A stretch of DNA of 64,000 nt from the NCBI GenBank assembly GCA_902622515.1, contig CACNQE010000003.1, positions 62,001 through 126,000 on the forward strand, in the 5' to 3' direction. This DNA comes from an uncultured SAR116 cluster alpha proteobacterium (GTDB taxonomy: Bacteria; Pseudomonadota; Alphaproteobacteria; Puniceispirillales; Puniceispirillaceae). The translations under genes were made by a program, and so were the position numbers. Position 1 is the first letter of the stretch; each line of letters starts with the position of its first letter. The notes under the pieces were generated by a model, which had not been told where the DNA came from, did not search any database, and was given only the letters and a program-made list of their open reading frames with translations. Shown one piece after another: positions 1-64,000 of the stretch.

Positions 1-124
1 AACAGATGCCCAGATAGAAGCATTATGCTAGAATAGCACCTTTTTAAATTCAATGCTTGACTAATTACAGTCTCCCACCCTATTTCACATATAATTGAGG
101 AATACAAAAACTGGGTTCAGTACA

Positions 125-634
125 ATGCGATTATTATTTTTACTTTTTATTATAACAGGATTTATAGGCATGCAAACTAAGGCAGATACAGATTTAAAAC
201 TTACATTGGAGACCACCGCTGGTAATATAGAAATTAGCTTATTGCCCGAGCTAGCACCAAATCATGTCGCACGCATTTCAGAACTCGCTGAAACAGGATT
301 TTATGATGGAATTATATTCCACAGAGTAATTCCTGGTTTCATGGCTCAAACAGGTGACCCTGATGGTAATGGTATGGGGGGATCAGGGCAAAAACTTAAA
401 GCAGAGTTTTCTGATTATTCTTACCGCGAAGGCACTGTAGGGATGGCAAGAACTTCAAATCCAGATAGCGCTGACTCGCAATTTTTCATTTGCTATGATG
501 GATGTTCACATTTGACAGGGCAATACACTGTTTGGGGACAGGTGTCTGATGGAATGGATAATGTATACAAAATCTCCGCTGGCGAACCTCCAACCGAACC
601 AGATAGAATAATATCAGCAAGTATTTCTGAGTAA
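125..634 (+). CDS. Secreted peptidyl-prolyl cis-trans isomerase (cyclophilin)
   Basis: Cyclophilin-type prolyl isomerase assisting protein folding, probably in the periplasm. From the ATG at 125 the protein is 169 residues: a hydrophobic signal peptide (about 1-20, ending QTKA) and then one cyclophilin domain. Visible family motifs are FHRVIPGFMAQTGDP (65-79, with the catalytic Arg67) and SADSQFFI (115-122). A TTG at 95 would add ten polar residues before the signal peptide, so the ATG is preferred. The length is normal for a small bacterial PpiA/PpiB protein. It stands alone, convergent with the downstream permease gene. Confidence 0.9.
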   Translation: MRLLFLLFIITGFIGMQTKADTDLKLTLETTAGNIEISLLPELAPNHVARISELAETGFYDGIIFHRVIPGFMAQTGDPDGNGMGGSGQKLKAEFSDYSYREGTVGMARTSNPDSADSQFFICYDGCSHLTGQYTVWGQVSDGMDNVYKISAGEPPTEPDRIISASISE

Positions 635-654
635 GTATTTACATAGCACCTATT

Positions 655-1557
655 TTAATGCTTTTTTGATAAAACTGCAGAGTTAAAAAACATAGGAGAA
701 AATTGTACTATTAGCCCAATCCAAATTAAACCAAACACAACAATGTCCACTAAACTGAAGTCTTCTCCTAACAAAATGCTTATTATCATTTGACTGGTTG
801 GATTTAAATAAAAAATCAATCCAGCGACAGCAAGCGGTAAAACCTTATTCCCATTGTGAAACAAATATAACGGAATTATGGTAAACAATCCGCAGAAAAT
901 GGCTAATATCAAACCAATAATTTCTCCACCAAAAAATAGAGGCGTGCCAACACTTGACTGCCAGCTAAAATACAACAATGCGATCGGCATGAGTAAAGTT
1001 GTCTCAATCATTAAACCTGTATCTGATTTCACTGGGAGTTGCTTTCTTATAATGGCATAGGCTGCAAATGTTGTAGCCATACTAATAGCAATCCATGGAA
1101 AATTTGATAGAACAGAGCCTTTAAGAAAAACGGCCATGACAGCAAAAAAAAATGCAATCTTGGTTGTTTTTTCTAAGCGCTCTCCTAGAAAAAAATATCC
1201 TAAGGTAGCAGTAAATAACGGATAAATGTAATATCCAAGAGCTGATTGCATTAATTGTCCATGATGAATAGCAAAAATAAAAAATAACCAATTAGCACTT
1301 ATTAAAAGTGCACAAACTAAAAATAAAATTATATTTTTAAGAGAGCTAAGCGCGTCCCCTATTTCTAACAAACGTTTTTGAATAACAAATAAAAAAATAT
1401 ATATAAGGCTAGCCCAAAATACCCGTTGAGCAACAATTTCAATAAAAGCATATTTATACAGTAAATTATAATAAAGAGGTACTATCCCCCAAATTAATGC
1501 TCCCGATGTTGCACTGAGATAACCATATAGTGCTTTATTCATTTTTTGGGTTTCCAT
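655..1557 (-). CDS. rarD: EamA/RarD-type membrane permease
   Basis: Drug/metabolite transporter superfamily permease of the RarD type, 300 residues with about ten hydrophobic segments and two EamA repeats. The N-terminal GALIWGIVPLYY and the internal FLGERLEKT region are typical of RarD proteins. The physiological substrate of the family is not established; the historical label is chloramphenicol sensitivity. The gene is convergent with the cyclophilin gene (20 nt apart) and lies about 50 nt downstream of the reductase gene on the same strand, so co-transcription is possible. Confidence 0.85.
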   Translation of the reverse strand: METQKMNKALYGYLSATSGALIWGIVPLYYNLLYKYAFIEIVAQRVFWASLIYIFLFVIQKRLLEIGDALSSLKNIILFLVCALLISANWLFFIFAIHHGQLMQSALGYYIYPLFTATLGYFFLGERLEKTTKIAFFFAVMAVFLKGSVLSNFPWIAISMATTFAAYAIIRKQLPVKSDTGLMIETTLLMPIALLYFSWQSSVGTPLFFGGEIIGLILAIFCGLFTIIPLYLFHNGNKVLPLAVAGLIFYLNPTSQMIISILLGEDFSLVDIVVFGLIWIGLIVQFSPMFFNSAVLSKKH

Positions 1558-1606
1558 TTTGGCTAAAAAAGAGCGCTAAAATTAACATAGCGAAAATTAA
1601 GTTAAG

Positions 1607-2842
1607 TTACAGGAGGTTTTTAAGTATTTCCTTTAAATCTACAGACCTATCTTTTATTATTGCAGGAGATATAGGAATGTTTTTCTCAATTAATCTTTTA
1701 CCTACCATGTAAGCTTGTGAGTCCTCCAAAGCTTCAACACAAACTAATTTATCCTGGTACCAGTTCCATACAGAAAAACTACCCTCTTTTTTTCCTTCAC
1801 GCACTTCAGCTCTTAAAAACTCGTCTTTTTTTGGTTTTGGTAAAATTCCTGCAATTTGCAATTTTAAGTCATATTGATCGGACCAAAACCAAAATACCGG
1901 TTGAGATGGTAAAGGAGAGTTAGTTATCGATGCCGCAGCTACCGTGGCACTAAATTGTGAATGAAAAACAGACTCAATTCGATTATTTAATTCTCCCGAA
2001 GAATAAGCAACATCGCCAATTGCATAAATATTTTTACCTGCTAAATAACTCGAGTCTACCTCCACGCCATCAGCAACCGAAAGTCCTAAATCAGTTGCGA
2101 GTTTTATATTCGGTGATACACCAATACCATATATTAGGATATCACAACTCAGAATTTTTCCAGAGCAGAGCTTTAAGGCCTCCACTTTATTAAATTTTGA
2201 ATAGATGATTTCCTCTATACTCTCACTTAGATGAATAGAAACACCCTCTTTTTGATGAACCAATTGCAAATAGTCAGAAATATACTGAGAGGAGACTCGC
2301 GATAGTAATCTTGGCGCAAATTCTATTAAATCGACAGAAAGTCCAATACTTCGTAAAGATGAAGCTACTTCCAGACCAATAAAACCGCCTCCTACAATTA
2401 CAGCTTTGTTTGCTTTTAATGCCCCTTTTTTTAATCGAACGGCATCTTCATTGTCTCGTAAAACATAAACATTACTAATATCTTTCCGGACATGAGCGGG
2501 AATTTTTGCATCAGCACCCGTCGCTAATATTAAAACGTCATAATTTATTTCTGAGCCAATCTCAAAAATTATCGAATTTGATTCTCTGTTCACGGCAAAG
2601 ACATTTTTACCTGTAACAAGTTCAATTTTCTCTTTTTCAAAATATTCTTTTTGACGAAGATAAAAGTTATGTAATTTGGCGTCTTTAGACTTAAGAAATT
2701 CTTTCGATAATGGTGGTCTCTGCACTGGAAGTCCAGGAATTCGGTCAATCAAAGTAATTTTTCCTTCGAATCCGTACTTACGTAATTTTTCAGCACAACT
2801 TATCCCCGCATGGCTTGCCCCAATTATTACAATTTTCTTCAT
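1607..2842 (-). CDS. FAD-dependent NAD(P)H oxidoreductase (ferredoxin/rubredoxin reductase type)
   Basis: A 411-residue flavoprotein of the oxygenase-coupled ferredoxin reductase family. The sequence shows an FAD-binding fold at the N terminus (IIGASHAGISCAEKL, about 5-19), an NAD-binding fold in the middle (VIVGGGFIGLEVASSL, about 148-163), the second FAD motif YAIGDVAY near 273-280, and a C-terminal reductase domain of about 90 residues. Such enzymes pass electrons from NAD(P)H to a small ferredoxin feeding a P450 or Rieske oxygenase. No ferredoxin or oxygenase gene is adjacent, so the partner must be elsewhere. Confidence 0.82.
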   Translation of the reverse strand: MKKIVIIGASHAGISCAEKLRKYGFEGKITLIDRIPGLPVQRPPLSKEFLKSKDAKLHNFYLRQKEYFEKEKIELVTGKNVFAVNRESNSIIFEIGSEINYDVLILATGADAKIPAHVRKDISNVYVLRDNEDAVRLKKGALKANKAVIVGGGFIGLEVASSLRSIGLSVDLIEFAPRLLSRVSSQYISDYLQLVHQKEGVSIHLSESIEEIIYSKFNKVEALKLCSGKILSCDILIYGIGVSPNIKLATDLGLSVADGVEVDSSYLAGKNIYAIGDVAYSSGELNNRIESVFHSQFSATVAAASITNSPLPSQPVFWFWSDQYDLKLQIAGILPKPKKDEFLRAEVREGKKEGSFSVWNWYQDKLVCVEALEDSQAYMVGKRLIEKNIPISPAIIKDRSVDLKEILKNLL

Positions 2843-3144
2843 TTATTTTCACTTTTTGGTCAAAAAAACAATTAGATTTCTAAAATTTTTATCAAATTTG
2901 CAATAAAGTTTCCAAATTTATGTTTTTCAGATGTGTTGATAAAACCCTAACTTTGCCTTGGCGATTTAATTAACCGAATGCCAGCGCATAACTACATTCA
3001 CGCATAATATAACCCTACCTATAAAAAAGAATATAGATAGCCATGTAGTTTTTTCTGAAAAACCAATTTTTGCTATTTTTTTGAATGAACACTAAATTAA
3101 CCCACGTAAAATCATTATGCCCGAAACCACCAAACAATAGCGTA

Positions 3145-3330
3145 TCATTCTTCATCTTTTTCCCAATCTGTTATAACACATAAAGCAAGCTTGGATGATT
3201 TGGCTACTATTTTTTTGTTAAAATCAACCCTCAACAAATCATGAGCAAATTTTCTGTTCAAGTAGAATTGTATTAAGAAAATTAATATCGAAAAATAATT
3301 TAAATAGCCAAAAATAACTGATTCAAGCAT
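3145..3330 (-). CDS. Possible small membrane-associated protein (61 aa)
   Basis: Weakly supported small ORF in the 640-nt gap between the reductase gene and proteorhodopsin. The product would have a hydrophobic N-terminal half (about residues 5-25, rich in I, L, F and Y) and a polar C-terminal tail ending DEE. An AAAGAG sequence lies about 8 nt before the ATG. No family is recognised. In such AT-rich DNA, aromatic- and Leu/Ile-rich ORFs arise by chance, so this may not be a gene. Confidence 0.25.
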   Translation of the reverse strand: MLESVIFGYLNYFSILIFLIQFYLNRKFAHDLLRVDFNKKIVAKSSKLALCVITDWEKDEE

Positions 3331-3420
3331 TTTATTTACTCTTTATAAGATTTATTTAAATTTTTTTCACAACTTAAGGTTGTTTTTTCAAAAAAAATAT
3401 TTTTTTACCTAATCTAATTA

Positions 3421-3448
3421 TTTTCAATTTTTCAATTGGTTATATAAT
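3421..3448 (+). promoter_or_regulatory. Candidate sigma70-like promoter for proteorhodopsin
   Basis: TTTTCA at 3421-3426 and TATAAT at 3443-3448, spaced 16 nt apart, in a very A/T-rich tract. The -10 is a perfect consensus match and the -35 is partial. In AT-rich DNA such matches are common, so this is only a candidate. Confidence 0.3.
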
Positions 3449-3568
3449 TTTTTATGTTTTTTTTAGTAAAAGCAATTTTCTTTCTTGCCTATACGTAAAT
3501 TTTTATACATGGTGTTTTCGGGGGAATCGATCTTTATCAAAATAAAGTTCGTGTTTAAAAAGGTAGGG

Positions 3569-3580
3569 CGTTCTAGAACG
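3569..3580. promoter_or_regulatory. Perfect 12-bp palindrome just before the opsin ribosome site
   Basis: CGTTCTAGAACG is a perfect inverted repeat with no spacer. It lies 10 nt before the GGGAG ribosome site (3590-3594) and 21 nt before the opsin ATG. It could be an operator half-site pair or part of the mRNA leader fold. It is more GC-balanced than its AT-rich surroundings. Confidence 0.3.
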
Positions 3581-3601
3581 AAGTTTTTTGGGAGTGTCCT
3601 A

Positions 3602-4366
3602 ATGACAATAATAAAATCTGCTGCTTTAGCAGCTTTAACAATTCTAATTCCGTCAATCGCATTTGCGGCTGGGGGAAACCTAGAGCCGAATGACCCTGTT
3701 GGTATTACTTTTTGGCTTATCTCTATAGCCATGGTTGCTGCCACAGTCTTTTTCCTTATGGAATCTTTAAGAGTTTCAGGTAAATGGAGAACATCGCTTA
3801 TTGTTGGTGGTCTGGTAACGTTAGTTGCTGCAGTGCACTACTTTTATATGAGAGATGTTTGGGTGAGCACAGGCCAGTCACCTACAGTATTTAGATATGT
3901 AGACTGGTTAATTACAGTGCCACTTCAAATGATCGAGTTTTACCTAATTCTGGCCGCATGTACCGCCGTTGCAATGGGGGTATTCTGGCGACTTCTAGTG
4001 GGTACAGTAATAATGTTACTTGGCGGTTACTTAGGTGAGGCTGGCTTTATAAATGCGACAGTTGGTTTCGTAATTGGAATGGCAGGATGGGCATACATTT
4101 TGTATGAAATTTTTGCAGGTGAAGCTGGCAAAGTTGCTGCAGACGAGGCTCCAGAGTCCGTTAAGTCTGCATTTAGCTTGATGCGTTGGATTGTGACAAT
4201 TGGATGGGCTATATATCCACTTGGATATTTCTTCGGTTATTTAGCCGGAGGTGTAGATGACAATTCACTGAACCTTATTTACAACGTAGCTGACGTTGTT
4301 AACAAGATCGGTTTCTGTTTAGCGATTTGGGCAGCTGCCACAAGCGAATCAGAAGCAAAAGCTTAA
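3602..4366 (+). CDS. Proteorhodopsin, blue-light tuned proton pump
   Basis: Light-driven proton pump of the inner membrane, 254 residues, seven transmembrane helices after a cleavable signal peptide (1-22, ending AFAA). Functional residues by alignment to green proteorhodopsin: His79 paired with the acceptor Asp101 in FRYVDW, Thr105, donor Glu112 (together the D-T-E proton-pump motif), and the retinal Schiff-base Lys235 in DVVNKIG. Position 109 is Gln, the equivalent of L/Q105, which marks the blue-absorbing form. The start was chosen at 3602 because it follows GGGAG and gives a normal signal peptide; the open frame extends upstream to 3485 but encodes nothing opsin-like. Retinal is supplied by the genes that follow. 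Confidence 0.97.
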   Translation: MTIIKSAALAALTILIPSIAFAAGGNLEPNDPVGITFWLISIAMVAATVFFLMESLRVSGKWRTSLIVGGLVTLVAAVHYFYMRDVWVSTGQSPTVFRYVDWLITVPLQMIEFYLILAACTAVAMGVFWRLLVGTVIMLLGGYLGEAGFINATVGFVIGMAGWAYILYEIFAGEAGKVAADEAPESVKSAFSLMRWIVTIGWAIYPLGYFFGYLAGGVDDNSLNLIYNVADVVNKIGFCLAIWAAATSESEAKA

Positions 4367-4375
4367 CTAAATCAA

Positions 4376-4410
4376 AGACAGGTTCAACTTTTGAGCCTGT
4401 CTTTTTTTTT
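4376..4410 (+). terminator. Rho-independent terminator between opsin and crtE
   Basis: A 12-bp stem (AGACAGGTTCAA at 4376-4387 pairing with TTGAGCCTGTCT at 4391-4402, one G-U pair), a 3-nt loop and a run of nine T (4402-4410). The crtE ribosome site GGGAG follows at once. It probably releases much opsin mRNA while some transcription reads through into the pigment genes. Confidence 0.88.
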
Positions 4411-4421
4411 GGGAGTAGTTA

Positions 4422-5438
4422 ATGCCGGATAGCTATTTTATAAGTGATAAACAGCATTCACCGTCCAATAAATACCTTAGCAATGGTTCTCAAAATTTAA
4501 TATTTAATGATTTTCTCAATTCTATCCTGCCATCAAATACACACCCCTTATCAGCGGCTGCAACTCACCATTTTTCCTCCAAGGGAAAGCAATTAAGAGC
4601 AAAAATAGCGCTAAGTGCAGGAGAAAAATTTGGAGCAGATAATACTGCATGTCTACATTGGGCTTCCGCAGTCGAATTACTACATAATGCATCATTAATT
4701 CATGATGATATTTGTGATGGAGACACTATACGCAGAAATAACGCATCTGTTTGGGCTAAATATGGCCGAGATATAGCGTTAGCGTTAGGAGACTGGATGA
4801 TTGCAGAAGCATTTGAACAGGCCGCAAAAGCCGCTTATGTATCTAATTCGGTTAATCTCGTAACCAAACTTTCAAATCACGTAAAATGCACTATTGCTGG
4901 TCAAGCCCTAGAATTTGACAATGCACTATATCCAGATATAGATAAATATATTGAGATTAGCGTTGGGAAAACAGCACCATTATTTGTTGCTGCTATTGAA
5001 GGGATAGCTGAAATTGCTGGGAGAAGTGAATTAATCGAGGAAATAAATCACTATTTTGTTACGATGGGCGTTTGTTATCAATTTGCGAATGATATTCAAA
5101 ATATTCTTGGAACAGATGGAGCCGCAAGTCCCTCCTCAGATTTAAAACGACGAGCACCAAATGCTGTAATTGTATATTTTCGTAATTTTCTTAAGACTCC
5201 GGAACGAACTCTATTTGATTCCTGGCTAGCTGGCACATCACAAAATAAAGCTAATTATTGGCAAAAGAAAATTACAGAATCTGGCGTAATTCATGAAGTT
5301 GCAAATGAAATGCGAAAATTATTGAAACGGGCAGAAGGTGTTTCTGGCACTCTCCCAAAAGATTGTATTGATGTTATTGCCCCAATCCAAAAACAACTTC
5401 GGAATGTATGTGAACAAGTTGGTACTTCTTGCCCCTAA
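4422..5438 (+). CDS. crtE: Geranylgeranyl diphosphate synthase
   Basis: Polyprenyl synthase of 338 residues making the C20 precursor of carotenoids by adding IPP to allylic diphosphates. GKQLRAK (55-61) and the first aspartate-rich motif HDDICDGD (94-101, Asp95, Asp96, Asp99) are intact. The second aspartate-rich motif, normally DDxxD, reads NDIQN at 223-227, so two of its three acids are amides. SDLKRR (239-244) follows as in the family. The start has a clear GGGAG six nt upstream, directly after the opsin terminator. The role as CrtE rests mainly on position at the head of crtIBY-blh-fni; chain length cannot be read reliably from sequence. Confidence 0.88.
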   Translation: MPDSYFISDKQHSPSNKYLSNGSQNLIFNDFLNSILPSNTHPLSAAATHHFSSKGKQLRAKIALSAGEKFGADNTACLHWASAVELLHNASLIHDDICDGDTIRRNNASVWAKYGRDIALALGDWMIAEAFEQAAKAAYVSNSVNLVTKLSNHVKCTIAGQALEFDNALYPDIDKYIEISVGKTAPLFVAAIEGIAEIAGRSELIEEINHYFVTMGVCYQFANDIQNILGTDGAASPSSDLKRRAPNAVIVYFRNFLKTPERTLFDSWLAGTSQNKANYWQKKITESGVIHEVANEMRKLLKRAEGVSGTLPKDCIDVIAPIQKQLRNVCEQVGTSCP

Positions 5439-5495
5439 TCTTTCTTATTACGTACATCAATTTATCACTATACAAAAAGCCTTATTTTTTTGGCG

Positions 5496-5565
5496 GTAGT
5501 AACTACATATTTTATATGTAATTTGCATTCATAACTTAAATAAAATAAGAAGTTACAAATATAAT
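5496..5565. promoter_or_regulatory. Dyads and TATAAT box in the crtE-crtI gap
   Basis: The 144-nt gap holds GTAGT-A-ACTAC (5496-5506), an inverted repeat TACATAT-TTT-ATATGTA (5504-5520), and TAACTT/AAGTTA arms at 5532-5537 and 5550-5555, followed by TATAAT at 5560-5565. No good -35 is seen. This may be an internal promoter/operator for crtI onward. The gap is unusual because every later junction in the cluster overlaps or is under 70 nt. Confidence 0.35.
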
Positions 5566-5582
5566 TATGGTACAATTTTAGT

Positions 5583-7064
5583 ATGACACGTTCTTTAGTT
5601 ATTGGCGCAGGACTTGGTGGAATAGCGACCGCCTTAAGGTTACGCGCAAAAGGGGATGAGGTAGAGGTTTTAGAGAGGCTACCTGCGGCTGGTGGTAGAG
5701 CTCAGGTTTTTGAGAAAAACGGTTTCAAACATGACGCGGGACCAACTGTGATTACTGCCCCGTTTTTATTCGACGAATTATTCAGCTTGTTTGGTGAAAA
5801 AAGACAAGACTACTTAGAGTTCAAACCCCTAGATTTGTGGTATCGTTTTTACTTTGACTCGACCGGTGATACATTCGATTACACTGCTAGTATTGAAAAA
5901 ACTAAAGAAGAAATTTCTCGCTTTAACAGAGAAGATACGGAGGGTTATGATAGGTTAATTAATACATCAGAAAAGATCTTTAATATAGGTTTTAGCGAAC
6001 TTGCTGATAAACCTTTTACAAAGTTTAGCTCAATGCTTAAACAAATTCCCTCTTTATTGAAACTCAAAAGCTACCTTTCTGTATCTCAGCTGGTAAATAG
6101 TCATATAAAACATCCTCAAATTCGCCAAGCTTTCTCAATTCACCCCCTGTTAGTAGGAGGTAATCCATTTGACACAACATCTATTTACGCACTCATTCAT
6201 TATCTAGAGCGGAAATGGGGTGTATTTTTCTGTATGGGCGGCACTGGTAAATTGATTGAGGAGCTAGAATCATTAATGGTTCGACAAAATATTTCTATCC
6301 GTTTTAATACAGATGTTGAACAAATTTTAGTCGAAAATGGGCGTTCAACTGGGGTTTTAACTAGCTCAGGAGAAATAATTTCTTCTAACCGAATAGTGTG
6401 TAATGCGGATACACCAGCTGTTTATGATGAGCTATTATCTGCGCAACCAAAACGCAAGAAAAAGGCCATTCCTGAAAAATTTACTCGATATTCAATGGGC
6501 CTATATGTATTATTTTTTGGTACAAATACGAAATATAAAAAAGTTGCCCATCACACAATATGGATGGGAAAGCGTTACCGTGAACTGCTCTCAGATATAT
6601 TCAACGCAAAAATATTAACAGATGACTTTTCCTTGTACCTTCACAGACCAACTGCAACAGACCCGTCTTTTGCTCCGGATGGGTGCGATAGCTTTTACGT
6701 GTTGTGTCCTGTACCTAACCTTCAAGGAAACGTAAATTGGGACGTACAAGGACCTGCTTTGCAGGAACGAATCATAAATGCACTTAACAGAACCATAATG
6801 CCAAATTTGAAAGAAACAATTGTGGACCCATTTTGGATGAGCCCACGTGAATTTAAGACCAACTATCGAGCAAAACATGGCGCTGGATTTTCTATTGCAC
6901 CAATTTTTGCACAATCAGCCTGGTTTAGATATCATAATAAAGATCCTCACATTAATAATTTATTCTTTACTGGCGCTGGCACACATCCAGGTGCAGGTAT
7001 GCCAGGGGTTTTATGTTCCGCAAAAGTTGTTGAAAATTTAATTGTAGAAGAACAAGTAAAGTAG
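5583..7064 (+). CDS. crtI: Phytoene desaturase
   Basis: FAD-dependent desaturase turning phytoene into lycopene, 493 residues, the usual CrtI length. It begins with a dinucleotide-binding fold (VIGAGLGGIATALRL, 6-20, with an acidic residue at the end of beta 2) and GGRAQVF (37-43), and ends with the family signature FFTGAGTHPGAGMPGV near 464-479. The start has only a weak ribosome site. The next gene follows closely. CrtI, CrtB and CrtY together give beta-carotene, the substrate for Blh. Confidence 0.95.
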   Translation: MTRSLVIGAGLGGIATALRLRAKGDEVEVLERLPAAGGRAQVFEKNGFKHDAGPTVITAPFLFDELFSLFGEKRQDYLEFKPLDLWYRFYFDSTGDTFDYTASIEKTKEEISRFNREDTEGYDRLINTSEKIFNIGFSELADKPFTKFSSMLKQIPSLLKLKSYLSVSQLVNSHIKHPQIRQAFSIHPLLVGGNPFDTTSIYALIHYLERKWGVFFCMGGTGKLIEELESLMVRQNISIRFNTDVEQILVENGRSTGVLTSSGEIISSNRIVCNADTPAVYDELLSAQPKRKKKAIPEKFTRYSMGLYVLFFGTNTKYKKVAHHTIWMGKRYRELLSDIFNAKILTDDFSLYLHRPTATDPSFAPDGCDSFYVLCPVPNLQGNVNWDVQGPALQERIINALNRTIMPNLKETIVDPFWMSPREFKTNYRAKHGAGFSIAPIFAQSAWFRYHNKDPHINNLFFTGAGTHPGAGMPGVLCSAKVVENLIVEEQVK

Positions 7065-7114
7065 TCAAAATAGATCGATTTTTGAGGTTTTTTGCAAAAA
7101 GGATAAAATTAGAA

Positions 7115-8050
7115 GTGCTTTCGGAAGCTGTAACGCAAAAAACGAATGAGGAATTGGACGCAACCATCAGCCTTCAAAAAAACGGAAAAAGTTTTTATTG
7201 GGCTTCTCATTTTCTTGGCCATGAAATGTCTAAAAATGCAGCCAAGTTGTATTCCTACTGTCGTATACTAGATGACTTAGCAGACTCAGAAATTGAGTAT
7301 GGCCCAGATAGGCTCAGAAATATACATCTGAATTTAAATAATAAAAAAAAATATTCTGACCCGCTTCTGGATGAAATGCTTATATTTTTTGAAGATATGA
7401 ACTTACCTTTCCGGGCTTTGAAGGACTTAATTGAGGGACTTCTGCAAGATCAAAACGATGTTCTAATTAAAAATGAGGCTGAATTAATTCAATATAGCTA
7501 TCATGTTGCTGGATCAGTGGGATGGATGATGTGTCCAATACTTAAATACAGAAATAAAAAAGCATTTGCTTTCGCAGTAGATCTTGGAATTGCTATGCAA
7601 CTTACCAATATTGCACGAGATGTACGGGAAGATGCTTGCATGGGGAGACGATATTTACCGTCCGATTGGGTAAACGATATGTCGCCAACAGATATTTTAG
7701 AGGCTTCCAAAAAACCAAATTCAAAAAATGCTCAATTAGTTAAAACGGCGATCATAAAGCTATTATGTCTTGCAGACCAGTATTATCGGAGTGGCATGAA
7801 AGGATTAGTTTTTTTACCATGGAAGGCACATTTAGCTATTGGTGTTGCAGGGTGTGTTTATCAAAAAATAGGAACCCAATTGATTGCCAAAAAAGTTAAT
7901 TGGTATGATGGACGCACAGTCACTTCCAGTTTTGCAAAAATTCTATCAAGCTGCAGTGTGTTTCCTCTTTTATTTTCAAGGTTTCTTAAACCTCCTAAAC
8001 ATGATGCTAAACTGCATCAATACCTTGCAGAAAAGCTTGATATGTTATGA
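7115..8050 (+). CDS. crtB: Phytoene synthase
   Basis: Joins two GGPP head to head to form phytoene. It has the squalene/phytoene synthase core: KSFYWAS, the first aspartate motif DDLAD (in RILDDLADSE) and the second DVRED (in NIARDVREDACMGRRYLP), both complete. Start is uncertain: GTG at 7115 has AAGGA 11 nt upstream, while a TTG at 7082 would add 11 residues and has no ribosome site. No ATG lies ahead of the conserved region. The 3' end overlaps crtY by ATGA, which indicates translational coupling. Confidence 0.93.
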   Translation: MLSEAVTQKTNEELDATISLQKNGKSFYWASHFLGHEMSKNAAKLYSYCRILDDLADSEIEYGPDRLRNIHLNLNNKKKYSDPLLDEMLIFFEDMNLPFRALKDLIEGLLQDQNDVLIKNEAELIQYSYHVAGSVGWMMCPILKYRNKKAFAFAVDLGIAMQLTNIARDVREDACMGRRYLPSDWVNDMSPTDILEASKKPNSKNAQLVKTAIIKLLCLADQYYRSGMKGLVFLPWKAHLAIGVAGCVYQKIGTQLIAKKVNWYDGRTVTSSFAKILSSCSVFPLLFSRFLKPPKHDAKLHQYLAEKLDML

Positions 8051-9189
8051 GCATTCAAACTAAAGGGGTGAAGGCAAAAACGGTGGCAATTGTTGGTGGT
8101 GGCTGTGCAGGCTGGTCTCTTGCAGCAAGAGTCGACCAACTATCTGCCAATAGTGTAACTCTCTACTTAAAAGAGGAAACTCACCCTTCCCATAATTGGG
8201 GATTCTGGCAGATGCCTTGGCTTTCTGACGCGTTGTCGAAAAAAAGGGCAATGTGGAATAGTTGGCAAATCATAACTGACGAGGGAATAGTAACCCATCA
8301 TAGCCGTAACCACGCTTATTGTAGTATTACGAGTGATGATTGGTTCGATTGGTGCCAAGAAAGATTTCATTCCGCAGCCACCACAACAGAGATCATAAGG
8401 TTACCTGTAACTAACACAGATAAGAATATACTAATGACATCGGATCATAAAAAAAGATATGATTTTATTTATGATTCTCGTCCTCCTAAGACAGATAAGA
8501 ACATTCTACTTCAGCATTTTAAAGGTTTGGAAATCAAAACATCAATCCCGGTTTTTAATTCTAAGGCTGCTGTTTTAATGGACTTCAGGGTATCTCAAAA
8601 AAACGGTATTCATTTCATGTATGTACTTGGTTATGACGCATATACAGCTCTGGTAGAATCAACTTTTTTTAGCACATCAACCCATCGAGAAGAAGTTTAT
8701 GACGAAGCAATAAAAGACTATTTAAGTCGTATTTATAATGTTACCAGCTTCAAAATCATAAAAAGTGAAAAAGGTATAATCCCAATGGGGGATGTTAGAC
8801 CAAAAGATCAAAATCCTTTTTTGTATTCTATTGGAAGCAATGCCGGAGCTATTAGACCCTCATCTGGCTATGCATTTAGCTTTATTCAAAAGCAAATTAC
8901 ACGATTTTTAGATCGTCAAACAAAACCAACAACCCCACATAAAAAACATGACTTAATGATGGATCATATATTCTTAGAGGTTCTTAAATCCCACCCAGAA
9001 AAAGCACAGAGACTTTTCTTTAAATTAGCAAGAGCGTTAGATGGTGACTCATTTGCTCGATTTTTAAGCGGTGAAGCCAATATTAAAGATTATTTTTTAG
9101 TTATAAACTCAATGCCTAAATGGCTATTTATTAATCAAGCCGTTAGAGTTATCATAGAAAAGTGGAAAAGGATAGCTAAATGGGCTTGA
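8047..9189 (+). CDS. crtY: Lycopene beta-cyclase
   Basis: Cyclises lycopene to beta-carotene. The protein has 380 residues with an N-terminal nucleotide-binding motif VAIVGGGCAGWSLAARV (13-29) and downstream segments typical of the bacterial CrtY family, including HNWGFWQMPW (49-58) and GIIPMGD. It starts inside the last codons of crtB (ATGA overlap) and overlaps blh by 10 nt, so crtB, crtY and blh are translated as a tight unit. Confidence 0.92.
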   Translation: MSIQTKGVKAKTVAIVGGGCAGWSLAARVDQLSANSVTLYLKEETHPSHNWGFWQMPWLSDALSKKRAMWNSWQIITDEGIVTHHSRNHAYCSITSDDWFDWCQERFHSAATTTEIIRLPVTNTDKNILMTSDHKKRYDFIYDSRPPKTDKNILLQHFKGLEIKTSIPVFNSKAAVLMDFRVSQKNGIHFMYVLGYDAYTALVESTFFSTSTHREEVYDEAIKDYLSRIYNVTSFKIIKSEKGIIPMGDVRPKDQNPFLYSIGSNAGAIRPSSGYAFSFIQKQITRFLDRQTKPTTPHKKHDLMMDHIFLEVLKSHPEKAQRLFFKLARALDGDSFARFLSGEANIKDYFLVINSMPKWLFINQAVRVIIEKWKRIAKWA

Positions 9190-10007
9190 TGTTAATTGAT
9201 TGGTGTGCGTTAGCATTAGTTGTGTTTATTGGTTTGCCACATGGCGCCTTAGATGCTGCTATTTCTTTTTCAATGATTTCTTCATCAAATAGAATTGCCA
9301 GATTAGCAGGACTACTATTCATTTACCTGTTGCTAGCAATAGCAATTTTTTTAATTTGGTATCAATTACCAGCATTTTCTCTTCTTATTTTTCTTTTGAT
9401 AAGCATAGTCCATTTTGGAATGGCTGATTTCAATGCATCCCCAACTAAACTAAAGTGGCCTCACATTATTGCACACGGCGGCGTTGTTGCTATTTGGTTG
9501 CCGCTTATCCATAAAAATGAAGTTACGAAGCTATTTTCAATATTAACAAATGGTCCAACTCCCATTTTATGGGACATACTTTTGATATTTTTTTTATGTT
9601 GGAGCATAGGAGTGTGTCTTCATATTTATGAAACTTTACGTTCTAAACATTATAATACCGCCTTTGAACTTATTGGATTAATTTTTCTAGCCTGGTATGC
9701 ACCCCCTCTCGTTACTTTTGCCATATACTTCTGCCTTATCCATAGCAGACGTCACTTCATTTTTGTGTGGAAACAGTTACGGGATATGAGTTCAAAAAAA
9801 ATAATGATAGGTAGTGCCATTATTTTATCTTTTACGAGCTGGTTGATAGGCGGAGGAATATATTTTTTTCTTAATTCGAAAATGATGGCCAGTGAAGCTG
9901 CTTTACAAACTGTCTTTATTGGTCTTGCGGCTTTAACGGTTCCTCACATGATACTTATCGACCTTATATTTAGACCACACTCTTCTAGAATTAGAACCAA
10001 AAATTGA
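9180..10007 (+). CDS. blh: Beta-carotene 15,15'-dioxygenase (Blh), retinal-forming
   Basis: Membrane-bound iron dioxygenase splitting beta-carotene into two retinals for proteorhodopsin. It has 275 residues and multiple hydrophobic segments. Histidines lie in GLPHGALD (His21), VHFGMADF (His78) and IHSRRH (His188, His192), the same positions described, from memory, as likely iron ligands in the characterised marine Blh; TVPHMILID (His256) is also present. The 10-nt overlap with crtY and the adjacent fni make a retinal-production operon. It is unrelated to the beta-lactamase-like protein that is also called Blh. Confidence 0.95.
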   Translation: MGLMLIDWCALALVVFIGLPHGALDAAISFSMISSSNRIARLAGLLFIYLLLAIAIFLIWYQLPAFSLLIFLLISIVHFGMADFNASPTKLKWPHIIAHGGVVAIWLPLIHKNEVTKLFSILTNGPTPILWDILLIFFLCWSIGVCLHIYETLRSKHYNTAFELIGLIFLAWYAPPLVTFAIYFCLIHSRRHFIFVWKQLRDMSSKKIMIGSAIILSFTSWLIGGGIYFFLNSKMMASEAALQTVFIGLAALTVPHMILIDLIFRPHSSRIRTKN

Positions 10008-10018
10008 GACAGTTTTTT

Positions 10019-11062
10019 ATGATTTCCCCCACCACAAAAGATTTAATTTCTTCTGCTCGTAAAGATGTTCATATTGATTTATCTAAATCAGAACTTTCTC
10101 GCTTCAATATTGTTCACCCTTTAGACCTAATTACACTGCCGCATAATGCTCTTCCAGAAATGGATTTTGATGATGTAGATACTTCTTGTAAATTTCTAAA
10201 CAAAGAATTGTCGTTTCCATTTATGATAACAGGAATGACAGGTGGCACTCCTCGTGGGAATAGACTAAATCTCGCCTTTGCAGAGGTAGCTAACCAATGC
10301 GGTGTTGCTTTTGGTGTTGGAAGCCAAAGAAGCAGCATTGCAAATGGTAAAAGCCAAAAGGAGTTGAGGAAATTAGCTCCAAAAATTCCAATTATTGGCA
10401 ACATTGGAGGCATTCAACTTGCGCAGGAAAATGGTTTAGAATTAGCTAAGGCTGCTATAGAAGACCTCGAGGCAGATGCTCTTGCAATTCATTTAAATCC
10501 GCTCCAGGAGATAATCCAACCAGAGGGAGAATCCAATTGGAGTGGCGTTCTAAATTCGATTGAAATAGCAGTAAAAACCTTACCATGTCCTATTCTCATT
10601 AAGGAAGTCGGTGCGGGCATAAGTTTACCTGTGGCCAAAAAACTTCATAACGTTGGAGTCTACTACATTGATGTTGCTTGTGCAGGAGGAACAAGTTGGG
10701 CGAGGATTGAAGCTGAACGACTTCCAAAAAGCCAGCGTGAGCTCTATGAGCCATTTCTTGATTGGGGACACCTAATTACAGATATTTTGCCCGAAATGCG
10801 ACAAATACTTCAACAAATCACAATTATTGGCTCTGGCGGTTTACGGAATGGACTTGATTTAGCTAAGCTTTTATATCTCGGCTGTCATATTGGGGGCGGC
10901 GCATCTGTTTTATTAAAATCGTTGGAAACAGAAGAATTAGAAGTTAAACAAGAGCATCTTTTTCAATCACTGAAAACAATAAAAGAACAATTATCCATCG
11001 CCTTATTTCTTACGGGGACCAATAAGGCAGATAATTTGAGTAACTTAAATAAAATGTTATAA
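10019..11062 (+). CDS. fni: Type II isopentenyl-diphosphate isomerase
   Basis: FMN-dependent isomerase interconverting IPP and DMAPP, supplying the allylic primer for CrtE. From the ATG at 10019 it has 347 residues with TGMTGG (71-76), GVGSQRSS (99-106), HLNPLQEIIQPEGE (Mg/substrate region) and glycine-rich flavin phosphate loops (IGSGGLRNG, GGGASVLL). A TTG at 10004 overlapping the blh stop would add five residues; the ATG has GAGAC nine nt upstream and is preferred. It is the last gene of the photosystem cluster. Confidence 0.94.
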   Translation: MISPTTKDLISSARKDVHIDLSKSELSRFNIVHPLDLITLPHNALPEMDFDDVDTSCKFLNKELSFPFMITGMTGGTPRGNRLNLAFAEVANQCGVAFGVGSQRSSIANGKSQKELRKLAPKIPIIGNIGGIQLAQENGLELAKAAIEDLEADALAIHLNPLQEIIQPEGESNWSGVLNSIEIAVKTLPCPILIKEVGAGISLPVAKKLHNVGVYYIDVACAGGTSWARIEAERLPKSQRELYEPFLDWGHLITDILPEMRQILQQITIIGSGGLRNGLDLAKLLYLGCHIGGGASVLLKSLETEELEVKQEHLFQSLKTIKEQLSIALFLTGTNKADNLSNLNKML

Positions 11063-11166
11063 AAAAAACAGTTTTTTTACTACAATAAAAAAATATATAC
11101 TTGCAAAACCGTTAAATATCTACCACCGTATATACTAAGACTTTATTAAAAGTCTTCCCCCAGACT

Positions 11167-11207
11167 GGAGGTCTCGGTTTTCCTACTTTCCGAGGCCTCC
11201 TATTTTT
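11167..11207 (+). terminator. Rho-independent terminator after the photosystem cluster
   Basis: Stem GGAGGTCTCGG (11167-11177) pairs with CCGAGGCCTCC (11190-11200) with a single G-U pair and a 12-nt loop, followed by a T-rich tail (11201-11207). The GC-rich stem stands out in AT-rich DNA. It lies about 100 nt beyond the fni stop. Confidence 0.85.
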
Positions 11208-11522
11208 AAACATAGTATTTAACGTTCTATCATTTTGTATCGTCTTTTAGATTACAATCTATGATTTCACAATGTAAGATTATATTTTGTAACTTAGTAA
11301 AAAAATAGATGCCAAATTCATTAATTTTAAATTAATGGGATAGCGGTAATTAATTTTTAATTAATAATGCCTTCGCCTTAAAACATTAAAAGAAAAAGAA
11401 TGGATTTAATTGTGTTACTCAAAATGCTTGCTTTAAATATAGTTTAAATTATGTTTTACAAGAGTGTTTTCAACTTTCTTTGCTAGGAAATTACAAAATT
11501 TTCAACGATAAGGTTTTAAGAT
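11208..11522. other. AT-rich intergenic region with dyads
   Basis: No gene seen. It contains CATTAATTT-T-AAATTAATG (11319-11337), a near-perfect 19-nt dyad, and a second AT-only dyad (ATTAATT-TTT-AATTAAT) around 11348-11364. These could be operator sites for the following oxidase gene or simply AT-rich chance symmetry. Confidence 0.4.
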
Positions 11523-12689
11523 TTGACAACTAAGTTAATGTCAAAATTCCCAAGAATTAGTGATCTAGAGCCAGCCGCTGCTAGAAACATTCCCCCATTT
11601 ATACATGCATATCTTGAGGCCGGGACTGGAAATGGGCATGCTATGTCTCGCAATCGAAAAGCTTTAGACAAAGTCACATTCACACCCGAATTAATGCATG
11701 GAAGATTTGTCCCCAATCTAGAAACTAAGTTTTTGGGTCAGACATTTTCAATGCCATTTGGTGTTGCCCCCATTGGATTATCTTCTATGATTTGGCCTCT
11801 ATCCGAACATCACCTCGGAGCAATGGCAGCAAAATTAAATATACCCTATACACTTAGCACTGTTGCGGGAGCAAGCATTGAAGATATTGGAAGTAAATGT
11901 GATGGATTTGGCTGGTTTCAATTATATGCGCCACACAGCCGTGCAATTATGTCCTCTTTATTAGAGAGAGCAGTGAGTTCAAATATGAGGGTTTTGGTAG
12001 TTACAGGAGATGTGCCTGGGCCTAGTCGACGAGAAGATATGCGCAAAGCTGGAGCACCCATTGGTTCTAGGAATGAAACTAAAATGAACTTAAAAATGCT
12101 TTTACAAATCTTGCAGCATCCAAGATGGGCTTTGGCTGCATTGGAACTAAAAGGCAAACTCCGTTTTAAAAATATGGAACCCTATGTTCCCAGAGATAAC
12201 TCAAAGCCTATATCAGAATTTATAGGAGAACAGCTTAACGGTTCATTAACTTGGGAATATTTGTCAGAAATTAGAAAACATTGGAAAGGCAAACTGCTCT
12301 TAAAGGGCGTGATGCAAAAATCAGACGCGATGAAAGCTGTTGATATGGGTGTTGATGGGATAGTGGTTTCAAACCATGGCGGCAGACAGTTTGACGGGAA
12401 CCCTGCTTCTATATCTGCTCTACCCTCAATACGCCAAGCAGTCGGACCTAAATACCCACTTGTTTTTGATAGCGGAATCCGGTCTGGTCTTGATATACTT
12501 AGAGCCCTGGCATTAGGAGCAGATTTCGTTCTTGTTGGGAGACCATTTTTATATGGGTTAGCTGCTATTGGAACACACGGCGGAGAACATGTTGCACAAA
12601 TACTTGAAGAGGAAATCAACAACGCGCTTCTCCAAATAGGAGCACAAAACATACCTGAATTACGCCAGCGCCTAGATTTAAAAAATTAA
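11523..12689 (+). CDS. FMN-dependent alpha-hydroxy-acid oxidase/dehydrogenase (LldD family)
   Basis: A 388-residue enzyme of the L-lactate dehydrogenase/glycolate oxidase/mandelate dehydrogenase family. Visible active-site elements: WFQLYAP with Tyr135, the VTGDVPGPSRREDMR strand, Lys261 in LLLKG, and SNHGGRQFDG with catalytic His285 and Arg288, followed by the phosphate-binding GADFVLVGRPFLYG. The substrate cannot be told from sequence; L-lactate, glycolate or another 2-hydroxy acid is plausible. Start is either TTG at 11523 (AAGG nine nt upstream) or ATG at 11538. The gene converges with the helicase gene, overlapping it by 4 nt. Confidence 0.88.
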   Translation: MTTKLMSKFPRISDLEPAAARNIPPFIHAYLEAGTGNGHAMSRNRKALDKVTFTPELMHGRFVPNLETKFLGQTFSMPFGVAPIGLSSMIWPLSEHHLGAMAAKLNIPYTLSTVAGASIEDIGSKCDGFGWFQLYAPHSRAIMSSLLERAVSSNMRVLVVTGDVPGPSRREDMRKAGAPIGSRNETKMNLKMLLQILQHPRWALAALELKGKLRFKNMEPYVPRDNSKPISEFIGEQLNGSLTWEYLSEIRKHWKGKLLLKGVMQKSDAMKAVDMGVDGIVVSNHGGRQFDGNPASISALPSIRQAVGPKYPLVFDSGIRSGLDILRALALGADFVLVGRPFLYGLAAIGTHGGEHVAQILEEEINNALLQIGAQNIPELRQRLDLKN

Positions 12690-14665
12690 AATTTACTGCG
12701 CCGCAATGGCGCCCTGCCCCCACCCATGGTGGTTGATATCTTTCTCTTTTTAGTCTTGTTTTTTCCTGACTGCCGAAAAGCTATAGCTTTTCTTTTGTTA
12801 TCCTGACTTTGATTAGATTGGCCTACCTTCAAATCATGAGGAGCCTTCTTATGCACTGCTTGATTTTGAAAATGAGTTTTCTCTGTATTCGCTTTTTTTG
12901 GCTTTCTCTTATTTTTTTTAAAATCTAATTCACCTGAAACTGCTTTGCTTTTCTTTGATTTAGACTTTTTCTTATTTTCTAAAGATAGTTTGACGTTTTT
13001 TTTAGAAGAAAGCTCGGATGAGCCTGCATGATTACTACTCCTCCTAGAAGAAGAAAACTTGCGCTTTCGAACCAGCTGTATGCGCTCTGGCGCCGCCTGC
13101 ATCTGTTTTATTTGAATTTTTTCTTCTAGCAAAAAATCAGGGCCAATTTCGGCAAGTAATTGCTGAACGCCGTTTGATGCAATTTCAACAAATGTTAAGG
13201 AATTATGTATCTGAATATCCCCAATCAAGGACTTATCCATATTTCCAACTCGACATAACATAGCAACCAGCCACCTAGGTTCTGCATTATCCCTGTAGCC
13301 AACTGATAATTCAAACCAGCTTGAATTAGAAAAATCAGCGGGTCCTATTGCATTAGAAACTGTTAATTCTTCTGGTGCTGATTTTCCAGCCATTTGACTA
13401 CGAACAAATGCAGATGCAATCGCTTCAATTGGGAATTTTTGCATTATCCTCTGGGCTATCTCCACTTCTGAAGCATCTGCTGGGCTAGTTAACAACTCAG
13501 ACTTAAGTAAGCTAATTCTGTCTTTTTCAATTATTTGGTCTGCAGATGGTGGGGTTACCCAGCTAGGTTCAATACCATTGCTCTCAAACATTCTCTCTAC
13601 TTTTTTAAAATTTCTATTTGGGATTAATACAACAGAAACACCCTTACGTCCTGCACGACCAGTGCGACCAGACCTATGCAACATTGCTTCATTACTTTGA
13701 GGCAAGTCGGCGTGGATAACTAACTCAAGATTAGGTAAATCGATACCTCTAGCTGCAACATCCGTTGCTACACAAACATTTGCTTTTCCAGCTCGCATAG
13801 ATTGCAGAGCAAAGTTTCGCTCTTTTTGCGAGAGTTCTCCAGATAACGCTACAACGGAAAATCCACGATTAGTCAACCTTGACGCTAAATGCGTAACAGC
13901 AGCCCTTGTATTACAAAACACAATCGCTCCAGATACATCATGATATCGAAGTAAGTTGATAACCGCTTTGTCTCTATCGGAAGGTTGAATCTTAATAGCA
14001 TGATAGCTGATGTCTAAATGCTGCGATTTTTTTGAAGAGACAGAAATACGAACTGATTCTTTCTGGTAGGTTTTAGCTAATTTAACAATTTGAGTTGGAA
14101 CAGTAGCTGAAAACAACAAAGTCCTTCGTTCAACAGGTGCCTTCCCTAAGATAAAAGTTAAATCTTCACGAAATCCCATATCTAGCATTTCATCAGCTTC
14201 ATCAAGAACAACAGCCTTTATGTCTGACAAACTTAATACACCTCGTTCAATATGGTCTCTTATTCTGCCTGGTGTTCCAACTACAATGTGCGCACCACTT
14301 TCTAACGTTCTTCGCTCAGCTCGTGGATCCATACCCCCAACACAAGAGGCAAATTGCGCCTTGGTGCGAACATATAGCCACTCAAGCTCTTTTCTTACCT
14401 GCAAAGCTAATTCTCTTGTTGGTGCAATTATTATTGCAAGAGGTATTTTTGGGCGATCAAATTCCATTTTTTCAGCAAGTAACGTATTAGCAATAGAAAT
14501 TCCAAAAGCAAGTGTTTTTCCTGAACCAGTTTGAGCAGATACAAGAAGATCAGAATTTGCATCCTCAATTTTAAGTATAGCCTCTTGTACAGGTGTCAAC
14601 GTAATATAACTTCGTGCTGACATTGCTTCTGCGAGGGCAGAATGAATTTTGGTCTGATTTGACAT
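12686..14665 (-). CDS. DEAD-box ATP-dependent RNA helicase with DbpA-type C-terminal domain
   Basis: RNA helicase of about 659 residues. The order of motifs is complete: Q motif (TPVQEAIL), AQTGSGKT, PTRELALQ, TPGRIRDH, DEADEMLDMGF, SATVP and HRSGRTGRAGR. After the two RecA domains comes a DbpA/CsdA-like RNA-binding domain (near WFELSVGY...VEIASNGVQQLL), then a roughly 110-residue lysine/serine-rich tail ending in GGGRAPLRRSKF, probably disordered and RNA-binding. Such helicases act in ribosome assembly and cold adaptation. Start at 14665 (MSNQTK) follows GAGAGA; a GTG at 14695 is possible. Confidence 0.93.
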   Translation of the reverse strand: MSNQTKIHSALAEAMSARSYITLTPVQEAILKIEDANSDLLVSAQTGSGKTLAFGISIANTLLAEKMEFDRPKIPLAIIIAPTRELALQVRKELEWLYVRTKAQFASCVGGMDPRAERRTLESGAHIVVGTPGRIRDHIERGVLSLSDIKAVVLDEADEMLDMGFREDLTFILGKAPVERRTLLFSATVPTQIVKLAKTYQKESVRISVSSKKSQHLDISYHAIKIQPSDRDKAVINLLRYHDVSGAIVFCNTRAAVTHLASRLTNRGFSVVALSGELSQKERNFALQSMRAGKANVCVATDVAARGIDLPNLELVIHADLPQSNEAMLHRSGRTGRAGRKGVSVVLIPNRNFKKVERMFESNGIEPSWVTPPSADQIIEKDRISLLKSELLTSPADASEVEIAQRIMQKFPIEAIASAFVRSQMAGKSAPEELTVSNAIGPADFSNSSWFELSVGYRDNAEPRWLVAMLCRVGNMDKSLIGDIQIHNSLTFVEIASNGVQQLLAEIGPDFLLEEKIQIKQMQAAPERIQLVRKRKFSSSRRSSNHAGSSELSSKKNVKLSLENKKKSKSKKSKAVSGELDFKKNKRKPKKANTEKTHFQNQAVHKKAPHDLKVGQSNQSQDNKRKAIAFRQSGKNKTKKRKISTTMGGGRAPLRRSKF

Positions 14666-15007
14666 AAAATTTCTCTCGAACTGGGTGACTGCCACCTAAA
14701 ACCACGCTGTTATTACCTAAACCATAATTAAACTAATCTTTAACTACAGGTTACAGCATGAAACACTTCCAGTTGAATACGCTCTGTAGTCCTTGCTGTC
14801 AAAGATTATTCATTTGAGAAGGGGCAATGAATTGTTTTACAAAATTATGAGTTAAATGCGACAATAAAATCTGTCATCCATATAAATTTGTGAAAGGCAG
14901 TAAATAAAAAAGCATAATTTTTTTAAATTTTCACTTCCTCAATATATTAATACAAACTAAAGATATAGTTAAGAATATAATTGCCAACTTGTTTATTGAA
15001 CGAGAAG

Positions 15008-15388
15008 ATGATGAAAGAATTCATTGACCAATTAAAATTTAATATAGATGGCTTGATCCCTGCAGTTGCACAGCAATGGGATAGTGGTGAGATTTTAATG
15101 ATGGCATGGATGTCTAAACAAACATTGCTAAAATCATTGGAACAAAAAAAGGCTATTTATTACTCCCGCTCTAGACAAACTGAATGGCGCAAAGGCGACA
15201 CATCTGGAAATATTCAAATAATAAAAGAAATTCGCATAGACTGTGATAACGATTGTATTTTGCTTTTAGTAGACCAAAAAGGTGCAGCTTGTCACAAAAA
15301 TACCAGAAGTTGCTTTACAAAACTGCTGTCTGAGACAGGTCTTAAAAATAACGCTGAAACAGCATACCCAACATTTAAGGTTATTTGA
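15008..15388 (+). CDS. hisI: Phosphoribosyl-AMP cyclohydrolase
   Basis: Third step of histidine synthesis, opening the ring of phosphoribosyl-AMP. Single-domain HisI without the HisE pyrophosphohydrolase. Family motifs: LMMAWMSKQTL, YYSRSRQTEWRKGDTSGN, the metal-binding acids and Cys in RIDCDNDC, and the zinc cysteines in GAACHKNTRSCF. ATG at 15008 or 15011 is preferred; a TTG at 14981 would add nine residues. No other his biosynthesis gene lies nearby. The HisD-like gene near 26 kb appears to be a catabolic paralogue. Confidence 0.93.
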   Translation: MMKEFIDQLKFNIDGLIPAVAQQWDSGEILMMAWMSKQTLLKSLEQKKAIYYSRSRQTEWRKGDTSGNIQIIKEIRIDCDNDCILLLVDQKGAACHKNTRSCFTKLLSETGLKNNAETAYPTFKVI

Positions 15389-15402
15389 GAATATTAGCCA
15401 AA

Positions 15403-15864
15403 TTAATTACTCTCTTCTAAGTGCCACCTTCTCTTAGCTGCTTTGTCATTCTCCCGCTCGGAAACCCAAGTTGTACCATCTTTTGTTTCTTCAGCCTTCC
15501 AGAATGGAGCATCTGTTTTTAAATAATCCATAATATATTGGCATCCATCAAAGGCAGCGTGTCGATGCGCTGAAGCGCATCCAACAAATACAATCATCTC
15601 CTCCGGTTTAAGTCTTCCAACACGGTGAACAATTGTGATCGAGTCTATTGACCATTCTTTTTTTGCTTTCTGCGCTATCTCTTCAAGAGCCGCTTCTGAC
15701 ATTCCTGGATAATGTTCTAACGTTAAAGAAATTAGTGAGCTATCTTTTGAGCCATCTCTTACCATCCCAGAAAAAGTTGCGATAGCCCCAATTGACTTCG
15801 AACTCAATTGCTTAATCTCTGCTGTAACGTCAAACTCCTCGTTTTGAATAGAAATTTTAATCAA
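15403..15864 (-). CDS. moaE: Molybdopterin synthase catalytic subunit
   Basis: Large subunit of molybdopterin synthase, 153 residues. It carries the MoaE pattern GAIATFSGMVRD, LEHYPGMSE, HRVGRLKPEE, the active-site region GCASAHRHAAFDGCQYIMDYLKT, and the C-terminal PFWKAEE with an active-site lysine. It starts 1 nt after the moaD stop, so the two subunits are co-translated. It is the last gene of the moaA-mobB-moeA-moaD-moaE operon. Confidence 0.95.
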   Translation of the reverse strand: MIKISIQNEEFDVTAEIKQLSSKSIGAIATFSGMVRDGSKDSSLISLTLEHYPGMSEAALEEIAQKAKKEWSIDSITIVHRVGRLKPEEMIVFVGCASAHRHAAFDGCQYIMDYLKTDAPFWKAEETKDGTTWVSERENDKAAKRRWHLEESN

Positions 15865-15865
15865 T

Positions 15866-16117
15866 TCAGCCCCCTGTCACAGGTGGGAAGAAAGCAACTT
15901 CATCTGTATCTGACACTTCTGAATCGTTAGCAACAAATTTTTGGTTTTTTGCTGCTCTTATTGAGCTTAAATCTTGGAAAGCTCGTCTATGCCCATCTGA
16001 TTGATCTTTTAAATGCTGAGCAAGTTGCTCAATTGTTTTAACAGTTTTCGGACAAGAAATATCCTCATAAGGATAACCAATATAGTCTCTTACCCATGCA
16101 AAATAATAAATTTTCAT
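15866..16117 (-). CDS. moaD: Molybdopterin synthase sulfur carrier subunit
   Basis: Ubiquitin-like small subunit ending in the required C-terminal Gly-Gly (PPVTGG), which is thiocarboxylated and donates sulfur to cPMP within the MoaDE complex. The N terminus IYYFAWVRDYIG is typical. The ATG at 16117 overlaps the moeA stop as ATGA and has GGAAAG at good spacing; an ATG six nt upstream is possible. Confidence 0.95.
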   Translation of the reverse strand: MKIYYFAWVRDYIGYPYEDISCPKTVKTIEQLAQHLKDQSDGHRRAFQDLSSIRAAKNQKFVANDSEVSDTDEVAFFPPVTGG

Positions 16118-17355
16118 AAACATCTTTCCATAAATGGCAAAAAATTAAGAAACATTCCGGGCTCGACTCCTGAATTTTCAATTGGAATCTCTACCAGACC
16201 ATCTGCGCCAGTGAGAGAAGAAATAACACCAGCGCCTTTTCTACCATACAAATCTATACATGTTTTACCATCTCTATCTTGCACAAGCCTCGCTCTTAAA
16301 TACTCTGCCCTATTTTCTGATTTAGTATGACGAAATAGAACTGGAAGGGCAATACGGAGTGGGTTACTGACAGACCCGCATTGCAAGTAATCCAATAAAG
16401 GCGCTACAATTAAACGATAACATACAAAGGTAGCTACAGGATTTCCTGGTAGACAGATCACTAGCTGATGATTTCTTTTTCCGACAGCCATCGGTCTACC
16501 TGGCTTCATCGCAATTCGCCAAAACACTACCTCAAAGCCTAAAGAAGCAAGGACTTCTTGTGTATGGTCCTCTATACCCTGTGATGCACCGCCTGTGGAA
16601 ATAACTATATTATTTTCACTAAGCGCTTTCTCATATCCCTCCTGCAGTGAGGTTTTATCATCTATAATTATTCCGTAATCAGAACAAAAATGATTATCTT
16701 TGGTAATCATTGCTTTTAGCATTGGCCTATTAGTATCATAAAGTTGTCCAGGCCTTAAGAATGCTTTGGTATTAGACGCATCCATTACCTCATCGCCGGT
16801 AGATAAAACTCCTATCGATAATTCTGAGTAACAAAATATTTTTGATCTCCCAATCGCTGATAACTGACCAATATCTGCCGCCGTGATTCTTTGACCATCT
16901 TTTATTATCACCTCTCCTTTTCTAAGGTTTTCGCCAGCCATGCGGATATTTAAACCCTTTTTGGAAGCAAAAGGTATTCTAACCCTTTTTTTTTCTTCTA
17001 AAATGCAGTTTTCTTGCATCACGATACAATTCAGTTCTTCTGGTACTATTGCGCCAGTAAAGATAGCGACTGCTTGTCCGGGCAATAGCTTTCCCGAATA
17101 AGGATGCCCCGCTCTAATTTCTGCAACTATGTCATATACATGATTACGATGAGAAGTGGACCATTCATAGTGGAATGCAAACCCATCTACAGCTGCATTA
17201 TTACTTGTAGGAAGCGAAAGGGGGCTATAAATGTGCTCAGCGCAAATTCTGCCATTTGCGGAGCATAGGCTAATTTCCTCACGCCTTCCCAAAGGGGTTA
17301 TGGATTTTTGCAATAAGCTCGTGACTTCGGATATTGACTTTGCGTTTTCTACCAT
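16114..17355 (-). CDS. moeA: Molybdopterin molybdenumtransferase
   Basis: Inserts molybdate into adenylated molybdopterin. The protein has 413 residues, the full family length. It shows the domain order of MoeA: an N-terminal segment with PLSLPTSNNAAVDGFA, the FTGAIVPEELNCIV region, the MogA-like core with GVLSTGDEV, STGGASQG and MKPGRPMAVG, then the C-terminal beta domain. GNPVATFVCYRL is the family hallmark. It lies 17 nt downstream of mobB and overlaps moaD. Confidence 0.95.
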   Translation of the reverse strand: MVENAKSISEVTSLLQKSITPLGRREEISLCSANGRICAEHIYSPLSLPTSNNAAVDGFAFHYEWSTSHRNHVYDIVAEIRAGHPYSGKLLPGQAVAIFTGAIVPEELNCIVMQENCILEEKKRVRIPFASKKGLNIRMAGENLRKGEVIIKDGQRITAADIGQLSAIGRSKIFCYSELSIGVLSTGDEVMDASNTKAFLRPGQLYDTNRPMLKAMITKDNHFCSDYGIIIDDKTSLQEGYEKALSENNIVISTGGASQGIEDHTQEVLASLGFEVVFWRIAMKPGRPMAVGKRNHQLVICLPGNPVATFVCYRLIVAPLLDYLQCGSVSNPLRIALPVLFRHTKSENRAEYLRARLVQDRDGKTCIDLYGRKGAGVISSLTGADGLVEIPIENSGVEPGMFLNFLPFMERCL

Positions 17356-17372
17356 TACTAATCTAAAATATC

Positions 17373-17927
17373 CTAAAATTTAATGCCCACAGTAGAAATA
17401 ATGAAATCAGCGATTTTCTGTATTTCATTCAGGTGAAATCGTGGTATGGGAAGGTCAAGTATATCATCATTAGTTACCATGGCTAATATCGTTTCATCCT
17501 GCAAATATAACAAAGGAGATTGGTTTGACTTTTGCCAAATCTCTAATTTAGGAATAAACTCTTTTTTAAATCCTTCCACAAGAACAAGTCTTGCAGGCTC
17601 AAGGCGACTCAGTAGTGATTTTAAGCTTGGCTCCTCCTCACTACGATTTTCAGTAAAAAGAGCTGAGCGTGTAACTGAAGATACTAGTACTTGACGAGAC
17701 CCAGCCACACGAAGACGATAGCTATCTTTTCCTTCATGATCTGCTTCAAAATTATGATGGGCATGTTTCACAACAGCTATTTCGATATTTTTTTGATAAA
17801 AATAATCAATTAATTTTTCTGCTAGAGTTGTTTTTCCAGAACCTGAGTAACCAGCAAATCCAAAAATAGCCCCATGTCCAGTCGTTCTAGAAAGAGACAG
17901 CATATCATCTAGAACAGCGCTATTCAT
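17373..17927 (-). CDS. mobB: Molybdopterin-guanine dinucleotide biosynthesis adapter MobB
   Basis: Small P-loop GTPase-like protein of 184 residues acting with MobA in nucleotide attachment to the cofactor. It shows a Walker A motif FAGYSGSGKTTL (about 24-35), the conserved VVKHAHHNFEADHEGKDSYRLR segment and VEGFKKE (the Walker-B-like region). It sits 5 nt after moaA in the operon. Its usual partner MobA is not in this operon; a MobA-like domain occurs fused in the gene near 29 kb. Confidence 0.93.
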   Translation of the reverse strand: MNSAVLDDMLSLSRTTGHGAIFGFAGYSGSGKTTLAEKLIDYFYQKNIEIAVVKHAHHNFEADHEGKDSYRLRVAGSRQVLVSSVTRSALFTENRSEEEPSLKSLLSRLEPARLVLVEGFKKEFIPKLEIWQKSNQSPLLYLQDETILAMVTNDDILDLPIPRFHLNEIQKIADFIISTVGIKF

Positions 17928-17932
17928 AAAAT

Positions 17933-18937
17933 TTATCCTCCAGTGACACTCATATGTCTTGAGACGGCCTTATTTGATAATCCTCTCTCTATCATAAAAT
18001 CATGCCCAAGAGGTTTACGACCTATTGCCTCTAAAATGGCAGACTTTAATCTGTCTTTGCCACCAGAACGTAAAGCAACAGCAAGATTGGTATTATCATC
18101 TTGTCCAAGACATAAATATAATTTACCAGTGCAAGTCATTCTAACCCGGTTGCAGCTTTCACAAAAATTGTGTGTTAATGGTGTTATAAGTCCAAGTCGG
18201 TTTCCCGTATTTGCTACATCAAAATATCTTGCTGGACCTGGAGATTGGTGAGTGCTCTGAATTAAGCTAAATTGCTGCGATAGTTTTTGGTATATCTCAC
18301 TAACTGAAATATACTGTTCTAATCTATTTTCACTGCCAATATCACCCATAGGCATAACTTCGATTATGGTCATATCAAAATTTTGTTCTCCTGCCCAATT
18401 CAGCATTGAGGAGAGCTCATCATCATTAATACCCTTTAATGCAACCGTATTAAGCTTAATTTTTAATCCAGCCTTTTTTGCAGCATCTAATCCATTTAAA
18501 ACAACATCAAGTTTTCCCCATCTGGTGATTCGTTCAAATTTTTCTGGGTCTAATGTATCAATTGATACATTAATACGCCTTACACCTGCTTCAAATAATA
18601 GGTCTGAAAATTTATGTAACTGGCTTCCATTTGTGGTGATGGTGATTTCTTCTAGTTTTCCTTTTTTTACATGTGTACCCAAATGTTTTATCAAGTGCAT
18701 AATATTTCTTCTTACAAGTGGCTCCCCTCCTGTAAGGCGAATCTTTTTTGTACCGAGTTCAATAAAGCTATCACAAACAATCGCTATTTCTTCCAATGTC
18801 AAAAGATCTTTTTTTGGTAAAAAAGTCATTTGCTCCGACATGCAATAAACACATCTAAAATCACATCTATCTGTTACCGATATTCTCACGTAATCTACAA
18901 TACGACCAAATGGATCTATAAGCTGATTTTGTTGCAT
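17933..18937 (-). CDS. moaA: GTP 3',8-cyclase (radical SAM)
   Basis: First enzyme of molybdenum cofactor synthesis, making 3',8-cH2GTP from GTP. The radical SAM cluster motif is CDFRCVYC (Cys25, Cys29, Cys32), the SAM-binding GGEP follows (LTGGEPLVRR), and the C-terminal second cluster is CESCNRVRMTCTGKLYLC. The protein ends in Gly-Gly (SVTGG), which is needed in MoaA. Its length of 334 residues is normal. It heads the operon; moaC and moaB/mog are not adjacent. Confidence 0.96.
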   Translation of the reverse strand: MQQNQLIDPFGRIVDYVRISVTDRCDFRCVYCMSEQMTFLPKKDLLTLEEIAIVCDSFIELGTKKIRLTGGEPLVRRNIMHLIKHLGTHVKKGKLEEITITTNGSQLHKFSDLLFEAGVRRINVSIDTLDPEKFERITRWGKLDVVLNGLDAAKKAGLKIKLNTVALKGINDDELSSMLNWAGEQNFDMTIIEVMPMGDIGSENRLEQYISVSEIYQKLSQQFSLIQSTHQSPGPARYFDVANTGNRLGLITPLTHNFCESCNRVRMTCTGKLYLCLGQDDNTNLAVALRSGGKDRLKSAILEAIGRKPLGHDFMIERGLSNKAVSRHMSVTGG

Positions 18938-19070
18938 TTGATTATTCCATTAAAATACGAATTTTTACTTGTTAAATTTTTTACCACTTTCAAAAAGCCC
19001 ATTTTTTTAAATGATTTAGTTTTTTTTAAGGTTTTCAGTCATGGTTATTGTTACCCTTAAGAGTAGTTTT

Positions 19071-19907
19071 TTAAATAACCGTATCAACCACCTTTGCTTT
19101 GGACAGCCTTTCATAATTTTCTATAAGTTGCTTAGCTTTTTTTAAAATAGGTTTATCAATCATTTTTCCTTCGTGCTGCAACACCGCCTGTTCAGCGCTT
19201 GCCTCAACTAATTTCTTAGCGTTGTCATATTCTTCTTTACTAGGCAAAAATACGGACTGGGCTGTTTTGACCTGGCTTGGATGAATAAGCATTTTTCCTC
19301 CAAATCCACGTTTTTTTGCATCATTGCAATCCGATCTCAGCTGATCAGTATCTGATATATCTGCTGTAACACAATCAAGTGGAGCTGCTTTGCCGTACAA
19401 TTTACTTTGCAATACAAGTTCAGCTCTATATGGAGCTAATACAGAGAGGTCAGCCTCACAACCCAAATCAGTTGAAAAATCAAAATGACCAAATGCACAC
19501 CCCATTACATTTTTATGTTGCATTAATTCACTTATTGCTGCTAATCCTCTCACTGTTTCAATTAGGCATAAAATATGCCTACTTGTTTTATGGAGCGATA
19601 ACCATTGAGTTATTGCACTTGGGTCTTCCGATTTGGAAAGCATAATTCCCACCTCACCACATTGTTCTATGCAATCAAGGTCATCCTTTACATGAGGACT
19701 ATCTAAATCGTTGACACGCACGAAAATATTTGTGTTCTTTCTGCTAAATTTAACCAAATTATTCCTTGCTGCGTCTTTTTGAGTTTCAGATACTGAATCT
19801 TCCAAATCAATGATTATTGTATCTGCACCAGATTGAAGAGCCTGCTCAAATCTGTCAAACCGGATACCGGGCACAAATAAAGGTGTTATTGGCATAAAAT
19901 TTTTCAA
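19071..19907 (-). CDS. CitE-like CoA ester lyase (HpcH/HpaI family)
   Basis: A 278-residue TIM-barrel C-C lyase of the citramalyl-/malyl-CoA lyase type. Motifs: PLFVPGIRFDRFEQAL with substrate Arg, IIDLEDSV with a metal acid, the catalytic-site CLIETVRGL with metal Glu, and GHFDFSTDLG. It overlaps the upstream hydratase gene by 4 nt. A hydratase plus CitE lyase pair fits itaconyl- or mesaconyl-CoA to citramalyl-CoA to acetyl-CoA and pyruvate. A (methyl)malyl-CoA role is the alternative. No CoA transferase is adjacent. Confidence 0.85.
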   Translation of the reverse strand: MKNFMPITPLFVPGIRFDRFEQALQSGADTIIIDLEDSVSETQKDAARNNLVKFSRKNTNIFVRVNDLDSPHVKDDLDCIEQCGEVGIMLSKSEDPSAITQWLSLHKTSRHILCLIETVRGLAAISELMQHKNVMGCAFGHFDFSTDLGCEADLSVLAPYRAELVLQSKLYGKAAPLDCVTADISDTDQLRSDCNDAKKRGFGGKMLIHPSQVKTAQSVFLPSKEEYDNAKKLVEASAEQAVLQHEGKMIDKPILKKAKQLIENYERLSKAKVVDTVI

Positions 19908-20758
19908 AAAAACACCTCCCCCTTCATAATAATTCTTTTGTTCTCATCACAACAATATACTTTTAGGGTTTGCATCTCATCACCTTCCTCAACCCAAAGA
20001 TGAGCTGCCTCACCAGAAATCAGCGGAGACAGATTTTTATATGCAAATCTTTTTGGTACTCTATCTAAATGAATAGCAGCCAAATTCAAAAGCCAAGTAG
20101 CTTGCAGGGGTCCATGCACAACCAACCCTTGCTGTCCCTCTACCCTCTTAGCATGATCTATGTCATAGTGAATACGATGCCCATTAAATGTTAATGCAGA
20201 ATAGCGAAATAACAAAACAGGATCAGTATCATATATTGCCTTTTTTATAGCAGAATTAGGTAATTTTACTTGCTCAGTTTTTTTTGAGGTGGTTCCTTTT
20301 TGTGGAAAAACATTTTTATTATTTTCTTTAAATACAAGATGCTGTTTCTCACTTAGCATTTTTTTATCCTGAACAAAAAAGTTATGGGTTACAGTCAAAA
20401 AAAAGAGTTGGCCAGACGAACCAGTTTTATGCTGAATATCAGTTACTACAGAAGTCTTTTTAACATTATCATTAACCTGAAATAGTTCGGAGATTACCAG
20501 CTCTCCTCCTGCCCACATCCTTCGAGGATAGGGGATTGGTGGCAATAAAGACCCTAATTTGGCATGACCATCAATCCCAAGATTTTGGGCAGTTTGCAAT
20601 TCAGGTCCAAGACACCAATGAATACCTAAAGGCGTCTGATTGTCACGAAAGAGCTGTCCCGCTAACATAATATTAAATTGTGAAATCAGTCTATTAGCGA
20701 CCTCGTCGTTACAGGTTCTTGTTTGTGCCGTCCAGGTGTTAAATGTAATTGGTGTCAT
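19904..20758 (-). CDS. HTD2/MaoC-type acyl-CoA hydratase (mesaconyl- or itaconyl-CoA hydratase-like)
   Basis: Hotdog-fold hydratase of 284 residues with two half-domains. The first half has PIPYPRRMWAGGEL, as in mesaconyl-C4-CoA hydratases. The second half has the FRYSALTFNGHRIHYD active-site signature with catalytic Asp/His-type residues and GLVVHGPLQATWLL. It lies between a GST and a CitE-like lyase, overlapping the latter. The context suggests branched C5-dicarboxylyl-CoA breakdown; the exact substrate is inferred. Confidence 0.8.
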   Translation of the reverse strand: MTPITFNTWTAQTRTCNDEVANRLISQFNIMLAGQLFRDNQTPLGIHWCLGPELQTAQNLGIDGHAKLGSLLPPIPYPRRMWAGGELVISELFQVNDNVKKTSVVTDIQHKTGSSGQLFFLTVTHNFFVQDKKMLSEKQHLVFKENNKNVFPQKGTTSKKTEQVKLPNSAIKKAIYDTDPVLLFRYSALTFNGHRIHYDIDHAKRVEGQQGLVVHGPLQATWLLNLAAIHLDRVPKRFAYKNLSPLISGEAAHLWVEEGDEMQTLKVYCCDENKRIIMKGEVFF

Positions 20759-20770
20759 TTTATTGTTCTT

Positions 20771-21385
20771 CTAATCCGAATCCGGCGCCGTAATTTCAAA
20801 ACCAGGCAATCTAGTTGCTACCTCGTTATACCAATTTAAGAGCTTTGGCCTTTTGTTCGACCAGTTATAAACATCTCTGAACGATATATATCCAAGACAG
20901 GCAGCCAGTGTTATTGCACTACCAGGGAAAGGCTGATTAGATAACCAACTGGAAATTTGTTCTTCTAAGTAATCACATCCTTTCTCTATTTTTTGTAGCT
21001 GATGAGACCGCCACAATTCTGGAATTGGATGGTCTCCTGAAAATCTATCTGCATATACCCAAAGAATTGCAGAATCAATCAAACCCTCTGCTAAGGCTGC
21101 TTGTGTCAGCGCTAAATCTCTTAAATCACCTTTTTCTGGAAACAGAAAATTATCTGATTGCCGTTCAAGGAAATCCATAATCACTCTGCTATCATATATA
21201 GAGGTTCCATCTTGTTTTACTAATACAGGTATTCTGCCAGTGGGGTTTTGCTCCCGCAGTGAATCGCTAGGGTCACTTGTGTCAGCGACTTCTAGCGTAA
21301 TGTAATCACGCAAACCCAAATGATGAGCAGCAAGCAAGATTTTACGCACATAAGGCGAGGCTTTACTATATCTTAATACATACAT
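20771..21385 (-). CDS. Glutathione S-transferase family protein
   Basis: Thioredoxin-fold plus all-helical domain, 204 residues. The N-terminal sequence YSKASPYVRKILLAAHHLGL (about 6-25), with a Ser/Cys-like active position, and the TGRIPVLV-DS.VI.DFL glutathione-binding element are typical. It lies 12 nt before the hydratase gene in the same direction, suggesting a three-gene operon. A detoxification or maleyl-type isomerase role cannot be told apart from sequence. Confidence 0.85.
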   Translation of the reverse strand: MYVLRYSKASPYVRKILLAAHHLGLRDYITLEVADTSDPSDSLREQNPTGRIPVLVKQDGTSIYDSRVIMDFLERQSDNFLFPEKGDLRDLALTQAALAEGLIDSAILWVYADRFSGDHPIPELWRSHQLQKIEKGCDYLEEQISSWLSNQPFPGSAITLAACLGYISFRDVYNWSNKRPKLLNWYNEVATRLPGFEITAPDSD

Positions 21386-21626
21386 TTTTTCTGCTATAAT
21401 TAGTGCATAAGCTCATGTTTTTTATACAAACAAAGTAATAGTGTTAGACTAACAAATTTGAGATTGCAGTCTAGCAATACTTATTAAAAAAGTAATTTTT
21501 TTAGGTAAAATCAAAGAATAATATAAAGCATAAAAATAAGAAAAATTAAATGACCAAAGCGCTATACAACTTTTACAATAACGCTTATGTTTTGAGAGTC
21601 TTAAGCCTATCAAGAATGAGAGTAAT

Positions 21627-22664
21627 ATGGATAAATCACATAATATTTGTTTTGTGAGTATAGGTGCCAACGGAAGTGCAATTGCAGCTGATATGATTGC
21701 AGCGGGTATTGAAATGAGTTGCTTTGACCCCTGGCCTTCACATGTTGAGGCTATTCAAAAAGAGGGCCTTTTGATAAAACTTCCAGATAAGCATAAAATT
21801 AAATCAATCCCAATATATCATTTGTGCCAATTGGCAGAGAGTTTACATCCATTTGATATTATTTTCATGGCTTCAAAATCATATGATACAAAATGGATTG
21901 TAGAACTCATAAAACCGCATCTAGCGGCAGATGGAATTTTAGTATCTCTTCAAAATGGTATGACAACAAACGACATAGCGCAAATTATAACTGAAGAGAG
22001 AGTTTTGAGTTGTGTCGTAGAGTTATCATGTGAACTATTTATACCAGGCCAAATTCAACGAAATACGCCCAAAAACAAGACCTGGTTTGCGATAGAAAAT
22101 AAAAATACACAGTACCTAGATACGATTTTTAGAATGCTACGGAACGTAGGTACAGTTGTAAAGGTTGACGATATTCAGTCAGCAAAATGGATGAAATTAC
22201 TCGTCAATTCTATGAGTCTTGGACCATTTGCTATTTTAGGTAGGCCTGTGCAAGAGGGGCTAAGAACAAAAGGTATGAGAGACCTTATTTTAAAAATTGG
22301 AGAAGAAACACAGAAGATAGGAGACCTTCTTGGCTTTTCACCTTTTCCAATTATGGGACTAAGTGAGCAAGAGATAAATACAACTAACGACTTACCTGCT
22401 TTACTTATTGATACTCTAGCAGGTCATGTTGGACCTGCTGCACAGGATTGCATTCTGCAAGATTTTATTAGAGGCAGACGAACAGAAATAGAGACAATAA
22501 ACGGTTTTATTGTTGAAAAGGCAAAAGAAGCTGGAATTGAAGCGCCGTATAATGAGGCCATTATTGAAATAGGAAAGAAGATAAAAGAAAAAGAGTTGTC
22601 GTTGGACATCAATAATGTACAACATCTTGCGTCTTTGATGAATAAATCATCACTTATACCATAA
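21627..22664 (+). CDS. Ketopantoate reductase-like NAD(P)-dependent oxidoreductase (ApbA/PanE family)
   Basis: A 345-residue protein with an N-terminal Rossmann fold (FVSIGANGSAIAADMIAAG; the glycine motif is GANGSA rather than GxGxxG) and a C-terminal helical domain with the Lys of SAKWMKLLVNSM and the QD-R-TE.--NG sequence typical of the family. Longer than classical PanE (about 300). A role in pantothenate synthesis is not assured, since many such paralogues act on other 2-keto acids. Its 3' end overlaps the convergent SCO1 gene by 15 nt. Confidence 0.78.
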   Translation: MDKSHNICFVSIGANGSAIAADMIAAGIEMSCFDPWPSHVEAIQKEGLLIKLPDKHKIKSIPIYHLCQLAESLHPFDIIFMASKSYDTKWIVELIKPHLAADGILVSLQNGMTTNDIAQIITEERVLSCVVELSCELFIPGQIQRNTPKNKTWFAIENKNTQYLDTIFRMLRNVGTVVKVDDIQSAKWMKLLVNSMSLGPFAILGRPVQEGLRTKGMRDLILKIGEETQKIGDLLGFSPFPIMGLSEQEINTTNDLPALLIDTLAGHVGPAAQDCILQDFIRGRRTEIETINGFIVEKAKEAGIEAPYNEAIIEIGKKIKEKELSLDINNVQHLASLMNKSSLIP

Positions 22665-23237
22665 CCGCTCTAATTTCTGCTTCACTATTTGATCGTTTTC
22701 TCCCCAGGCTATTGTGCCTTGAAATTTTCCTGAATCAGATAGCATAAATACACTTGCAGTATGGTCTATAGTATAACCACTTGAAGTTGAGATCTTTTTC
22801 CGATAAATACCCCATGATTTTGCCAGAGATAAGATTGCATCTGTATTGCCGGTGATACCAATTATTCTGTTACCAAAATAAGGAAGGTAATCCGCTAGTT
22901 GCTGAGGTGTATCACGCTCAGGATCTAGAGTTACAAAATAGATTGGAATCTCAAATCCAAGTTCCTCAGTCAATCTATTCAAATCAACTAGTGTAGTCGG
23001 GCAAATTTCTGGACAATAAGTAAACCCAAAAAAAAGCAATGATGGCGAGCCTAAGAATGCTTTCTCTGTTATCACTCGCCCATTATGATCTATTAACGAA
23101 AAAGGTGCTCCAAGAGAAAAATCTGTTTCTGTAAAATGTCTTCGTGCAAGCCACTCACTTGTCGCAAATATAAAAATAGATAGCAGTAAAACAGTAAAAA
23201 AAAATAGTCTTTTTCTGGGCCAAAAAAAATCTACCAT
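22650..23237 (-). CDS. SCO1/SenC family copper chaperone
   Basis: Membrane-anchored thioredoxin-fold protein of 195 residues delivering copper to the CuA centre of cytochrome oxidase. One N-terminal transmembrane helix (about 10-28) leaves the domain in the periplasm. Copper ligands are Cys75 and Cys79 in TYCPEICPT and His159 in TIDHTAS, with conserved Asp105 in TLDPERD. The family pattern is complete. It overlaps the 3' end of the convergent reductase gene; no cox gene is nearby. Confidence 0.93.
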   Translation of the reverse strand: MVDFFWPRKRLFFFTVLLLSIFIFATSEWLARRHFTETDFSLGAPFSLIDHNGRVITEKAFLGSPSLLFFGFTYCPEICPTTLVDLNRLTEELGFEIPIYFVTLDPERDTPQQLADYLPYFGNRIIGITGNTDAILSLAKSWGIYRKKISTSSGYTIDHTASVFMLSDSGKFQGTIAWGENDQIVKQKLERLWYK

Positions 23238-23443
23238 GATATCTAAATTCCTAAATCAATCTGGAAACCTTATCAAACTGTTGCTCTGTCTGACATAAGG
23301 CAAATAAACTGGTGCTAATAATTAGATTAAAAATAAAAAAATTTCCATAGCTAACATTATGATTTGACTATAAACTAATTTCCAATGATTCAGATTATAG
23401 TCTAGCCTCAAACAAAAAGTAAGAGAATAGCAGGGAGCAAATA

Positions 23444-24325
23444 ATGTCAAACTCGTATACAAATGTAAGGCCTGAAATTTACCAGTTTAATCTCGGTAAA
23501 TTCAGAATTACTAATATTCTGGATGGATATTTTCATCGTGAAGATATGCACCCTTTCACTGCAACAAATGCTAGTGCTCCTGAAATAGAAAAAATTGCAA
23601 AGCAACATTTTCTACCCTTTCCAAAATTAGAGCATAATTTTGTACCAACTCTTATTGAGACCTCAGACGCACTGATTGCATTTGACCCTGGTTTCGGCAA
23701 AAGAGCCCCCGGGCCAAGTGCTGGGTGGTATAATAGACTATTAGAAAAAACAGGATATAGCCCAGAACAGGTAACACATGTGGTAATTTCTCATGGACAT
23801 CCAGACCATATTGCTAATCTGACAACGGACGGCACACCAACTTTTAAAAATGCCGAAATCATCATTAGCCGAACTGAATTTGAGTTTTGGTCAGGAGACT
23901 CCCCAATACCAGACTTCAGAGGACCAACAAGGAAAATGTTTCAAGAGGTGGTTGTTCCTCTTGCAGATAGATGCAGATTTGTCGAACCTGATGCCTTATT
24001 GGTAAATGGGATAACCGCATTAAATGCGTTTGGGCACTCTGCAGGTCACATGGCATTTCACGTTGAGAGTGAGGGTGCTGAGCTTATGTTATTATCAGAT
24101 ACAATTGCACATTTCGCTGTATCTCTTGCTAATCTGGAATGGCAGTTCTCAATGGATGATAACCCAGAAATGGCCATTACAACTCGTAAACGGCTCGTAG
24201 AAATGGCGGCGTCAAAAAACGCCCCAGTAATAGCATTTCATATGCCTTTCCCATCCGTTGGTTACATAGAAAAAACGAGTAGTGGGTTTAAATGGTTACC
24301 CGCGACTTATCAAATGAATATATAA
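23444..24325 (+). CDS. Metallo-beta-lactamase fold hydrolase
   Basis: Cytosolic MBL-fold enzyme of 293 residues. The metal motif is SHGHPDH (His117, His119, Asp121, His122), with a further ligand in GHSAGHM and an Asp in LLSDTIAH. The general layout matches lactonase-like or N-acyl-homoserine-lactonase-like members, but no specific substrate can be given. A good ribosome site AGGGAG precedes the ATG. The gene ends 4 nt from the convergent FliL-like gene. Confidence 0.85.
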   Translation: MSNSYTNVRPEIYQFNLGKFRITNILDGYFHREDMHPFTATNASAPEIEKIAKQHFLPFPKLEHNFVPTLIETSDALIAFDPGFGKRAPGPSAGWYNRLLEKTGYSPEQVTHVVISHGHPDHIANLTTDGTPTFKNAEIIISRTEFEFWSGDSPIPDFRGPTRKMFQEVVVPLADRCRFVEPDALLVNGITALNAFGHSAGHMAFHVESEGAELMLLSDTIAHFAVSLANLEWQFSMDDNPEMAITTRKRLVEMAASKNAPVIAFHMPFPSVGYIEKTSSGFKWLPATYQMNI

Positions 24326-24328
24326 GGA

Positions 24329-24964
24329 TCATAGCCTGCCATCATTCATGGCTAATTGAACGAAGTATACATGGTCTACAAAATAACGAGCTTCTTGTTT
24401 TTTCAATACATCGTTTATCACATCTTTGATTTTATTTGACGTACGTTCAATATTTTTTGAACCTATGTAGTCACTTTTGGTTGTGTCTGCCATAAAATTC
24501 AGAACGGCTGACATCATCATCGGATCAAAAGCAGTCATTTGCATCTGGTAATTTTCACCTACTGTGCCTGCCAGATAACTGGACACGGCTAAGTTAGCAC
24601 GTACAATTGTGTCAGACTGACCTTTCACATTCGTAACAAAGGTTCGAACAATTTCATAGTAATAATGTTTGTCCCAAATTATTAAACCGTCTTCGGTAAC
24701 AACATAACCTTGCTCTTGTGTCTCATTATCAGTCTCATTATCTCCTAAATCTATTTCAATACCCAATGAGGCGAGATCAATGCCACCTAGCTTTGCTTTA
24801 TGGGTCAAAGAATTAATTATTTCATCTGTAGATGGTTGTTCAGGAGTGAATAATGCATGAGATAAAATAAAAATTAATAAAACTGTCATCATAGGTATTG
24901 CCATGAGCGAGGCAATTACTAATTTGCTATTCCCAATTAATTTTCCAAAAAAATTTCTTAACAT
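24329..24964 (-). CDS. FliL-like single-pass membrane protein
   Basis: A 211-residue protein with a short cytoplasmic start, one transmembrane helix (about 17-37), an acidic linker with repeated DNETDNET residues, and a C-terminal domain from about 90 with the strand/helix pattern of FliL (a stretch of small/hydrophobic residues, an R-motif and a long amphipathic helix before the final FVQLAMNDG). FliL sits by the flagellar motor, yet no flagellar gene is near, so it may be a stomatin/FliL-like protein with another role. Assignment is by pattern only. Confidence 0.5.
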   Translation of the reverse strand: MLRNFFGKLIGNSKLVIASLMAIPMMTVLLIFILSHALFTPEQPSTDEIINSLTHKAKLGGIDLASLGIEIDLGDNETDNETQEQGYVVTEDGLIIWDKHYYYEIVRTFVTNVKGQSDTIVRANLAVSSYLAGTVGENYQMQMTAFDPMMMSAVLNFMADTTKSDYIGSKNIERTSNKIKDVINDVLKKQEARYFVDHVYFVQLAMNDGRL

Positions 24965-25115
24965 TATTTTCCCAGACTATTCATAACGCCTGACTGAATT
25001 TTTCATAAAAACTCAAATTAATTCAAAAATCATGCCATTTTATTTTAAAATTAGTAAGGGAAAAACTTTAGTTTTGTAAAATCTTAGAAACAAAACTTAT
25101 TAGATAATTATAAAA

Positions 25116-25886
25116 TTAATCTGCTGTCCAGCCTCCGTCTATAAGCAAAGATGTCCCCGTTATCATCGCACTTGCATCAGAGGCCAGAAAAACAACCGCT
25201 CCCATAATATCCTCAATCTCAGCAACTCGGCCTAACTTTATTTTACTTTCTATCCATTTCTTTCTTTCTGGATTGGCAAAGGTAGACTGACTAAGCGCAG
25301 TTCTAACAAATGTTGGACAAATCGTATTTACTCTGATTTGGTGAATACCCCATTCGATTGACTGAGATTTTGTATATCCCTCTGCTGCGTGCTTCGTTGC
25401 ACAATAAACTGCTCTGTCAATGCCACCCACAACTGCCATCTGGGAAGAAATAGTCATCAGAGAACCTGGCTTGCCAGCTTCGATTAATTTTTTAGCAACG
25501 GCTTGATTCAAAAAGTATCCCGCTTTTATATTGAGTTCGCTTACTGCGTCAAAATCTTCAGTAGTTGTATCCAAGCTTGCACTATGCCGAGCCATTCCAG
25601 CGCTATTTACCAATATATCAAACGGAAGTTCATTTTCTATCATTTGTTTAGTTGCATTTACGTCCGTAACATCCAAAGGACGGGCAGTTGCATCCCAACC
25701 CTCAGATATCATCTGTTTTTGTAATTCCTCTAAAGTATCTTTTGAGCGAGCGACCAGAGTAACTGCAGCACCTGCCTCGCATAATGCTACTGCACACCCA
25801 ACCCCAATTCCCGAAGAGGCTCCAGCAACCAAAGCCCTTTTTCCTGCTAAATTGAAGGAAGGTGTGCGTGGAAGTGATGAGTCCAT
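25116..25886 (-). CDS. Short-chain dehydrogenase/reductase
   Basis: Classical SDR of 256 residues. It shows the TGxxxGxG-type nucleotide motif as ALVAGASSGIGVGCA, NSAG (NAG-type) and the catalytic Ser-Tyr-Lys (SSQ...YCATKHA). The C-terminal MITGTSLLIDGGWTAD is typical. It follows the HpsN-like gene by 14 nt on the same strand. In known dihydroxypropanesulfonate pathways additional dehydrogenases accompany HpsN, so it may act on the same substrate; this is inferred. Confidence 0.88.
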   Translation of the reverse strand: MDSSLPRTPSFNLAGKRALVAGASSGIGVGCAVALCEAGAAVTLVARSKDTLEELQKQMISEGWDATARPLDVTDVNATKQMIENELPFDILVNSAGMARHSASLDTTTEDFDAVSELNIKAGYFLNQAVAKKLIEAGKPGSLMTISSQMAVVGGIDRAVYCATKHAAEGYTKSQSIEWGIHQIRVNTICPTFVRTALSQSTFANPERKKWIESKIKLGRVAEIEDIMGAVVFLASDASAMITGTSLLIDGGWTAD

Positions 25887-25900
25887 CTTATTTTCCTCTA

Positions 25901-27211
25901 TTATTGTGCTGCATCGCCATAACCAACATTTTTACCACCATATCGTCTCACCCGAATATTACATTGTTCAGCGTGGCCAACAAATCCCTCCAAGATACAT
26001 AATCTAGAACCATACGCACCAATATGAGCTGCTGCTTCATCTGTTAAAATCTTCTGATAGGAATGTGTTTTTAAAAATTTACCAACCCACAAGCCGCCTG
26101 TATATCTGCCTGCCTTTTTAGTTGGTAATGTATGGTTTGTTCCAATCACCTTGTCACCATTTGCAACATTTGTACGGGGGCCCAAGAATAAAGCGCCATA
26201 GCAAGTCATTTTTTCTAAAAACCAATCATCTCTTTCTGTCATTACCTGAACGTGCTCTGAAGCTATTTCATCTGCCATTTTTAACATCTCATCATAAGTG
26301 TCACAGACTATAACTTCTCCATAATCTCGCCAACTGACTGAAGCGGTGTCGGCAGTTGGCAAAATAGTAAGCAATCGATCTATTTCCTCCAAAGTATCCT
26401 CAGCAAGTTTATCTGAATTTGTTAGAAGAACTGCTGGAGAATTATAACCATGCTCAGCTTGACCTAGTAAATCTGTTGCACACATCTCAGCATCAACCGT
26501 CTCGTCCGCAATTACCATAGTTTCGGTTGGCCCAGCGAATAGATCGATGCCAACTTTCCCGAATAATTGTCTTTTAGCTTCGGCGACAAAAGCGTTTCCT
26601 GGCCCCACCAGCATATGAACTGGCTCAATAGTCTCTGTTCCAAGCGCCATCGCTCCAATTCCCTGCATGCCCCCAAGAACATATATTTCATGTGCGCCAC
26701 CCATATGCATGGCTGCAATGACAGCAGGGTTGGGCTTCCCCTGAAAAGGAGGCGTTGATGCAACAATACGTGGCACCCCAGCTACCGATGCGGTCAGAAC
26801 GGACATGTGTGCCGAGGCAACCATCGGGAACTTTCCAGCAGGCACATAACATCCGACAGACTGAACTGGAATATTCTTATGCCCCAAAATTACCCCAGGC
26901 AAAGTCTCAACTTCAATATCTTGCATGGATGCAAGTTGTGCCTCTGCAAATTTTCTGACCTGTATTTGAGCAAATTTTATATCTTCTAAATCTCTCTCTG
27001 ACACTTCTGAAATTAGCTTTTGAATTTCGCTTTCAGACAGACGATACGAATCAGGAGAATAATCATCAAATTTCTCTGCAAGCTCTCGAACAGCAGCATC
27101 TCCTCTGGTTTCAATATCTTTAAGTGTTACCTCTACAATTTGGCGAACCTTAGCATCATCTTCGGATCGCTCTAAAGCCGATTTACCTTCTTTAATATAC
27201 CTTATCGCCAT
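25901..27211 (-). CDS. HisD-family dehydrogenase, HpsN-like (sulfopropanediol 3-dehydrogenase candidate)
   Basis: A 436-residue paralogue of histidinol dehydrogenase. All catalytic and zinc residues of the family are present: Gln251 and His254, Glu319-His320, Asp353 and His413. The [15 protein letters not shown] segment and the general sequence resemble catabolic HpsN-type enzymes that oxidise dihydroxypropanesulfonate to sulfolactate more than biosynthetic HisD. It is flanked by YtoQ and an SDR rather than his genes. Biosynthetic HisD remains possible; a tree against HpsN and HisD would decide. Confidence 0.78.
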
Positions 27212-27266
27212 TATAACTCCTTCATTTTTTGAAACTAATTATGTAATCACACATTGTTTATGTTGC

Positions 27267-27716
27267 TCACAAAGCACCATTTATTACATAGTTAAGAATT
27301 TTAGTAATTTGCTCTGGCGTATCGACTACCGCTAACGCTGCGCCATCGATTTCTTTTAATGCGTGCTGATGTTCAGGACCATGCATCACTATAAGAGGTT
27401 TGCCAAGAGCCGCAGCATATCCAGCATCAAAAGCAGCATTCCATTGTTTGTACTTGTCACCAAATCGAACTACAACAATGTCAGCCTGCTCTAAGTGCGT
27501 GCGCGTTCTGATGGCATTAAGTTTTGCTCCTTTATGGTCATGCCAGAATTTAGAGTCTTCTGAACCCATAATTTTTACACCACAGTCATCAGATGCTCCA
27601 TGGTCTGTTACGGGAGAGGTAAATGAAACAGAAAGTTCTGCAGCTGCAGCCTGTGCCTCGATTATATCACGCCAATCAGTGTGAATTTCTCCAGATAGAT
27701 AAACTGTCCAATGCAT
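27267..27716 (-). CDS. YtoQ family protein
   Basis: A 149-residue cytosolic protein with the YtoQ opening (WTVYLSGEIHTDWRD) and a nucleoside 2-deoxyribosyltransferase-like pattern: VVVRFGDKYKQWNAAFDAGYAAALGKPLIVMH. The biochemical role of YtoQ is not established as far as I know. It lies 55 nt upstream of the HpsN-like gene on the same strand and probably forms one operon with it and the SDR. Confidence 0.85.
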   Translation of the reverse strand: MHWTVYLSGEIHTDWRDIIEAQAAAAELSVSFTSPVTDHGASDDCGVKIMGSEDSKFWHDHKGAKLNAIRTRTHLEQADIVVVRFGDKYKQWNAAFDAGYAAALGKPLIVMHGPEHQHALKEIDGAALAVVDTPEQITKILNYVINGAL

Positions 27717-27932
27717 TTATTTCCTCCTAATAATAATTTTAAATAATATTATATCATATATTGCCAATAAAATGAGTAAAGTCAGAGAATAAATTGAGGT
27801 ACTATTGCATATGATGGAACTACGTTAAACAATTGCAAGCAAGAATTAAACTGAATGTTTCTAATTTGTTTGTTACAATAATTCTCATTGAATAAAGAGC
27901 TTAGCTACCGGGGTAATGTAAAGGTTTAGAAC

Positions 27933-28856
27933 ATGAAAAAATTTCAAATTATTTTGGCAGGCTATGGGCCTGAACATACTTCATTTTCAAAGTCTCTTAA
28001 AATTATGGGAAATAAACTTGTAAAGCAGTTCCCAGATTTAGTAGACGTACAATATGTTTATAATGTTATGGACCTTGGATATAAATCTGAAGATATATTA
28101 TGGATGACAGAACAAGGCATCTTAACTGTAACCTATCAGTCAACTAGTTATCTAACTGATGATGTGCCGGAACTAGGTTTTGTAGACCTTCCCTTTTTAT
28201 TTAGAGATAATGCTCATGCCAGAAGCGCAATGGATGGAAAACTTGGCCGATACCTTACCAATAAAATAGAGGATAGAAAAAATTACAAAATACTCGGCTA
28301 TTTGGAAAATGGTTTTCGCCAGATATCAAATTCTTCGCACATGATCAAAAAACCTGATGATATGAAGGGCATGAAAATAAGAGTTTTGCCAAGTGAAGTT
28401 CATTCCCGTTTCTTTGAACTTTTGGGTGCAGTGCCAATGCGAATGGATCTCACCCAAGCAATTAGCGATATTCAAAATGGCACGCTTGACGCACAAGAAA
28501 ATCCATACACAAATACAACCACATATGGCGTGCATCAATATCATAAACATCATACAGTCTCGAATCACTTCTATATTTCAAGAGCTATAATGTGCAACAG
28601 GACCCAATTTTATGATTGGCCTGAGCAGTTAAAACAAGCAATTATAGCGTCCGCAAAGGAGGCCATTCATTGGCAACGAAATCAAATAGAAACGGATGTG
28701 AAAGAGGCAGAAAAATTAATCCTCGATGCTGCAGGTCAAATACATAATCTTACAGTTGAGGAAACTGCACCATTCAAAGAAAAAATAGCACCCTTATATA
28801 GTGACGCACGAGAACAATTCGGTGATATACCTTTTGACCTTCTCGAGAATAACTGA
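27933..28856 (+). CDS. TRAP-type substrate-binding protein (DctP family), lacking a signal peptide
   Basis: A 307-residue DctP-fold protein. Family segments are DVPELGFVDLPFLFRD, LGYLENGFRQISNSSHMIKKPDDMKGMKIRV (with the ligand-binding Arg) and AISDIQNGTLDAQENPYTN. The first residues (MKKFQIILAGYGPEH) go straight into the first beta strand, and an in-frame TAG three codons upstream of the ATG rules out a longer N terminus. No DctQ/DctM genes are adjacent. Either it works in the cytosol or its export signal was lost. It points away from the HpsN-like operon on the other strand. Confidence 0.82.
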   Translation: MKKFQIILAGYGPEHTSFSKSLKIMGNKLVKQFPDLVDVQYVYNVMDLGYKSEDILWMTEQGILTVTYQSTSYLTDDVPELGFVDLPFLFRDNAHARSAMDGKLGRYLTNKIEDRKNYKILGYLENGFRQISNSSHMIKKPDDMKGMKIRVLPSEVHSRFFELLGAVPMRMDLTQAISDIQNGTLDAQENPYTNTTTYGVHQYHKHHTVSNHFYISRAIMCNRTQFYDWPEQLKQAIIASAKEAIHWQRNQIETDVKEAEKLILDAAGQIHNLTVEETAPFKEKIAPLYSDAREQFGDIPFDLLENN

Positions 28857-28913
28857 ACACATAAATCTATTTTTGACCTATAAATTAACAAAGATAGTAG
28901 TTCTTTTTTGTTT

Positions 28914-30539
28914 TCAATGAATTGAAGATAATTTATTCCTATCCTCTGGAATGTCGATGTCTTCTGCAATCTGCATTTTTTCCCAGCTAACACCATTAAT
29001 TGCTGACAAATATGCTGAAAGAATTTGTCTGCCTCCCTGGTCACCAGATATATTCTGTAATTCATCAAAAAACGCTTTTCCCCAAATCACTGGGTTTGAA
29101 CGCTCTCCATTTATAAGCGGTAGTGTTATTCGAGTTTCTGGCTTTGGTAATAAGTTATGTGACTCTATGAGCCGGTCAATTAATTCAGCTGTGACAAATG
29201 GCATATCTGCTAAGCCTATTAAAGCCGAGTCATACTGTTCAGGCAAATTTTCAATAGCAACCGTAACTGAGCTTGCTTGACCTGTCTCATAGCTCGGATT
29301 GTGGATAAATTTAACATTGAGTCCTGTAAGTGCTCGCCTTACCTCTTTTTCTTGAAATCCTGTAACAACAAATAAATTATCAATTTTTGAATTTAGAAAA
29401 GTTTTTACAATCCAACTTATCATTGTCATGCCATTATTTAATGTAAGGAGAAGTTTATTCTCGACTCCCATCCGAGTTGAGCTGCCTGCTGCGAGAATAA
29501 TGCCTGCAATCTTGTTTTCTGTAGAACTATTTTTATGAATTAACTTTCTAGGCAAAGGACGAGACGCTATATCTGCAAGTAGGCCGCCAACGGCCATACC
29601 AGATAATTCCGATTTATCTAACTTAACCCCAGCAAGTGTTTTCTGAAGCAACCAATCAAGTCCATTTAATTTTGAAGACCGAGCACAGCCAGGCATTCCA
29701 AGTACAACCATACCATCCCATTCTCCAACCATAGAAAGATTACCTGGATCAACAGGAAGACCAATATGAATTATTTCACCCCCAACCAATCTAAGGGCTT
29801 CCGGCAGAACATCCAACCTATCTGCTATGGCCGATGCTCCACATAACAGGAATGCTTGAGCGCCCTGCTCTCTTGCCCTAATCATAGCTTTGCTAACATT
29901 CATAGAAGTGTGATCTACAATCTGACAATCTACAAGAGAGCAATCTAATTGTGCCAATCTAGCCCTGGTAACATTTTCAGTTGCAATTAATATTGATGAC
30001 TTCGTGTCTTCAAACTTTGTTTGTATAAGGCTAAAATTAAGGGAAATAAGATTTTGACATGACAAAAGAACACTACTGGCAATAATGTTTAATGCCTCAT
30101 CGATGGAGTTTTGCGACACCGCATATGGTATAATCTTCAATGTAGCTAACATCTGACCTTTTACAAGTAATTGGTCAGGAAGAACCGTGGCAAACGTGAT
30201 TGCTTCGTCAATTTCATTAAGACGTTTTATTTTTTCAACATCTAATCTTGCAATACTTAATTTCTCTGCAATAAAATTTACCCTCCCAGTTGCTGGTGCG
30301 GATAACTGGAAACCTATTCTTTTAAATGCGTTTGAAAGTAATTTTGCAGCCAAATTTTCATCAACATCTCCTTCTTCAAGACTCGCAACTAATATAGAAG
30401 TAATTCCCACTGAACGAAGTTTTTGAATATGAGCTTTTGATAGGCTTGTACCCTTAGGTAATTTTCCATCAGGTAATTTTACAGAATGTACCAGCAAATC
30501 CCCTATACATTTGCTAATAGGTTTTTCGCCAAACTTCAT
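28914..30539 (-). CDS. Molybdopterin-binding (MoaB/MoeA-like) domain fused to a MobA/MocA-like nucleotidyltransferase
   Basis: A 541-residue two-domain protein. Residues from about 1 to 330 resemble the molybdopterin-binding fold (a central STxxNxxRARLAQL-type region, and FLLCGASAIADR and GLPVDPGNL). From about 345, IAGIILAAGSSTRMG-ENKLLL and LIGLADMPFVTAELID mark the NTP-transferase domain. Such fusions are typical of alphaproteobacteria and attach CMP to the cofactor used by xanthine-dehydrogenase-type enzymes. The orphan large subunit of that class lies 3 kb away, which supports the MocA-type reading over MobA. Confidence 0.85.
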   Translation of the reverse strand: MKFGEKPISKCIGDLLVHSVKLPDGKLPKGTSLSKAHIQKLRSVGITSILVASLEEGDVDENLAAKLLSNAFKRIGFQLSAPATGRVNFIAEKLSIARLDVEKIKRLNEIDEAITFATVLPDQLLVKGQMLATLKIIPYAVSQNSIDEALNIIASSVLLSCQNLISLNFSLIQTKFEDTKSSILIATENVTRARLAQLDCSLVDCQIVDHTSMNVSKAMIRAREQGAQAFLLCGASAIADRLDVLPEALRLVGGEIIHIGLPVDPGNLSMVGEWDGMVVLGMPGCARSSKLNGLDWLLQKTLAGVKLDKSELSGMAVGGLLADIASRPLPRKLIHKNSSTENKIAGIILAAGSSTRMGVENKLLLTLNNGMTMISWIVKTFLNSKIDNLFVVTGFQEKEVRRALTGLNVKFIHNPSYETGQASSVTVAIENLPEQYDSALIGLADMPFVTAELIDRLIESHNLLPKPETRITLPLINGERSNPVIWGKAFFDELQNISGDQGGRQILSAYLSAINGVSWEKMQIAEDIDIPEDRNKLSSIH

Positions 30540-30749
30540 CTAATCTTCCTATCCTTCTTGACGAATTACTATTAGCTTTATGGGCGAGCAAAAATCCATC
30601 GCTCTTATTCCTTATTTGACACATTCTTCGAGTTACTGTCTAGATGAAAGCGCATCTTTATAAATACATGAGAATTTAAGCTTTAACATAATATGCATGC
30701 AAAAATTTAATGTTAACATAGTAAGCATTGAGCATTAGGATACCTTTTT

Positions 30750-31799
30750 ATGAAACATGTAATATCAACGCAGAGCCTTTTTGTATTTATCAAATCAGCA
30801 TTATTAGCAACAGGTTTTACAAAAAAAAATGCTGAAATAACAGCAGACCTGATGGTTCAAGCAGATATATCAGGTCAAGATGGTCATGGTATTTTCAGAC
30901 TTCCTCAATATATTAAAAGACTACAAGAAGGCGGAATGAACCCAAAACCAAAATTTAAGCTACTCTCTCAAAGAACTGCCACTGCTTTAATTGACGGTGA
31001 TAATGGAATTGGCCATCTGGTGATGCGTCATGCAGCTGACATTGCTATTAAGAAAGCTCGGAGAAGCGGAGTATCTTGGGTTGGAGCAAGAATGTCAAAT
31101 CATGCTGGTCCAGCGGCATTGTATACTAAATACGTTCTTGATAATGGCCTGATTGGAATTTATGTAGCAGTTGGAAGCGCAAATCATATGCCGCCCTGGG
31201 GTGGAACTGACCTGTTATTAAGCACGAATCCTATATCTATCGCTATTCCATCTGGTTTAAATCCTCCAATAATTCTTGATATGGCAACGACAGTTGCTGC
31301 GTATGGAAAAGTAAAAACATTAATTCAATCAGGCGGAAAGATGCCAGAGGGATGGATGATTGATAAACAAGGAAACCCTCTAACAGACCCCACTAAATCG
31401 AAGGACGGTTTTTTACTTCCTATAGGAGGCCCCAAGGGATATGGGTTGTCTCTAATTTTTGGTATTTTAGCGGGCACTCTAAATAATGCAGCTTTTGGCA
31501 AAGACGTTATTGACTTTAACTCTGATCACAAAACTATTACTAACACAGGTCAATTTATAATTGCATTGGACATAGAGGCCTTTATGGACCTTGAACTATT
31601 TAAATCACAGATAGACAATGTGTGGAAAGAAATGAAATCCTCTGAAAAGTTGCCAGGCATATCTGAAATCCGGCTTCCTGGAGAGAATTTAGCTAAAACA
31701 ATTAAAAAGAGAACGTCTTTAGGAATTGAAATACCAGCACCATTATTTTCCAAGCTCAAACAAATTGCAGATGAATTATCCATTCCTGAGCTAACCTAA
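30750..31799 (+). CDS. Ldh-family NAD(P)-dependent 2-hydroxy-acid dehydrogenase
   Basis: A 349-residue member of the malate/L-lactate/ureidoglycolate dehydrogenase family (not related to classical LDH). Visible signatures are DGHGIFRLPQYIKRLQEGG, VGARMSNHAGPAALY with the conserved His region, LLLSTNPISIAIPSG, ILDMATT and PIGGPKGYGLSLIFGILAG. The substrate is not evident; family members reduce or oxidise various 2-oxo/2-hydroxy acids, including sulfolactate (ComC/SlcC). It stands alone between divergent and same-strand genes. Confidence 0.86.
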   Translation: MKHVISTQSLFVFIKSALLATGFTKKNAEITADLMVQADISGQDGHGIFRLPQYIKRLQEGGMNPKPKFKLLSQRTATALIDGDNGIGHLVMRHAADIAIKKARRSGVSWVGARMSNHAGPAALYTKYVLDNGLIGIYVAVGSANHMPPWGGTDLLLSTNPISIAIPSGLNPPIILDMATTVAAYGKVKTLIQSGGKMPEGWMIDKQGNPLTDPTKSKDGFLLPIGGPKGYGLSLIFGILAGTLNNAAFGKDVIDFNSDHKTITNTGQFIIALDIEAFMDLELFKSQIDNVWKEMKSSEKLPGISEIRLPGENLAKTIKKRTSLGIEIPAPLFSKLKQIADELSIPELT

Positions 31800-32185
31800 A
31801 AACCAAATAAATAGCTGATTTTAAACGAGCTATTAATCTGATAAATGACTATTACCTTGATTTTCCTTTTTTATGAAATTTAGTAGCCAATTTGCTGTAT
31901 ATATTAATTTTTCATCAGCTATATAATTCCCAACATGCCATTAATTCGTTATCTGTTGAATTAATCGAATTTAAGCAAGCATGTAAAACTTTAAATGATG
32001 TTAACTGACATAGACGTATTTTTAATAATATTTCTGATGCAGAAAACATTTAATTTTTTGTCTTTCTCATTCAATCAGACATTCGTTAAAATGTGGAAAG
32101 AACTTATTCTAGCTTGCAGGCTCCATTAAATAAAATCATAGTGAAAAGAAATATACAAAAAAGTAAATATTCTTAAAGTCAATTA
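31800..32185. other. AT-rich gap with no recognised feature
   Basis: About 385 nt before chrA without a credible ORF, tRNA or strong hairpin. All frames carry frequent stops. Presumably it holds the chrA promoter. Confidence 0.4.
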
Positions 32186-33454
32186 ATGTCATCAAAATCT
32201 TCTAAAATCAAAAAAAATAAACATCCTACTATAGCCAAAAACCCATTACCCAAAATTAAATCTTTAAATATGTTCTGGGTGTTTTTTAAATTAGGATTGA
32301 CTTGCTTTGGTGGTCCAACTGCCCATATTGGATTTTTCTTTAACATGTTTGTTGAACAAAAAAAATGGTTAACGGCTAAGGAATATGCCGAAATCGTAAG
32401 TTTATGTCAGTTTTTACCGGGGCCAACTTCAAGTCAAGTCGGTATGTCAATTGGTCTCAAATGTGGTGGTATTTCCCAAGCTTTTGCTGCCTGGCTCGGT
32501 TTTACATTACCCTCCATGATTATTATGATTGCTGCGGGCTATGGCATTCTGATATTTGATGAGACAAGCATTTCCAGCGTTTTACATATGCTAAAATTAT
32601 TTGCTGCTGCTATTGTTTTACAAGCAGTTATATCAATGGCAAAATCACTTACGCCTGATTGGACACGAAGAATTTTATCCTTATTTGCTACATTTATTTT
32701 AGTAATTAGTCCTTCAGCTTTCATGCAATTGTTCATTTTAGGCGCCGGTGTAATAGCTGGCATTGTTTTAAATCATTACAATGTTGCTAATATTGAGATA
32801 ACAGAAAAGGGAGAGGAAAATTATACCTCTACCCCTTTTTTAAAAAGAATTGGTCTATTTTCTGGGGCTTTATTTTTGATTATATTACTTGGTCTTCCGG
32901 TTGTAGGGTTCATTCATAATTCTTTAATTATAGAAATAGTAACTACATTTTTCCAGTCTGGCGCATTAGTCTTTGGCGGTGGCCATGTGGTTCTACCGTT
33001 ACTTCAATCTCAACTGGTTCCAAACGGTCTCATAAGCCATGCTGACTTTATAGCAGGATACGGAATTGTTCAAGCTATTCCAGGGCCACTTTTTACCTTT
33101 GCTGCCTATTTAGGTGTTCTTCTGCCAACAGGTTGGCCAGAATGGATATCTGGCATATTTTGCCTTATAATCATTTTTCTACCAGCAATTCTTCTTGTTC
33201 TTGCAATAATTCCAATCTGGGAAAATATAAGAGGCAATCGTTATATACAATCCGGTTTATATGGAGTAAACGCGGTTGTTGTTGGACTATTACTTGCAGC
33301 TCTTATAAACCCTATTCTTATTTTGAGCATTAAAAGCTGGATCGATATAGCTATTATATTAATACTTTACATGCTGTTATTGTTTGGAAAGTTTCCAATC
33401 TGGTTAATGATTCTAGCTGTTATCCTTTCTGCATATCTATGGTCCTTTATTTGA
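32186..33454 (+). CDS. chrA: ChrA family chromate (anion) transporter
   Basis: Long-chain CHR protein of 422 residues with two homologous halves and about ten to twelve membrane helices. The half-signature FGGPTAHIGFF lies near residues 41-51 and the second, FGGGHVVLPLL, near 264-274; both are hallmarks, as is QFLPGPTSSQVG. Known members export chromate, but sulfate-like anion exchange is also discussed. The N terminus is a lysine-rich cytosolic stretch. No chrB regulator is adjacent. Confidence 0.92.
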   Translation: MSSKSSKIKKNKHPTIAKNPLPKIKSLNMFWVFFKLGLTCFGGPTAHIGFFFNMFVEQKKWLTAKEYAEIVSLCQFLPGPTSSQVGMSIGLKCGGISQAFAAWLGFTLPSMIIMIAAGYGILIFDETSISSVLHMLKLFAAAIVLQAVISMAKSLTPDWTRRILSLFATFILVISPSAFMQLFILGAGVIAGIVLNHYNVANIEITEKGEENYTSTPFLKRIGLFSGALFLIILLGLPVVGFIHNSLIIEIVTTFFQSGALVFGGGHVVLPLLQSQLVPNGLISHADFIAGYGIVQAIPGPLFTFAAYLGVLLPTGWPEWISGIFCLIIIFLPAILLVLAIIPIWENIRGNRYIQSGLYGVNAVVVGLLLAALINPILILSIKSWIDIAIILILYMLLLFGKFPIWLMILAVILSAYLWSFI

Positions 33455-33582
33455 TATTTTTATATTCAAAACAACTATTGGCTATAAAAATTCTCAATTT
33501 TTAAAATGCAAAATTCTGACTAGTGCCCAAAAGTAAAATAATGCTATGTAGAGGATACTTATTTTAAATTATTTTCAAAAAG

Positions 33583-35859
33583 ATGTTAACTATGGCACGT
33601 CTCGAAGATCATCGGCTGATTACTGGCAAGGGCAAATTTACTGCAAATACAAAACCGTCAAAGGCATTGGTTGTTAAGTTTTTACGCACTCCAATTGCAC
33701 GCGGGAATATACTTTCCATAGATATTAGTACCGCTAAAACACTGCCTGGGGTGGTTTGTATTTTCACGGCAGAGGATATGGCATCTGATGGCATCACACA
33801 TATGTTGGATACATCAAACCCAGCGCGTGATGATGGTGGCACTATCGTGAAACCACGTAGGCCTATCTTAAATAGTTATGAAATCAAACATCTTGGCGAA
33901 CCTGTTGCAATGGTCATAGCAGAGACAACTGAGCAGGCAGACGACGCTATTGAGGCAATTAATTTTAATTACAATGACAGCGATAGTGCCTTTTTGAGCG
34001 GCAAAGATATTGATAGCCAACCTGTTTGGCCAGAAGCACATGACAATTGTGCCTCTTATCATAATGTTGGCGATTTTAGCGAAGTGGAAAAAGCTGAGAA
34101 AATCTCTGCCTATCTAATCACAGTGCCAATTCATATTTCAAGAATTACAGCAGTTGCCATGGAGCCTCGCATAGCCTTGTGCGAAACTACTAAAAAAGGC
34201 AAGTCCATTTTTACAACTAGCACTCAAAATCCGTTCGCATTGCGCGCAGAAATAATGCAGACTTTCTCTCTTGAAACTACTGACATTCAAGTAATCGCTC
34301 CAGACGTTGGTGGCTCCTTTGGAATGAAAGGTACCCTTTACCGCGAGGATGCAGCGATCATTTGGGCAAGCCGTAAACTTAAACGAACCCTTTGTTGGTC
34401 TGCTAGTCGTAGCGAGGCATTTATTAGCGACGAGCATGCGCGAGCAATGCATGGACAAGCACGCCTTGGATTAGATAGTAAGGGAAAATTCACCAGTTTT
34501 TCAGTATCGCTTGATATAGATATTGGCGCGTATATATCGAAACGTTCCTTTAGTATGCTAAATAATTTGGGTGGTATCGCGGGACAATACGTAATACCTT
34601 GCCTAGCAGCAGAGCTTCGTTTTAGCTACTCCAATACAATGCCAATTTCTCCATATAGAGGTGCCGGAAGACCAGAGGCTACCTTTATGATAGAAAGCGC
34701 AATAGACCAAGCCGCAAGAGTTATAGGAATAGATAGAGCAGAATTGCGTGCTAGAAATTTTATCAAACCAAATATGATGCCCTACCAAACTAGTTTAATG
34801 TTTAATTATGATAGTGGAGATTTTCCAGCAATCCTAGAGGAGGCATTATTACTTTCAGATTATCATAATTTCGATAAAAGGCGTATTGAGTCACAAAAGA
34901 GAGGCAGAATAAGAGGTATTGGGATAGCAACCCACATTGAGGTTGCAGGAGGACCATTTGGGATGCGGATAAAGGAATTAGCAAGGATAAAATTATCCAA
35001 ACAGGGCAATATTACAATTGCACCTGGAAGCATGTCTGTTGGTCAGGGTCTTGAGACAAGCTTTCCTGCTATTGTCGCAGATGTACTAAACATTAATGCC
35101 GATATGGTACATTATGTTCAAGGTGATACAGATTATCTACCAAGCGGTCGGGGAAGTGGTGGTTCATCTGCAACGATTACTGGTGGTTCGGCTGCTATTA
35201 ATGCTTCTGAAAAGTTGATTAAAGCAGGTAATGAAATCGCTGCCGATGTTCTGAAATGTGATATCTCAAATATTCATTATGAAAAAGGAAATTTCTACAA
35301 TCAGAATAATCCGAATAGCTCTCTCGATTGGTCTGAAATCGCGCAATATAGCAATCAACCCGATGGCATTGATATTTTGGGAGAATTTACTCCTTCTGCG
35401 CCGACTTATCCTAATGGATGTCATATTTGTGAAGTAGAAATTGATAGGTCAACTGGAAAATGTTTTTTGCAGGATTATGTTGCGGTAGAAGATGTTGGAA
35501 CAGCTTTATTTCCAATTTTGATTGAAGGCCAAATTCTCGGTGGTATTGTGCAAGGCATCAGCCAGGCGTTAGGGGAATCTCTTATTTATGACGAAACAGG
35601 GCAACTATCAACAGGTTCATTTATGGACTATCAAATGCCAATAGCCTCCGATTTCCCAAAGTTCAGGATTAAAACCTACCCTGTCAAAACTAAGATAAAT
35701 CCGCTTGGTGCCAAAGGTGTTGGAGAATCTGGAACCGTTGGAGCGCTCGCTGCAACATTAAGTGCTATTCAAGATGCACTAAAGTCTGAGGGTAGTGACG
35801 CTGTAGAGATGCCAGCAACACCCAATAGAATTTGGAAAAAATTAAATAACGTTAAATAA
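33583..35859 (+). CDS. Xanthine dehydrogenase family molybdopterin-binding subunit (CoxL form II-like), orphan
   Basis: Large molybdenum subunit of 758 residues. It starts with RLEDHRLITGKGKF, typical of the first domain, and has VGGSFGMKG, the form II marker PYRGAGR (357-363) and the catalytic Glu715 in GVGESG. The form I active-site loop with the extra Cys is absent, so CO oxidation is unlikely; an aldehyde or N-heterocycle is more probable. The FAD and 2Fe-2S subunits that normally accompany it are missing from the neighbourhood. Start could be nine nt downstream (MARLEDHR). Confidence 0.9.
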   Translation: MLTMARLEDHRLITGKGKFTANTKPSKALVVKFLRTPIARGNILSIDISTAKTLPGVVCIFTAEDMASDGITHMLDTSNPARDDGGTIVKPRRPILNSYEIKHLGEPVAMVIAETTEQADDAIEAINFNYNDSDSAFLSGKDIDSQPVWPEAHDNCASYHNVGDFSEVEKAEKISAYLITVPIHISRITAVAMEPRIALCETTKKGKSIFTTSTQNPFALRAEIMQTFSLETTDIQVIAPDVGGSFGMKGTLYREDAAIIWASRKLKRTLCWSASRSEAFISDEHARAMHGQARLGLDSKGKFTSFSVSLDIDIGAYISKRSFSMLNNLGGIAGQYVIPCLAAELRFSYSNTMPISPYRGAGRPEATFMIESAIDQAARVIGIDRAELRARNFIKPNMMPYQTSLMFNYDSGDFPAILEEALLLSDYHNFDKRRIESQKRGRIRGIGIATHIEVAGGPFGMRIKELARIKLSKQGNITIAPGSMSVGQGLETSFPAIVADVLNINADMVHYVQGDTDYLPSGRGSGGSSATITGGSAAINASEKLIKAGNEIAADVLKCDISNIHYEKGNFYNQNNPNSSLDWSEIAQYSNQPDGIDILGEFTPSAPTYPNGCHICEVEIDRSTGKCFLQDYVAVEDVGTALFPILIEGQILGGIVQGISQALGESLIYDETGQLSTGSFMDYQMPIASDFPKFRIKTYPVKTKINPLGAKGVGESGTVGALAATLSAIQDALKSEGSDAVEMPATPNRIWKKLNNVK

Positions 35860-35877
35860 TCCGTTCTTTTTTTTAAA

Positions 35878-38823
35878 CTAATTTACTAACAGAGATTGGT
35901 CCAATAATTGTGCAACATGTAATGCTTTTTTGGAGGCTCCGTGTTCAATTTGACATCTGCAAGAAGTGCCATCTGCAATGATAATATCACTACCTTTGCT
36001 TTCCCTTACCTTAGGTAGCAAATTTTCTTCTGCCATAAGCATCGATAAATCATAAGTTGAAGCATCATATCCAAACGCACCAGCCATTCCACAACAACTA
36101 CTATCGATTTTTTCAACATCGAGCCCTTCTATCATTTTTAAAACCTGTTCTATTGGCCTTACTACGTCAAAAGCCTTTTGATGACAATGGCTATGTAAAT
36201 AGGCTTTTGCGTGTTTTACAAGCTGCAGGTTTGGCTTATCTTTCGCTAATAACTCCTCAAAAGTTAGTGCCATCCTCGCTATTTGCTTTGCCTGTGTTGT
36301 TGGTAATAATGAGGGTAATTCATCTCTAAGCGCAAGCAAGCAAGAGGGCTCTAATCCAACAATCGGAATTTGTTGCTCCGCGAATGGCGCTAGTGTGGAG
36401 ATAAGAGTTTGTGCTTTTTGTTTTGCTTGTTTTATCAATCCACCAGATAAATAGGTTCGCCCACAACACAGAGGCTTATCATTTGGATTTGTAGGAATAA
36501 AAACGTGATATCCAGCGGCCTTCAATACCTTAGCTGCAGACCTTATTATTTCAGGTTCAAAATATCGGTTAAAAGTATCAACAAACAAAATAACAGGCAT
36601 CTTGTCATCAGCTTCATCTTGTTTTGGTAAAACACCTGAAACTTCAATATCTCTGAAATAATCTTTACGCCAGTGAGGTAACTCGCGTTTTGCTGTAAAG
36701 CCAGTGATTTTCTCTAAAATATAGGAAAATAAAGACCATTTATTTCGAAGATTCAGAAAAAAAGATAACCTCGATGCAATAGGAGCATAATCTGGCAAAT
36801 ATCCAATAAGCTTATCTCTAAAGGAAACCCCTTTAGTTGCAGCTCGCATCGCTATTATTTCTAATTTCATTTTAGCCATGTCAACAGATGTTGGACACTC
36901 CCTCTTGCAGGCCTTACACGAAACACAATATTTTAGAGTTTCTTCCATTTCATCGCCAATGAGTGCATTCGGACCTAGTTGACCAGACAAAGCTAGCCGT
37001 AGGCTATTTGCTCTACCTCTGGTAGAGTCTCTCTCCTCTTTAGTAACGCGATAGGATGGGCACATAACCCCTCCTTCTAGCTTTCTACAAGCGCCATTAT
37101 TATTGCACATTTCTATTGCACCTTGCAGACCACCTGATTTACCAGGCCATGATGACCAGTCAAATATCACTGGCAAATCATCTGCTTGATAACCGGGTGC
37201 AAATCGGAATAACGACCTGTCATCCATTTTTGGTGCATCAACAATTTTGTTAGGATTAAAAATTCCTATCGGATCAAAAAACTGTTTTACTTGAACAAAC
37301 AAGCTCACCATTTCAGGGCCGAACATCGTCTCGTTGAATTCAGAGCGTAAAATACCATCTCCATGCTCCCCGGAATGAGAACCACCATATTGCTTTACTA
37401 GTTCAAAAGCCTCTTCTGCAATAGCTCGCATAGCTTTGACATCATCTGTTTTCTTCATACTTAGAACTGGGCGTACATGCAGACATCCGACAGATGCATG
37501 CGCATACCATGTTCCGACCGTGTCGTATTTTTTAAAAATCTTTGTTAACTTATCTGTGTATTCTGCAAGATACTCAAGTTCAACAGCACAATCCTCCACA
37601 AAAGAGACTGGTTTTGCATCTTGTTTCATCGACATCATGATATTAAGACCAGATTTTCGCATCTCTGATACTCGTGCTTGCTGGTGTGCATCTTCTACAT
37701 GCACCACACCACCTTGCCATTCCTCCGAATTTTCCCATCCAAAGCCTAAATCCGTCATTGCTATTTGAAGCTTTTTAAGCCTATTTAAATTTTCATCTCT
37801 TTCATCTTCTGCAAATTCAACAATCAATAATGCTTTTGGATTCCCAATTACGACTTCACTGATAATAGGCTGGAACATTGGAATTGAACGAGCCAAAGAA
37901 AGCATGGTGTCATCAACTAATTCAATAGCAACTGGATTTAATTTGATTAAATGCTGAGTTGCATCCATCGCTTTGTAGAAGCTTGGAAAGTGACAAATAC
38001 CCATTAGTTTCTGCGCAGGCAAAGGCGATAATTTAAGCTTAATAGATGTAAAATAAGAAAGGGTGCCCTCAGAACCAAGTAGCAAGTGAGCAAAATTTAT
38101 CCCATCGCCCTGCCTCCCTCCCAGCCTTGCTGACATAGCATCTGGTACTATTGCATCCAGATTATAACCGCCAACTCTACGCAGCACTTTTGGAAAGCGC
38201 TCCTCAATAAGATTACTATTATTCTTTCCAAGATTTAGAAGATATTCACGCATCTCATCAGACATGACACTCTCATCTTCAGGGCCAAATGTAACTGCTG
38301 TCCCATCTGCGAGTATAGCATCTATTGATAATACGTTATCTCTCATAATTCCATATCGTATGGAACGCCCACCACAACTATTATTGGCCGTCATACCTCC
38401 AATAGTTGCTCTACTTGAAGTAGAAACATCTACAGGAAACCATAACCCATATGCACGAAGATGCTTGTTTAAATCGTCTAAAACAATACCGGGTTCAACA
38501 ACACAACTATTCTCACTCAGATCAACTGAGATTAATTTGTTAAAATATTTAGTATTATCAACAACAATAGCTTTGTTAACTGTTTGACCACATTGCGATG
38601 TCCCACCGCCACGGGGAAGTATAGCCGTCTTTGTTTTTCTGCAAAACGCAATAAGTTTTTCAATATCATCTTTATTTTTTGGTAACACTACGGCATGGGG
38701 CATGATCTGATAAATGGAGGCATCAGTTGCGTATCTACCCCTATCAAATTCACTATCGAGGAATTCTCCTTCAATCATATTTTCTAATTCATCTGTTTGG
38801 ATAGGGATGTTACCATCTGCCAT
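35878..38823 (-). CDS. FAD-linked oxidase/4Fe-4S fusion, D-2-hydroxy-acid dehydrogenase (YdiJ/GlcD-GlcF type)
   Basis: A 981-residue fusion of a VAO-type flavoprotein and an iron-sulfur subunit. PRGGGTSQCGQ and SCGGRSIRYG bind FAD, SHSGEHGDGILR closes the flavin domain, then come a CxxC-type ferredoxin region (CRKLEGGVMCPSY, CVSCKACKRECPTS) and two CCG modules (CCGRTYLSG, SCCGMAGAFGY). Substrates in the family include D-lactate, D-2-hydroxyglutarate and glycolate; electrons go to quinone. Divergent from the serine-glyoxylate aminotransferase gene 120 nt away. Start MADGN (38823) has AGG nine nt upstream; the longer ORF adds 20 residues. Confidence 0.88.
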   Translation of the reverse strand: MADGNIPIQTDELENMIEGEFLDSEFDRGRYATDASIYQIMPHAVVLPKNKDDIEKLIAFCRKTKTAILPRGGGTSQCGQTVNKAIVVDNTKYFNKLISVDLSENSCVVEPGIVLDDLNKHLRAYGLWFPVDVSTSSRATIGGMTANNSCGGRSIRYGIMRDNVLSIDAILADGTAVTFGPEDESVMSDEMREYLLNLGKNNSNLIEERFPKVLRRVGGYNLDAIVPDAMSARLGGRQGDGINFAHLLLGSEGTLSYFTSIKLKLSPLPAQKLMGICHFPSFYKAMDATQHLIKLNPVAIELVDDTMLSLARSIPMFQPIISEVVIGNPKALLIVEFAEDERDENLNRLKKLQIAMTDLGFGWENSEEWQGGVVHVEDAHQQARVSEMRKSGLNIMMSMKQDAKPVSFVEDCAVELEYLAEYTDKLTKIFKKYDTVGTWYAHASVGCLHVRPVLSMKKTDDVKAMRAIAEEAFELVKQYGGSHSGEHGDGILRSEFNETMFGPEMVSLFVQVKQFFDPIGIFNPNKIVDAPKMDDRSLFRFAPGYQADDLPVIFDWSSWPGKSGGLQGAIEMCNNNGACRKLEGGVMCPSYRVTKEERDSTRGRANSLRLALSGQLGPNALIGDEMEETLKYCVSCKACKRECPTSVDMAKMKLEIIAMRAATKGVSFRDKLIGYLPDYAPIASRLSFFLNLRNKWSLFSYILEKITGFTAKRELPHWRKDYFRDIEVSGVLPKQDEADDKMPVILFVDTFNRYFEPEIIRSAAKVLKAAGYHVFIPTNPNDKPLCCGRTYLSGGLIKQAKQKAQTLISTLAPFAEQQIPIVGLEPSCLLALRDELPSLLPTTQAKQIARMALTFEELLAKDKPNLQLVKHAKAYLHSHCHQKAFDVVRPIEQVLKMIEGLDVEKIDSSCCGMAGAFGYDASTYDLSMLMAEENLLPKVRESKGSDIIIADGTSCRCQIEHGASKKALHVAQLLDQSLLVN

Positions 38824-38946
38824 GTAAAAAAACCTGCGTTTAACATATACAAATCTAATTTCTAGCTTTAAAATACTCCTCATATTGTTTTTTTCAATCC
38901 CAGTTTATTTCATCTTATAAGATAATAAGAAGATTAGGAGCCCCTT

Positions 38947-40128
38947 GTGCCAACTCATCAATTTCAAACAGGTCGTCATTTTCTACAAATACCTGGCCCC
39001 ACAAATGTTCCTGACAGAGTGCTTCGAGCTATGGACAAACCAACTATTGACCATCGAGGTCCAGAATTCGCTGCTTTAGCTCGCAAATGTCTTGATGGAA
39101 TAAAGTCAATTTTCAAAACTAGTTCTGACGTTGTAATATTCCCTGCCTCAGGAACAGGAGCATGGGAGGCTGCTCTGGTGAATACACTTCAAAGTGGTGA
39201 TCATGTCTTGATGGTAGAAACAGGCCATTTCGCAAGTCTGTGGCGTAACATGGCAAATAAACTTGGTGTGTTGACTGAATTTCTAGAAACGGATTGGCGA
39301 AGCGGAGCAAGCCCTGAAGAACTTGCGGTACGCCTCTCAAAAGATACATCTCATAAAATAAAGGCCGTATGCGTCGTACATAATGAGACCTCCACCGGAT
39401 GCACCTCGCCCATAGCAAAAATCCGCAAAATTATGGATGAACTTAATCATCCGGCTTTACTTATGGTAGATACAATTTCTTCTCTAGCCTCTATAGATTA
39501 TAGGCATGATGAATGGGGAGTGGATGTAACGGTTGCAGGTTCACAAAAAGGACTATTGTTACCACCAGGTCTTTCCTTTAATGCGTTATCTCAAAAAGCT
39601 CTTGAAATCTCTAGCAAAGGGGGCATGGCTCGCTCTTATTGGGATTGGAACGAACAAATTCAGGCTAACAAAAATGGTGCATTTCCATATACTCCTGCCA
39701 CAAATTTGTTATATGGTCTAGAAGTGGCTATTGAAATGCTACAAGAAGAGGGGTTGGATGCCGTTTTCGCTCGTCATGACCGTCATGCAAAAACAACACG
39801 AGATGCAGTGCAGGCATGGGGCCTTGAGGTACTATGTCAAAACCCTGAAAACTATTCTAGTTCTTTGACAGCAGTTATGCTTCCAGATGGCTATGATGCT
39901 GATAAATTTCGAGAAATTGTATTAACAAATTTCAATATGTCACTTGGAAATGGATTATCTAAACTTGCGGGAAAAGTTTTCAGAATAGGGCATCTCGGAG
40001 ATTTCAACGACTTAATGCTACTAGGTACTCTGAGTGGCGTGGAAATGGGGTTATCGTTAGCTGGTATTCCTCATCAAAGAGGTGGTGTTGAAACTGCTAT
40101 GCAAACGTTATCAAAGTATTCAAAATAA
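38947..40128 (+). CDS. sgaA: Serine-glyoxylate aminotransferase (class V)
   Basis: PLP enzyme of 393 residues moving the amino group from serine to glyoxylate, giving hydroxypyruvate and glycine. The N-terminal QIPGPTNVP, PASGTGAWEAAL, VDTISSLAS (PLP-ring Asp175) and GSQKGLLLPPG (Schiff-base Lys201) are as in SgaA/AGAT. GTG start with a clear AGGAG upstream. The related aspartate-glyoxylate transaminase of the beta-hydroxyaspartate cycle is an alternative, but its partners BhcB, BhcC and BhcD are absent here. The downstream glycerate kinase supports the serine route. Confidence 0.88.
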   Translation: MPTHQFQTGRHFLQIPGPTNVPDRVLRAMDKPTIDHRGPEFAALARKCLDGIKSIFKTSSDVVIFPASGTGAWEAALVNTLQSGDHVLMVETGHFASLWRNMANKLGVLTEFLETDWRSGASPEELAVRLSKDTSHKIKAVCVVHNETSTGCTSPIAKIRKIMDELNHPALLMVDTISSLASIDYRHDEWGVDVTVAGSQKGLLLPPGLSFNALSQKALEISSKGGMARSYWDWNEQIQANKNGAFPYTPATNLLYGLEVAIEMLQEEGLDAVFARHDRHAKTTRDAVQAWGLEVLCQNPENYSSSLTAVMLPDGYDADKFREIVLTNFNMSLGNGLSKLAGKVFRIGHLGDFNDLMLLGTLSGVEMGLSLAGIPHQRGGVETAMQTLSKYSK

Positions 40129-40161
40129 AAGTTTAAAAATCATAATGAGGAGTTCGAAATC

Positions 40162-41604
40162 ATGACTAAAAGTTTATTGCTTAATTATATCGGTGGTGAA
40201 TGGGTAGAAGGAACGTCAGAAATTTCAAATATCAATCCCTCTGACCTCGGAGACGTGATAGCCAATCACGCTCTTGCAGATTCTAATCAAGCTATCCAAG
40301 CTATTGATGCGGCACATGCAGCCCTTTCGAGTTGGAAGAATACAAACCCACAAACAAGGTTCGATATTTTGGACAATATTGGACGTATTATTATAACGAG
40401 ACAGGATGAACTTGGAGAAATTCTAGCCAGGGAAGAAGGAAAAACGCTTGCTGAAGCCAAAGGTGAGGCATTTCGTGCTGGTCAGTTTTTTCAATTCTAT
40501 GCAGCTGAAGCTCTCAGGCGTACTGGCGAGCAAAATCTTTCTACACGCCCAAATATAGATGTTGAAATCGTAAGAGAGCCCATTGGTGTTACGGTCCTTA
40601 TTACACCATGGAATTTCCCAATTGCTATTCCAGCATGGAAGATTGCACCAGCGCTTGCTCACGGAAATACCGTAGTTTTAAAACCTTCAGAGATTACACC
40701 GGCGAGTGCTTATCACTTGACTAAAATTATGGAAGAAGCGGGATTACCAGCTGGTGTCTTTAATTTGCTGGTCGCGAAAGGAGAAGCTGTTGGTGAAACT
40801 TTAGTGTCCCATCCAGCAGTGGCTGGGATTTCATTTACTGGTTCTGTCCCAACAGGGCGAAAAATAGCACAAGGTGCTATACAGCATATGAAGAAGATTC
40901 AAATGGAAATGGGTGGCAAAAATCCGATGGTGATTATGGAAGATGCTGACTTAGATATCGCGATCCCTGTCACAATTAACGGTGCTTTCTACCAAACTGG
41001 CCAGAGATGTACTGCTTCTTCAAGGGTAATCGTACATGAAAAAATTTACGATGCCTTTGTTGAGCGCTTTGTTTCAGAAATGGATAAACTTTCTGTTGGG
41101 CCTGCGCTTGATCCTACAACACAAATAGGACCAGTTGTCTCAGACACACAACTTAAGTCAAATTTATCCTATGTTGAAATAGCACGCAATGAAGGATGTG
41201 AAGTAGTTAGCGGTCAGCATTTAGCGGAACGGAACACTGGTTATTTTCAAAGACCAGGTGCGTTCTTAAACGCAAACAACAAGATGCGCAGTTCAAGAGA
41301 AGAAATCTTTGGGCCAGTTGCTTCTATAATAAAAGTTGATGATTTTGAAGAGGCGGTCGCAACCGCAAATGATACAGAATTTGGACTTTCATCCGCGATT
41401 TGCACCAGATCATTATATTATGCAAGAGAATTCAAGCGGTTATCAGAAGCTGGCATGGCAATGGTAAATTTACCAACCGCTGGCGTCGATTATCATGTGC
41501 CATTTGGCGGTCGTAAAAACTCGTCGTATGGCTCAAGAGAGCAAGGACGTGCTGCGATTGACTTTTACACCACCACAAAAACAACCTACAGCTTTGCTGG
41601 GTAG
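40162..41604 (+). CDS. NAD(P)-dependent aldehyde dehydrogenase
   Basis: ALDH superfamily enzyme of 480 residues with PWNFPIAIPAWK, FTGSVPTGRKIA, the glutamate in EMGGKNPMVI, and the catalytic Cys in GQRCTASS. Sequence features, such as HVPFGGRKNSSYGSREQG at the end, resemble 2-oxoglutarate semialdehyde dehydrogenases (KGSDH) of sugar-acid pathways, but the substrate cannot be fixed. It lies 33 nt after sgaA with an AGGAG ribosome site, so it is probably co-transcribed. Confidence 0.88.
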   Translation: MTKSLLLNYIGGEWVEGTSEISNINPSDLGDVIANHALADSNQAIQAIDAAHAALSSWKNTNPQTRFDILDNIGRIIITRQDELGEILAREEGKTLAEAKGEAFRAGQFFQFYAAEALRRTGEQNLSTRPNIDVEIVREPIGVTVLITPWNFPIAIPAWKIAPALAHGNTVVLKPSEITPASAYHLTKIMEEAGLPAGVFNLLVAKGEAVGETLVSHPAVAGISFTGSVPTGRKIAQGAIQHMKKIQMEMGGKNPMVIMEDADLDIAIPVTINGAFYQTGQRCTASSRVIVHEKIYDAFVERFVSEMDKLSVGPALDPTTQIGPVVSDTQLKSNLSYVEIARNEGCEVVSGQHLAERNTGYFQRPGAFLNANNKMRSSREEIFGPVASIIKVDDFEEAVATANDTEFGLSSAICTRSLYYAREFKRLSEAGMAMVNLPTAGVDYHVPFGGRKNSSYGSREQGRAAIDFYTTTKTTYSFAG

Positions 41605-41848
41605 AGGTCTATAATTGAGAGGTTAGTGAATTTATCCAATGTTTTATCTTCAACTTAAATACTCATAATCAGAGTTAGGTTTTTCAACCAGTCAGGCCTC
41701 AAAATAGAATGTCTAACGGGGTCATATTGGAGAGGGATCGAATATTTTTTGAATAGTTAAAAAAATGACGTGTGATATATGTTAAATCTATTTCGAGTGA
41801 TGTTACCCATATCTCGAATAACGAAAAACCTTATTTAATAGTGTGGAT

Positions 41849-43126
41849 ATGAATCTACAGATAACGCCTAAACCAATACGCATTCTTCATAAGCTTTACG
41901 ATCATGCAGTCTCAGTTGCAGATCCTATGCTTACAGTTCCCAGCTACCTTCCAGAAAAACCAAGGGGTAAAGTAATTGTGGTTGGAGCAGGAAAAGCGAG
42001 CGCAAGGATGGCTGAAGCGGTGGAAACTGTTTGGGGTGCCTGTGAGGGTGTTATCATAACAAGATATGGATACAGCAGGCCAACTAAAGGAATTGAAATC
42101 ATAGAGGCTTCTCATCCAGTTCCAGATGAAAATGGCGTCATCGCAACAAAAAAAATTTTGGATTTAATGAATGACTTGAATGAAAATGACTTCGTTCTTT
42201 GTTTGGTTTCAGGTGGAGCTTCTGCTCTTCTTTGTGCCCCTTCAGATATAATTACATTAGCAGAAAAACAGAGTATCAATAATAGTCTTCTAACGAGTGG
42301 AGCACCTATTGAAAAAATCAATCTTGTTAGAAAACATCTCAGTAAGGTAAAAGGTGGAAAGTTAGCAGCTGCTGCATATCCCGCACAAATGCTAAGCTTA
42401 ATTTTATCAGACGTTCCTGGAGATGATATTCAATTTATTGGCTCAGGACCGACAGTTGGTGATGAATCGACTCCTGCAGAGGCACTAAAAATTTTGTCCG
42501 ATTATAACATTTACTTTCCTTCAGATAAAATTGAAAATTTTAACACCCAGACATCGGTTATTTTACCAACAGATATACGTCTTAGTAGGACAACAAATAT
42601 AATTTTTGCCGCACCCTCTCAATCATTGAAAGCAGCCTCAGAAATGGCATCTGGCAAGTATGGATTTGAAGTCATTAATCTTGGAGATAACCTTCAGGGT
42701 GAAGCCAAAGAAATTGCCATTAGTCAGGCAAAACAAGCAATTCAAATCCAAGATAATTTATCGAAAACACAGCCACCTGTTCTTTTACTGTCAGGCGGCG
42801 AATTAACTGTCACAGCTAGTGGAAATGGTGTTGGGGGACCTAATGCAGAGTTTTGCCTTGCTCTTGCAATAGAATTAAAACAGAGACAAGGTATTTTTGG
42901 TTTCGCGGCAGATACCGATGGTGTGGACGGAACAGCAGAAATAGCAGGAGCTTTCATAACACCTAATACATTAAAAGATGCAGAAAACTCTAGAATTTCT
43001 CCCTTAGAATTATTAAAAGAGAATGACTCTCATAACTTTTTTAAGAAAATTGGTAGCCAAGTTGTCACAGGACCTACATTAACAAATGTAAATGACTTCA
43101 GAGCAATCCTTATTTATCCTTGCTAA
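41849..43126 (+). CDS. Glycerate 2-kinase (TtuD/GckA family)
   Basis: A 425-residue protein of the MOFRL/DUF4147 type, historically called hydroxypyruvate reductase TtuD but a glycerate kinase making 2-phosphoglycerate. VVGAGKASARMAEA, LCLVSGGASALLCAP, VRKHLSKVKGGKLA and the GGPNAEFCLALA/DTDGVDGT C-terminal pattern are typical. Context with SgaA fits serine to hydroxypyruvate to glycerate to 2-phosphoglycerate. GTG two codons upstream is an alternative start. About 240 nt separate it from the ALDH gene. Confidence 0.88.
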   Translation: MNLQITPKPIRILHKLYDHAVSVADPMLTVPSYLPEKPRGKVIVVGAGKASARMAEAVETVWGACEGVIITRYGYSRPTKGIEIIEASHPVPDENGVIATKKILDLMNDLNENDFVLCLVSGGASALLCAPSDIITLAEKQSINNSLLTSGAPIEKINLVRKHLSKVKGGKLAAAAYPAQMLSLILSDVPGDDIQFIGSGPTVGDESTPAEALKILSDYNIYFPSDKIENFNTQTSVILPTDIRLSRTTNIIFAAPSQSLKAASEMASGKYGFEVINLGDNLQGEAKEIAISQAKQAIQIQDNLSKTQPPVLLLSGGELTVTASGNGVGGPNAEFCLALAIELKQRQGIFGFAADTDGVDGTAEIAGAFITPNTLKDAENSRISPLELLKENDSHNFFKKIGSQVVTGPTLTNVNDFRAILIYPC

Positions 43127-43214
43127 TGTAAATACAGAGAATAAGTACTATCAGTCGTTGATTATATGACTAAGTTCGATGGTTTTACTCAATTTTATGA
43201 ACTTCAAGCGTTAT

Positions 43215-46200
43215 TTAATCATCACTTATCTGTGTTTTGCGACTAGACGCCACAACCTGCTTGTGAGCTAGTGCCAAAAGTCCTGGCACGATAAACAAAG
43301 TAGCAACAGTCGATAAGGCAAGCCCCCCAAATACTACCGTTCCAATTCCTCTGTAAAGCTCTGAACCTGCACCTGGAAAAATAACAAGCGGTACCAAACC
43401 AAAAAGAGAAGTAAGAGTAGACATAAAAATAGGTCTTATCCTATTTCTGGTAGCCTCTATTATACTTTCGTTAACAGCCATATTTTCCTCACGGATCTGC
43501 AGGCATGTTTGCTCAACCATTAAAATAGCATTATTCACAACTATACCTGTCAAAATCACAAACCCGAGCATTGTAAGCATATCAAGAGGTTGCCTTAAAA
43601 ACATATTAAGAATATATAAAGCTAAAATTCCACCTGCCGCTGCTATTGGAACCGCTAGTATTATTATTCCAGGAAGTATGAAAGACCTAAGTAGTATTAC
43701 CATCAATAAAAAGATCACACAGAGTGCAGTTAAAACATTTGCTTGCATTGCTTTCCATGTTTCTTCTAGGGCGCTGGCAGCACCACTTACGGCAATCGAA
43801 ACATTATTTTTTTTAGCGATTTGTGTCAGTTGGGGTAATACTTGTTCGTTGATAACGCTGATTGCTGTTTCAAGAGCAATCGCTTCCCGTGGTCTCACTT
43901 GTATCGTCAACGCCTGATTTCCATTTAAACGTCTTATTGTTTGAGGTGCGCTGATCATTTCAACCTGAGCCACTTGATCAAGTCTTACCATCAACCCTTG
44001 TCTATTTATAACAGGCATTGCTGACAAGTCATCCATTCCCATTTCACCTGCATTACCTCCTGTTAATATCAATTCTACCAATTCACCATTAATTGGTACA
44101 TCTGCTATTCCCAAACCATCGTTAAGGATATCAACTAATGAACTAAATTCTCGAGCTGTAATTCCGATTTTTGCTAGTTGTTCAGAGTCTGGCGAAATAC
44201 GTATTTGCGGAGCGCCTGAATCTAAACTAGGAATTATTCTCACCTGATTACCGTCACTTACAGGAAAGGATTCGTCTAAAATTCTTGTAAGTTGCCTTGC
44301 AACTGACACTAGACTTGCCAAGGAAGGCCCTGCTAAATCAACATTTATTGAGCGTGAACCTCCAACAGAACGGCCAAATAAAGATGCCTGAAATACAAAC
44401 GCACGTGCTCCAGGCTCCGAGAAAACCGGTCTCATCAAAATAGGTCTTAATTCTGTAACACGTTCGGGATCTGTCGCTGTTGCCCCTGCAAAACCACCAC
44501 CATCAAAAGCAACAAAGAAAAAACGCTCTATGCCAGGACCATCTCCCATCTTATCTGATTTTTCCCACAGTGGTCTTGCAGATTCTTCCATCTTATCTGC
44601 TATTTTTTTTGTCTCGTTAATAGAATAACCGGGTGGGACAAATATCCTGCCTAACATGAAATTTGCATTACCATCTGGCAGATAATCTAATTTTGGCATC
44701 ATCAAAAAAATGACTGCAATACTCATAGTAATCAAACTGCTCACGGTAATAAGAGCGATTTTACGGTTTTTTGTTGCATATATTGCAAATTGAACCATCA
44801 GCAAGGCTATAAACCTCGCAACTCGGTCTAGTCCTGGAATAGATTTTATTTTCTGAAATCTGTCATGACGACCAGCCAAAAGCTTAGATGCCAAAGCCGG
44901 AATGACAGTAACCGACACCATGACTGATATCAAAACTGATACTGATATAGCAATACCAATATCACGAAAAAGCTGCCCTACTGGCAAGTCTAGCAAAATG
45001 ATAGGAACGAAAACCAAAACAGTAGTCAGGGCAGAACCAAGAATAGGTGCCCATACCTGTCGCGCACCACGATAGGCTGCGGTCGGTGCATCCATGCCCT
45101 TTTGACGCAATCTAAATATATTTTCAAGAGAAACAATAGACGCGTCAACAACCATCCCAATTGCGAATGCCATTCCTGCCAAAGATATTACATTGATGGA
45201 AAGTCCAAAGCCTGAAATTGCAACAAATGTTCCTACTACAGAAACTGGGATTGCTATAAAAATTACCATTGTTGGAAACAATGACCGCAGAAATAAGAGC
45301 AAAATACAGAGTGCTAAAATACCGCCTATCCAAATATTCTGCTGCACAAGGTCAATCGCAGAACGAATATATGCTGTTTCATCATAAATGATGTTGAGTT
45401 GTAAACCTTTCGGATTCAGAGTTGTTTCGTTTAAGTCCTTTACTGAGCTTGATAGGGTCTGCATTGTTGTTACAACATTTATACCAGGCTCTCTCAATGC
45501 ATTTATAATGATAGCGTCCTGACCATTGAGGCGTCTAAAGCTGGTTCTTTTTTCAATCGCAAATTCAACATCAGCAACGTCTGACAATAAGACGGGAGAA
45601 ATTTGTCCATTTTCGTTAAAGTCTGCTCTCAAAATAGTATTTAATGCTGTCTCAGGTGTGTAGGCTATCGCTTCAGTTCTTACTGTGTAAACGCGCTTTC
45701 CTTGTTGCACTCTTCCAACAGATTGAAGTGTAGTGGCGGTTCTTAAGGCGTCTAACACTATTGAAGTTGAAAGGCGGTAAGAGGCAAGCCTCTGAGGGTC
45801 AATAATAACCTTGAGTTGTTTTTTACCGCCACCATTATATGTGATTTCGGAAACTCCTGGTGTTCTCGCAAGGTAGTCCACAACTTTACTTGTTACAAAA
45901 CTTCCAAGGTTTTCTAAATCTACATTTTTCCCCTCCAGCGCAACTAATGCCATTCTGGCAATAGGACTATCATCAGAATTAGAAGTTTGCACCTGAGGAG
46001 CCGATGACTCACTTGGAAGACCTGTGATTCCTGCTAGTTTTGAAAGTAAAACTGTAAGTGCTTTATCCATATCGGTTAACAAAGAATAAGTGAGCGTTAC
46101 CCTTGCTGAACCATTGGATGATCTAGATAAAATTTCTTCAACACCGGCTAAATTAGACAGTTCTGTCTCTAATCTGCTTACGATTTCTCTGTCGACATCC

Positions 46201-46373
46201 TCGGGTGCAGCCCCAGGCCAAGATACTCTAATTTGATAGATTGGCTTTTCGATATCAGGCGAAAGCTGGATTGGAATAGTTCTTAAAGCAACAATCCCGA
46301 ATAGAACTATCAATAGCATGATTGCCATAACAGCAACAGGACGTTCGATTGCGTTCTTTATAAATGTGTTCAT
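43215..46373 (-). CDS. RND efflux transporter permease (AcrB/HAE family)
   Basis: Inner-membrane proton-driven exporter of 1052 residues: an N-terminal helix, two large periplasmic loops and about twelve helices. The TM4 sequence IGMVVDASIVSLEN has one Asp where AcrB has a pair (DD), and TM10 reads TGIVVNNAILMVE with Asn where AcrB has the essential Lys; this is a relay variant found in some HAE subfamilies. It pairs with the adaptor gene upstream (24 nt). No outer-membrane channel gene is nearby. The substrate is unknown. Confidence 0.93.
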   Translation of the reverse strand: MNTFIKNAIERPVAVMAIMLLIVLFGIVALRTIPIQLSPDIEKPIYQIRVSWPGAAPEDVDREIVSRLETELSNLAGVEEILSRSSNGSARVTLTYSLLTDMDKALTVLLSKLAGITGLPSESSAPQVQTSNSDDSPIARMALVALEGKNVDLENLGSFVTSKVVDYLARTPGVSEITYNGGGKKQLKVIIDPQRLASYRLSTSIVLDALRTATTLQSVGRVQQGKRVYTVRTEAIAYTPETALNTILRADFNENGQISPVLLSDVADVEFAIEKRTSFRRLNGQDAIIINALREPGINVVTTMQTLSSSVKDLNETTLNPKGLQLNIIYDETAYIRSAIDLVQQNIWIGGILALCILLLFLRSLFPTMVIFIAIPVSVVGTFVAISGFGLSINVISLAGMAFAIGMVVDASIVSLENIFRLRQKGMDAPTAAYRGARQVWAPILGSALTTVLVFVPIILLDLPVGQLFRDIGIAISVSVLISVMVSVTVIPALASKLLAGRHDRFQKIKSIPGLDRVARFIALLMVQFAIYATKNRKIALITVSSLITMSIAVIFLMMPKLDYLPDGNANFMLGRIFVPPGYSINETKKIADKMEESARPLWEKSDKMGDGPGIERFFFVAFDGGGFAGATATDPERVTELRPILMRPVFSEPGARAFVFQASLFGRSVGGSRSINVDLAGPSLASLVSVARQLTRILDESFPVSDGNQVRIIPSLDSGAPQIRISPDSEQLAKIGITAREFSSLVDILNDGLGIADVPINGELVELILTGGNAGEMGMDDLSAMPVINRQGLMVRLDQVAQVEMISAPQTIRRLNGNQALTIQVRPREAIALETAISVINEQVLPQLTQIAKKNNVSIAVSGAASALEETWKAMQANVLTALCVIFLLMVILLRSFILPGIIILAVPIAAAGGILALYILNMFLRQPLDMLTMLGFVILTGIVVNNAILMVEQTCLQIREENMAVNESIIEATRNRIRPIFMSTLTSLFGLVPLVIFPGAGSELYRGIGTVVFGGLALSTVATLFIVPGLLALAHKQVVASSRKTQISDD

Positions 46374-46397
46374 ATACCTAAACTCTTTTTTGATATC

Positions 46398-47972
46398 CTA
46401 ATTTGCCGTTCCTATAACATCCATTTGAACTTCTCTACCATTGGGCAATCCGCTTAAAATCACAGTCCCGTTCATACTATTAGGTGTAGAAACAAGCTCA
46501 AAAGAGAGTGTTACAATGCCAAACGGCAACACAAGTTCAGTATCAAAATATACAGTATGATTTTTACGTGTTACCAATACAGGCTTATCATTATAAAGGC
46601 TTGCTTTGCTAGATAATTCCAACCTTCCTGATTGCTCACCTCGACTTGATTGCCATTTTAGCAGCCATTTTTTCGCATCATCTGCAAGTTCGGTTGGGAT
46701 TTCTTCGGCCTTTTCTGCCTGAGATGTATCATTTGACATATTAGGAACATCTCGTTTTGGTATTTTTCCTTGCTTAACAGCTGCGCCGTCATCTAATCCC
46801 TCATTACCGCGTGTTATTACAAGCTCTCCGGCCTGCAGACCCGAATTTACAATAATTCGCTCATCAATAGCACTTCCCAAACGAACTGCCTGACGCTTTG
46901 CTATCCCATTATCGAAGACAAATACAACATGCCCACCTGCAACTGGTACTACTGCATCTTGAGGGATAACCAGCAGTTCTTGAACCTCAGTGCTTGGAAC
47001 CAGAACGTTTATTTGCGCTCCGTTAGCACGAATACTGCTCAACACTTCTCCATCAAAACTTAATTTCGTAAGTCTAGATGCAGTCCTTCTATTCTCTTCT
47101 GGAAGAATAGCCCTGAGTGAAAGCATAAAGTTTTCTCCTGATAGGCTACGAGCTCTTAACTGAGACTCCGAATTGATGAAAGGTAAATATTTAACGGGTA
47201 AATCTAACTCTACCCCATATCCTTCATCAGTTCGTATGCTAGCTATCATATCACCTTGCCTTGCAAATCCTATTTTTTCCGAAAATAATGATATAATCTG
47301 CCCATCAACAGGCGATTTAAGAGTTGCATCCGATAGATCCCGCTCTAACTTTTTGATTTGGAGCCTAATTCTTTCTTCAGTTACGATTAATTGCTTTAAT
47401 GAATATTTAAGATCGCTTTGTATTTTATTGCGATTAACTAATTGTTGTTGAGCCGCATTAAGCGCGATCTGCGCGTTCTCTGAATTTTCGAATGAAATTG
47501 CGTTGCTCTGAGCTAGCTTTTTAGCGAATTCAGCTCTACGGTCTAATAGTACTAGTTGCTCTTGAGTAAGTGAAAAAAGAGATTTTTCATACTTAAGATT
47601 TTCATTTAAAGATGCAATTTCATTTTCAGTTGCCTCTAGCTCTGAGCGATGAATTTGAAGCTGATGTTCAATTACAAAGGTATCTTGTTTAGCAATTATG
47701 TCCCCTGCTTTCACCAGGTCCCCAATTTGCCAATCTTTCATTACAATCTTAGCTGTTAGGCTAGCTGTAATAAAAAAAGGATCGCCAGCCACCACAGACC
47801 CACCAATTTGAGTAAAATTCGGTAAAGTCATTTTCTCAACACGCTCTGCTTGCACAATTGCGCCTCTATTCTGCTGTGCAAATACAGAACTGCTTGTTGT
47901 AAGCCAAAGTGAAGCAAAAATCATCGTTGACAAGCAAACACGCAATATACCAGCATTTATTTGAGAAGACAT
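46398..47972 (-). CDS. RND periplasmic adaptor with extra C-terminal domain
   Basis: Membrane fusion protein of 524 residues: signal peptide (cleaved after SVFA-QQ near 32), lipoyl half (ITASLTAKIVMKDWQIGDLVKAGD), a long alpha-helical hairpin (about 110-215), the other lipoyl half (LKSPVDGQIISLF), a beta barrel and the PQDAVVPVAGGHVVFV region. About 100 residues from roughly 425 onward (after PNMSNDTSQAEKAEEIPTE) are beyond the family's usual end and form an apparently separate beta-rich domain. The 5' gene of the efflux pair, divergent from the TRAP operon. Confidence 0.88.
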   Translation of the reverse strand: MSSQINAGILRVCLSTMIFASLWLTTSSSVFAQQNRGAIVQAERVEKMTLPNFTQIGGSVVAGDPFFITASLTAKIVMKDWQIGDLVKAGDIIAKQDTFVIEHQLQIHRSELEATENEIASLNENLKYEKSLFSLTQEQLVLLDRRAEFAKKLAQSNAISFENSENAQIALNAAQQQLVNRNKIQSDLKYSLKQLIVTEERIRLQIKKLERDLSDATLKSPVDGQIISLFSEKIGFARQGDMIASIRTDEGYGVELDLPVKYLPFINSESQLRARSLSGENFMLSLRAILPEENRRTASRLTKLSFDGEVLSSIRANGAQINVLVPSTEVQELLVIPQDAVVPVAGGHVVFVFDNGIAKRQAVRLGSAIDERIIVNSGLQAGELVITRGNEGLDDGAAVKQGKIPKRDVPNMSNDTSQAEKAEEIPTELADDAKKWLLKWQSSRGEQSGRLELSSKASLYNDKPVLVTRKNHTVYFDTELVLPFGIVTLSFELVSTPNSMNGTVILSGLPNGREVQMDVIGTAN

Positions 47973-48264
47973 ACTAAAAAATCCTTTAACTTTAAAAAAT
48001 ATGGATTTTTGCGAGTAGAATTTATAAATGGTCGCATCACAAAAATATTTATTTCTTGTTTATATTAGCTGGAGAGTTTTTTCAGCAAAAAAATCAAAAT
48101 TCAAATTATATGCTTTCTTGTTTGCTAGAACAAATAAACTATATATATAACTATTCATTTGGTGCTATCTCGCCTTAATTTGCATATAAAATACTCGCGC
48201 ATTATCATCATACTTTAATGTGATGTGATTTGATTAGGTAGGCACCTTTATTTTGGAGAGGCCC

Positions 48265-49347
48265 GTGAGAAATAAAACGATTACTATATCAAAATTTCTA
48301 GATTTTTGGCTAAAGCTCTTTGTAAAATATTTTATAGTCGTCTGCTGTGGGATCTTGATTTCACAATCAGCATGGGCAGAAGAATATAAATTTAAATTTC
48401 ATCATTTTCTCGGGGCAAACTCATTTTGGCAAACAGAAATATTACAACCTTGGGTAGATAATATTGAAAAAAATAGCAATGGCCGTATCACAATTGAGAT
48501 ATTCCCTTCAATGACACTTGGTGGGAAACCACCTGAGCTCGTTCAGCAAGCACGGGATGGTGTCGTAGATATTATTTGGACTGTGAATGGGTATACCCCT
48601 GGAATGTTCCCACGCTCCGAAGTTTTTGAGCTTCCCACAGTTTTTACTAACGATCCTGAACCTGTAAACCTTGCCCTTTTTGATCTTTTTGAAGCAGATT
48701 TGAAGCCGGATTATGCCGGTTTACAAGTAATGTTCTTAAGCGTGCATGCAGGAAACGCTATTCATATGAGAAATGAAGCTATTCGGTCACCAACTGATCT
48801 TGCTGGAAAAAAAATAAGAACACCATCACGCACAGGTGCTTGGAGCATTGAGGCATTAGGAGGAATTCCTATTGCGATGCCGGTTCCTGATCTGCCACAG
48901 TCACTTCAAAAAGGTGTGGTTGATGGTGCGTTTGTTCCTTGGGAAATCATTCCAGCACTGCAACTTCAGCATCAAACTCAATTCCAAATTGAGGGCTTTA
49001 ATAACGAACGCATTGGTTCTCTTCTGTTCCAAACATCAATGAATAAAACGAGGTGGGAAAATCTTCCAGCAGAAATTCAGAAAATTTTCAAAGATGCCTC
49101 AGGACCTGACTGGTGGGCTGAAATAGGGCAAAAACTTAAAAAAGGTGAAGATCAAGGAATACAAATCGCTATTAATGCAGGAAATACGCATATCGAGCTT
49201 ACCGAAGAAGAAACGGTTCAGTTTACAAACATTCTATCAAGCGTAGTTGATAGATGGATTAATAGCGTAGCCGATAAAAATATTGATGGAAACGCACTTG
49301 TTAATAAAGCTCGAAAAGCCATAGCATCTCATTATCGTAACAAATAA
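48265..49347 (+). CDS. TRAP transporter substrate-binding protein (DctP)
   Basis: Periplasmic receptor of a TRAP uptake system, about 360 residues, with a signal peptide ending SAWA-EE. Conserved are GKPPELVQQARDGVVDIIW, LAGKKIRTPSRTGAWSIEALGGIPIAMP with the carboxylate-binding Arg, and LQKGVVDGAFVPWE. The ribosome site GGAGAG and a GTG at 48265 fit best; a TTG at 48253 is upstream but lies over the ribosome site. Next is DctQ 12 nt on. Substrate not predictable beyond an organic acid. Confidence 0.93.
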   Translation: MRNKTITISKFLDFWLKLFVKYFIVVCCGILISQSAWAEEYKFKFHHFLGANSFWQTEILQPWVDNIEKNSNGRITIEIFPSMTLGGKPPELVQQARDGVVDIIWTVNGYTPGMFPRSEVFELPTVFTNDPEPVNLALFDLFEADLKPDYAGLQVMFLSVHAGNAIHMRNEAIRSPTDLAGKKIRTPSRTGAWSIEALGGIPIAMPVPDLPQSLQKGVVDGAFVPWEIIPALQLQHQTQFQIEGFNNERIGSLLFQTSMNKTRWENLPAEIQKIFKDASGPDWWAEIGQKLKKGEDQGIQIAINAGNTHIELTEEETVQFTNILSSVVDRWINSVADKNIDGNALVNKARKAIASHYRNK

Positions 49348-49359
49348 CAAAGGCTCAAA

Positions 49360-49875
49360 ATGTCCTATTTTCGTTTGTTATCTAACTTATGGCAGAATTT
49401 GATCACGGGTTGGGCACTGGTTGGTGGTTTCATACTAGTAATGATTGTATGCATAAATGTATTTTCAATTATTGGAGGAATCTTTCTAATTCCACTTCAA
49501 GGAGATTTTGAACTTACACAGATGGGTATTGCAGTAGCAGTATTTTGCTTTCTTCCATACTGTCAGCTATATAAGCACAATATTTCTGCTGAAATCTTCA
49601 CTTCACGGGCGAATATTAAAACTCAGTTATTGCTCAGCATTGTCGCTTCCTTTGTGGCTTTTCTATTTTCTATACTTTTGGTCTGGCGCATGTATGAAGG
49701 TATGAGTGACCAGAGGGCATACAATTATACAAGCACCATTTTGCAGTTTCCTATTTGGATTACTTTTTTACCAATAATTTTTTCACTTTGCCTCTTAGCG
49801 ATAGCAAGCCTAATTACGCTTAAACAAGATTTTAACTCTCATAAGTCCCTCAGATATAAATTAAAGAGTCGCTGA
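49360..49875 (+). CDS. TRAP transporter small permease (DctQ)
   Basis: Small membrane subunit of 171 residues with four hydrophobic helices. The GDFELTQMGIAVAVFCFLPYCQ segment is the DctQ signature. It overlaps the large permease by one base (TGATG), a sign of translational coupling, and lies between receptor and permease genes as usual. Confidence 0.92.
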   Translation: MSYFRLLSNLWQNLITGWALVGGFILVMIVCINVFSIIGGIFLIPLQGDFELTQMGIAVAVFCFLPYCQLYKHNISAEIFTSRANIKTQLLLSIVASFVAFLFSILLVWRMYEGMSDQRAYNYTSTILQFPIWITFLPIIFSLCLLAIASLITLKQDFNSHKSLRYKLKSR

Positions 49876-51233
49876 TGACAGAACCGATTTTTTTGGGAAT
49901 AAGCTCGTTATTTGTGCTGATTTTTCTAATTATTATACGGATTCCAATTGCATATGCGATGATACTCACCGGTGGTATAGGTATCATGAGTATAGATGGT
50001 GTAGGTACTATCTTTAATCAATTAAAAACATTAGCATATGGTCAGTTTTCTAATTATGATTTGTCTGTAGTTCCTCTATTTATTTTGATGGGCGCATTGG
50101 CTTCAAGAATAGGGCTTAGTAGCGCATTATTTGCAGCGGCTAATTCATGGCTTAGTTGGTTGCGGGGGGGTAGTGCTATGGCGGCTATTTCTGCATGCGC
50201 GGGTTTTGGGGCTATTTGTGGCTCTTCTATTGCAACGGCATCTACAATGGGGAGAGTTGCATTACCCGAATTACTAAAATTCAACTATTCTATTTCTCTT
50301 GCAACAGGTGTTTTAGCAGCAGGCGGAGTTCTTGGAATTTTAATTCCACCATCAATAGTTCTAATTATTTATGCTCTAATTGTAGAGGTGAATATTGTAT
50401 CTATGTTTGCTGCAGCCCTTATACCCGGCTTGCTGGCTATATGCTTATTTTTGGCAACCATAGCAATCTTTGTTGCTATTTACCCAGATGCTGCTCCTAA
50501 AACAAGAAAAACGGACAAAGAGGAGCGAATACGAGCGACAATAGGCATTCTCCCTGTTGCCTCTGTTTTTATTATCGTGCTAGGGGGAATGTACGCTGGA
50601 TTTTTTAATCCAACACCAGCGGCGTCTCTTGGTGTTTGCCTTGTATTAATAATTGGATACGTAACCAAAAAATTAAATTTCACACAACTTAAAGAAGCAC
50701 TTTTAGAAACAGCCGGTTTGTCTGGCATGATTTATTTAATTTTACTAGGTGCAGAGTTAATGAAGATTTACATGAGCCGTACAGGTCTTCCACAAGCTCT
50801 TGCTGATTGGATATTAGTTGCTGGTTTCGAGCCAATGTCAGTACTAATTGTGCTGCTTTTAGGTATAATTTTGCTTGGCTGCCTGCTAGATAGCCTTTCA
50901 ATAATTCTGCTAATAATACCTTTTTTCTGGCCAGTGCTTGTAGAACTTAATGGTGGCGTACATATAGCTGCAGAAACTGCTGGTTTTGGCATGACGACGG
51001 GAGACCTAAAGATTTGGTTCGGTATACTCGCGCTTGTTGTTGTAGAGGTAGGACTCATTACCCCTCCAGTTGGAATGAACGTTTTTGTCATTTCCTCTAT
51101 CGCAGATAATTGTGATATCTCTGATACTTTTAAAGGAGTCTCTCCATTTTTTGTTGCCGAACTAATCCGAATAGTTATTCTTGTTTCATTACCTATTTTA
51201 GCCTTATGGCTACCCAATATTTTGACTGGCTAG
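49875..51233 (+). CDS. TRAP transporter large permease (DctM)
   Basis: Sodium-coupled membrane subunit of 452 residues with 12-14 hydrophobic helices. DctM hallmarks: VPLFILMGALASRIGLS, CAGFGAICGSSIATASTMGRVALPE, AAGGVLGILIPPSIVLIIYA and VEVGLITPPVGMNVFVI. It completes the only full TRAP set in this window. Confidence 0.95.
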   Translation: MTEPIFLGISSLFVLIFLIIIRIPIAYAMILTGGIGIMSIDGVGTIFNQLKTLAYGQFSNYDLSVVPLFILMGALASRIGLSSALFAAANSWLSWLRGGSAMAAISACAGFGAICGSSIATASTMGRVALPELLKFNYSISLATGVLAAGGVLGILIPPSIVLIIYALIVEVNIVSMFAAALIPGLLAICLFLATIAIFVAIYPDAAPKTRKTDKEERIRATIGILPVASVFIIVLGGMYAGFFNPTPAASLGVCLVLIIGYVTKKLNFTQLKEALLETAGLSGMIYLILLGAELMKIYMSRTGLPQALADWILVAGFEPMSVLIVLLLGIILLGCLLDSLSIILLIIPFFWPVLVELNGGVHIAAETAGFGMTTGDLKIWFGILALVVVEVGLITPPVGMNVFVISSIADNCDISDTFKGVSPFFVAELIRIVILVSLPILALWLPNILTG

Positions 51234-51283
51234 TTAGTATATTATATTTTTTAAATTCTAAAATGAAACGATAAGATAAATTC

Positions 51284-51724
51284 ATGGATTTAATTAAAAA
51301 TTATATTTACCCCTTTATACTCACAATTTCTCTAGGTTGTATTTTTTCTATCGTACATGCTGAAGAAAAACTTCAGGCGACAGCTTATCTATGCTTAGAT
51401 AATGAAGTCATTTTACCATCAAAGACACTACAAGAAAGAATTAACTCAACTAAGCAATTTTTGGCAAATGCAACCTTACTCGTTACTGATGGAGAACTAT
51501 TATTTTTCAGAACACTCTACCGAAATGAAGGATTATTCTTTAGTCCTACCATTAATAATTTAAACGAGTTTCGAGCACTTACCTTTGAGGATGCAACTGC
51601 AGCACTTAGTATAAAAAGTGGTGATGATATAAAAAACGAGCGATATTTATGTGCAGCAAATAGTGAATTAACCAGGCTAATAAATAGTTTCAAAGATAAT
51701 TGGCCAAATCACGTAATGAATTAA
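51284..51724 (+). CDS. Secreted protein of unknown function
   Basis: A 146-residue protein I do not recognise. It has a signal peptide (hydrophobic 8-23, cleavage after VHA at 26), then a mature domain of about 120 residues with two cysteines (Cys37 and Cys123) that could form a disulfide, and no transmembrane helix after cleavage. It follows the TRAP permease by 50 nt on the same strand and may share the transcript. It could be an accessory periplasmic factor; no function is assigned. Confidence 0.65.
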   Translation: MDLIKNYIYPFILTISLGCIFSIVHAEEKLQATAYLCLDNEVILPSKTLQERINSTKQFLANATLLVTDGELLFFRTLYRNEGLFFSPTINNLNEFRALTFEDATAALSIKSGDDIKNERYLCAANSELTRLINSFKDNWPNHVMN

Positions 51725-51750
51725 CTTCTCTTTCAATAAGGTTTTGATCA

Positions 51751-53340
51751 TTAAAGCAGACCTTTTTTGGTCTTCTGAATGAAATAATCAATTTCTTCTA
51801 TCTGTTTTTTTGTTAATTTAAGTCCCAATTTTGTTCGGCGCCATATAAAATCTTCTGCATTTTGTGTCCACTCATTAGCTATTGACCAGCGTAATTCTCT
51901 CTCAGTTATATGACAACCAAAGTGGCGGCCCAAATCACTTAATTCTTGGGTATTATTCAAAATTTTTTTTGTCTCGGTACCATATTGACGTAGAAGACGT
52001 CTTGCCCAGTCTGGAGATAAATAAGGAAATTCTTCTAATATTCTCTCCATCAGCAGATTAAATTCATCAACCTTAAAATCTCCTCCCGGCAAAGCAACAT
52101 TGGTTGTCCAAGGTTTATCGTTAAGGCCGAAGTAAGGAACAACCTTACTCATAACATTTTCTGCTAATTTTCGATATGTAGTAATTTTTCCTCCGTATAT
52201 TGTTAATAATGGTGCATCTGACTTATCTACTTTTAATACATAGTCACGAGTAGCAGATGCCGAAACAGCGGCACCATCTTGATAAAGCGGGCGTATGCCA
52301 GAATAACACCAAACAATATCTTCTTTTGTAACTGGTTTACTAAAATAAAGATTTACAAATTCAAGCAGATAATCTCGTTCTTCATCAGTACAGACTGGTT
52401 TAATTTGTGCAGAATCATGATCGACATCAGTTGTACCAATTAGAGTGAAGTCTTGCTCATAAGGGATAGCAAATACAATTCGACCATCCCTCCCCTGCAA
52501 GAAATAGGCTTTTTCGTGATCATATTGTTTTTTGACAACAAGGTGGCTTCCACGAACTAGTCTTATCGATGGCATATCAATTTGACCCAATTTCTCCTTC
52601 AAAATACTGCCAACCCAGGGACCTGCTGCATTAATCAAGTAGCGAGCCTTTTGCTGCCATTCTTGATTAGTTTTCTGGTCTTGGAATGTTAAATTCCAAT
52701 AAAGCTTAGTTCTTTCTGCCTTTATTAATTTTACCCTTGGCAGTATTGTAGCGCCCCGGTCTTGCGCATCTCGAGCATTTAAAATAACAAGTCGTGAGTC
52801 ATCAACCCAGCAGTCTGAATATTCAAACCCTCTCTTAAATTTTGCTTTAATAGGCCTTCCTTCTTTAGAATTTGGGAAATGTAATAATTTTGTTGGAGGA
52901 AGAATTTTTCTTCCACCCAGGGAATCATAAAGATAAAGTCCAAGTTTGACTAACCAAAACGGCCTTTTAGACTTTGACCAAGGCATAATATAATTTATCC
53001 ATTTAGTTGCTGGTGTAAATGAATCGAACCTCATAAATTTATCGTAAGGCAGAATAAACCTCATTGGCCAACTAATATGAGGCATTGATTTGAGTAGCAC
53101 TTCACGCTCGGTTAGTGCCTCTTTGACAAGTCTAAAACTGAAATATTCAAGGTATCTAAGACCACCATGGAACAACTTAGTAGAAGCAGAAGAAGTCGCA
53201 GCCCCCAAATCATCCATCTCAACAAGTATTACCGATAGACCTCTGCCAGCAGCATCGCGAGCAATACCACACCCATTAACGCCACCACCTACAATTACTA
53301 GGTCTGTTACATTGTTTGCAATCACTTCTTTAGCAGACAT
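51751..53340 (-). CDS. glpD: Aerobic glycerol-3-phosphate dehydrogenase
   Basis: FAD-dependent membrane-associated enzyme of 529 residues oxidising sn-glycerol-3-phosphate to DHAP with electrons to quinone. The FAD motif is IVGGGVNGCGIARDAAGRG (about 16-34), with SSASTKLFHGGLRYLE, INAAGPWV, and YGGKITTYRKLAE typical of GlpD. C-terminal domain of about 130 residues is present (WARRLLRQYGTETKKI). No glycerol kinase or transporter gene is adjacent. Confidence 0.95.
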   Translation of the reverse strand: MSAKEVIANNVTDLVIVGGGVNGCGIARDAAGRGLSVILVEMDDLGAATSSASTKLFHGGLRYLEYFSFRLVKEALTEREVLLKSMPHISWPMRFILPYDKFMRFDSFTPATKWINYIMPWSKSKRPFWLVKLGLYLYDSLGGRKILPPTKLLHFPNSKEGRPIKAKFKRGFEYSDCWVDDSRLVILNARDAQDRGATILPRVKLIKAERTKLYWNLTFQDQKTNQEWQQKARYLINAAGPWVGSILKEKLGQIDMPSIRLVRGSHLVVKKQYDHEKAYFLQGRDGRIVFAIPYEQDFTLIGTTDVDHDSAQIKPVCTDEERDYLLEFVNLYFSKPVTKEDIVWCYSGIRPLYQDGAAVSASATRDYVLKVDKSDAPLLTIYGGKITTYRKLAENVMSKVVPYFGLNDKPWTTNVALPGGDFKVDEFNLLMERILEEFPYLSPDWARRLLRQYGTETKKILNNTQELSDLGRHFGCHITERELRWSIANEWTQNAEDFIWRRTKLGLKLTKKQIEEIDYFIQKTKKGLL

Positions 53341-53431
53341 GATAATTCAGCTTCTTAACAAATATATTATATGATTTTCTAACAATATTATTATTGGTTC
53401 AGTTACACTAAAAGTATTATTCGAGTGAGCT

Positions 53432-53839
53432 TTATCTCTGACTATTTTGCCATTCGGGATGAATAAAACCTTTAAGGTTAGATGGTGAAAGCATTCCACG
53501 TCCAAATATATGATCTGATGCTTTTTCAGCAACCGTGATATTAGGTGCGTTTAAATTTCCATTTGTTATACATGGAACTTGAGCCTCCTATTACTTTACC
53601 TCTAGGACAAGCAAGTGAGCGTCCATCAAGTATATCATCTGGTTCTGTAGAATACCCCCAATCATAATTTTTCATATTCATAGGATATGACAATGCAGCA
53701 GGTATTTGGATTAAAGGTCCAGCATCACTACCTCCATATTCTAAAACCAAAATAGAGTATTTTTATTTTCTCCCAGACGATAAGCGAGCGTTGAGCCCAC
53801 AGATCCAGAACCTATGATGATATAGTCGAATTGAATTCT
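53432..53839 (-). pseudogene. Remnant of a BetA-type choline dehydrogenase (GMC oxidoreductase)
   Basis: Three pieces of one GMC gene lie in two frames. First, FDYIIIGSGSVGSTLAYRLGE (FAD motif, from 53830) stops at a TAG. Second, [21 protein letters not shown] through [11 protein letters not shown] continues in another frame; an extra CT in ACTCT around 53757 would explain the shift. Third, the C-terminal [19 protein letters not shown] and a tail of about 20 residues to the TAA at 53432, in the first frame. About 400 internal codons are missing at the join near 53572-53575. The gene cannot encode a working enzyme. Confidence 0.9.
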
Positions 53840-54009
53840 AACTACCTTCCTCTAGTTTTTTTTAAAAAACTATCTGACATCACAAACAGTCATTGTACTT
53901 GCACTTCTAGATGGATACTTATAATTGCTTATATATTGTTTTCTTACAAAATAATTATTTAGGTAATTCTAGTAACTGATTGGTTCGAGCAATTCTTTGA
54001 AAAGGTATT

Positions 54010-54651
54010 ATGAAGAGAAATAAAAAAACATTTATGAGCGAAAAGCCTTTAATTGCTGATTTTATCAGCAGCTCTGTCAACTATAGACAAAATTTTGGTG
54101 GTGGAAGAAAACAAGATATAGCCAAAGCAGTTGGAATTAAATCTAGAATTAGACCAAATATAATCGACGCCACTGCTGGACTTGGAAGAGATGGTTTTAT
54201 ACTAGCTTCTCTTGGCTCGCATGTAACGCTAATTGAACGCTCCCAAATAATTCATGATCTGCTTGCAGATGGAATGAGGAGAGCGTCTAACGTAGGTGGT
54301 AGAACTGCAGAAATTATCTCCCGCATGAAACTAATTCATGCTGATGCAATTGAATTACTTCCCACACTTTCTACAAATGTAATTTATTTAGACCCTATGC
54401 ACCCTCCGAGAAGAAAATCCTCTCTTGTTAAGTCTAAAATGAGACAACTGCGAGCGATTGTTGGCGAGGATCCTGATCAAATTGAGCTCATAAAAACAGC
54501 TCTTCAATCAGATTGCAACCGCGTCGCTCTTAAATGGCCCTCCAAATCTCCGCTTCCAAATCCACTTCCCAAGTGCTCGCACCAGATTTTAGGTGGAACA
54601 GTCCGTTTTGATATTTTTATTAAATCCAATGTAAAAAAGATTTCAATATGA
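54010..54651 (+). CDS. rsmJ: RsmJ-like SAM-dependent methyltransferase
   Basis: Class I methyltransferase of 213 residues resembling RsmJ, which makes N2-methylguanosine at 16S rRNA position 1516. DATAGLGRDGFILASLG is the SAM motif, with IERSQIIHDLLADGM, and VIYLDPMHPPRRKSSLVKSKM is the catalytic DPxxPxR-type region. It is about 40 residues shorter than the E. coli protein, mostly at the N terminus. RsmJ is best known in gammaproteobacteria, which makes its presence here somewhat unusual. Confidence 0.85.
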   Translation: MKRNKKTFMSEKPLIADFISSSVNYRQNFGGGRKQDIAKAVGIKSRIRPNIIDATAGLGRDGFILASLGSHVTLIERSQIIHDLLADGMRRASNVGGRTAEIISRMKLIHADAIELLPTLSTNVIYLDPMHPPRRKSSLVKSKMRQLRAIVGEDPDQIELIKTALQSDCNRVALKWPSKSPLPNPLPKCSHQILGGTVRFDIFIKSNVKKISI

Positions 54652-54687
54652 ACAAACTTAATATTATTTAAAACGGTAAACTTCTTT

Positions 54688-56148
54688 TTAGGTGTTTATT
54701 TCAACACGTGTAGATGTACCTCCTGGCACGGGGGTCCCGCTCAATCCACCCTTCATCAATACTTTTTCTATCCCACCATTTTTCTCCACGAGCCTTACTT
54801 GGTCAGCCAAAGCTTCGTTATTTATTGCATTTGGATCGACGATCCTAAAAAGTTTATTCTTATAATTTTTTAAGATTTCTTTAAATTTATTATTTGTTGC
54901 TAGGTTTACAAGTTCTTCGGGGTCTGACTGTAAATCATACAATTCAGGTTCAAAATTTACATAATGAATGTATTTATATTGTCCATCTCTTAGCATAAAT
55001 GCTCCAGAAATTGCCCCTGCTCCGTGATATTCACTGAAAACTAACCTGTTTTCATCTTCTTCCTTTTTAGCAATCTCAAATAATGAATTCCCTGAATATC
55101 GGTATGTCTCATTCATGCCAAAAACGTCGAGTATTGATGGAAAAACATCGATCAAAGAAACGGGGGTTTTCACAACCGAACCTTTAGGGAGGCCCTCGCC
55201 TGCCAAAATCATAGGTATACCGACGGACTCTTCATACATTACCGATTTCCCCCAAAGACCTCTCGCTCCAAGGTTTTCTCCATGGTCACTCAGAAAGAGA
55301 ATATTAGTATTATCTTGTAAAGATGTAGACTCTAATTCATCTATAACGTTTCCGATAAGTTGATCTACAAAAGTACATAATCCAAGATACGATATTATGG
55401 CCTCTCTCCTGTGAAGGTCGTCTCTGAAATAGTTATCAAATGTTATACTTTTATTAAATGCAATCCACCAAGGGTGATTTACTAACTCAGAGTTAAATTT
55501 CTTAAAATTTGGAAGTTCAATATCTTTATATAAATTATAATATTTATGGGGAACAATTAGAGGAAAATGAGGTGCTATAAAAGATACATAGAGGAGAAAA
55601 GGATTATCTTTTTTATTGTTTTTAGAACGAGCTTTCAGCCATTCAGCAGCTTTTCTGGAAATATTCTGGTCATATTTAGTGTATTCAGTCTCACCAGGCC
55701 CAATTTGTTCTGAAAATTTTCTACTTTGTGGTCTCTCTGGTAAATTAGGTCTTATCGAGCCCATTACATCCCCAACTCCATTGGCTATATGCATTGGCAA
55801 AATTTGTTCGTCAAAACCAGTTTTATCATTAGCTGAGCGGAAATGTAGCTTACCAATTGAAACAACATCAATGTTATTTTTTTGCAAATAATGCCCCCAG
55901 CTCGGTATTTTTCCATCATAAGCTATAGCATTATCCCAGCATTTATTTTGATGAACATATATTCCTGTAGAAAAACAAGCACGTGCAGATACACAAATTG
56001 GAGAGTTTGTAGAAGCATTTTCAAAAATTACCCCCTTTCTCGCCAATTTATCCAGATTTGGGGTCTTGACTATTGGATTGCGATAGCAACTCAAAAACTT
56101 CCTGCTATGCTGATCTGTCATAAAAATGATAAAATTTTTCCTAGTCAT
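54688..56148 (-). CDS. Sulfatase (arylsulfatase family)
   Basis: Alkaline-phosphatase-superfamily sulfatase of 486 residues without a signal peptide. Metal ligand Asp12 in FMTDQHSRK, the formylglycine-type site CVSARACFSTG (Cys52 to Arg56), DHGENLGARGLWGKS, and the C-terminal LYDLQSDPEELVNLA. The activation motif is C-x-S-x-R rather than the usual C-x-P/A-x-R. Close cytosolic homologues act on small organosulfates. No sulfatase-activating enzyme is in the window. Convergent with rsmJ, 36 nt apart. Confidence 0.88.
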   Translation of the reverse strand: MTRKNFIIFMTDQHSRKFLSCYRNPIVKTPNLDKLARKGVIFENASTNSPICVSARACFSTGIYVHQNKCWDNAIAYDGKIPSWGHYLQKNNIDVVSIGKLHFRSANDKTGFDEQILPMHIANGVGDVMGSIRPNLPERPQSRKFSEQIGPGETEYTKYDQNISRKAAEWLKARSKNNKKDNPFLLYVSFIAPHFPLIVPHKYYNLYKDIELPNFKKFNSELVNHPWWIAFNKSITFDNYFRDDLHRREAIISYLGLCTFVDQLIGNVIDELESTSLQDNTNILFLSDHGENLGARGLWGKSVMYEESVGIPMILAGEGLPKGSVVKTPVSLIDVFPSILDVFGMNETYRYSGNSLFEIAKKEEDENRLVFSEYHGAGAISGAFMLRDGQYKYIHYVNFEPELYDLQSDPEELVNLATNNKFKEILKNYKNKLFRIVDPNAINNEALADQVRLVEKNGGIEKVLMKGGLSGTPVPGGTSTRVEINT

Positions 56149-56215
56149 AAATAATCAACGAAGTTTTAAAGTTTTTAACAAAATATTGCCGCTCTAATTA
56201 TTTAAAAAATCTAAA

Positions 56216-57088
56216 CTAAACAAATAAGATACTATTCATCTTAGGTGGACGGGCTCCCATATATGTAATACCACTTGCATTCACATTTAAATTAATCATT
56301 AATTTAGCAAGTTCTATTGACGAAGTGTAACCCTCAAGAACTGGAACATCCCATCCTCTATCCTTTAATCCCTTTTCAATATGTGGCTTCAGAAAAAATG
56401 TCATTGAGCAACCAAGTGTTATAACCTCTGCTCCATCTTCGACAATTGCAGCTTCTGCTTGATTTACAGCCCTCTCAACGACTATATTTTGTTCTCCTCT
56501 TGCTACAGCTTCGCATTGCTTAGTAAGCGTGTCAGGGTCAGTATCTCCTGGTCTGGGCAGGCTATATCCTATACTCCTTATAGAACGGCACCTGTGTGTC
56601 AATTGATGTGTCCGAACAAGATCCCTATAATAAACATTGTGAACACCCTCTATATCAATTATGGAAAAACCATCTCCAAGCATAGTTGCTAGATACATTT
56701 GCGAAAATGCATTAGCAGTAACAACGACACCAAACTCTCTTCCGATTTCTCGTGACTCCAAGAACCCTGGTTCTCCTCCGCCTAAAAGAATCGCAGCATT
56801 ATATTTACCTGTTTCACAAGCTTCTCTTACACAACCCATTCTTGCGGTTGCTGCATGTGCAAACTCTTCCCTTGTTTCTACCGACCAATTTCCATAAGGC
56901 GGTTTTGCTCCTGGGTGGAGTTCCCAATCAACGTCTTCCAAATGAGGAAGTACAAAATCAGCATTTAATAATCTTTCTTCTCTAGACTTATCCTTTGGCA
57001 CTGAATAACCTGGCACTGTAAACTCGTTTTCATCAGGAAGATGAAATGGAGGAATCAGAATAAATTTATATTTTGAGTCTTTTGACAT
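56216..57088 (-). CDS. Aspartate/glutamate racemase-like (hydantoin racemase family) protein
   Basis: A 290-residue protein with the two-domain racemase fold. The second active-site segment is VITLGCSMTFFLK (Cys about 226), and the first region NAAILLGGGEPGFLESREI has no obvious Cys at the usual place, so one-sided or non-racemase activity is possible. The MGCVREACETGKY helix and VVVTANAFSQMYLATML lie between. The function is unsettled; maleate isomerase or Asp/Glu racemase families are the nearest fits. 67 nt upstream of the sulfatase gene on the same strand. Confidence 0.65.
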   Translation of the reverse strand: MSKDSKYKFILIPPFHLPDENEFTVPGYSVPKDKSREERLLNADFVLPHLEDVDWELHPGAKPPYGNWSVETREEFAHAATARMGCVREACETGKYNAAILLGGGEPGFLESREIGREFGVVVTANAFSQMYLATMLGDGFSIIDIEGVHNVYYRDLVRTHQLTHRCRSIRSIGYSLPRPGDTDPDTLTKQCEAVARGEQNIVVERAVNQAEAAIVEDGAEVITLGCSMTFFLKPHIEKGLKDRGWDVPVLEGYTSSIELAKLMINLNVNASGITYMGARPPKMNSILFV

Positions 57089-57389
57089 TATTTTGTTCTC
57101 TCTAATTTCTTTAATCTAAAACAATATTTTTACTCAAAATTTTTAATTGTAAAGCCATTATACCATTATTTTTTTTAATACCTTTAATTGAAATTTCTAA
57201 ATGGGGCTCTCATTTGTTTGAAAACAAACTGATTTAATTTCGTAAAATTTTTTAACCCTTTATGTAGACGGTAATTGAGTTTTCAAAAATTCCGCTATAA
57301 TAATGAACCTAGGCAAATAAGTTTGTCCTATACCGATCTTACATGTAAAATCTATCATCTTAATTTTTATTTTAAGTGGGAGAAGCTTA
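57089..57389. other. Divergent AT-rich intergenic region
   Basis: About 300 nt between divergent genes without a gene. It includes a small hairpin GTTTG-AAAA-CAAAC near 57217-57230 and a promoter-like TTGAGT (57275-57280) and TATAAT (57296-57301) pair with a 15-nt spacer ahead of the isomerase gene. Confidence 0.35.
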
Positions 57390-57986
57390 ATGGGCCCTAA
57401 AGAATTTTTAAAACACTATTTAGATGAAAGTAGCCAATGTATTTCAAATATGATCTCAGACCCTACCCTACTTTCACTTTTATTTGAAATAGCCAGTGAA
57501 TGCCTTAATAAGTTACAAACTGGGAATAAATTATTATTTGCAGGAAACGGAGGAAGTGCAGCAGATTGTCAGCATATGGCTGGCGAATATGTTAGTAGAT
57601 TTTTGATTGATAGAAATGGGCTACCTGCAATAGCATTAACCACCGACACCTCAATAATAACTGCTATAGGTAATGACTACGGATACGAAATGGTTTTTTC
57701 GAGACAAATAGAGGCAGTGGGTAGAAAAGGTGACCTTTTATTTGTATATTCAACATCTGGTAACTCCCAAAATATTTTAAAAGCTGTTGAAACCGCAAAA
57801 AGAATGGGAATTTCTGTGGTAGGAATGACGGGATTGAATAGAGGTAAAATAGATACAATGTGTGATTTTATTTTTAAAACTCCATCAATGCACACACCAC
57901 AGATCCAAGAGGGTCATCTTATTGCTGGACACGCTATTTGCGCATTGGTAGAAAAACAATTTTTTCAATCTACAGGACACAAATAG
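57390..57986 (+). CDS. gmhA: SIS-domain phosphoheptose isomerase
   Basis: A 198-residue SIS-fold enzyme converting sedoheptulose-7-phosphate to heptose-7-phosphate for lipopolysaccharide. LFAGNGGSAADCQHMAGEYVSRF, LTTDTSIITAIGNDYGYE, YSTSGNSQNI and HTPQIQEGHLIAGHAICALVE all match GmhA; the His/Glu of the last motif and the Glu in GEYVSRF are the catalytic sites. No other heptose genes are adjacent. DiaA-like proteins are related, but the catalytic residues favour GmhA. Confidence 0.88.
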   Translation: MGPKEFLKHYLDESSQCISNMISDPTLLSLLFEIASECLNKLQTGNKLLFAGNGGSAADCQHMAGEYVSRFLIDRNGLPAIALTTDTSIITAIGNDYGYEMVFSRQIEAVGRKGDLLFVYSTSGNSQNILKAVETAKRMGISVVGMTGLNRGKIDTMCDFIFKTPSMHTPQIQEGHLIAGHAICALVEKQFFQSTGHK

Positions 57987-58116
57987 TCGTTGCCATATTA
58001 AATATTTTTAAAATGCGAAAGGCTTAGCTTTATTCAAAGTTTAACAAATGTAGAAAGGTATAAAACTAAATAAATTAACTATTCACTCAACAACGTTAGA
58101 TACTTTTTATAAGTTT

Positions 58117-58533
58117 CTATAACTTTGCTTCTAAAAGGCTTCCTATCTTTAAACCAACCAACATTATTAACAAAAATGGCACGATAGAATTTGGATTTAA
58201 GAACAAACTTGCCACAACCGGTCCAGGACACAATCCAGCTAATCCCCATCCTACTCCAAATATAGCACTTCCAACCACCAATCTTCTATCTATAAAAATA
58301 TTATCTGGTAAATGAAATTTTTCCGTAAATATGGGTTTCTTCCCCCTAATAAGAATAAGGTATCCTGCCGCATTTACCATGATTCCTCCCATAATTACAA
58401 AAGCAAGTGAAGGATCCCATACTCCAAAAATATCAAGAAAACCAACAACTTTAGATGGGTCCAACATACCACCAAAAGCAAGGCCAATGCCAAATATGGA
58501 TCCCACTATTAAAGAAACAATAATTGACGTCAT
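58117..58533 (-). CDS. YeeE/YedE family protein, C-terminal half (DUF6691)
   Basis: A 138-residue membrane protein with four helices, the second half of a split YeeE/YedE transporter. FGIGLAFGGMLDPSKVVGFLDIFG and GWGLAGLCPGPVVASL with a Cys carry the motifs used in thiosulfate/sulfur uptake. It lies 19 nt after the frameshifted N-terminal half. In bigR-type operons the two halves accompany a persulfide-dioxygenase-like MBL protein, as here. Confidence 0.88.
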   Translation of the reverse strand: MTSIIVSLIVGSIFGIGLAFGGMLDPSKVVGFLDIFGVWDPSLAFVIMGGIMVNAAGYLILIRGKKPIFTEKFHLPDNIFIDRRLVVGSAIFGVGWGLAGLCPGPVVASLFLNPNSIVPFLLIMLVGLKIGSLLEAKL

Positions 58534-58552
58534 TATGATTAATACTGTCCTA

Positions 58553-58950
58553 TTATCTTAAACTGATTATGAACACAGTAATAATAGCATTAGAGAGAAA
58601 CACTGTGACTGCCATTATTGAACGCATAGATAACATCGAAATACCGCATATTCCGTGGCCTGAAGTGCATCCAGATCCGATGGCTGTACCAATCCCTGCC
58701 AGGAACGCAGCACTGTATAGCTGCCAACCCTTAGCAACCTCTGTAAACTGAATAGTGTTTCCTGTTATGAAATCTAATATTGATGAAGCAAAATAATGCC
58801 AACTATAAAAGTTATTCCCCATCCAGACTCAAAAGAGGATCCCGGTGAAATTAATTTATTTAAAATTCTACTTACACCCATCACTCTGCCATTTACAAAC
58901 ATTAAAATTAAAGCTGCCAATCCAATCAGTGTTCCCCCAAAAAAAGACAT
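58553..58950 (-). pseudogene. YeeE/YedE family protein, N-terminal half, interrupted by a frameshift
   Basis: The first frame reads MSFFGGTLIGLAALILMFVNGR and continues WGITFIVGIILL before a TAG at 58774. The rest, SSILDFITGNTIQFTEVAKGW and GIGTAIGSGCTSGHGICGIS with the two conserved cysteines, is in another frame ending at 58553. One base lost from a T run at 58790-58793 (TTTT instead of TTTTT) would rejoin them into one protein of about 130 residues. An in-frame start upstream of this ATG is not found. Possible assembly error. Confidence 0.8.
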
Positions 58951-58984
58951 TTCAGGAGTAAATGCTTCCCAATTTATGTCATCT

Positions 58985-59863
58985 TTAACCTCTTATTCCA
59001 GATATAGGGATTTTTAAAAATGTACTTCCATCATCCTCAGATTGTGGCATGTTTCCTGCCCTCATATTTACTTGTATTGAAGGCATTATAAGCTTAGGCA
59101 TTTCTAAAGTAGAATCACGTTTTTCTCTCAATTTTACAAATTCATCCTCATTAATATTACCACCAATATGAATATTATTTTGTTTTTGTTCAGAAACAGT
59201 AGTTTCCCACTTAACATCTCTCCCATTAGGCATATAATCATGACATACAAACATTCTAGTATTGTCTGGAAGAGCAAGTATCTTCTGAATTGACCTAAAT
59301 AGGGTTCGTGCATCTCCTCCTGGAAAATCAGCTCTTGCGGTACCACCGTCTGGCATAAAAAGAGTGTCACCCACAAAAACTGTATCCTCAATTACATGCG
59401 CCATGCAGGCAGGAGTGTGACCAGGCGTATGCAATGCCTTTCCTCTTAAGTTGCCAATCTCGTAGGTATCCCCGTCCTCCAGGAGCAAATCAAACTGACT
59501 GCCGTCTCGCTCAAACTCTGTACCAGCATTAAATACTTTCCCAAAGATTTCCTGGACCTTCACTATCCCCTTTGAGATAGCAATTTTACCTCCAAGATTT
59601 TGTTGAATATATGGAGCAGCAGACAAATGGTCTGCATGAACATGTGTTTCTATCAACCAACAGAGTTTTAAGTTATTCTCAGTTATGAAATTAATGATTT
59701 TATCAGCATTTAAATAGTTAATTTTTCCTGAAGCATAATCAAAATCCAAAACTGAATCTAAAACTGCGCAACTATTTGTCTGTTTATCAGTGATTACATA
59801 GCTAATAGTATGTGTTTCTTCATCAAAAAAACCTTTTACCTCAGAAAAAGTTTTAGCATCCAT
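58985..59863 (-). CDS. MBL-fold persulfide dioxygenase-like protein
   Basis: Metallo-beta-lactamase fold protein of 292 residues resembling ETHE1/beta-lactamase-hydrolase-like enzymes that oxidise glutathione persulfide. Iron/zinc motif ETHVHADHLSAAPYIQ, HTPGHTPACMAHV, VFVGDTLFMPDGGTARADFPGG and CHDYMPNGRDVKWETTV, all typical. It heads a unit with the two YeeE/YedE halves, as in sulfide-responsive operons. About 35 nt separate its stop from the visible ATG of the next gene. Confidence 0.88.
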   Translation of the reverse strand: MDAKTFSEVKGFFDEETHTISYVITDKQTNSCAVLDSVLDFDYASGKINYLNADKIINFITENNLKLCWLIETHVHADHLSAAPYIQQNLGGKIAISKGIVKVQEIFGKVFNAGTEFERDGSQFDLLLEDGDTYEIGNLRGKALHTPGHTPACMAHVIEDTVFVGDTLFMPDGGTARADFPGGDARTLFRSIQKILALPDNTRMFVCHDYMPNGRDVKWETTVSEQKQNNIHIGGNINEDEFVKLREKRDSTLEMPKLIMPSIQVNMRAGNMPQSEDDGSTFLKIPISGIRG

Positions 59864-59932
59864 TATATTTAAAATTCCCTATTAAATTAAAGTTTTTTAT
59901 TAGCTTAAAAAATATTACTACAAATGATTTAT

Positions 59933-60907
59933 TTAAATTCCTAGGCCCCCCATTAATTTCTCTGGGTATCTCGTTCCAGCTGTTATGCCTGTGGGAAAAT
60001 TTGAATTCAAAAGCTCCATGTCTGAAACGCTCAGATTTAAATCAGCTGCAGCCAAATTTTCATTTAGATATTTGCGCTTTTTTGTCCCGGGTATCGGCAC
60101 AACATGACGAGCTTTTGCCATTGTCCAAGCGATAGCAATTTGAGCCATAGTGCATCCTTTAATCTCAGATATTTCTGATAGCACCTTCAGAAGAGGGGTA
60201 TTTTTTTTCATATTGTCCGGTGCAAATCTTGGGTGCCCCCTTCTTCCATCTTTTTCTGATAAATCGTCAAATGAATTTATGGTACCAGTTAAAAATCCCC
60301 TTCCCAATGGGGAATAATTTACAAACCCAATATTTAATTCTTCCAGATCATCGATTAATTCCTCACTATCTCTAGACCAAAGAGAATATTCGGTCTGCAC
60401 AGCAACAATAGGATGGGTGGCATAAGCTTTTTTGATGGTATCAAAACTAGCTTCACAAATACCCAAATACCTAACCTTACCCTGTTCAACAAGGCGCGAC
60501 ATTGCTCCAAATGTCTCTTCAATTGGTACATTAGGGTCTACCCGATGTTGGAAATATAAATCTATAACGTCCGTATTTAGGCGTTTTAGGCTTTTTTCGC
60601 ATGCTTCAATTACATATTCTGGACGCCCATCAACTGGTGTCTGTGGATTAATCATTCCTAAATTTCCAAATTTAGTAGCAAGAATCACTTTATCTCTTTT
60701 TCCAACAAGCGCTTTTGCTAATAATTCTTCATTAAGTCCATTACCATATGCATCTGAACTATCAAGAAAGGTGCATCCTGCTTCTATTGACTGATGGATC
60801 GTGGCAATGGATTCTTCATCATCTTTTTCCCCATAAACTGCAGACATTCCCATACAGCCAAGACCTAATTCAGATACTTTTAACTCTCCTAATTGACGGG
60901 TTTTCAT
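59933..60907 (-). CDS. Aldo/keto reductase
   Basis: NADPH-dependent AKR of about 324 residues. TIM-barrel signatures [31 protein letters not shown] with catalytic Asp and Tyr, LATKFG with Lys, and the His in [17 protein letters not shown] at 60907 (MKTRQLG) has AGGAGA upstream; the longer ORF adds eight residues. Follows the GMC oxidoreductase gene on the same strand, about 50 nt away, and is likely the last of a three-gene unit. Confidence 0.92.
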
Positions 60908-60959
60908 TTGCTTCTCCTGTAATTCAAGCATGCACGATTAAAATCCAAAACCTAAACTA

Positions 60960-62570
60960 TTATTTCCTATAGTCTGATAAAATCACATCTGCAGCTTTCT
61001 CAGCAATCATAATCGTTGGTGCATTTGTATTTCCAGAAGTTATAGTAGGCATAATTGAGGCATCTACAACTCTCAAAGAAGATATTTTTTTAACTCTTAA
61101 TCGCTCGTCAACAACCGCCATTTTATCTCGCCCCATTTTACAGGTTCCTACGGGGTGATAGGATGTTCTTGCTCTGTCACGAATAAAATCTAAACATTGT
61201 TCCTCATTTTCTACATCTGAGGAAGGACTATATTCGGATAAAATTATTTCCTGAAGAGCAGGTTTACGCATAATTTTTCTGATTTCCTGCATCCCCGCTA
61301 CTAGGGTATCACGGTCTTTCTTAGCCTCTAAATAATTAGGTTGAATAATAGGTGCTTCAGAAATATTTGCATTTTTTGCTTTTACAAACCCACGACTTTC
61401 AGGTCTCATTAAAGCTACATTAATTGTAATCCCATCAAACTTATGGGGAACCCCCCCTAGATCTTCAGTGCTAAATAATAAAAGCAATGCCTGTATATCA
61501 GGATTGGCTGATTCTGCTTGAACAGTGAGATATCCCCCTGCATAACATGCCCCCATAGCAAGCATACCTTTCCTAAAAAAAGCATATTTAAGACCCTCTT
61601 TTATTTTCCGAAAAGGATCATGGTATAATTTATTGGCAGTAACAGATAATTTAGTTTTATAGAGCAAAGGAGCATTCACATGGTCTTGGAGATTTTCACC
61701 AACTCCTGGCAAATCCGTTATCACTGGGACATCAATCTTTCTTAAATCTGCTGCCTTCCCTATACCCGACAACTGCAATATCTGCGGTGACTGAATGGCA
61801 CCTGCAGATAAAATAATTTCTTTTTTTGCATATACGAAAAATCGTTTGCCTAAAATTTCATATTCAACGCCGACTGCTTTTTTACCGTCAAAAATAATCC
61901 GTTGCACTAAACCCTGTGAAATAACAGTAAGATTTTTCCTTGGTTTTGCCGGATTTAAGTAGGCTGTAGCAGCGCTTGACCTCCTGCCTTTTTTTGTTGT
62001 CCATTGAATAGGCCCAAAGCCTTCTTGTCTTTCACCGTTAAAGTCTGGGTTATATTTATACCCCGCTTCAATCCCCGCGCTAATGTAAGCTTCAGCAATA
62101 GGATGTATTTCAGCAGGATCACTAACCCATAATGCTCCTCCCGTACCATGATAATTATCCTCTCCTCTTTGCTGGTTTTGAGATTTTTTGAAATAGGGAA
62201 GAACATCATCAAAACCCCATCCAGAATTACCTAATTGTTGCCAGTGATTGTAATCGTCAGGATTTCCACGCATGTAAACCATACCATTAATTGAGCTCGA
62301 ACCACCAATTACCTTTCCCCGAGGGGTAGGCACCCCATTTTTTACCCAATTTTCACCTGGCTCTGTTTTAAACATCCAATTAATTTTCGGATTTCTAAAG
62401 TTCCTTCCATACCCAATTGGGATATGTATCCATGGATCTTTATCTTTTGGTCCCGCCTCAATGAGCAAAACGTGATGAGTTTTGCATTCAGTTAATCTAT
62501 TAGCTAGGACACATCCAGCACTGCCACCACCAATAATAATAAAATCGGGATTTACTTTGTTTTCTTCCAT
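60960..62570 (-). CDS. GMC-family oxidoreductase (choline dehydrogenase-like)
   Basis: FAD-dependent alcohol oxidase/dehydrogenase of 536 residues, normal length. FAD fold FIIIGGGSAGCVLANRL (about 10-26), the GMC signatures [20 protein letters not shown] and GAIQSPQILQLSGIG, and the catalytic His in SYHPVGTCKMG with a second in TSGNTNAPT. BetA-like, but the true substrate is unknown. An intact paralogue of the remnant near 53.6 kb. It is 22 nt downstream of the LVIVD protein. Confidence 0.92.
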   Translation of the reverse strand: MEENKVNPDFIIIGGGSAGCVLANRLTECKTHHVLLIEAGPKDKDPWIHIPIGYGRNFRNPKINWMFKTEPGENWVKNGVPTPRGKVIGGSSSINGMVYMRGNPDDYNHWQQLGNSGWGFDDVLPYFKKSQNQQRGEDNYHGTGGALWVSDPAEIHPIAEAYISAGIEAGYKYNPDFNGERQEGFGPIQWTTKKGRRSSAATAYLNPAKPRKNLTVISQGLVQRIIFDGKKAVGVEYEILGKRFFVYAKKEIILSAGAIQSPQILQLSGIGKAADLRKIDVPVITDLPGVGENLQDHVNAPLLYKTKLSVTANKLYHDPFRKIKEGLKYAFFRKGMLAMGACYAGGYLTVQAESANPDIQALLLLFSTEDLGGVPHKFDGITINVALMRPESRGFVKAKNANISEAPIIQPNYLEAKKDRDTLVAGMQEIRKIMRKPALQEIILSEYSPSSDVENEEQCLDFIRDRARTSYHPVGTCKMGRDKMAVVDERLRVKKISSLRVVDASIMPTITSGNTNAPTIMIAEKAADVILSDYRK

Positions 62571-62592
62571 TTAATATCTTTTTTGGCTAGCC

Positions 62593-63825
62593 TCAAATAT
62601 CCATTTCAAGAATATAGAGCCCACCAGCCCACCTGTCGCCTGCGTAAATAATCCCATTTTCATCTGCATATACTTCATTCATTTGGATTGAGGGTACCCT
62701 TGAATTTTCAGGGCCCTCTGGAACGAAGTAAGCAATAGTTTCTGGTTGATATGGATTTTTAATATCATAAACCCTTATGCCTGCGTTAAAAAAACATCCA
62801 ATTATTATCTCTTCACTATGAAAAGAAGGACCTGGTCTATTTTCGTGCACATTGTGTGATCCAAAGCGACCCCCTTTCTGAATATATTCTTCTACAGGAG
62901 GAAGAGGTAGCGTACTTATTGGTACAAGGTTTTGCTCATTTCTAGCATCAAGTATCCATGTGAGTTTTGGCCAATCTGCACCATCATCTTTTATGCACTC
63001 ATCTGTTACAACTATCAGTCCCCTATCAAATAGGGGCATCACTGTATGGGTGAAACCAGGATAAGGATTATGTGGTGACCAGTGAGAAACTACCTTCGGT
63101 TTACTTTTATCAGCTATATCAAGTATGAAGGCACCACCATCAATATATCCTAAATATGCCCTGTCAGGATGTGATGGATAAACATTGGCATTATGTAGTC
63201 TGAATGCATCACCACCACGAAGATTTTCTAGAGGTTCTGGAATAATTCTCTCCGGTATTGGCTCTTCATCTTCTTTTTTTGTTCCTGGCATCCACCACCT
63301 ACCAGCCTCTTCCATTTTTGAGGGATTTCTTACATCAATTATCTGATATATCTGATCATCTCTTGGATGTTTTGGCGTAAAATCTGGTGCCCCGCTTGCC
63401 ATATGTATATATTCGCCATCAACAAACCATAAGCAATGTACTCCCCTAGAATGAGGCCCTGCTGTCGAATAAAAATTAATTGATCTAGGGTTTTCCGGAG
63501 TACTTATATCGAATAATTCTACTCCAGCTTCTGGAAGTCCTAGCTGATACACTTGATAAGCAACAGCTAGAATGTCACCACATACCTCCAGTGAATTAGA
63601 TCTCATATTACCGTGCCGTAGTTCAGTCTGACAAACTACACTAGGATGTCTAGGATCGGTTACATCTACCCCAGTAAAATTCTTAGGTGGACCCTCATGT
63701 GCAATCCAAAGAATTCGTCTTCTATCTTTGGTGACCTGCATAGACATACCCTCTCCTACACCTCCAAATCCGTTAAGCGAATTATGCGCTAAAAGTTTCA
63801 TGTTTTTTGAGAGTGTTGAGCCCAT
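62593..63825 (-). CDS. LVIVD repeat beta-propeller protein
   Basis: About 410 residues with repeats of the form (V/I)xIxDISxPxxPxxVS: TGVDVTDPRHPSVV, VELFDISTPENPRSI, YQIIDVRNPSKMEE, AFILDIADKSKPKVV and IRVYDIKNPYQPETI. These form a beta propeller, and the ending AGGLYILEMDI is another strand. No signal peptide is seen. Start at 63825 is supported by GGAGA seven nt upstream; a further ATG at 63855 is weaker. Function of this group is not defined; the operon with a GMC enzyme hints at a partner or redox role. Confidence 0.82.
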   Translation of the reverse strand: MGSTLSKNMKLLAHNSLNGFGGVGEGMSMQVTKDRRRILWIAHEGPPKNFTGVDVTDPRHPSVVCQTELRHGNMRSNSLEVCGDILAVAYQVYQLGLPEAGVELFDISTPENPRSINFYSTAGPHSRGVHCLWFVDGEYIHMASGAPDFTPKHPRDDQIYQIIDVRNPSKMEEAGRWWMPGTKKEDEEPIPERIIPEPLENLRGGDAFRLHNANVYPSHPDRAYLGYIDGGAFILDIADKSKPKVVSHWSPHNPYPGFTHTVMPLFDRGLIVVTDECIKDDGADWPKLTWILDARNEQNLVPISTLPLPPVEEYIQKGGRFGSHNVHENRPGPSFHSEEIIIGCFFNAGIRVYDIKNPYQPETIAYFVPEGPENSRVPSIQMNEVYADENGIIYAGDRWAGGLYILEMDI

Positions 63826-64000
63826 TTTGTTTTCTCCAAATAAGTCACTACTCATATCTCTTTGTTGTAAGAGTGACTTGAAGTTCAGAAACTGTCAATT
63901 TTTTATCTACAGTTTAGGTTTAAATATTAAATCTATTTTTATCGGGTAATATTTAAAAAATTTTTATATGTTTTTAATTGAAAAATTATGAATATTATAT

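Follow-up and report, generated by a model that had tools for sequence, protein, structure and literature searches.

How might a cell obtain much opsin message and less message for the retinal-making enzymes from genes that lie one behind the other on the same strand? We addressed this question in a 64-kb window (the whole stretch of DNA analyzed, G000:C3:62001-126000) within a 2.1-Mb draft genome of a marine SAR116-type bacterium. Between 3602 and 11062 the plus strand of the window carries opsin, crtE, crtI, crtB, crtY, blh and idi (Table 1), and it is the presence of opsin with crtE, I, B, Y and blh on one strand that identifies a proteorhodopsin photosystem cluster. In gene content and strand the cluster resembles the proteorhodopsin-crtEIBY-blh clusters of marine bacteria (PMC8547437, PMC2860489, PMC3380642), whereas the junction structure, its spread and the putative opsin ORF exchange are not described in the accessible portions of those papers. 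The name crtE is taken from the Pfam family and the place of the gene, since its product scores below the cut-offs of all NCBIfam GGPP synthase models. From crtB through crtY and blh to idi, neighboring ORFs share 4-10 bases (8047-10007), whereas crtE has gaps on either side, so the break between opsin and crtE is conspicuous. A figure in Martinez 2007 reportedly marks predicted terminators.

Table 1. Features of the opsin-retinal locus, in window coordinates.
Feature	Position	Strand	Remarks
Opsin leader, nearly invariant, 45 nt	3557..3601	+	GTAGGGCGTTCTAGAACG at 3563-3580; opsin ribosome site GGGAG at 3590-3594
Proteorhodopsin, blue type	3602..4366	+	VPLQMIEFY, tuning residue Q; PF01036, E 2.8e-46
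Terminator hairpin (by scan)	4374..4404	+	14-bp stem, 5 of 14 pairs G-C, loop of 3
U tract, nine T	4402..4410	+	first three T can pair with A's at the stem foot
crtE ribosome-binding site GGGAG	4411..4415	+	directly after the last T
crtE-like polyprenyl synthase	4422..5438	+	PF00348, E 1.3e-38
TGGTACAATTTTAGT before crtI	5568..5582	+	weak candidate extended -10 (5571-5576) for a leaderless crtI transcript
crtI, phytoene desaturase	5583..7064	+	TIGR02734, 539 bits, above cut-off
crtB, phytoene synthase	7082..8050	+	PF00494
crtY, lycopene cyclase	8047..9189	+	PF05834
blh, beta-carotene dioxygenase	9180..10007	+	TIGR03753, 215 bits, above cut-off
idi, type 2 isopentenyl-diphosphate isomerase	10004..11062	+	TIGR02151, 322 bits, above cut-off

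The 55 nt between the end of the opsin stop codon and the crtE ATG are taken up, in order, by a 7-nt spacer, the hairpin, the nine T, the ribosome site and six further bases. The hairpin core folds at -14.7 kcal/mol with a modest G-C share, and the 71-nt stretch around it folds at -24.6 kcal/mol (z -4.59), a value that none of 200 shuffles reached. A stable G+C-containing hairpin with a U tract directly after the stem is the anatomy of an intrinsic terminator, and the site obtained a formula-based terminator score of +40.5. When both strands of the window were scanned, the opsin-crtE hairpin was the sole site of the strict class (stem of at least 7, at least 4 G-C, T-rich tail), while 0, 0, 1 and 0 sites turned up in four single-strand controls from a first-order Markov model. 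For stems of at least 8 the same one-strand controls gave 0, 4, 0 and 0 sites, one of them exceeding the observed number. Looser classes stood at control level once the one-strand control counts were doubled, with 25 sites against 18-28 for stems of at least 5 and 12 against 8-14 for stems of at least 6. The hairpin scored 27.6 in the scan and was the top terminator-like site of the 64 kb (runner-up, 13.8); across 298 kb of the genome, made up of the window and 12 sampled stretches, it ranked second among 16 such sites, 5 of which were flagged inside ORFs. The sequence-only reading had placed a strong hairpin with nine T between the opsin stop and the crtE ribosome site, and the coordinates, the z value and the window scan all agree with it; its interval, 4376-4421, takes in the hairpin, the U tract and the ribosome site.

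Other identities for the structure were also considered. An Rfam search of 2800-11600 with E up to 1 gave nothing above threshold, riboswitch and attenuator families included; its only match, alpha_tmRNA at 3477-3700, was sub-threshold (15.5 bits vs 50). An outer helix pairing the opsin stop with the crtE start was rejected because it varies among relatives. Origin of the stem from a repeat family was rejected as well, since its 13-mer occurs exactly once in the genome; with one mismatch it occurs at six places, namely the other arm of the hairpin and five scattered sites, and a reversed control pattern also gave 6.

Is the hairpin kept in relatives? We compared 111 rows, the window and 110 loci, among them 80 named loci taken as the best 80 of at least 570; contig positions show that certain genomes enter twice under different ids (L014 = L050, L004 = L031). 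The nearest named record found was L031 (isolate AH-326-N16), whose opsin is 98% identical to that of the window. An opsin-crt junction was within reach in 99 of the 111 rows, the other 12 having none or being unusable. A hairpin with a U-rich tail by a loose rule (5 T in 8) was present at 77 of the 99 junctions (24/44 opsin-crtE, 53/54 opsin-crtI and 0/1 opsin-blh) and at none of the 232 other junctions in these operons, where the regions searched were shorter. The sequence-only reading had pointed to related genomes as the place to check the hairpin, and there it was borne out: in equal 80-nt windows with identical ones removed, a strong fold (MFE z < -2) followed opsin at 77 of 78 distinct opsin-crt junctions, 35 of 36 before crtE and 42 of 42 before crtI, vs 12 of 207 others, although distinct junctions contain near relatives and the counts are not independent. 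Simple hairpins (at least 8 bp, at least 4 G-C) gave a similar picture, with 67 of 78 against 5 of 207. The structure is kept, within the operon, only at the opsin junction, and the layout of a terminator at the opsin end recurs in many lineages with different stem sequences.

The fold is not confined to opsins followed by crt genes. Seven rows had no crt gene found after opsin, and six of them gave z < -2, two barely (-2.15 and -2.02), with L105 at -1.49. Four further rows, L015 and L023, in which the contig ends soon after opsin, and L065 and L069, had an opsin 3' fold of z < -3; one of the twelve rows set aside was unusable. In L065 and L069 the opsin terminator is separated from crtI by some 700 nt, where an additional gene may be present. 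Because a strong fold also ends six of the seven opsins with no crt gene found near, the structure belongs to the opsin 3' end. Judged from sequence, the hairpin is first of all the end of the opsin gene itself, and opsin looks like a unit of its own. The fold need not concern the opsin:crt ratio, since it also ends opsin genes for which no crt neighbor was found. The suggestion of the sequence-only reading that tight spacing reflects control of stoichiometry rather than separate units is weakened by these opsins, and also by the 13 of 70 distinct junctions that have 51-108 nt from stem to crt start, where a promoter would fit.

Taken further, the same six rows would suit the idea that a mobile opsin unit simply left its end behind as the terminator, with no effect on crtE visible to selection. 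We consider this very unlikely, because in the seven sequences of the window genus the letters of the stem are nearly invariant while the spacer before it drifts. Within these seven sequences 12 of 13 counted stem pairs are invariant and one is U-A or U-G, so that no covariation is on offer. In a related set of 14 distinct sequences, chosen by a pattern that itself fixes part of the stem, all cells pair (100%), and both partners have changed in 2 of 11 pairs.

A hairpin at this place could also act on mRNA decay. The puf operon is a photosynthesis operon, and the product of the gene upstream of its hairpin is needed in excess. With a barrier of the puf/malEFG type, transcription would continue into crtE, an RNase would cut downstream, and the hairpin would block 3'-5' exonucleases, leaving the opsin part to outlive the crt part. 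Like the puf and malEFG intercistronic hairpins (PMC5927463, accessible part), the present one follows an upstream operon gene, but it carries a U tract. The same part of that survey reports that for 26 of 34 stabilized upstream genes in E. coli the end lies immediately behind a stable hairpin that lacks a U tract, and that gene pairs split by an intrinsic terminator were excluded. Here more junctions retain the fold than the tail, 82 distinct junctions being divided into 63 with hairpin and U tract, 8 with a hairpin lacking the U tract, as in puf-type hairpins, and 11 without a simple hairpin by the rule used, several of which look like interrupted hairpins. L002, of the window genus (L002:824-884), keeps the decay barrier alive, since it retains the stem of the window and has lost most of the U tract (terminator score -11.1). 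The tail nevertheless scores as a terminator in the other six genus sequences including the window (+16.9 to +40.5, same formula), and we regard a decay barrier acting in place of termination as unlikely.

If the hairpin does terminate transcription, how is crtE expressed? In the window genus only 14-19 nt lie between the end of the stem and the start codon, which hold the ribosome site, and there is no room for a separate crtE promoter after the terminator; all seven crtE leaders of the genus have a 5-base ribosome site and no -10. Among 70 distinct junctions, with start codons assigned by rule, 42 have a distance below 36 nt and 57 one below 50 nt. A promoter would then have to lie within opsin, with complete termination of the opsin transcript. 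A candidate of this kind is present in the green-type opsins of L012, L014 and L016, where TTAACA-N16-TATCAT, a 10/12 promoter-like match, starts 68 nt before the opsin stop; 0.5-0.6 such sites are expected by chance per genome. In the window a scan of the plus strand for sigma70-type promoters gave no site in 3618-5922, which includes the 3' half of opsin, and a sigma70-like scan that began 400 nt ahead of the opsin stop and ran to crtE gave none in the four blue-opsin genomes, namely the window, L003, L002 and L031. Transcription begun within the ORF would still run into the terminator, and each exchange of the opsin ORF (see below) would presumably replace such a promoter. We therefore consider a crtE promoter within opsin quite improbable.

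Read-through is thus the best supported account of crtE expression, as far as the anatomy goes. The sequence-only reading had proposed a terminator with read-through to crtE; the terminator-type structure, the missing promoter space and the missing sigma70-like site at this locus stand, and read-through itself is a matter of interpretation. On balance we favor a mechanism in which the hairpin is the intrinsic terminator of opsin, leak-through supplies crtE, and the 3' hairpin also protects the opsin mRNA, with a possible further start at crtI. Polymerases would start upstream of the opsin leader, and most of them would end transcription within the U tract, near 4402-4412, giving an abundant opsin-only mRNA shielded at its 3' end by the hairpin. 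A minority would read through into crtE, whose message would be served by the ribosome site directly after the last T, and a second start from crtI on may add transcripts. Such termination in vivo, at whatever efficiency, would provide a concrete layout for much opsin and little pigment enzyme in one of the commonest marine photosystems, and the resulting ratio may benefit the cell.

Lalanne et al. 2018 reportedly described intrinsic (Rho-independent) terminators that lie within operons and adjust the expression of the genes behind them. The present structure is like them in having a hairpin and U tract between co-directional genes, an intact ribosome site and no space for a downstream promoter; it differs in that a similar structure also ends opsin genes without crt neighbors, and in that its termination and read-through are predicted from sequence. 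As to relative message levels, the expectation of much opsin and less pigment message agrees in direction with Antarctic metatranscriptomes, in which, at the community level rather than for SAR116 specifically, retinal genes were transcribed more than 10-fold less than proteorhodopsin (PMC8386455, accessible part). For a Vibrio, the accessible part of PMC9040609 showed no time course of the retinal enzymes at the level of protein, and blh mRNA broadly tracked opsin mRNA.

The possible crtI start is only suggestive. In the window the -10-like TGGTACAAT (5568-5585) stands 6 nt before the crtI ATG, making a separate, leaderless start of crtI a candidate. The crtE-crtI gap drifts among relatives, and its best-kept part adjoins the crtI ATG. 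The TACAAT hexamer is intact in 3 of 7 genus genomes (the window, L003 and L014/L050), with TGCAAT in L002 and L031, TACAAC in L012 and TACCGC in L016. Among 70 distinct crtI leaders a -10-like hexamer was present in 19 vs 10.2 expected, a modest excess, and a ribosome site in 6, vs 44 of 54 opsin and 20 of 36 crtE leaders. At several SAR11-type loci a TATAAT-like hexamer precedes a TTG start by 8-9 nt.

At the other end of the opsin gene lies a second conserved element. The leader follows the pattern GTAGGnCGTTCTrGAACG...GGGAGTGTCCTA(A)TG and hardly varies across several genera; over 3553-3602 the window and its six relatives in the genus are 90-100% identical, with blue- and green-type ORFs at about 68%. 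With at most one mismatch allowed, 18 of 61 genomes contained a single copy of the leader motif, in every case just upstream of an opsin match, and we rejected a regulon element on the ground that the motif occupies a single place by opsin in each of the 18. A predicted leader hairpin takes in the ribosome site (z -2.27), and over a longer stretch the fold is at chance level (z -0.13); a covariation test of the leader hairpin gave no compensatory pair. Viral contigs contained no crtE relative and no exact copy of the leader motif. A second SAR116 family has a different 50-nt leader, identical in L010, L033, L040 and L041, in which blue and green types are 0.72-0.84 identical.

The leader and the terminator enclose an ORF that may not share their history in every genome. 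The tuning position, where Q gives blue and L green absorption (PMC5864233, accessible part), is Q in the window, L003, L002 and L031, and L in L012, L016 and L014, so that both opsin types occur in a single genus between similar flanks that look native. Between the window and L050 identity is 100% in the 50 nt before opsin, 0.68 in the ORF, 0.83 in the 60 nt after it and 0.96 in crtI. At informative sites L050 groups with the window and L003 at 120 of 123 upstream, 20 of 137 within the ORF and 93 of 98 between the opsin stop and 5583. As a caveat, L014/L050 derives from a single metagenome bin (contamination, 7%), and shared leader stretches can mislead assembly. The 5' switch of L050 falls within 3554-3610, in the leader, and the 3' switch at about 4344-4416, in or near the terminator; three of its five dissenting downstream sites are in the hairpin (4390, 4391 and 4395).

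In quick trees built from 56 distinct rows, 3 changes of the Q/L label suffice for the opsin tree and 13 are needed for the crtI tree, at least 10 of which are forced by starred branches. With groups chosen after the trees were seen, the AU test rejected an opsin clade of the window, L031 and L050 (p 0.0006) and a crtI clade of the window, L031 and L032 (p 3e-54), and weakly rejected the window with L031 to the exclusion of L050 for crtI (p 0.042). L032 has a blue opsin nearest to those of the window genus and a leader closer to green-opsin rows such as L019 and L023. The crt operons themselves may also move.

These data suggest that the opsin ORF is, with moderate probability, an exchangeable cassette. 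Recombination in the conserved leader and terminator would swap the ORF and its color while the leader, terminator and retinal operon stay native, and tuning in these lineages would mostly change with the ORF as a whole rather than through point mutation of residue 105. The putative cassette boundary is the most surprising part of the locus. If the cassette is real, it would explain how blue and green pumps are traded without disturbing regulation, and it would bear on the Sorcerer II question of why SAR11 tuning variants look lineage-restricted and how they switch (PMC1821060, accessible part). In the literature covered, consisting of titles and abstract openings with few subscription journals, no paper named a terminator at the opsin-crt junction or an exchange of the opsin ORF. 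An exact ORF exchange was not clear in the second SAR116 family, where four blue/green pairs were 0.84 identical in the leader, 0.63-0.68 at the junction and 0.73-0.74 in the ORF. Several rows of the window's own family carry L at the tuning position, against 90 of 91 blue opsins in the accessible part of a SAR116 survey (PMC8547437).
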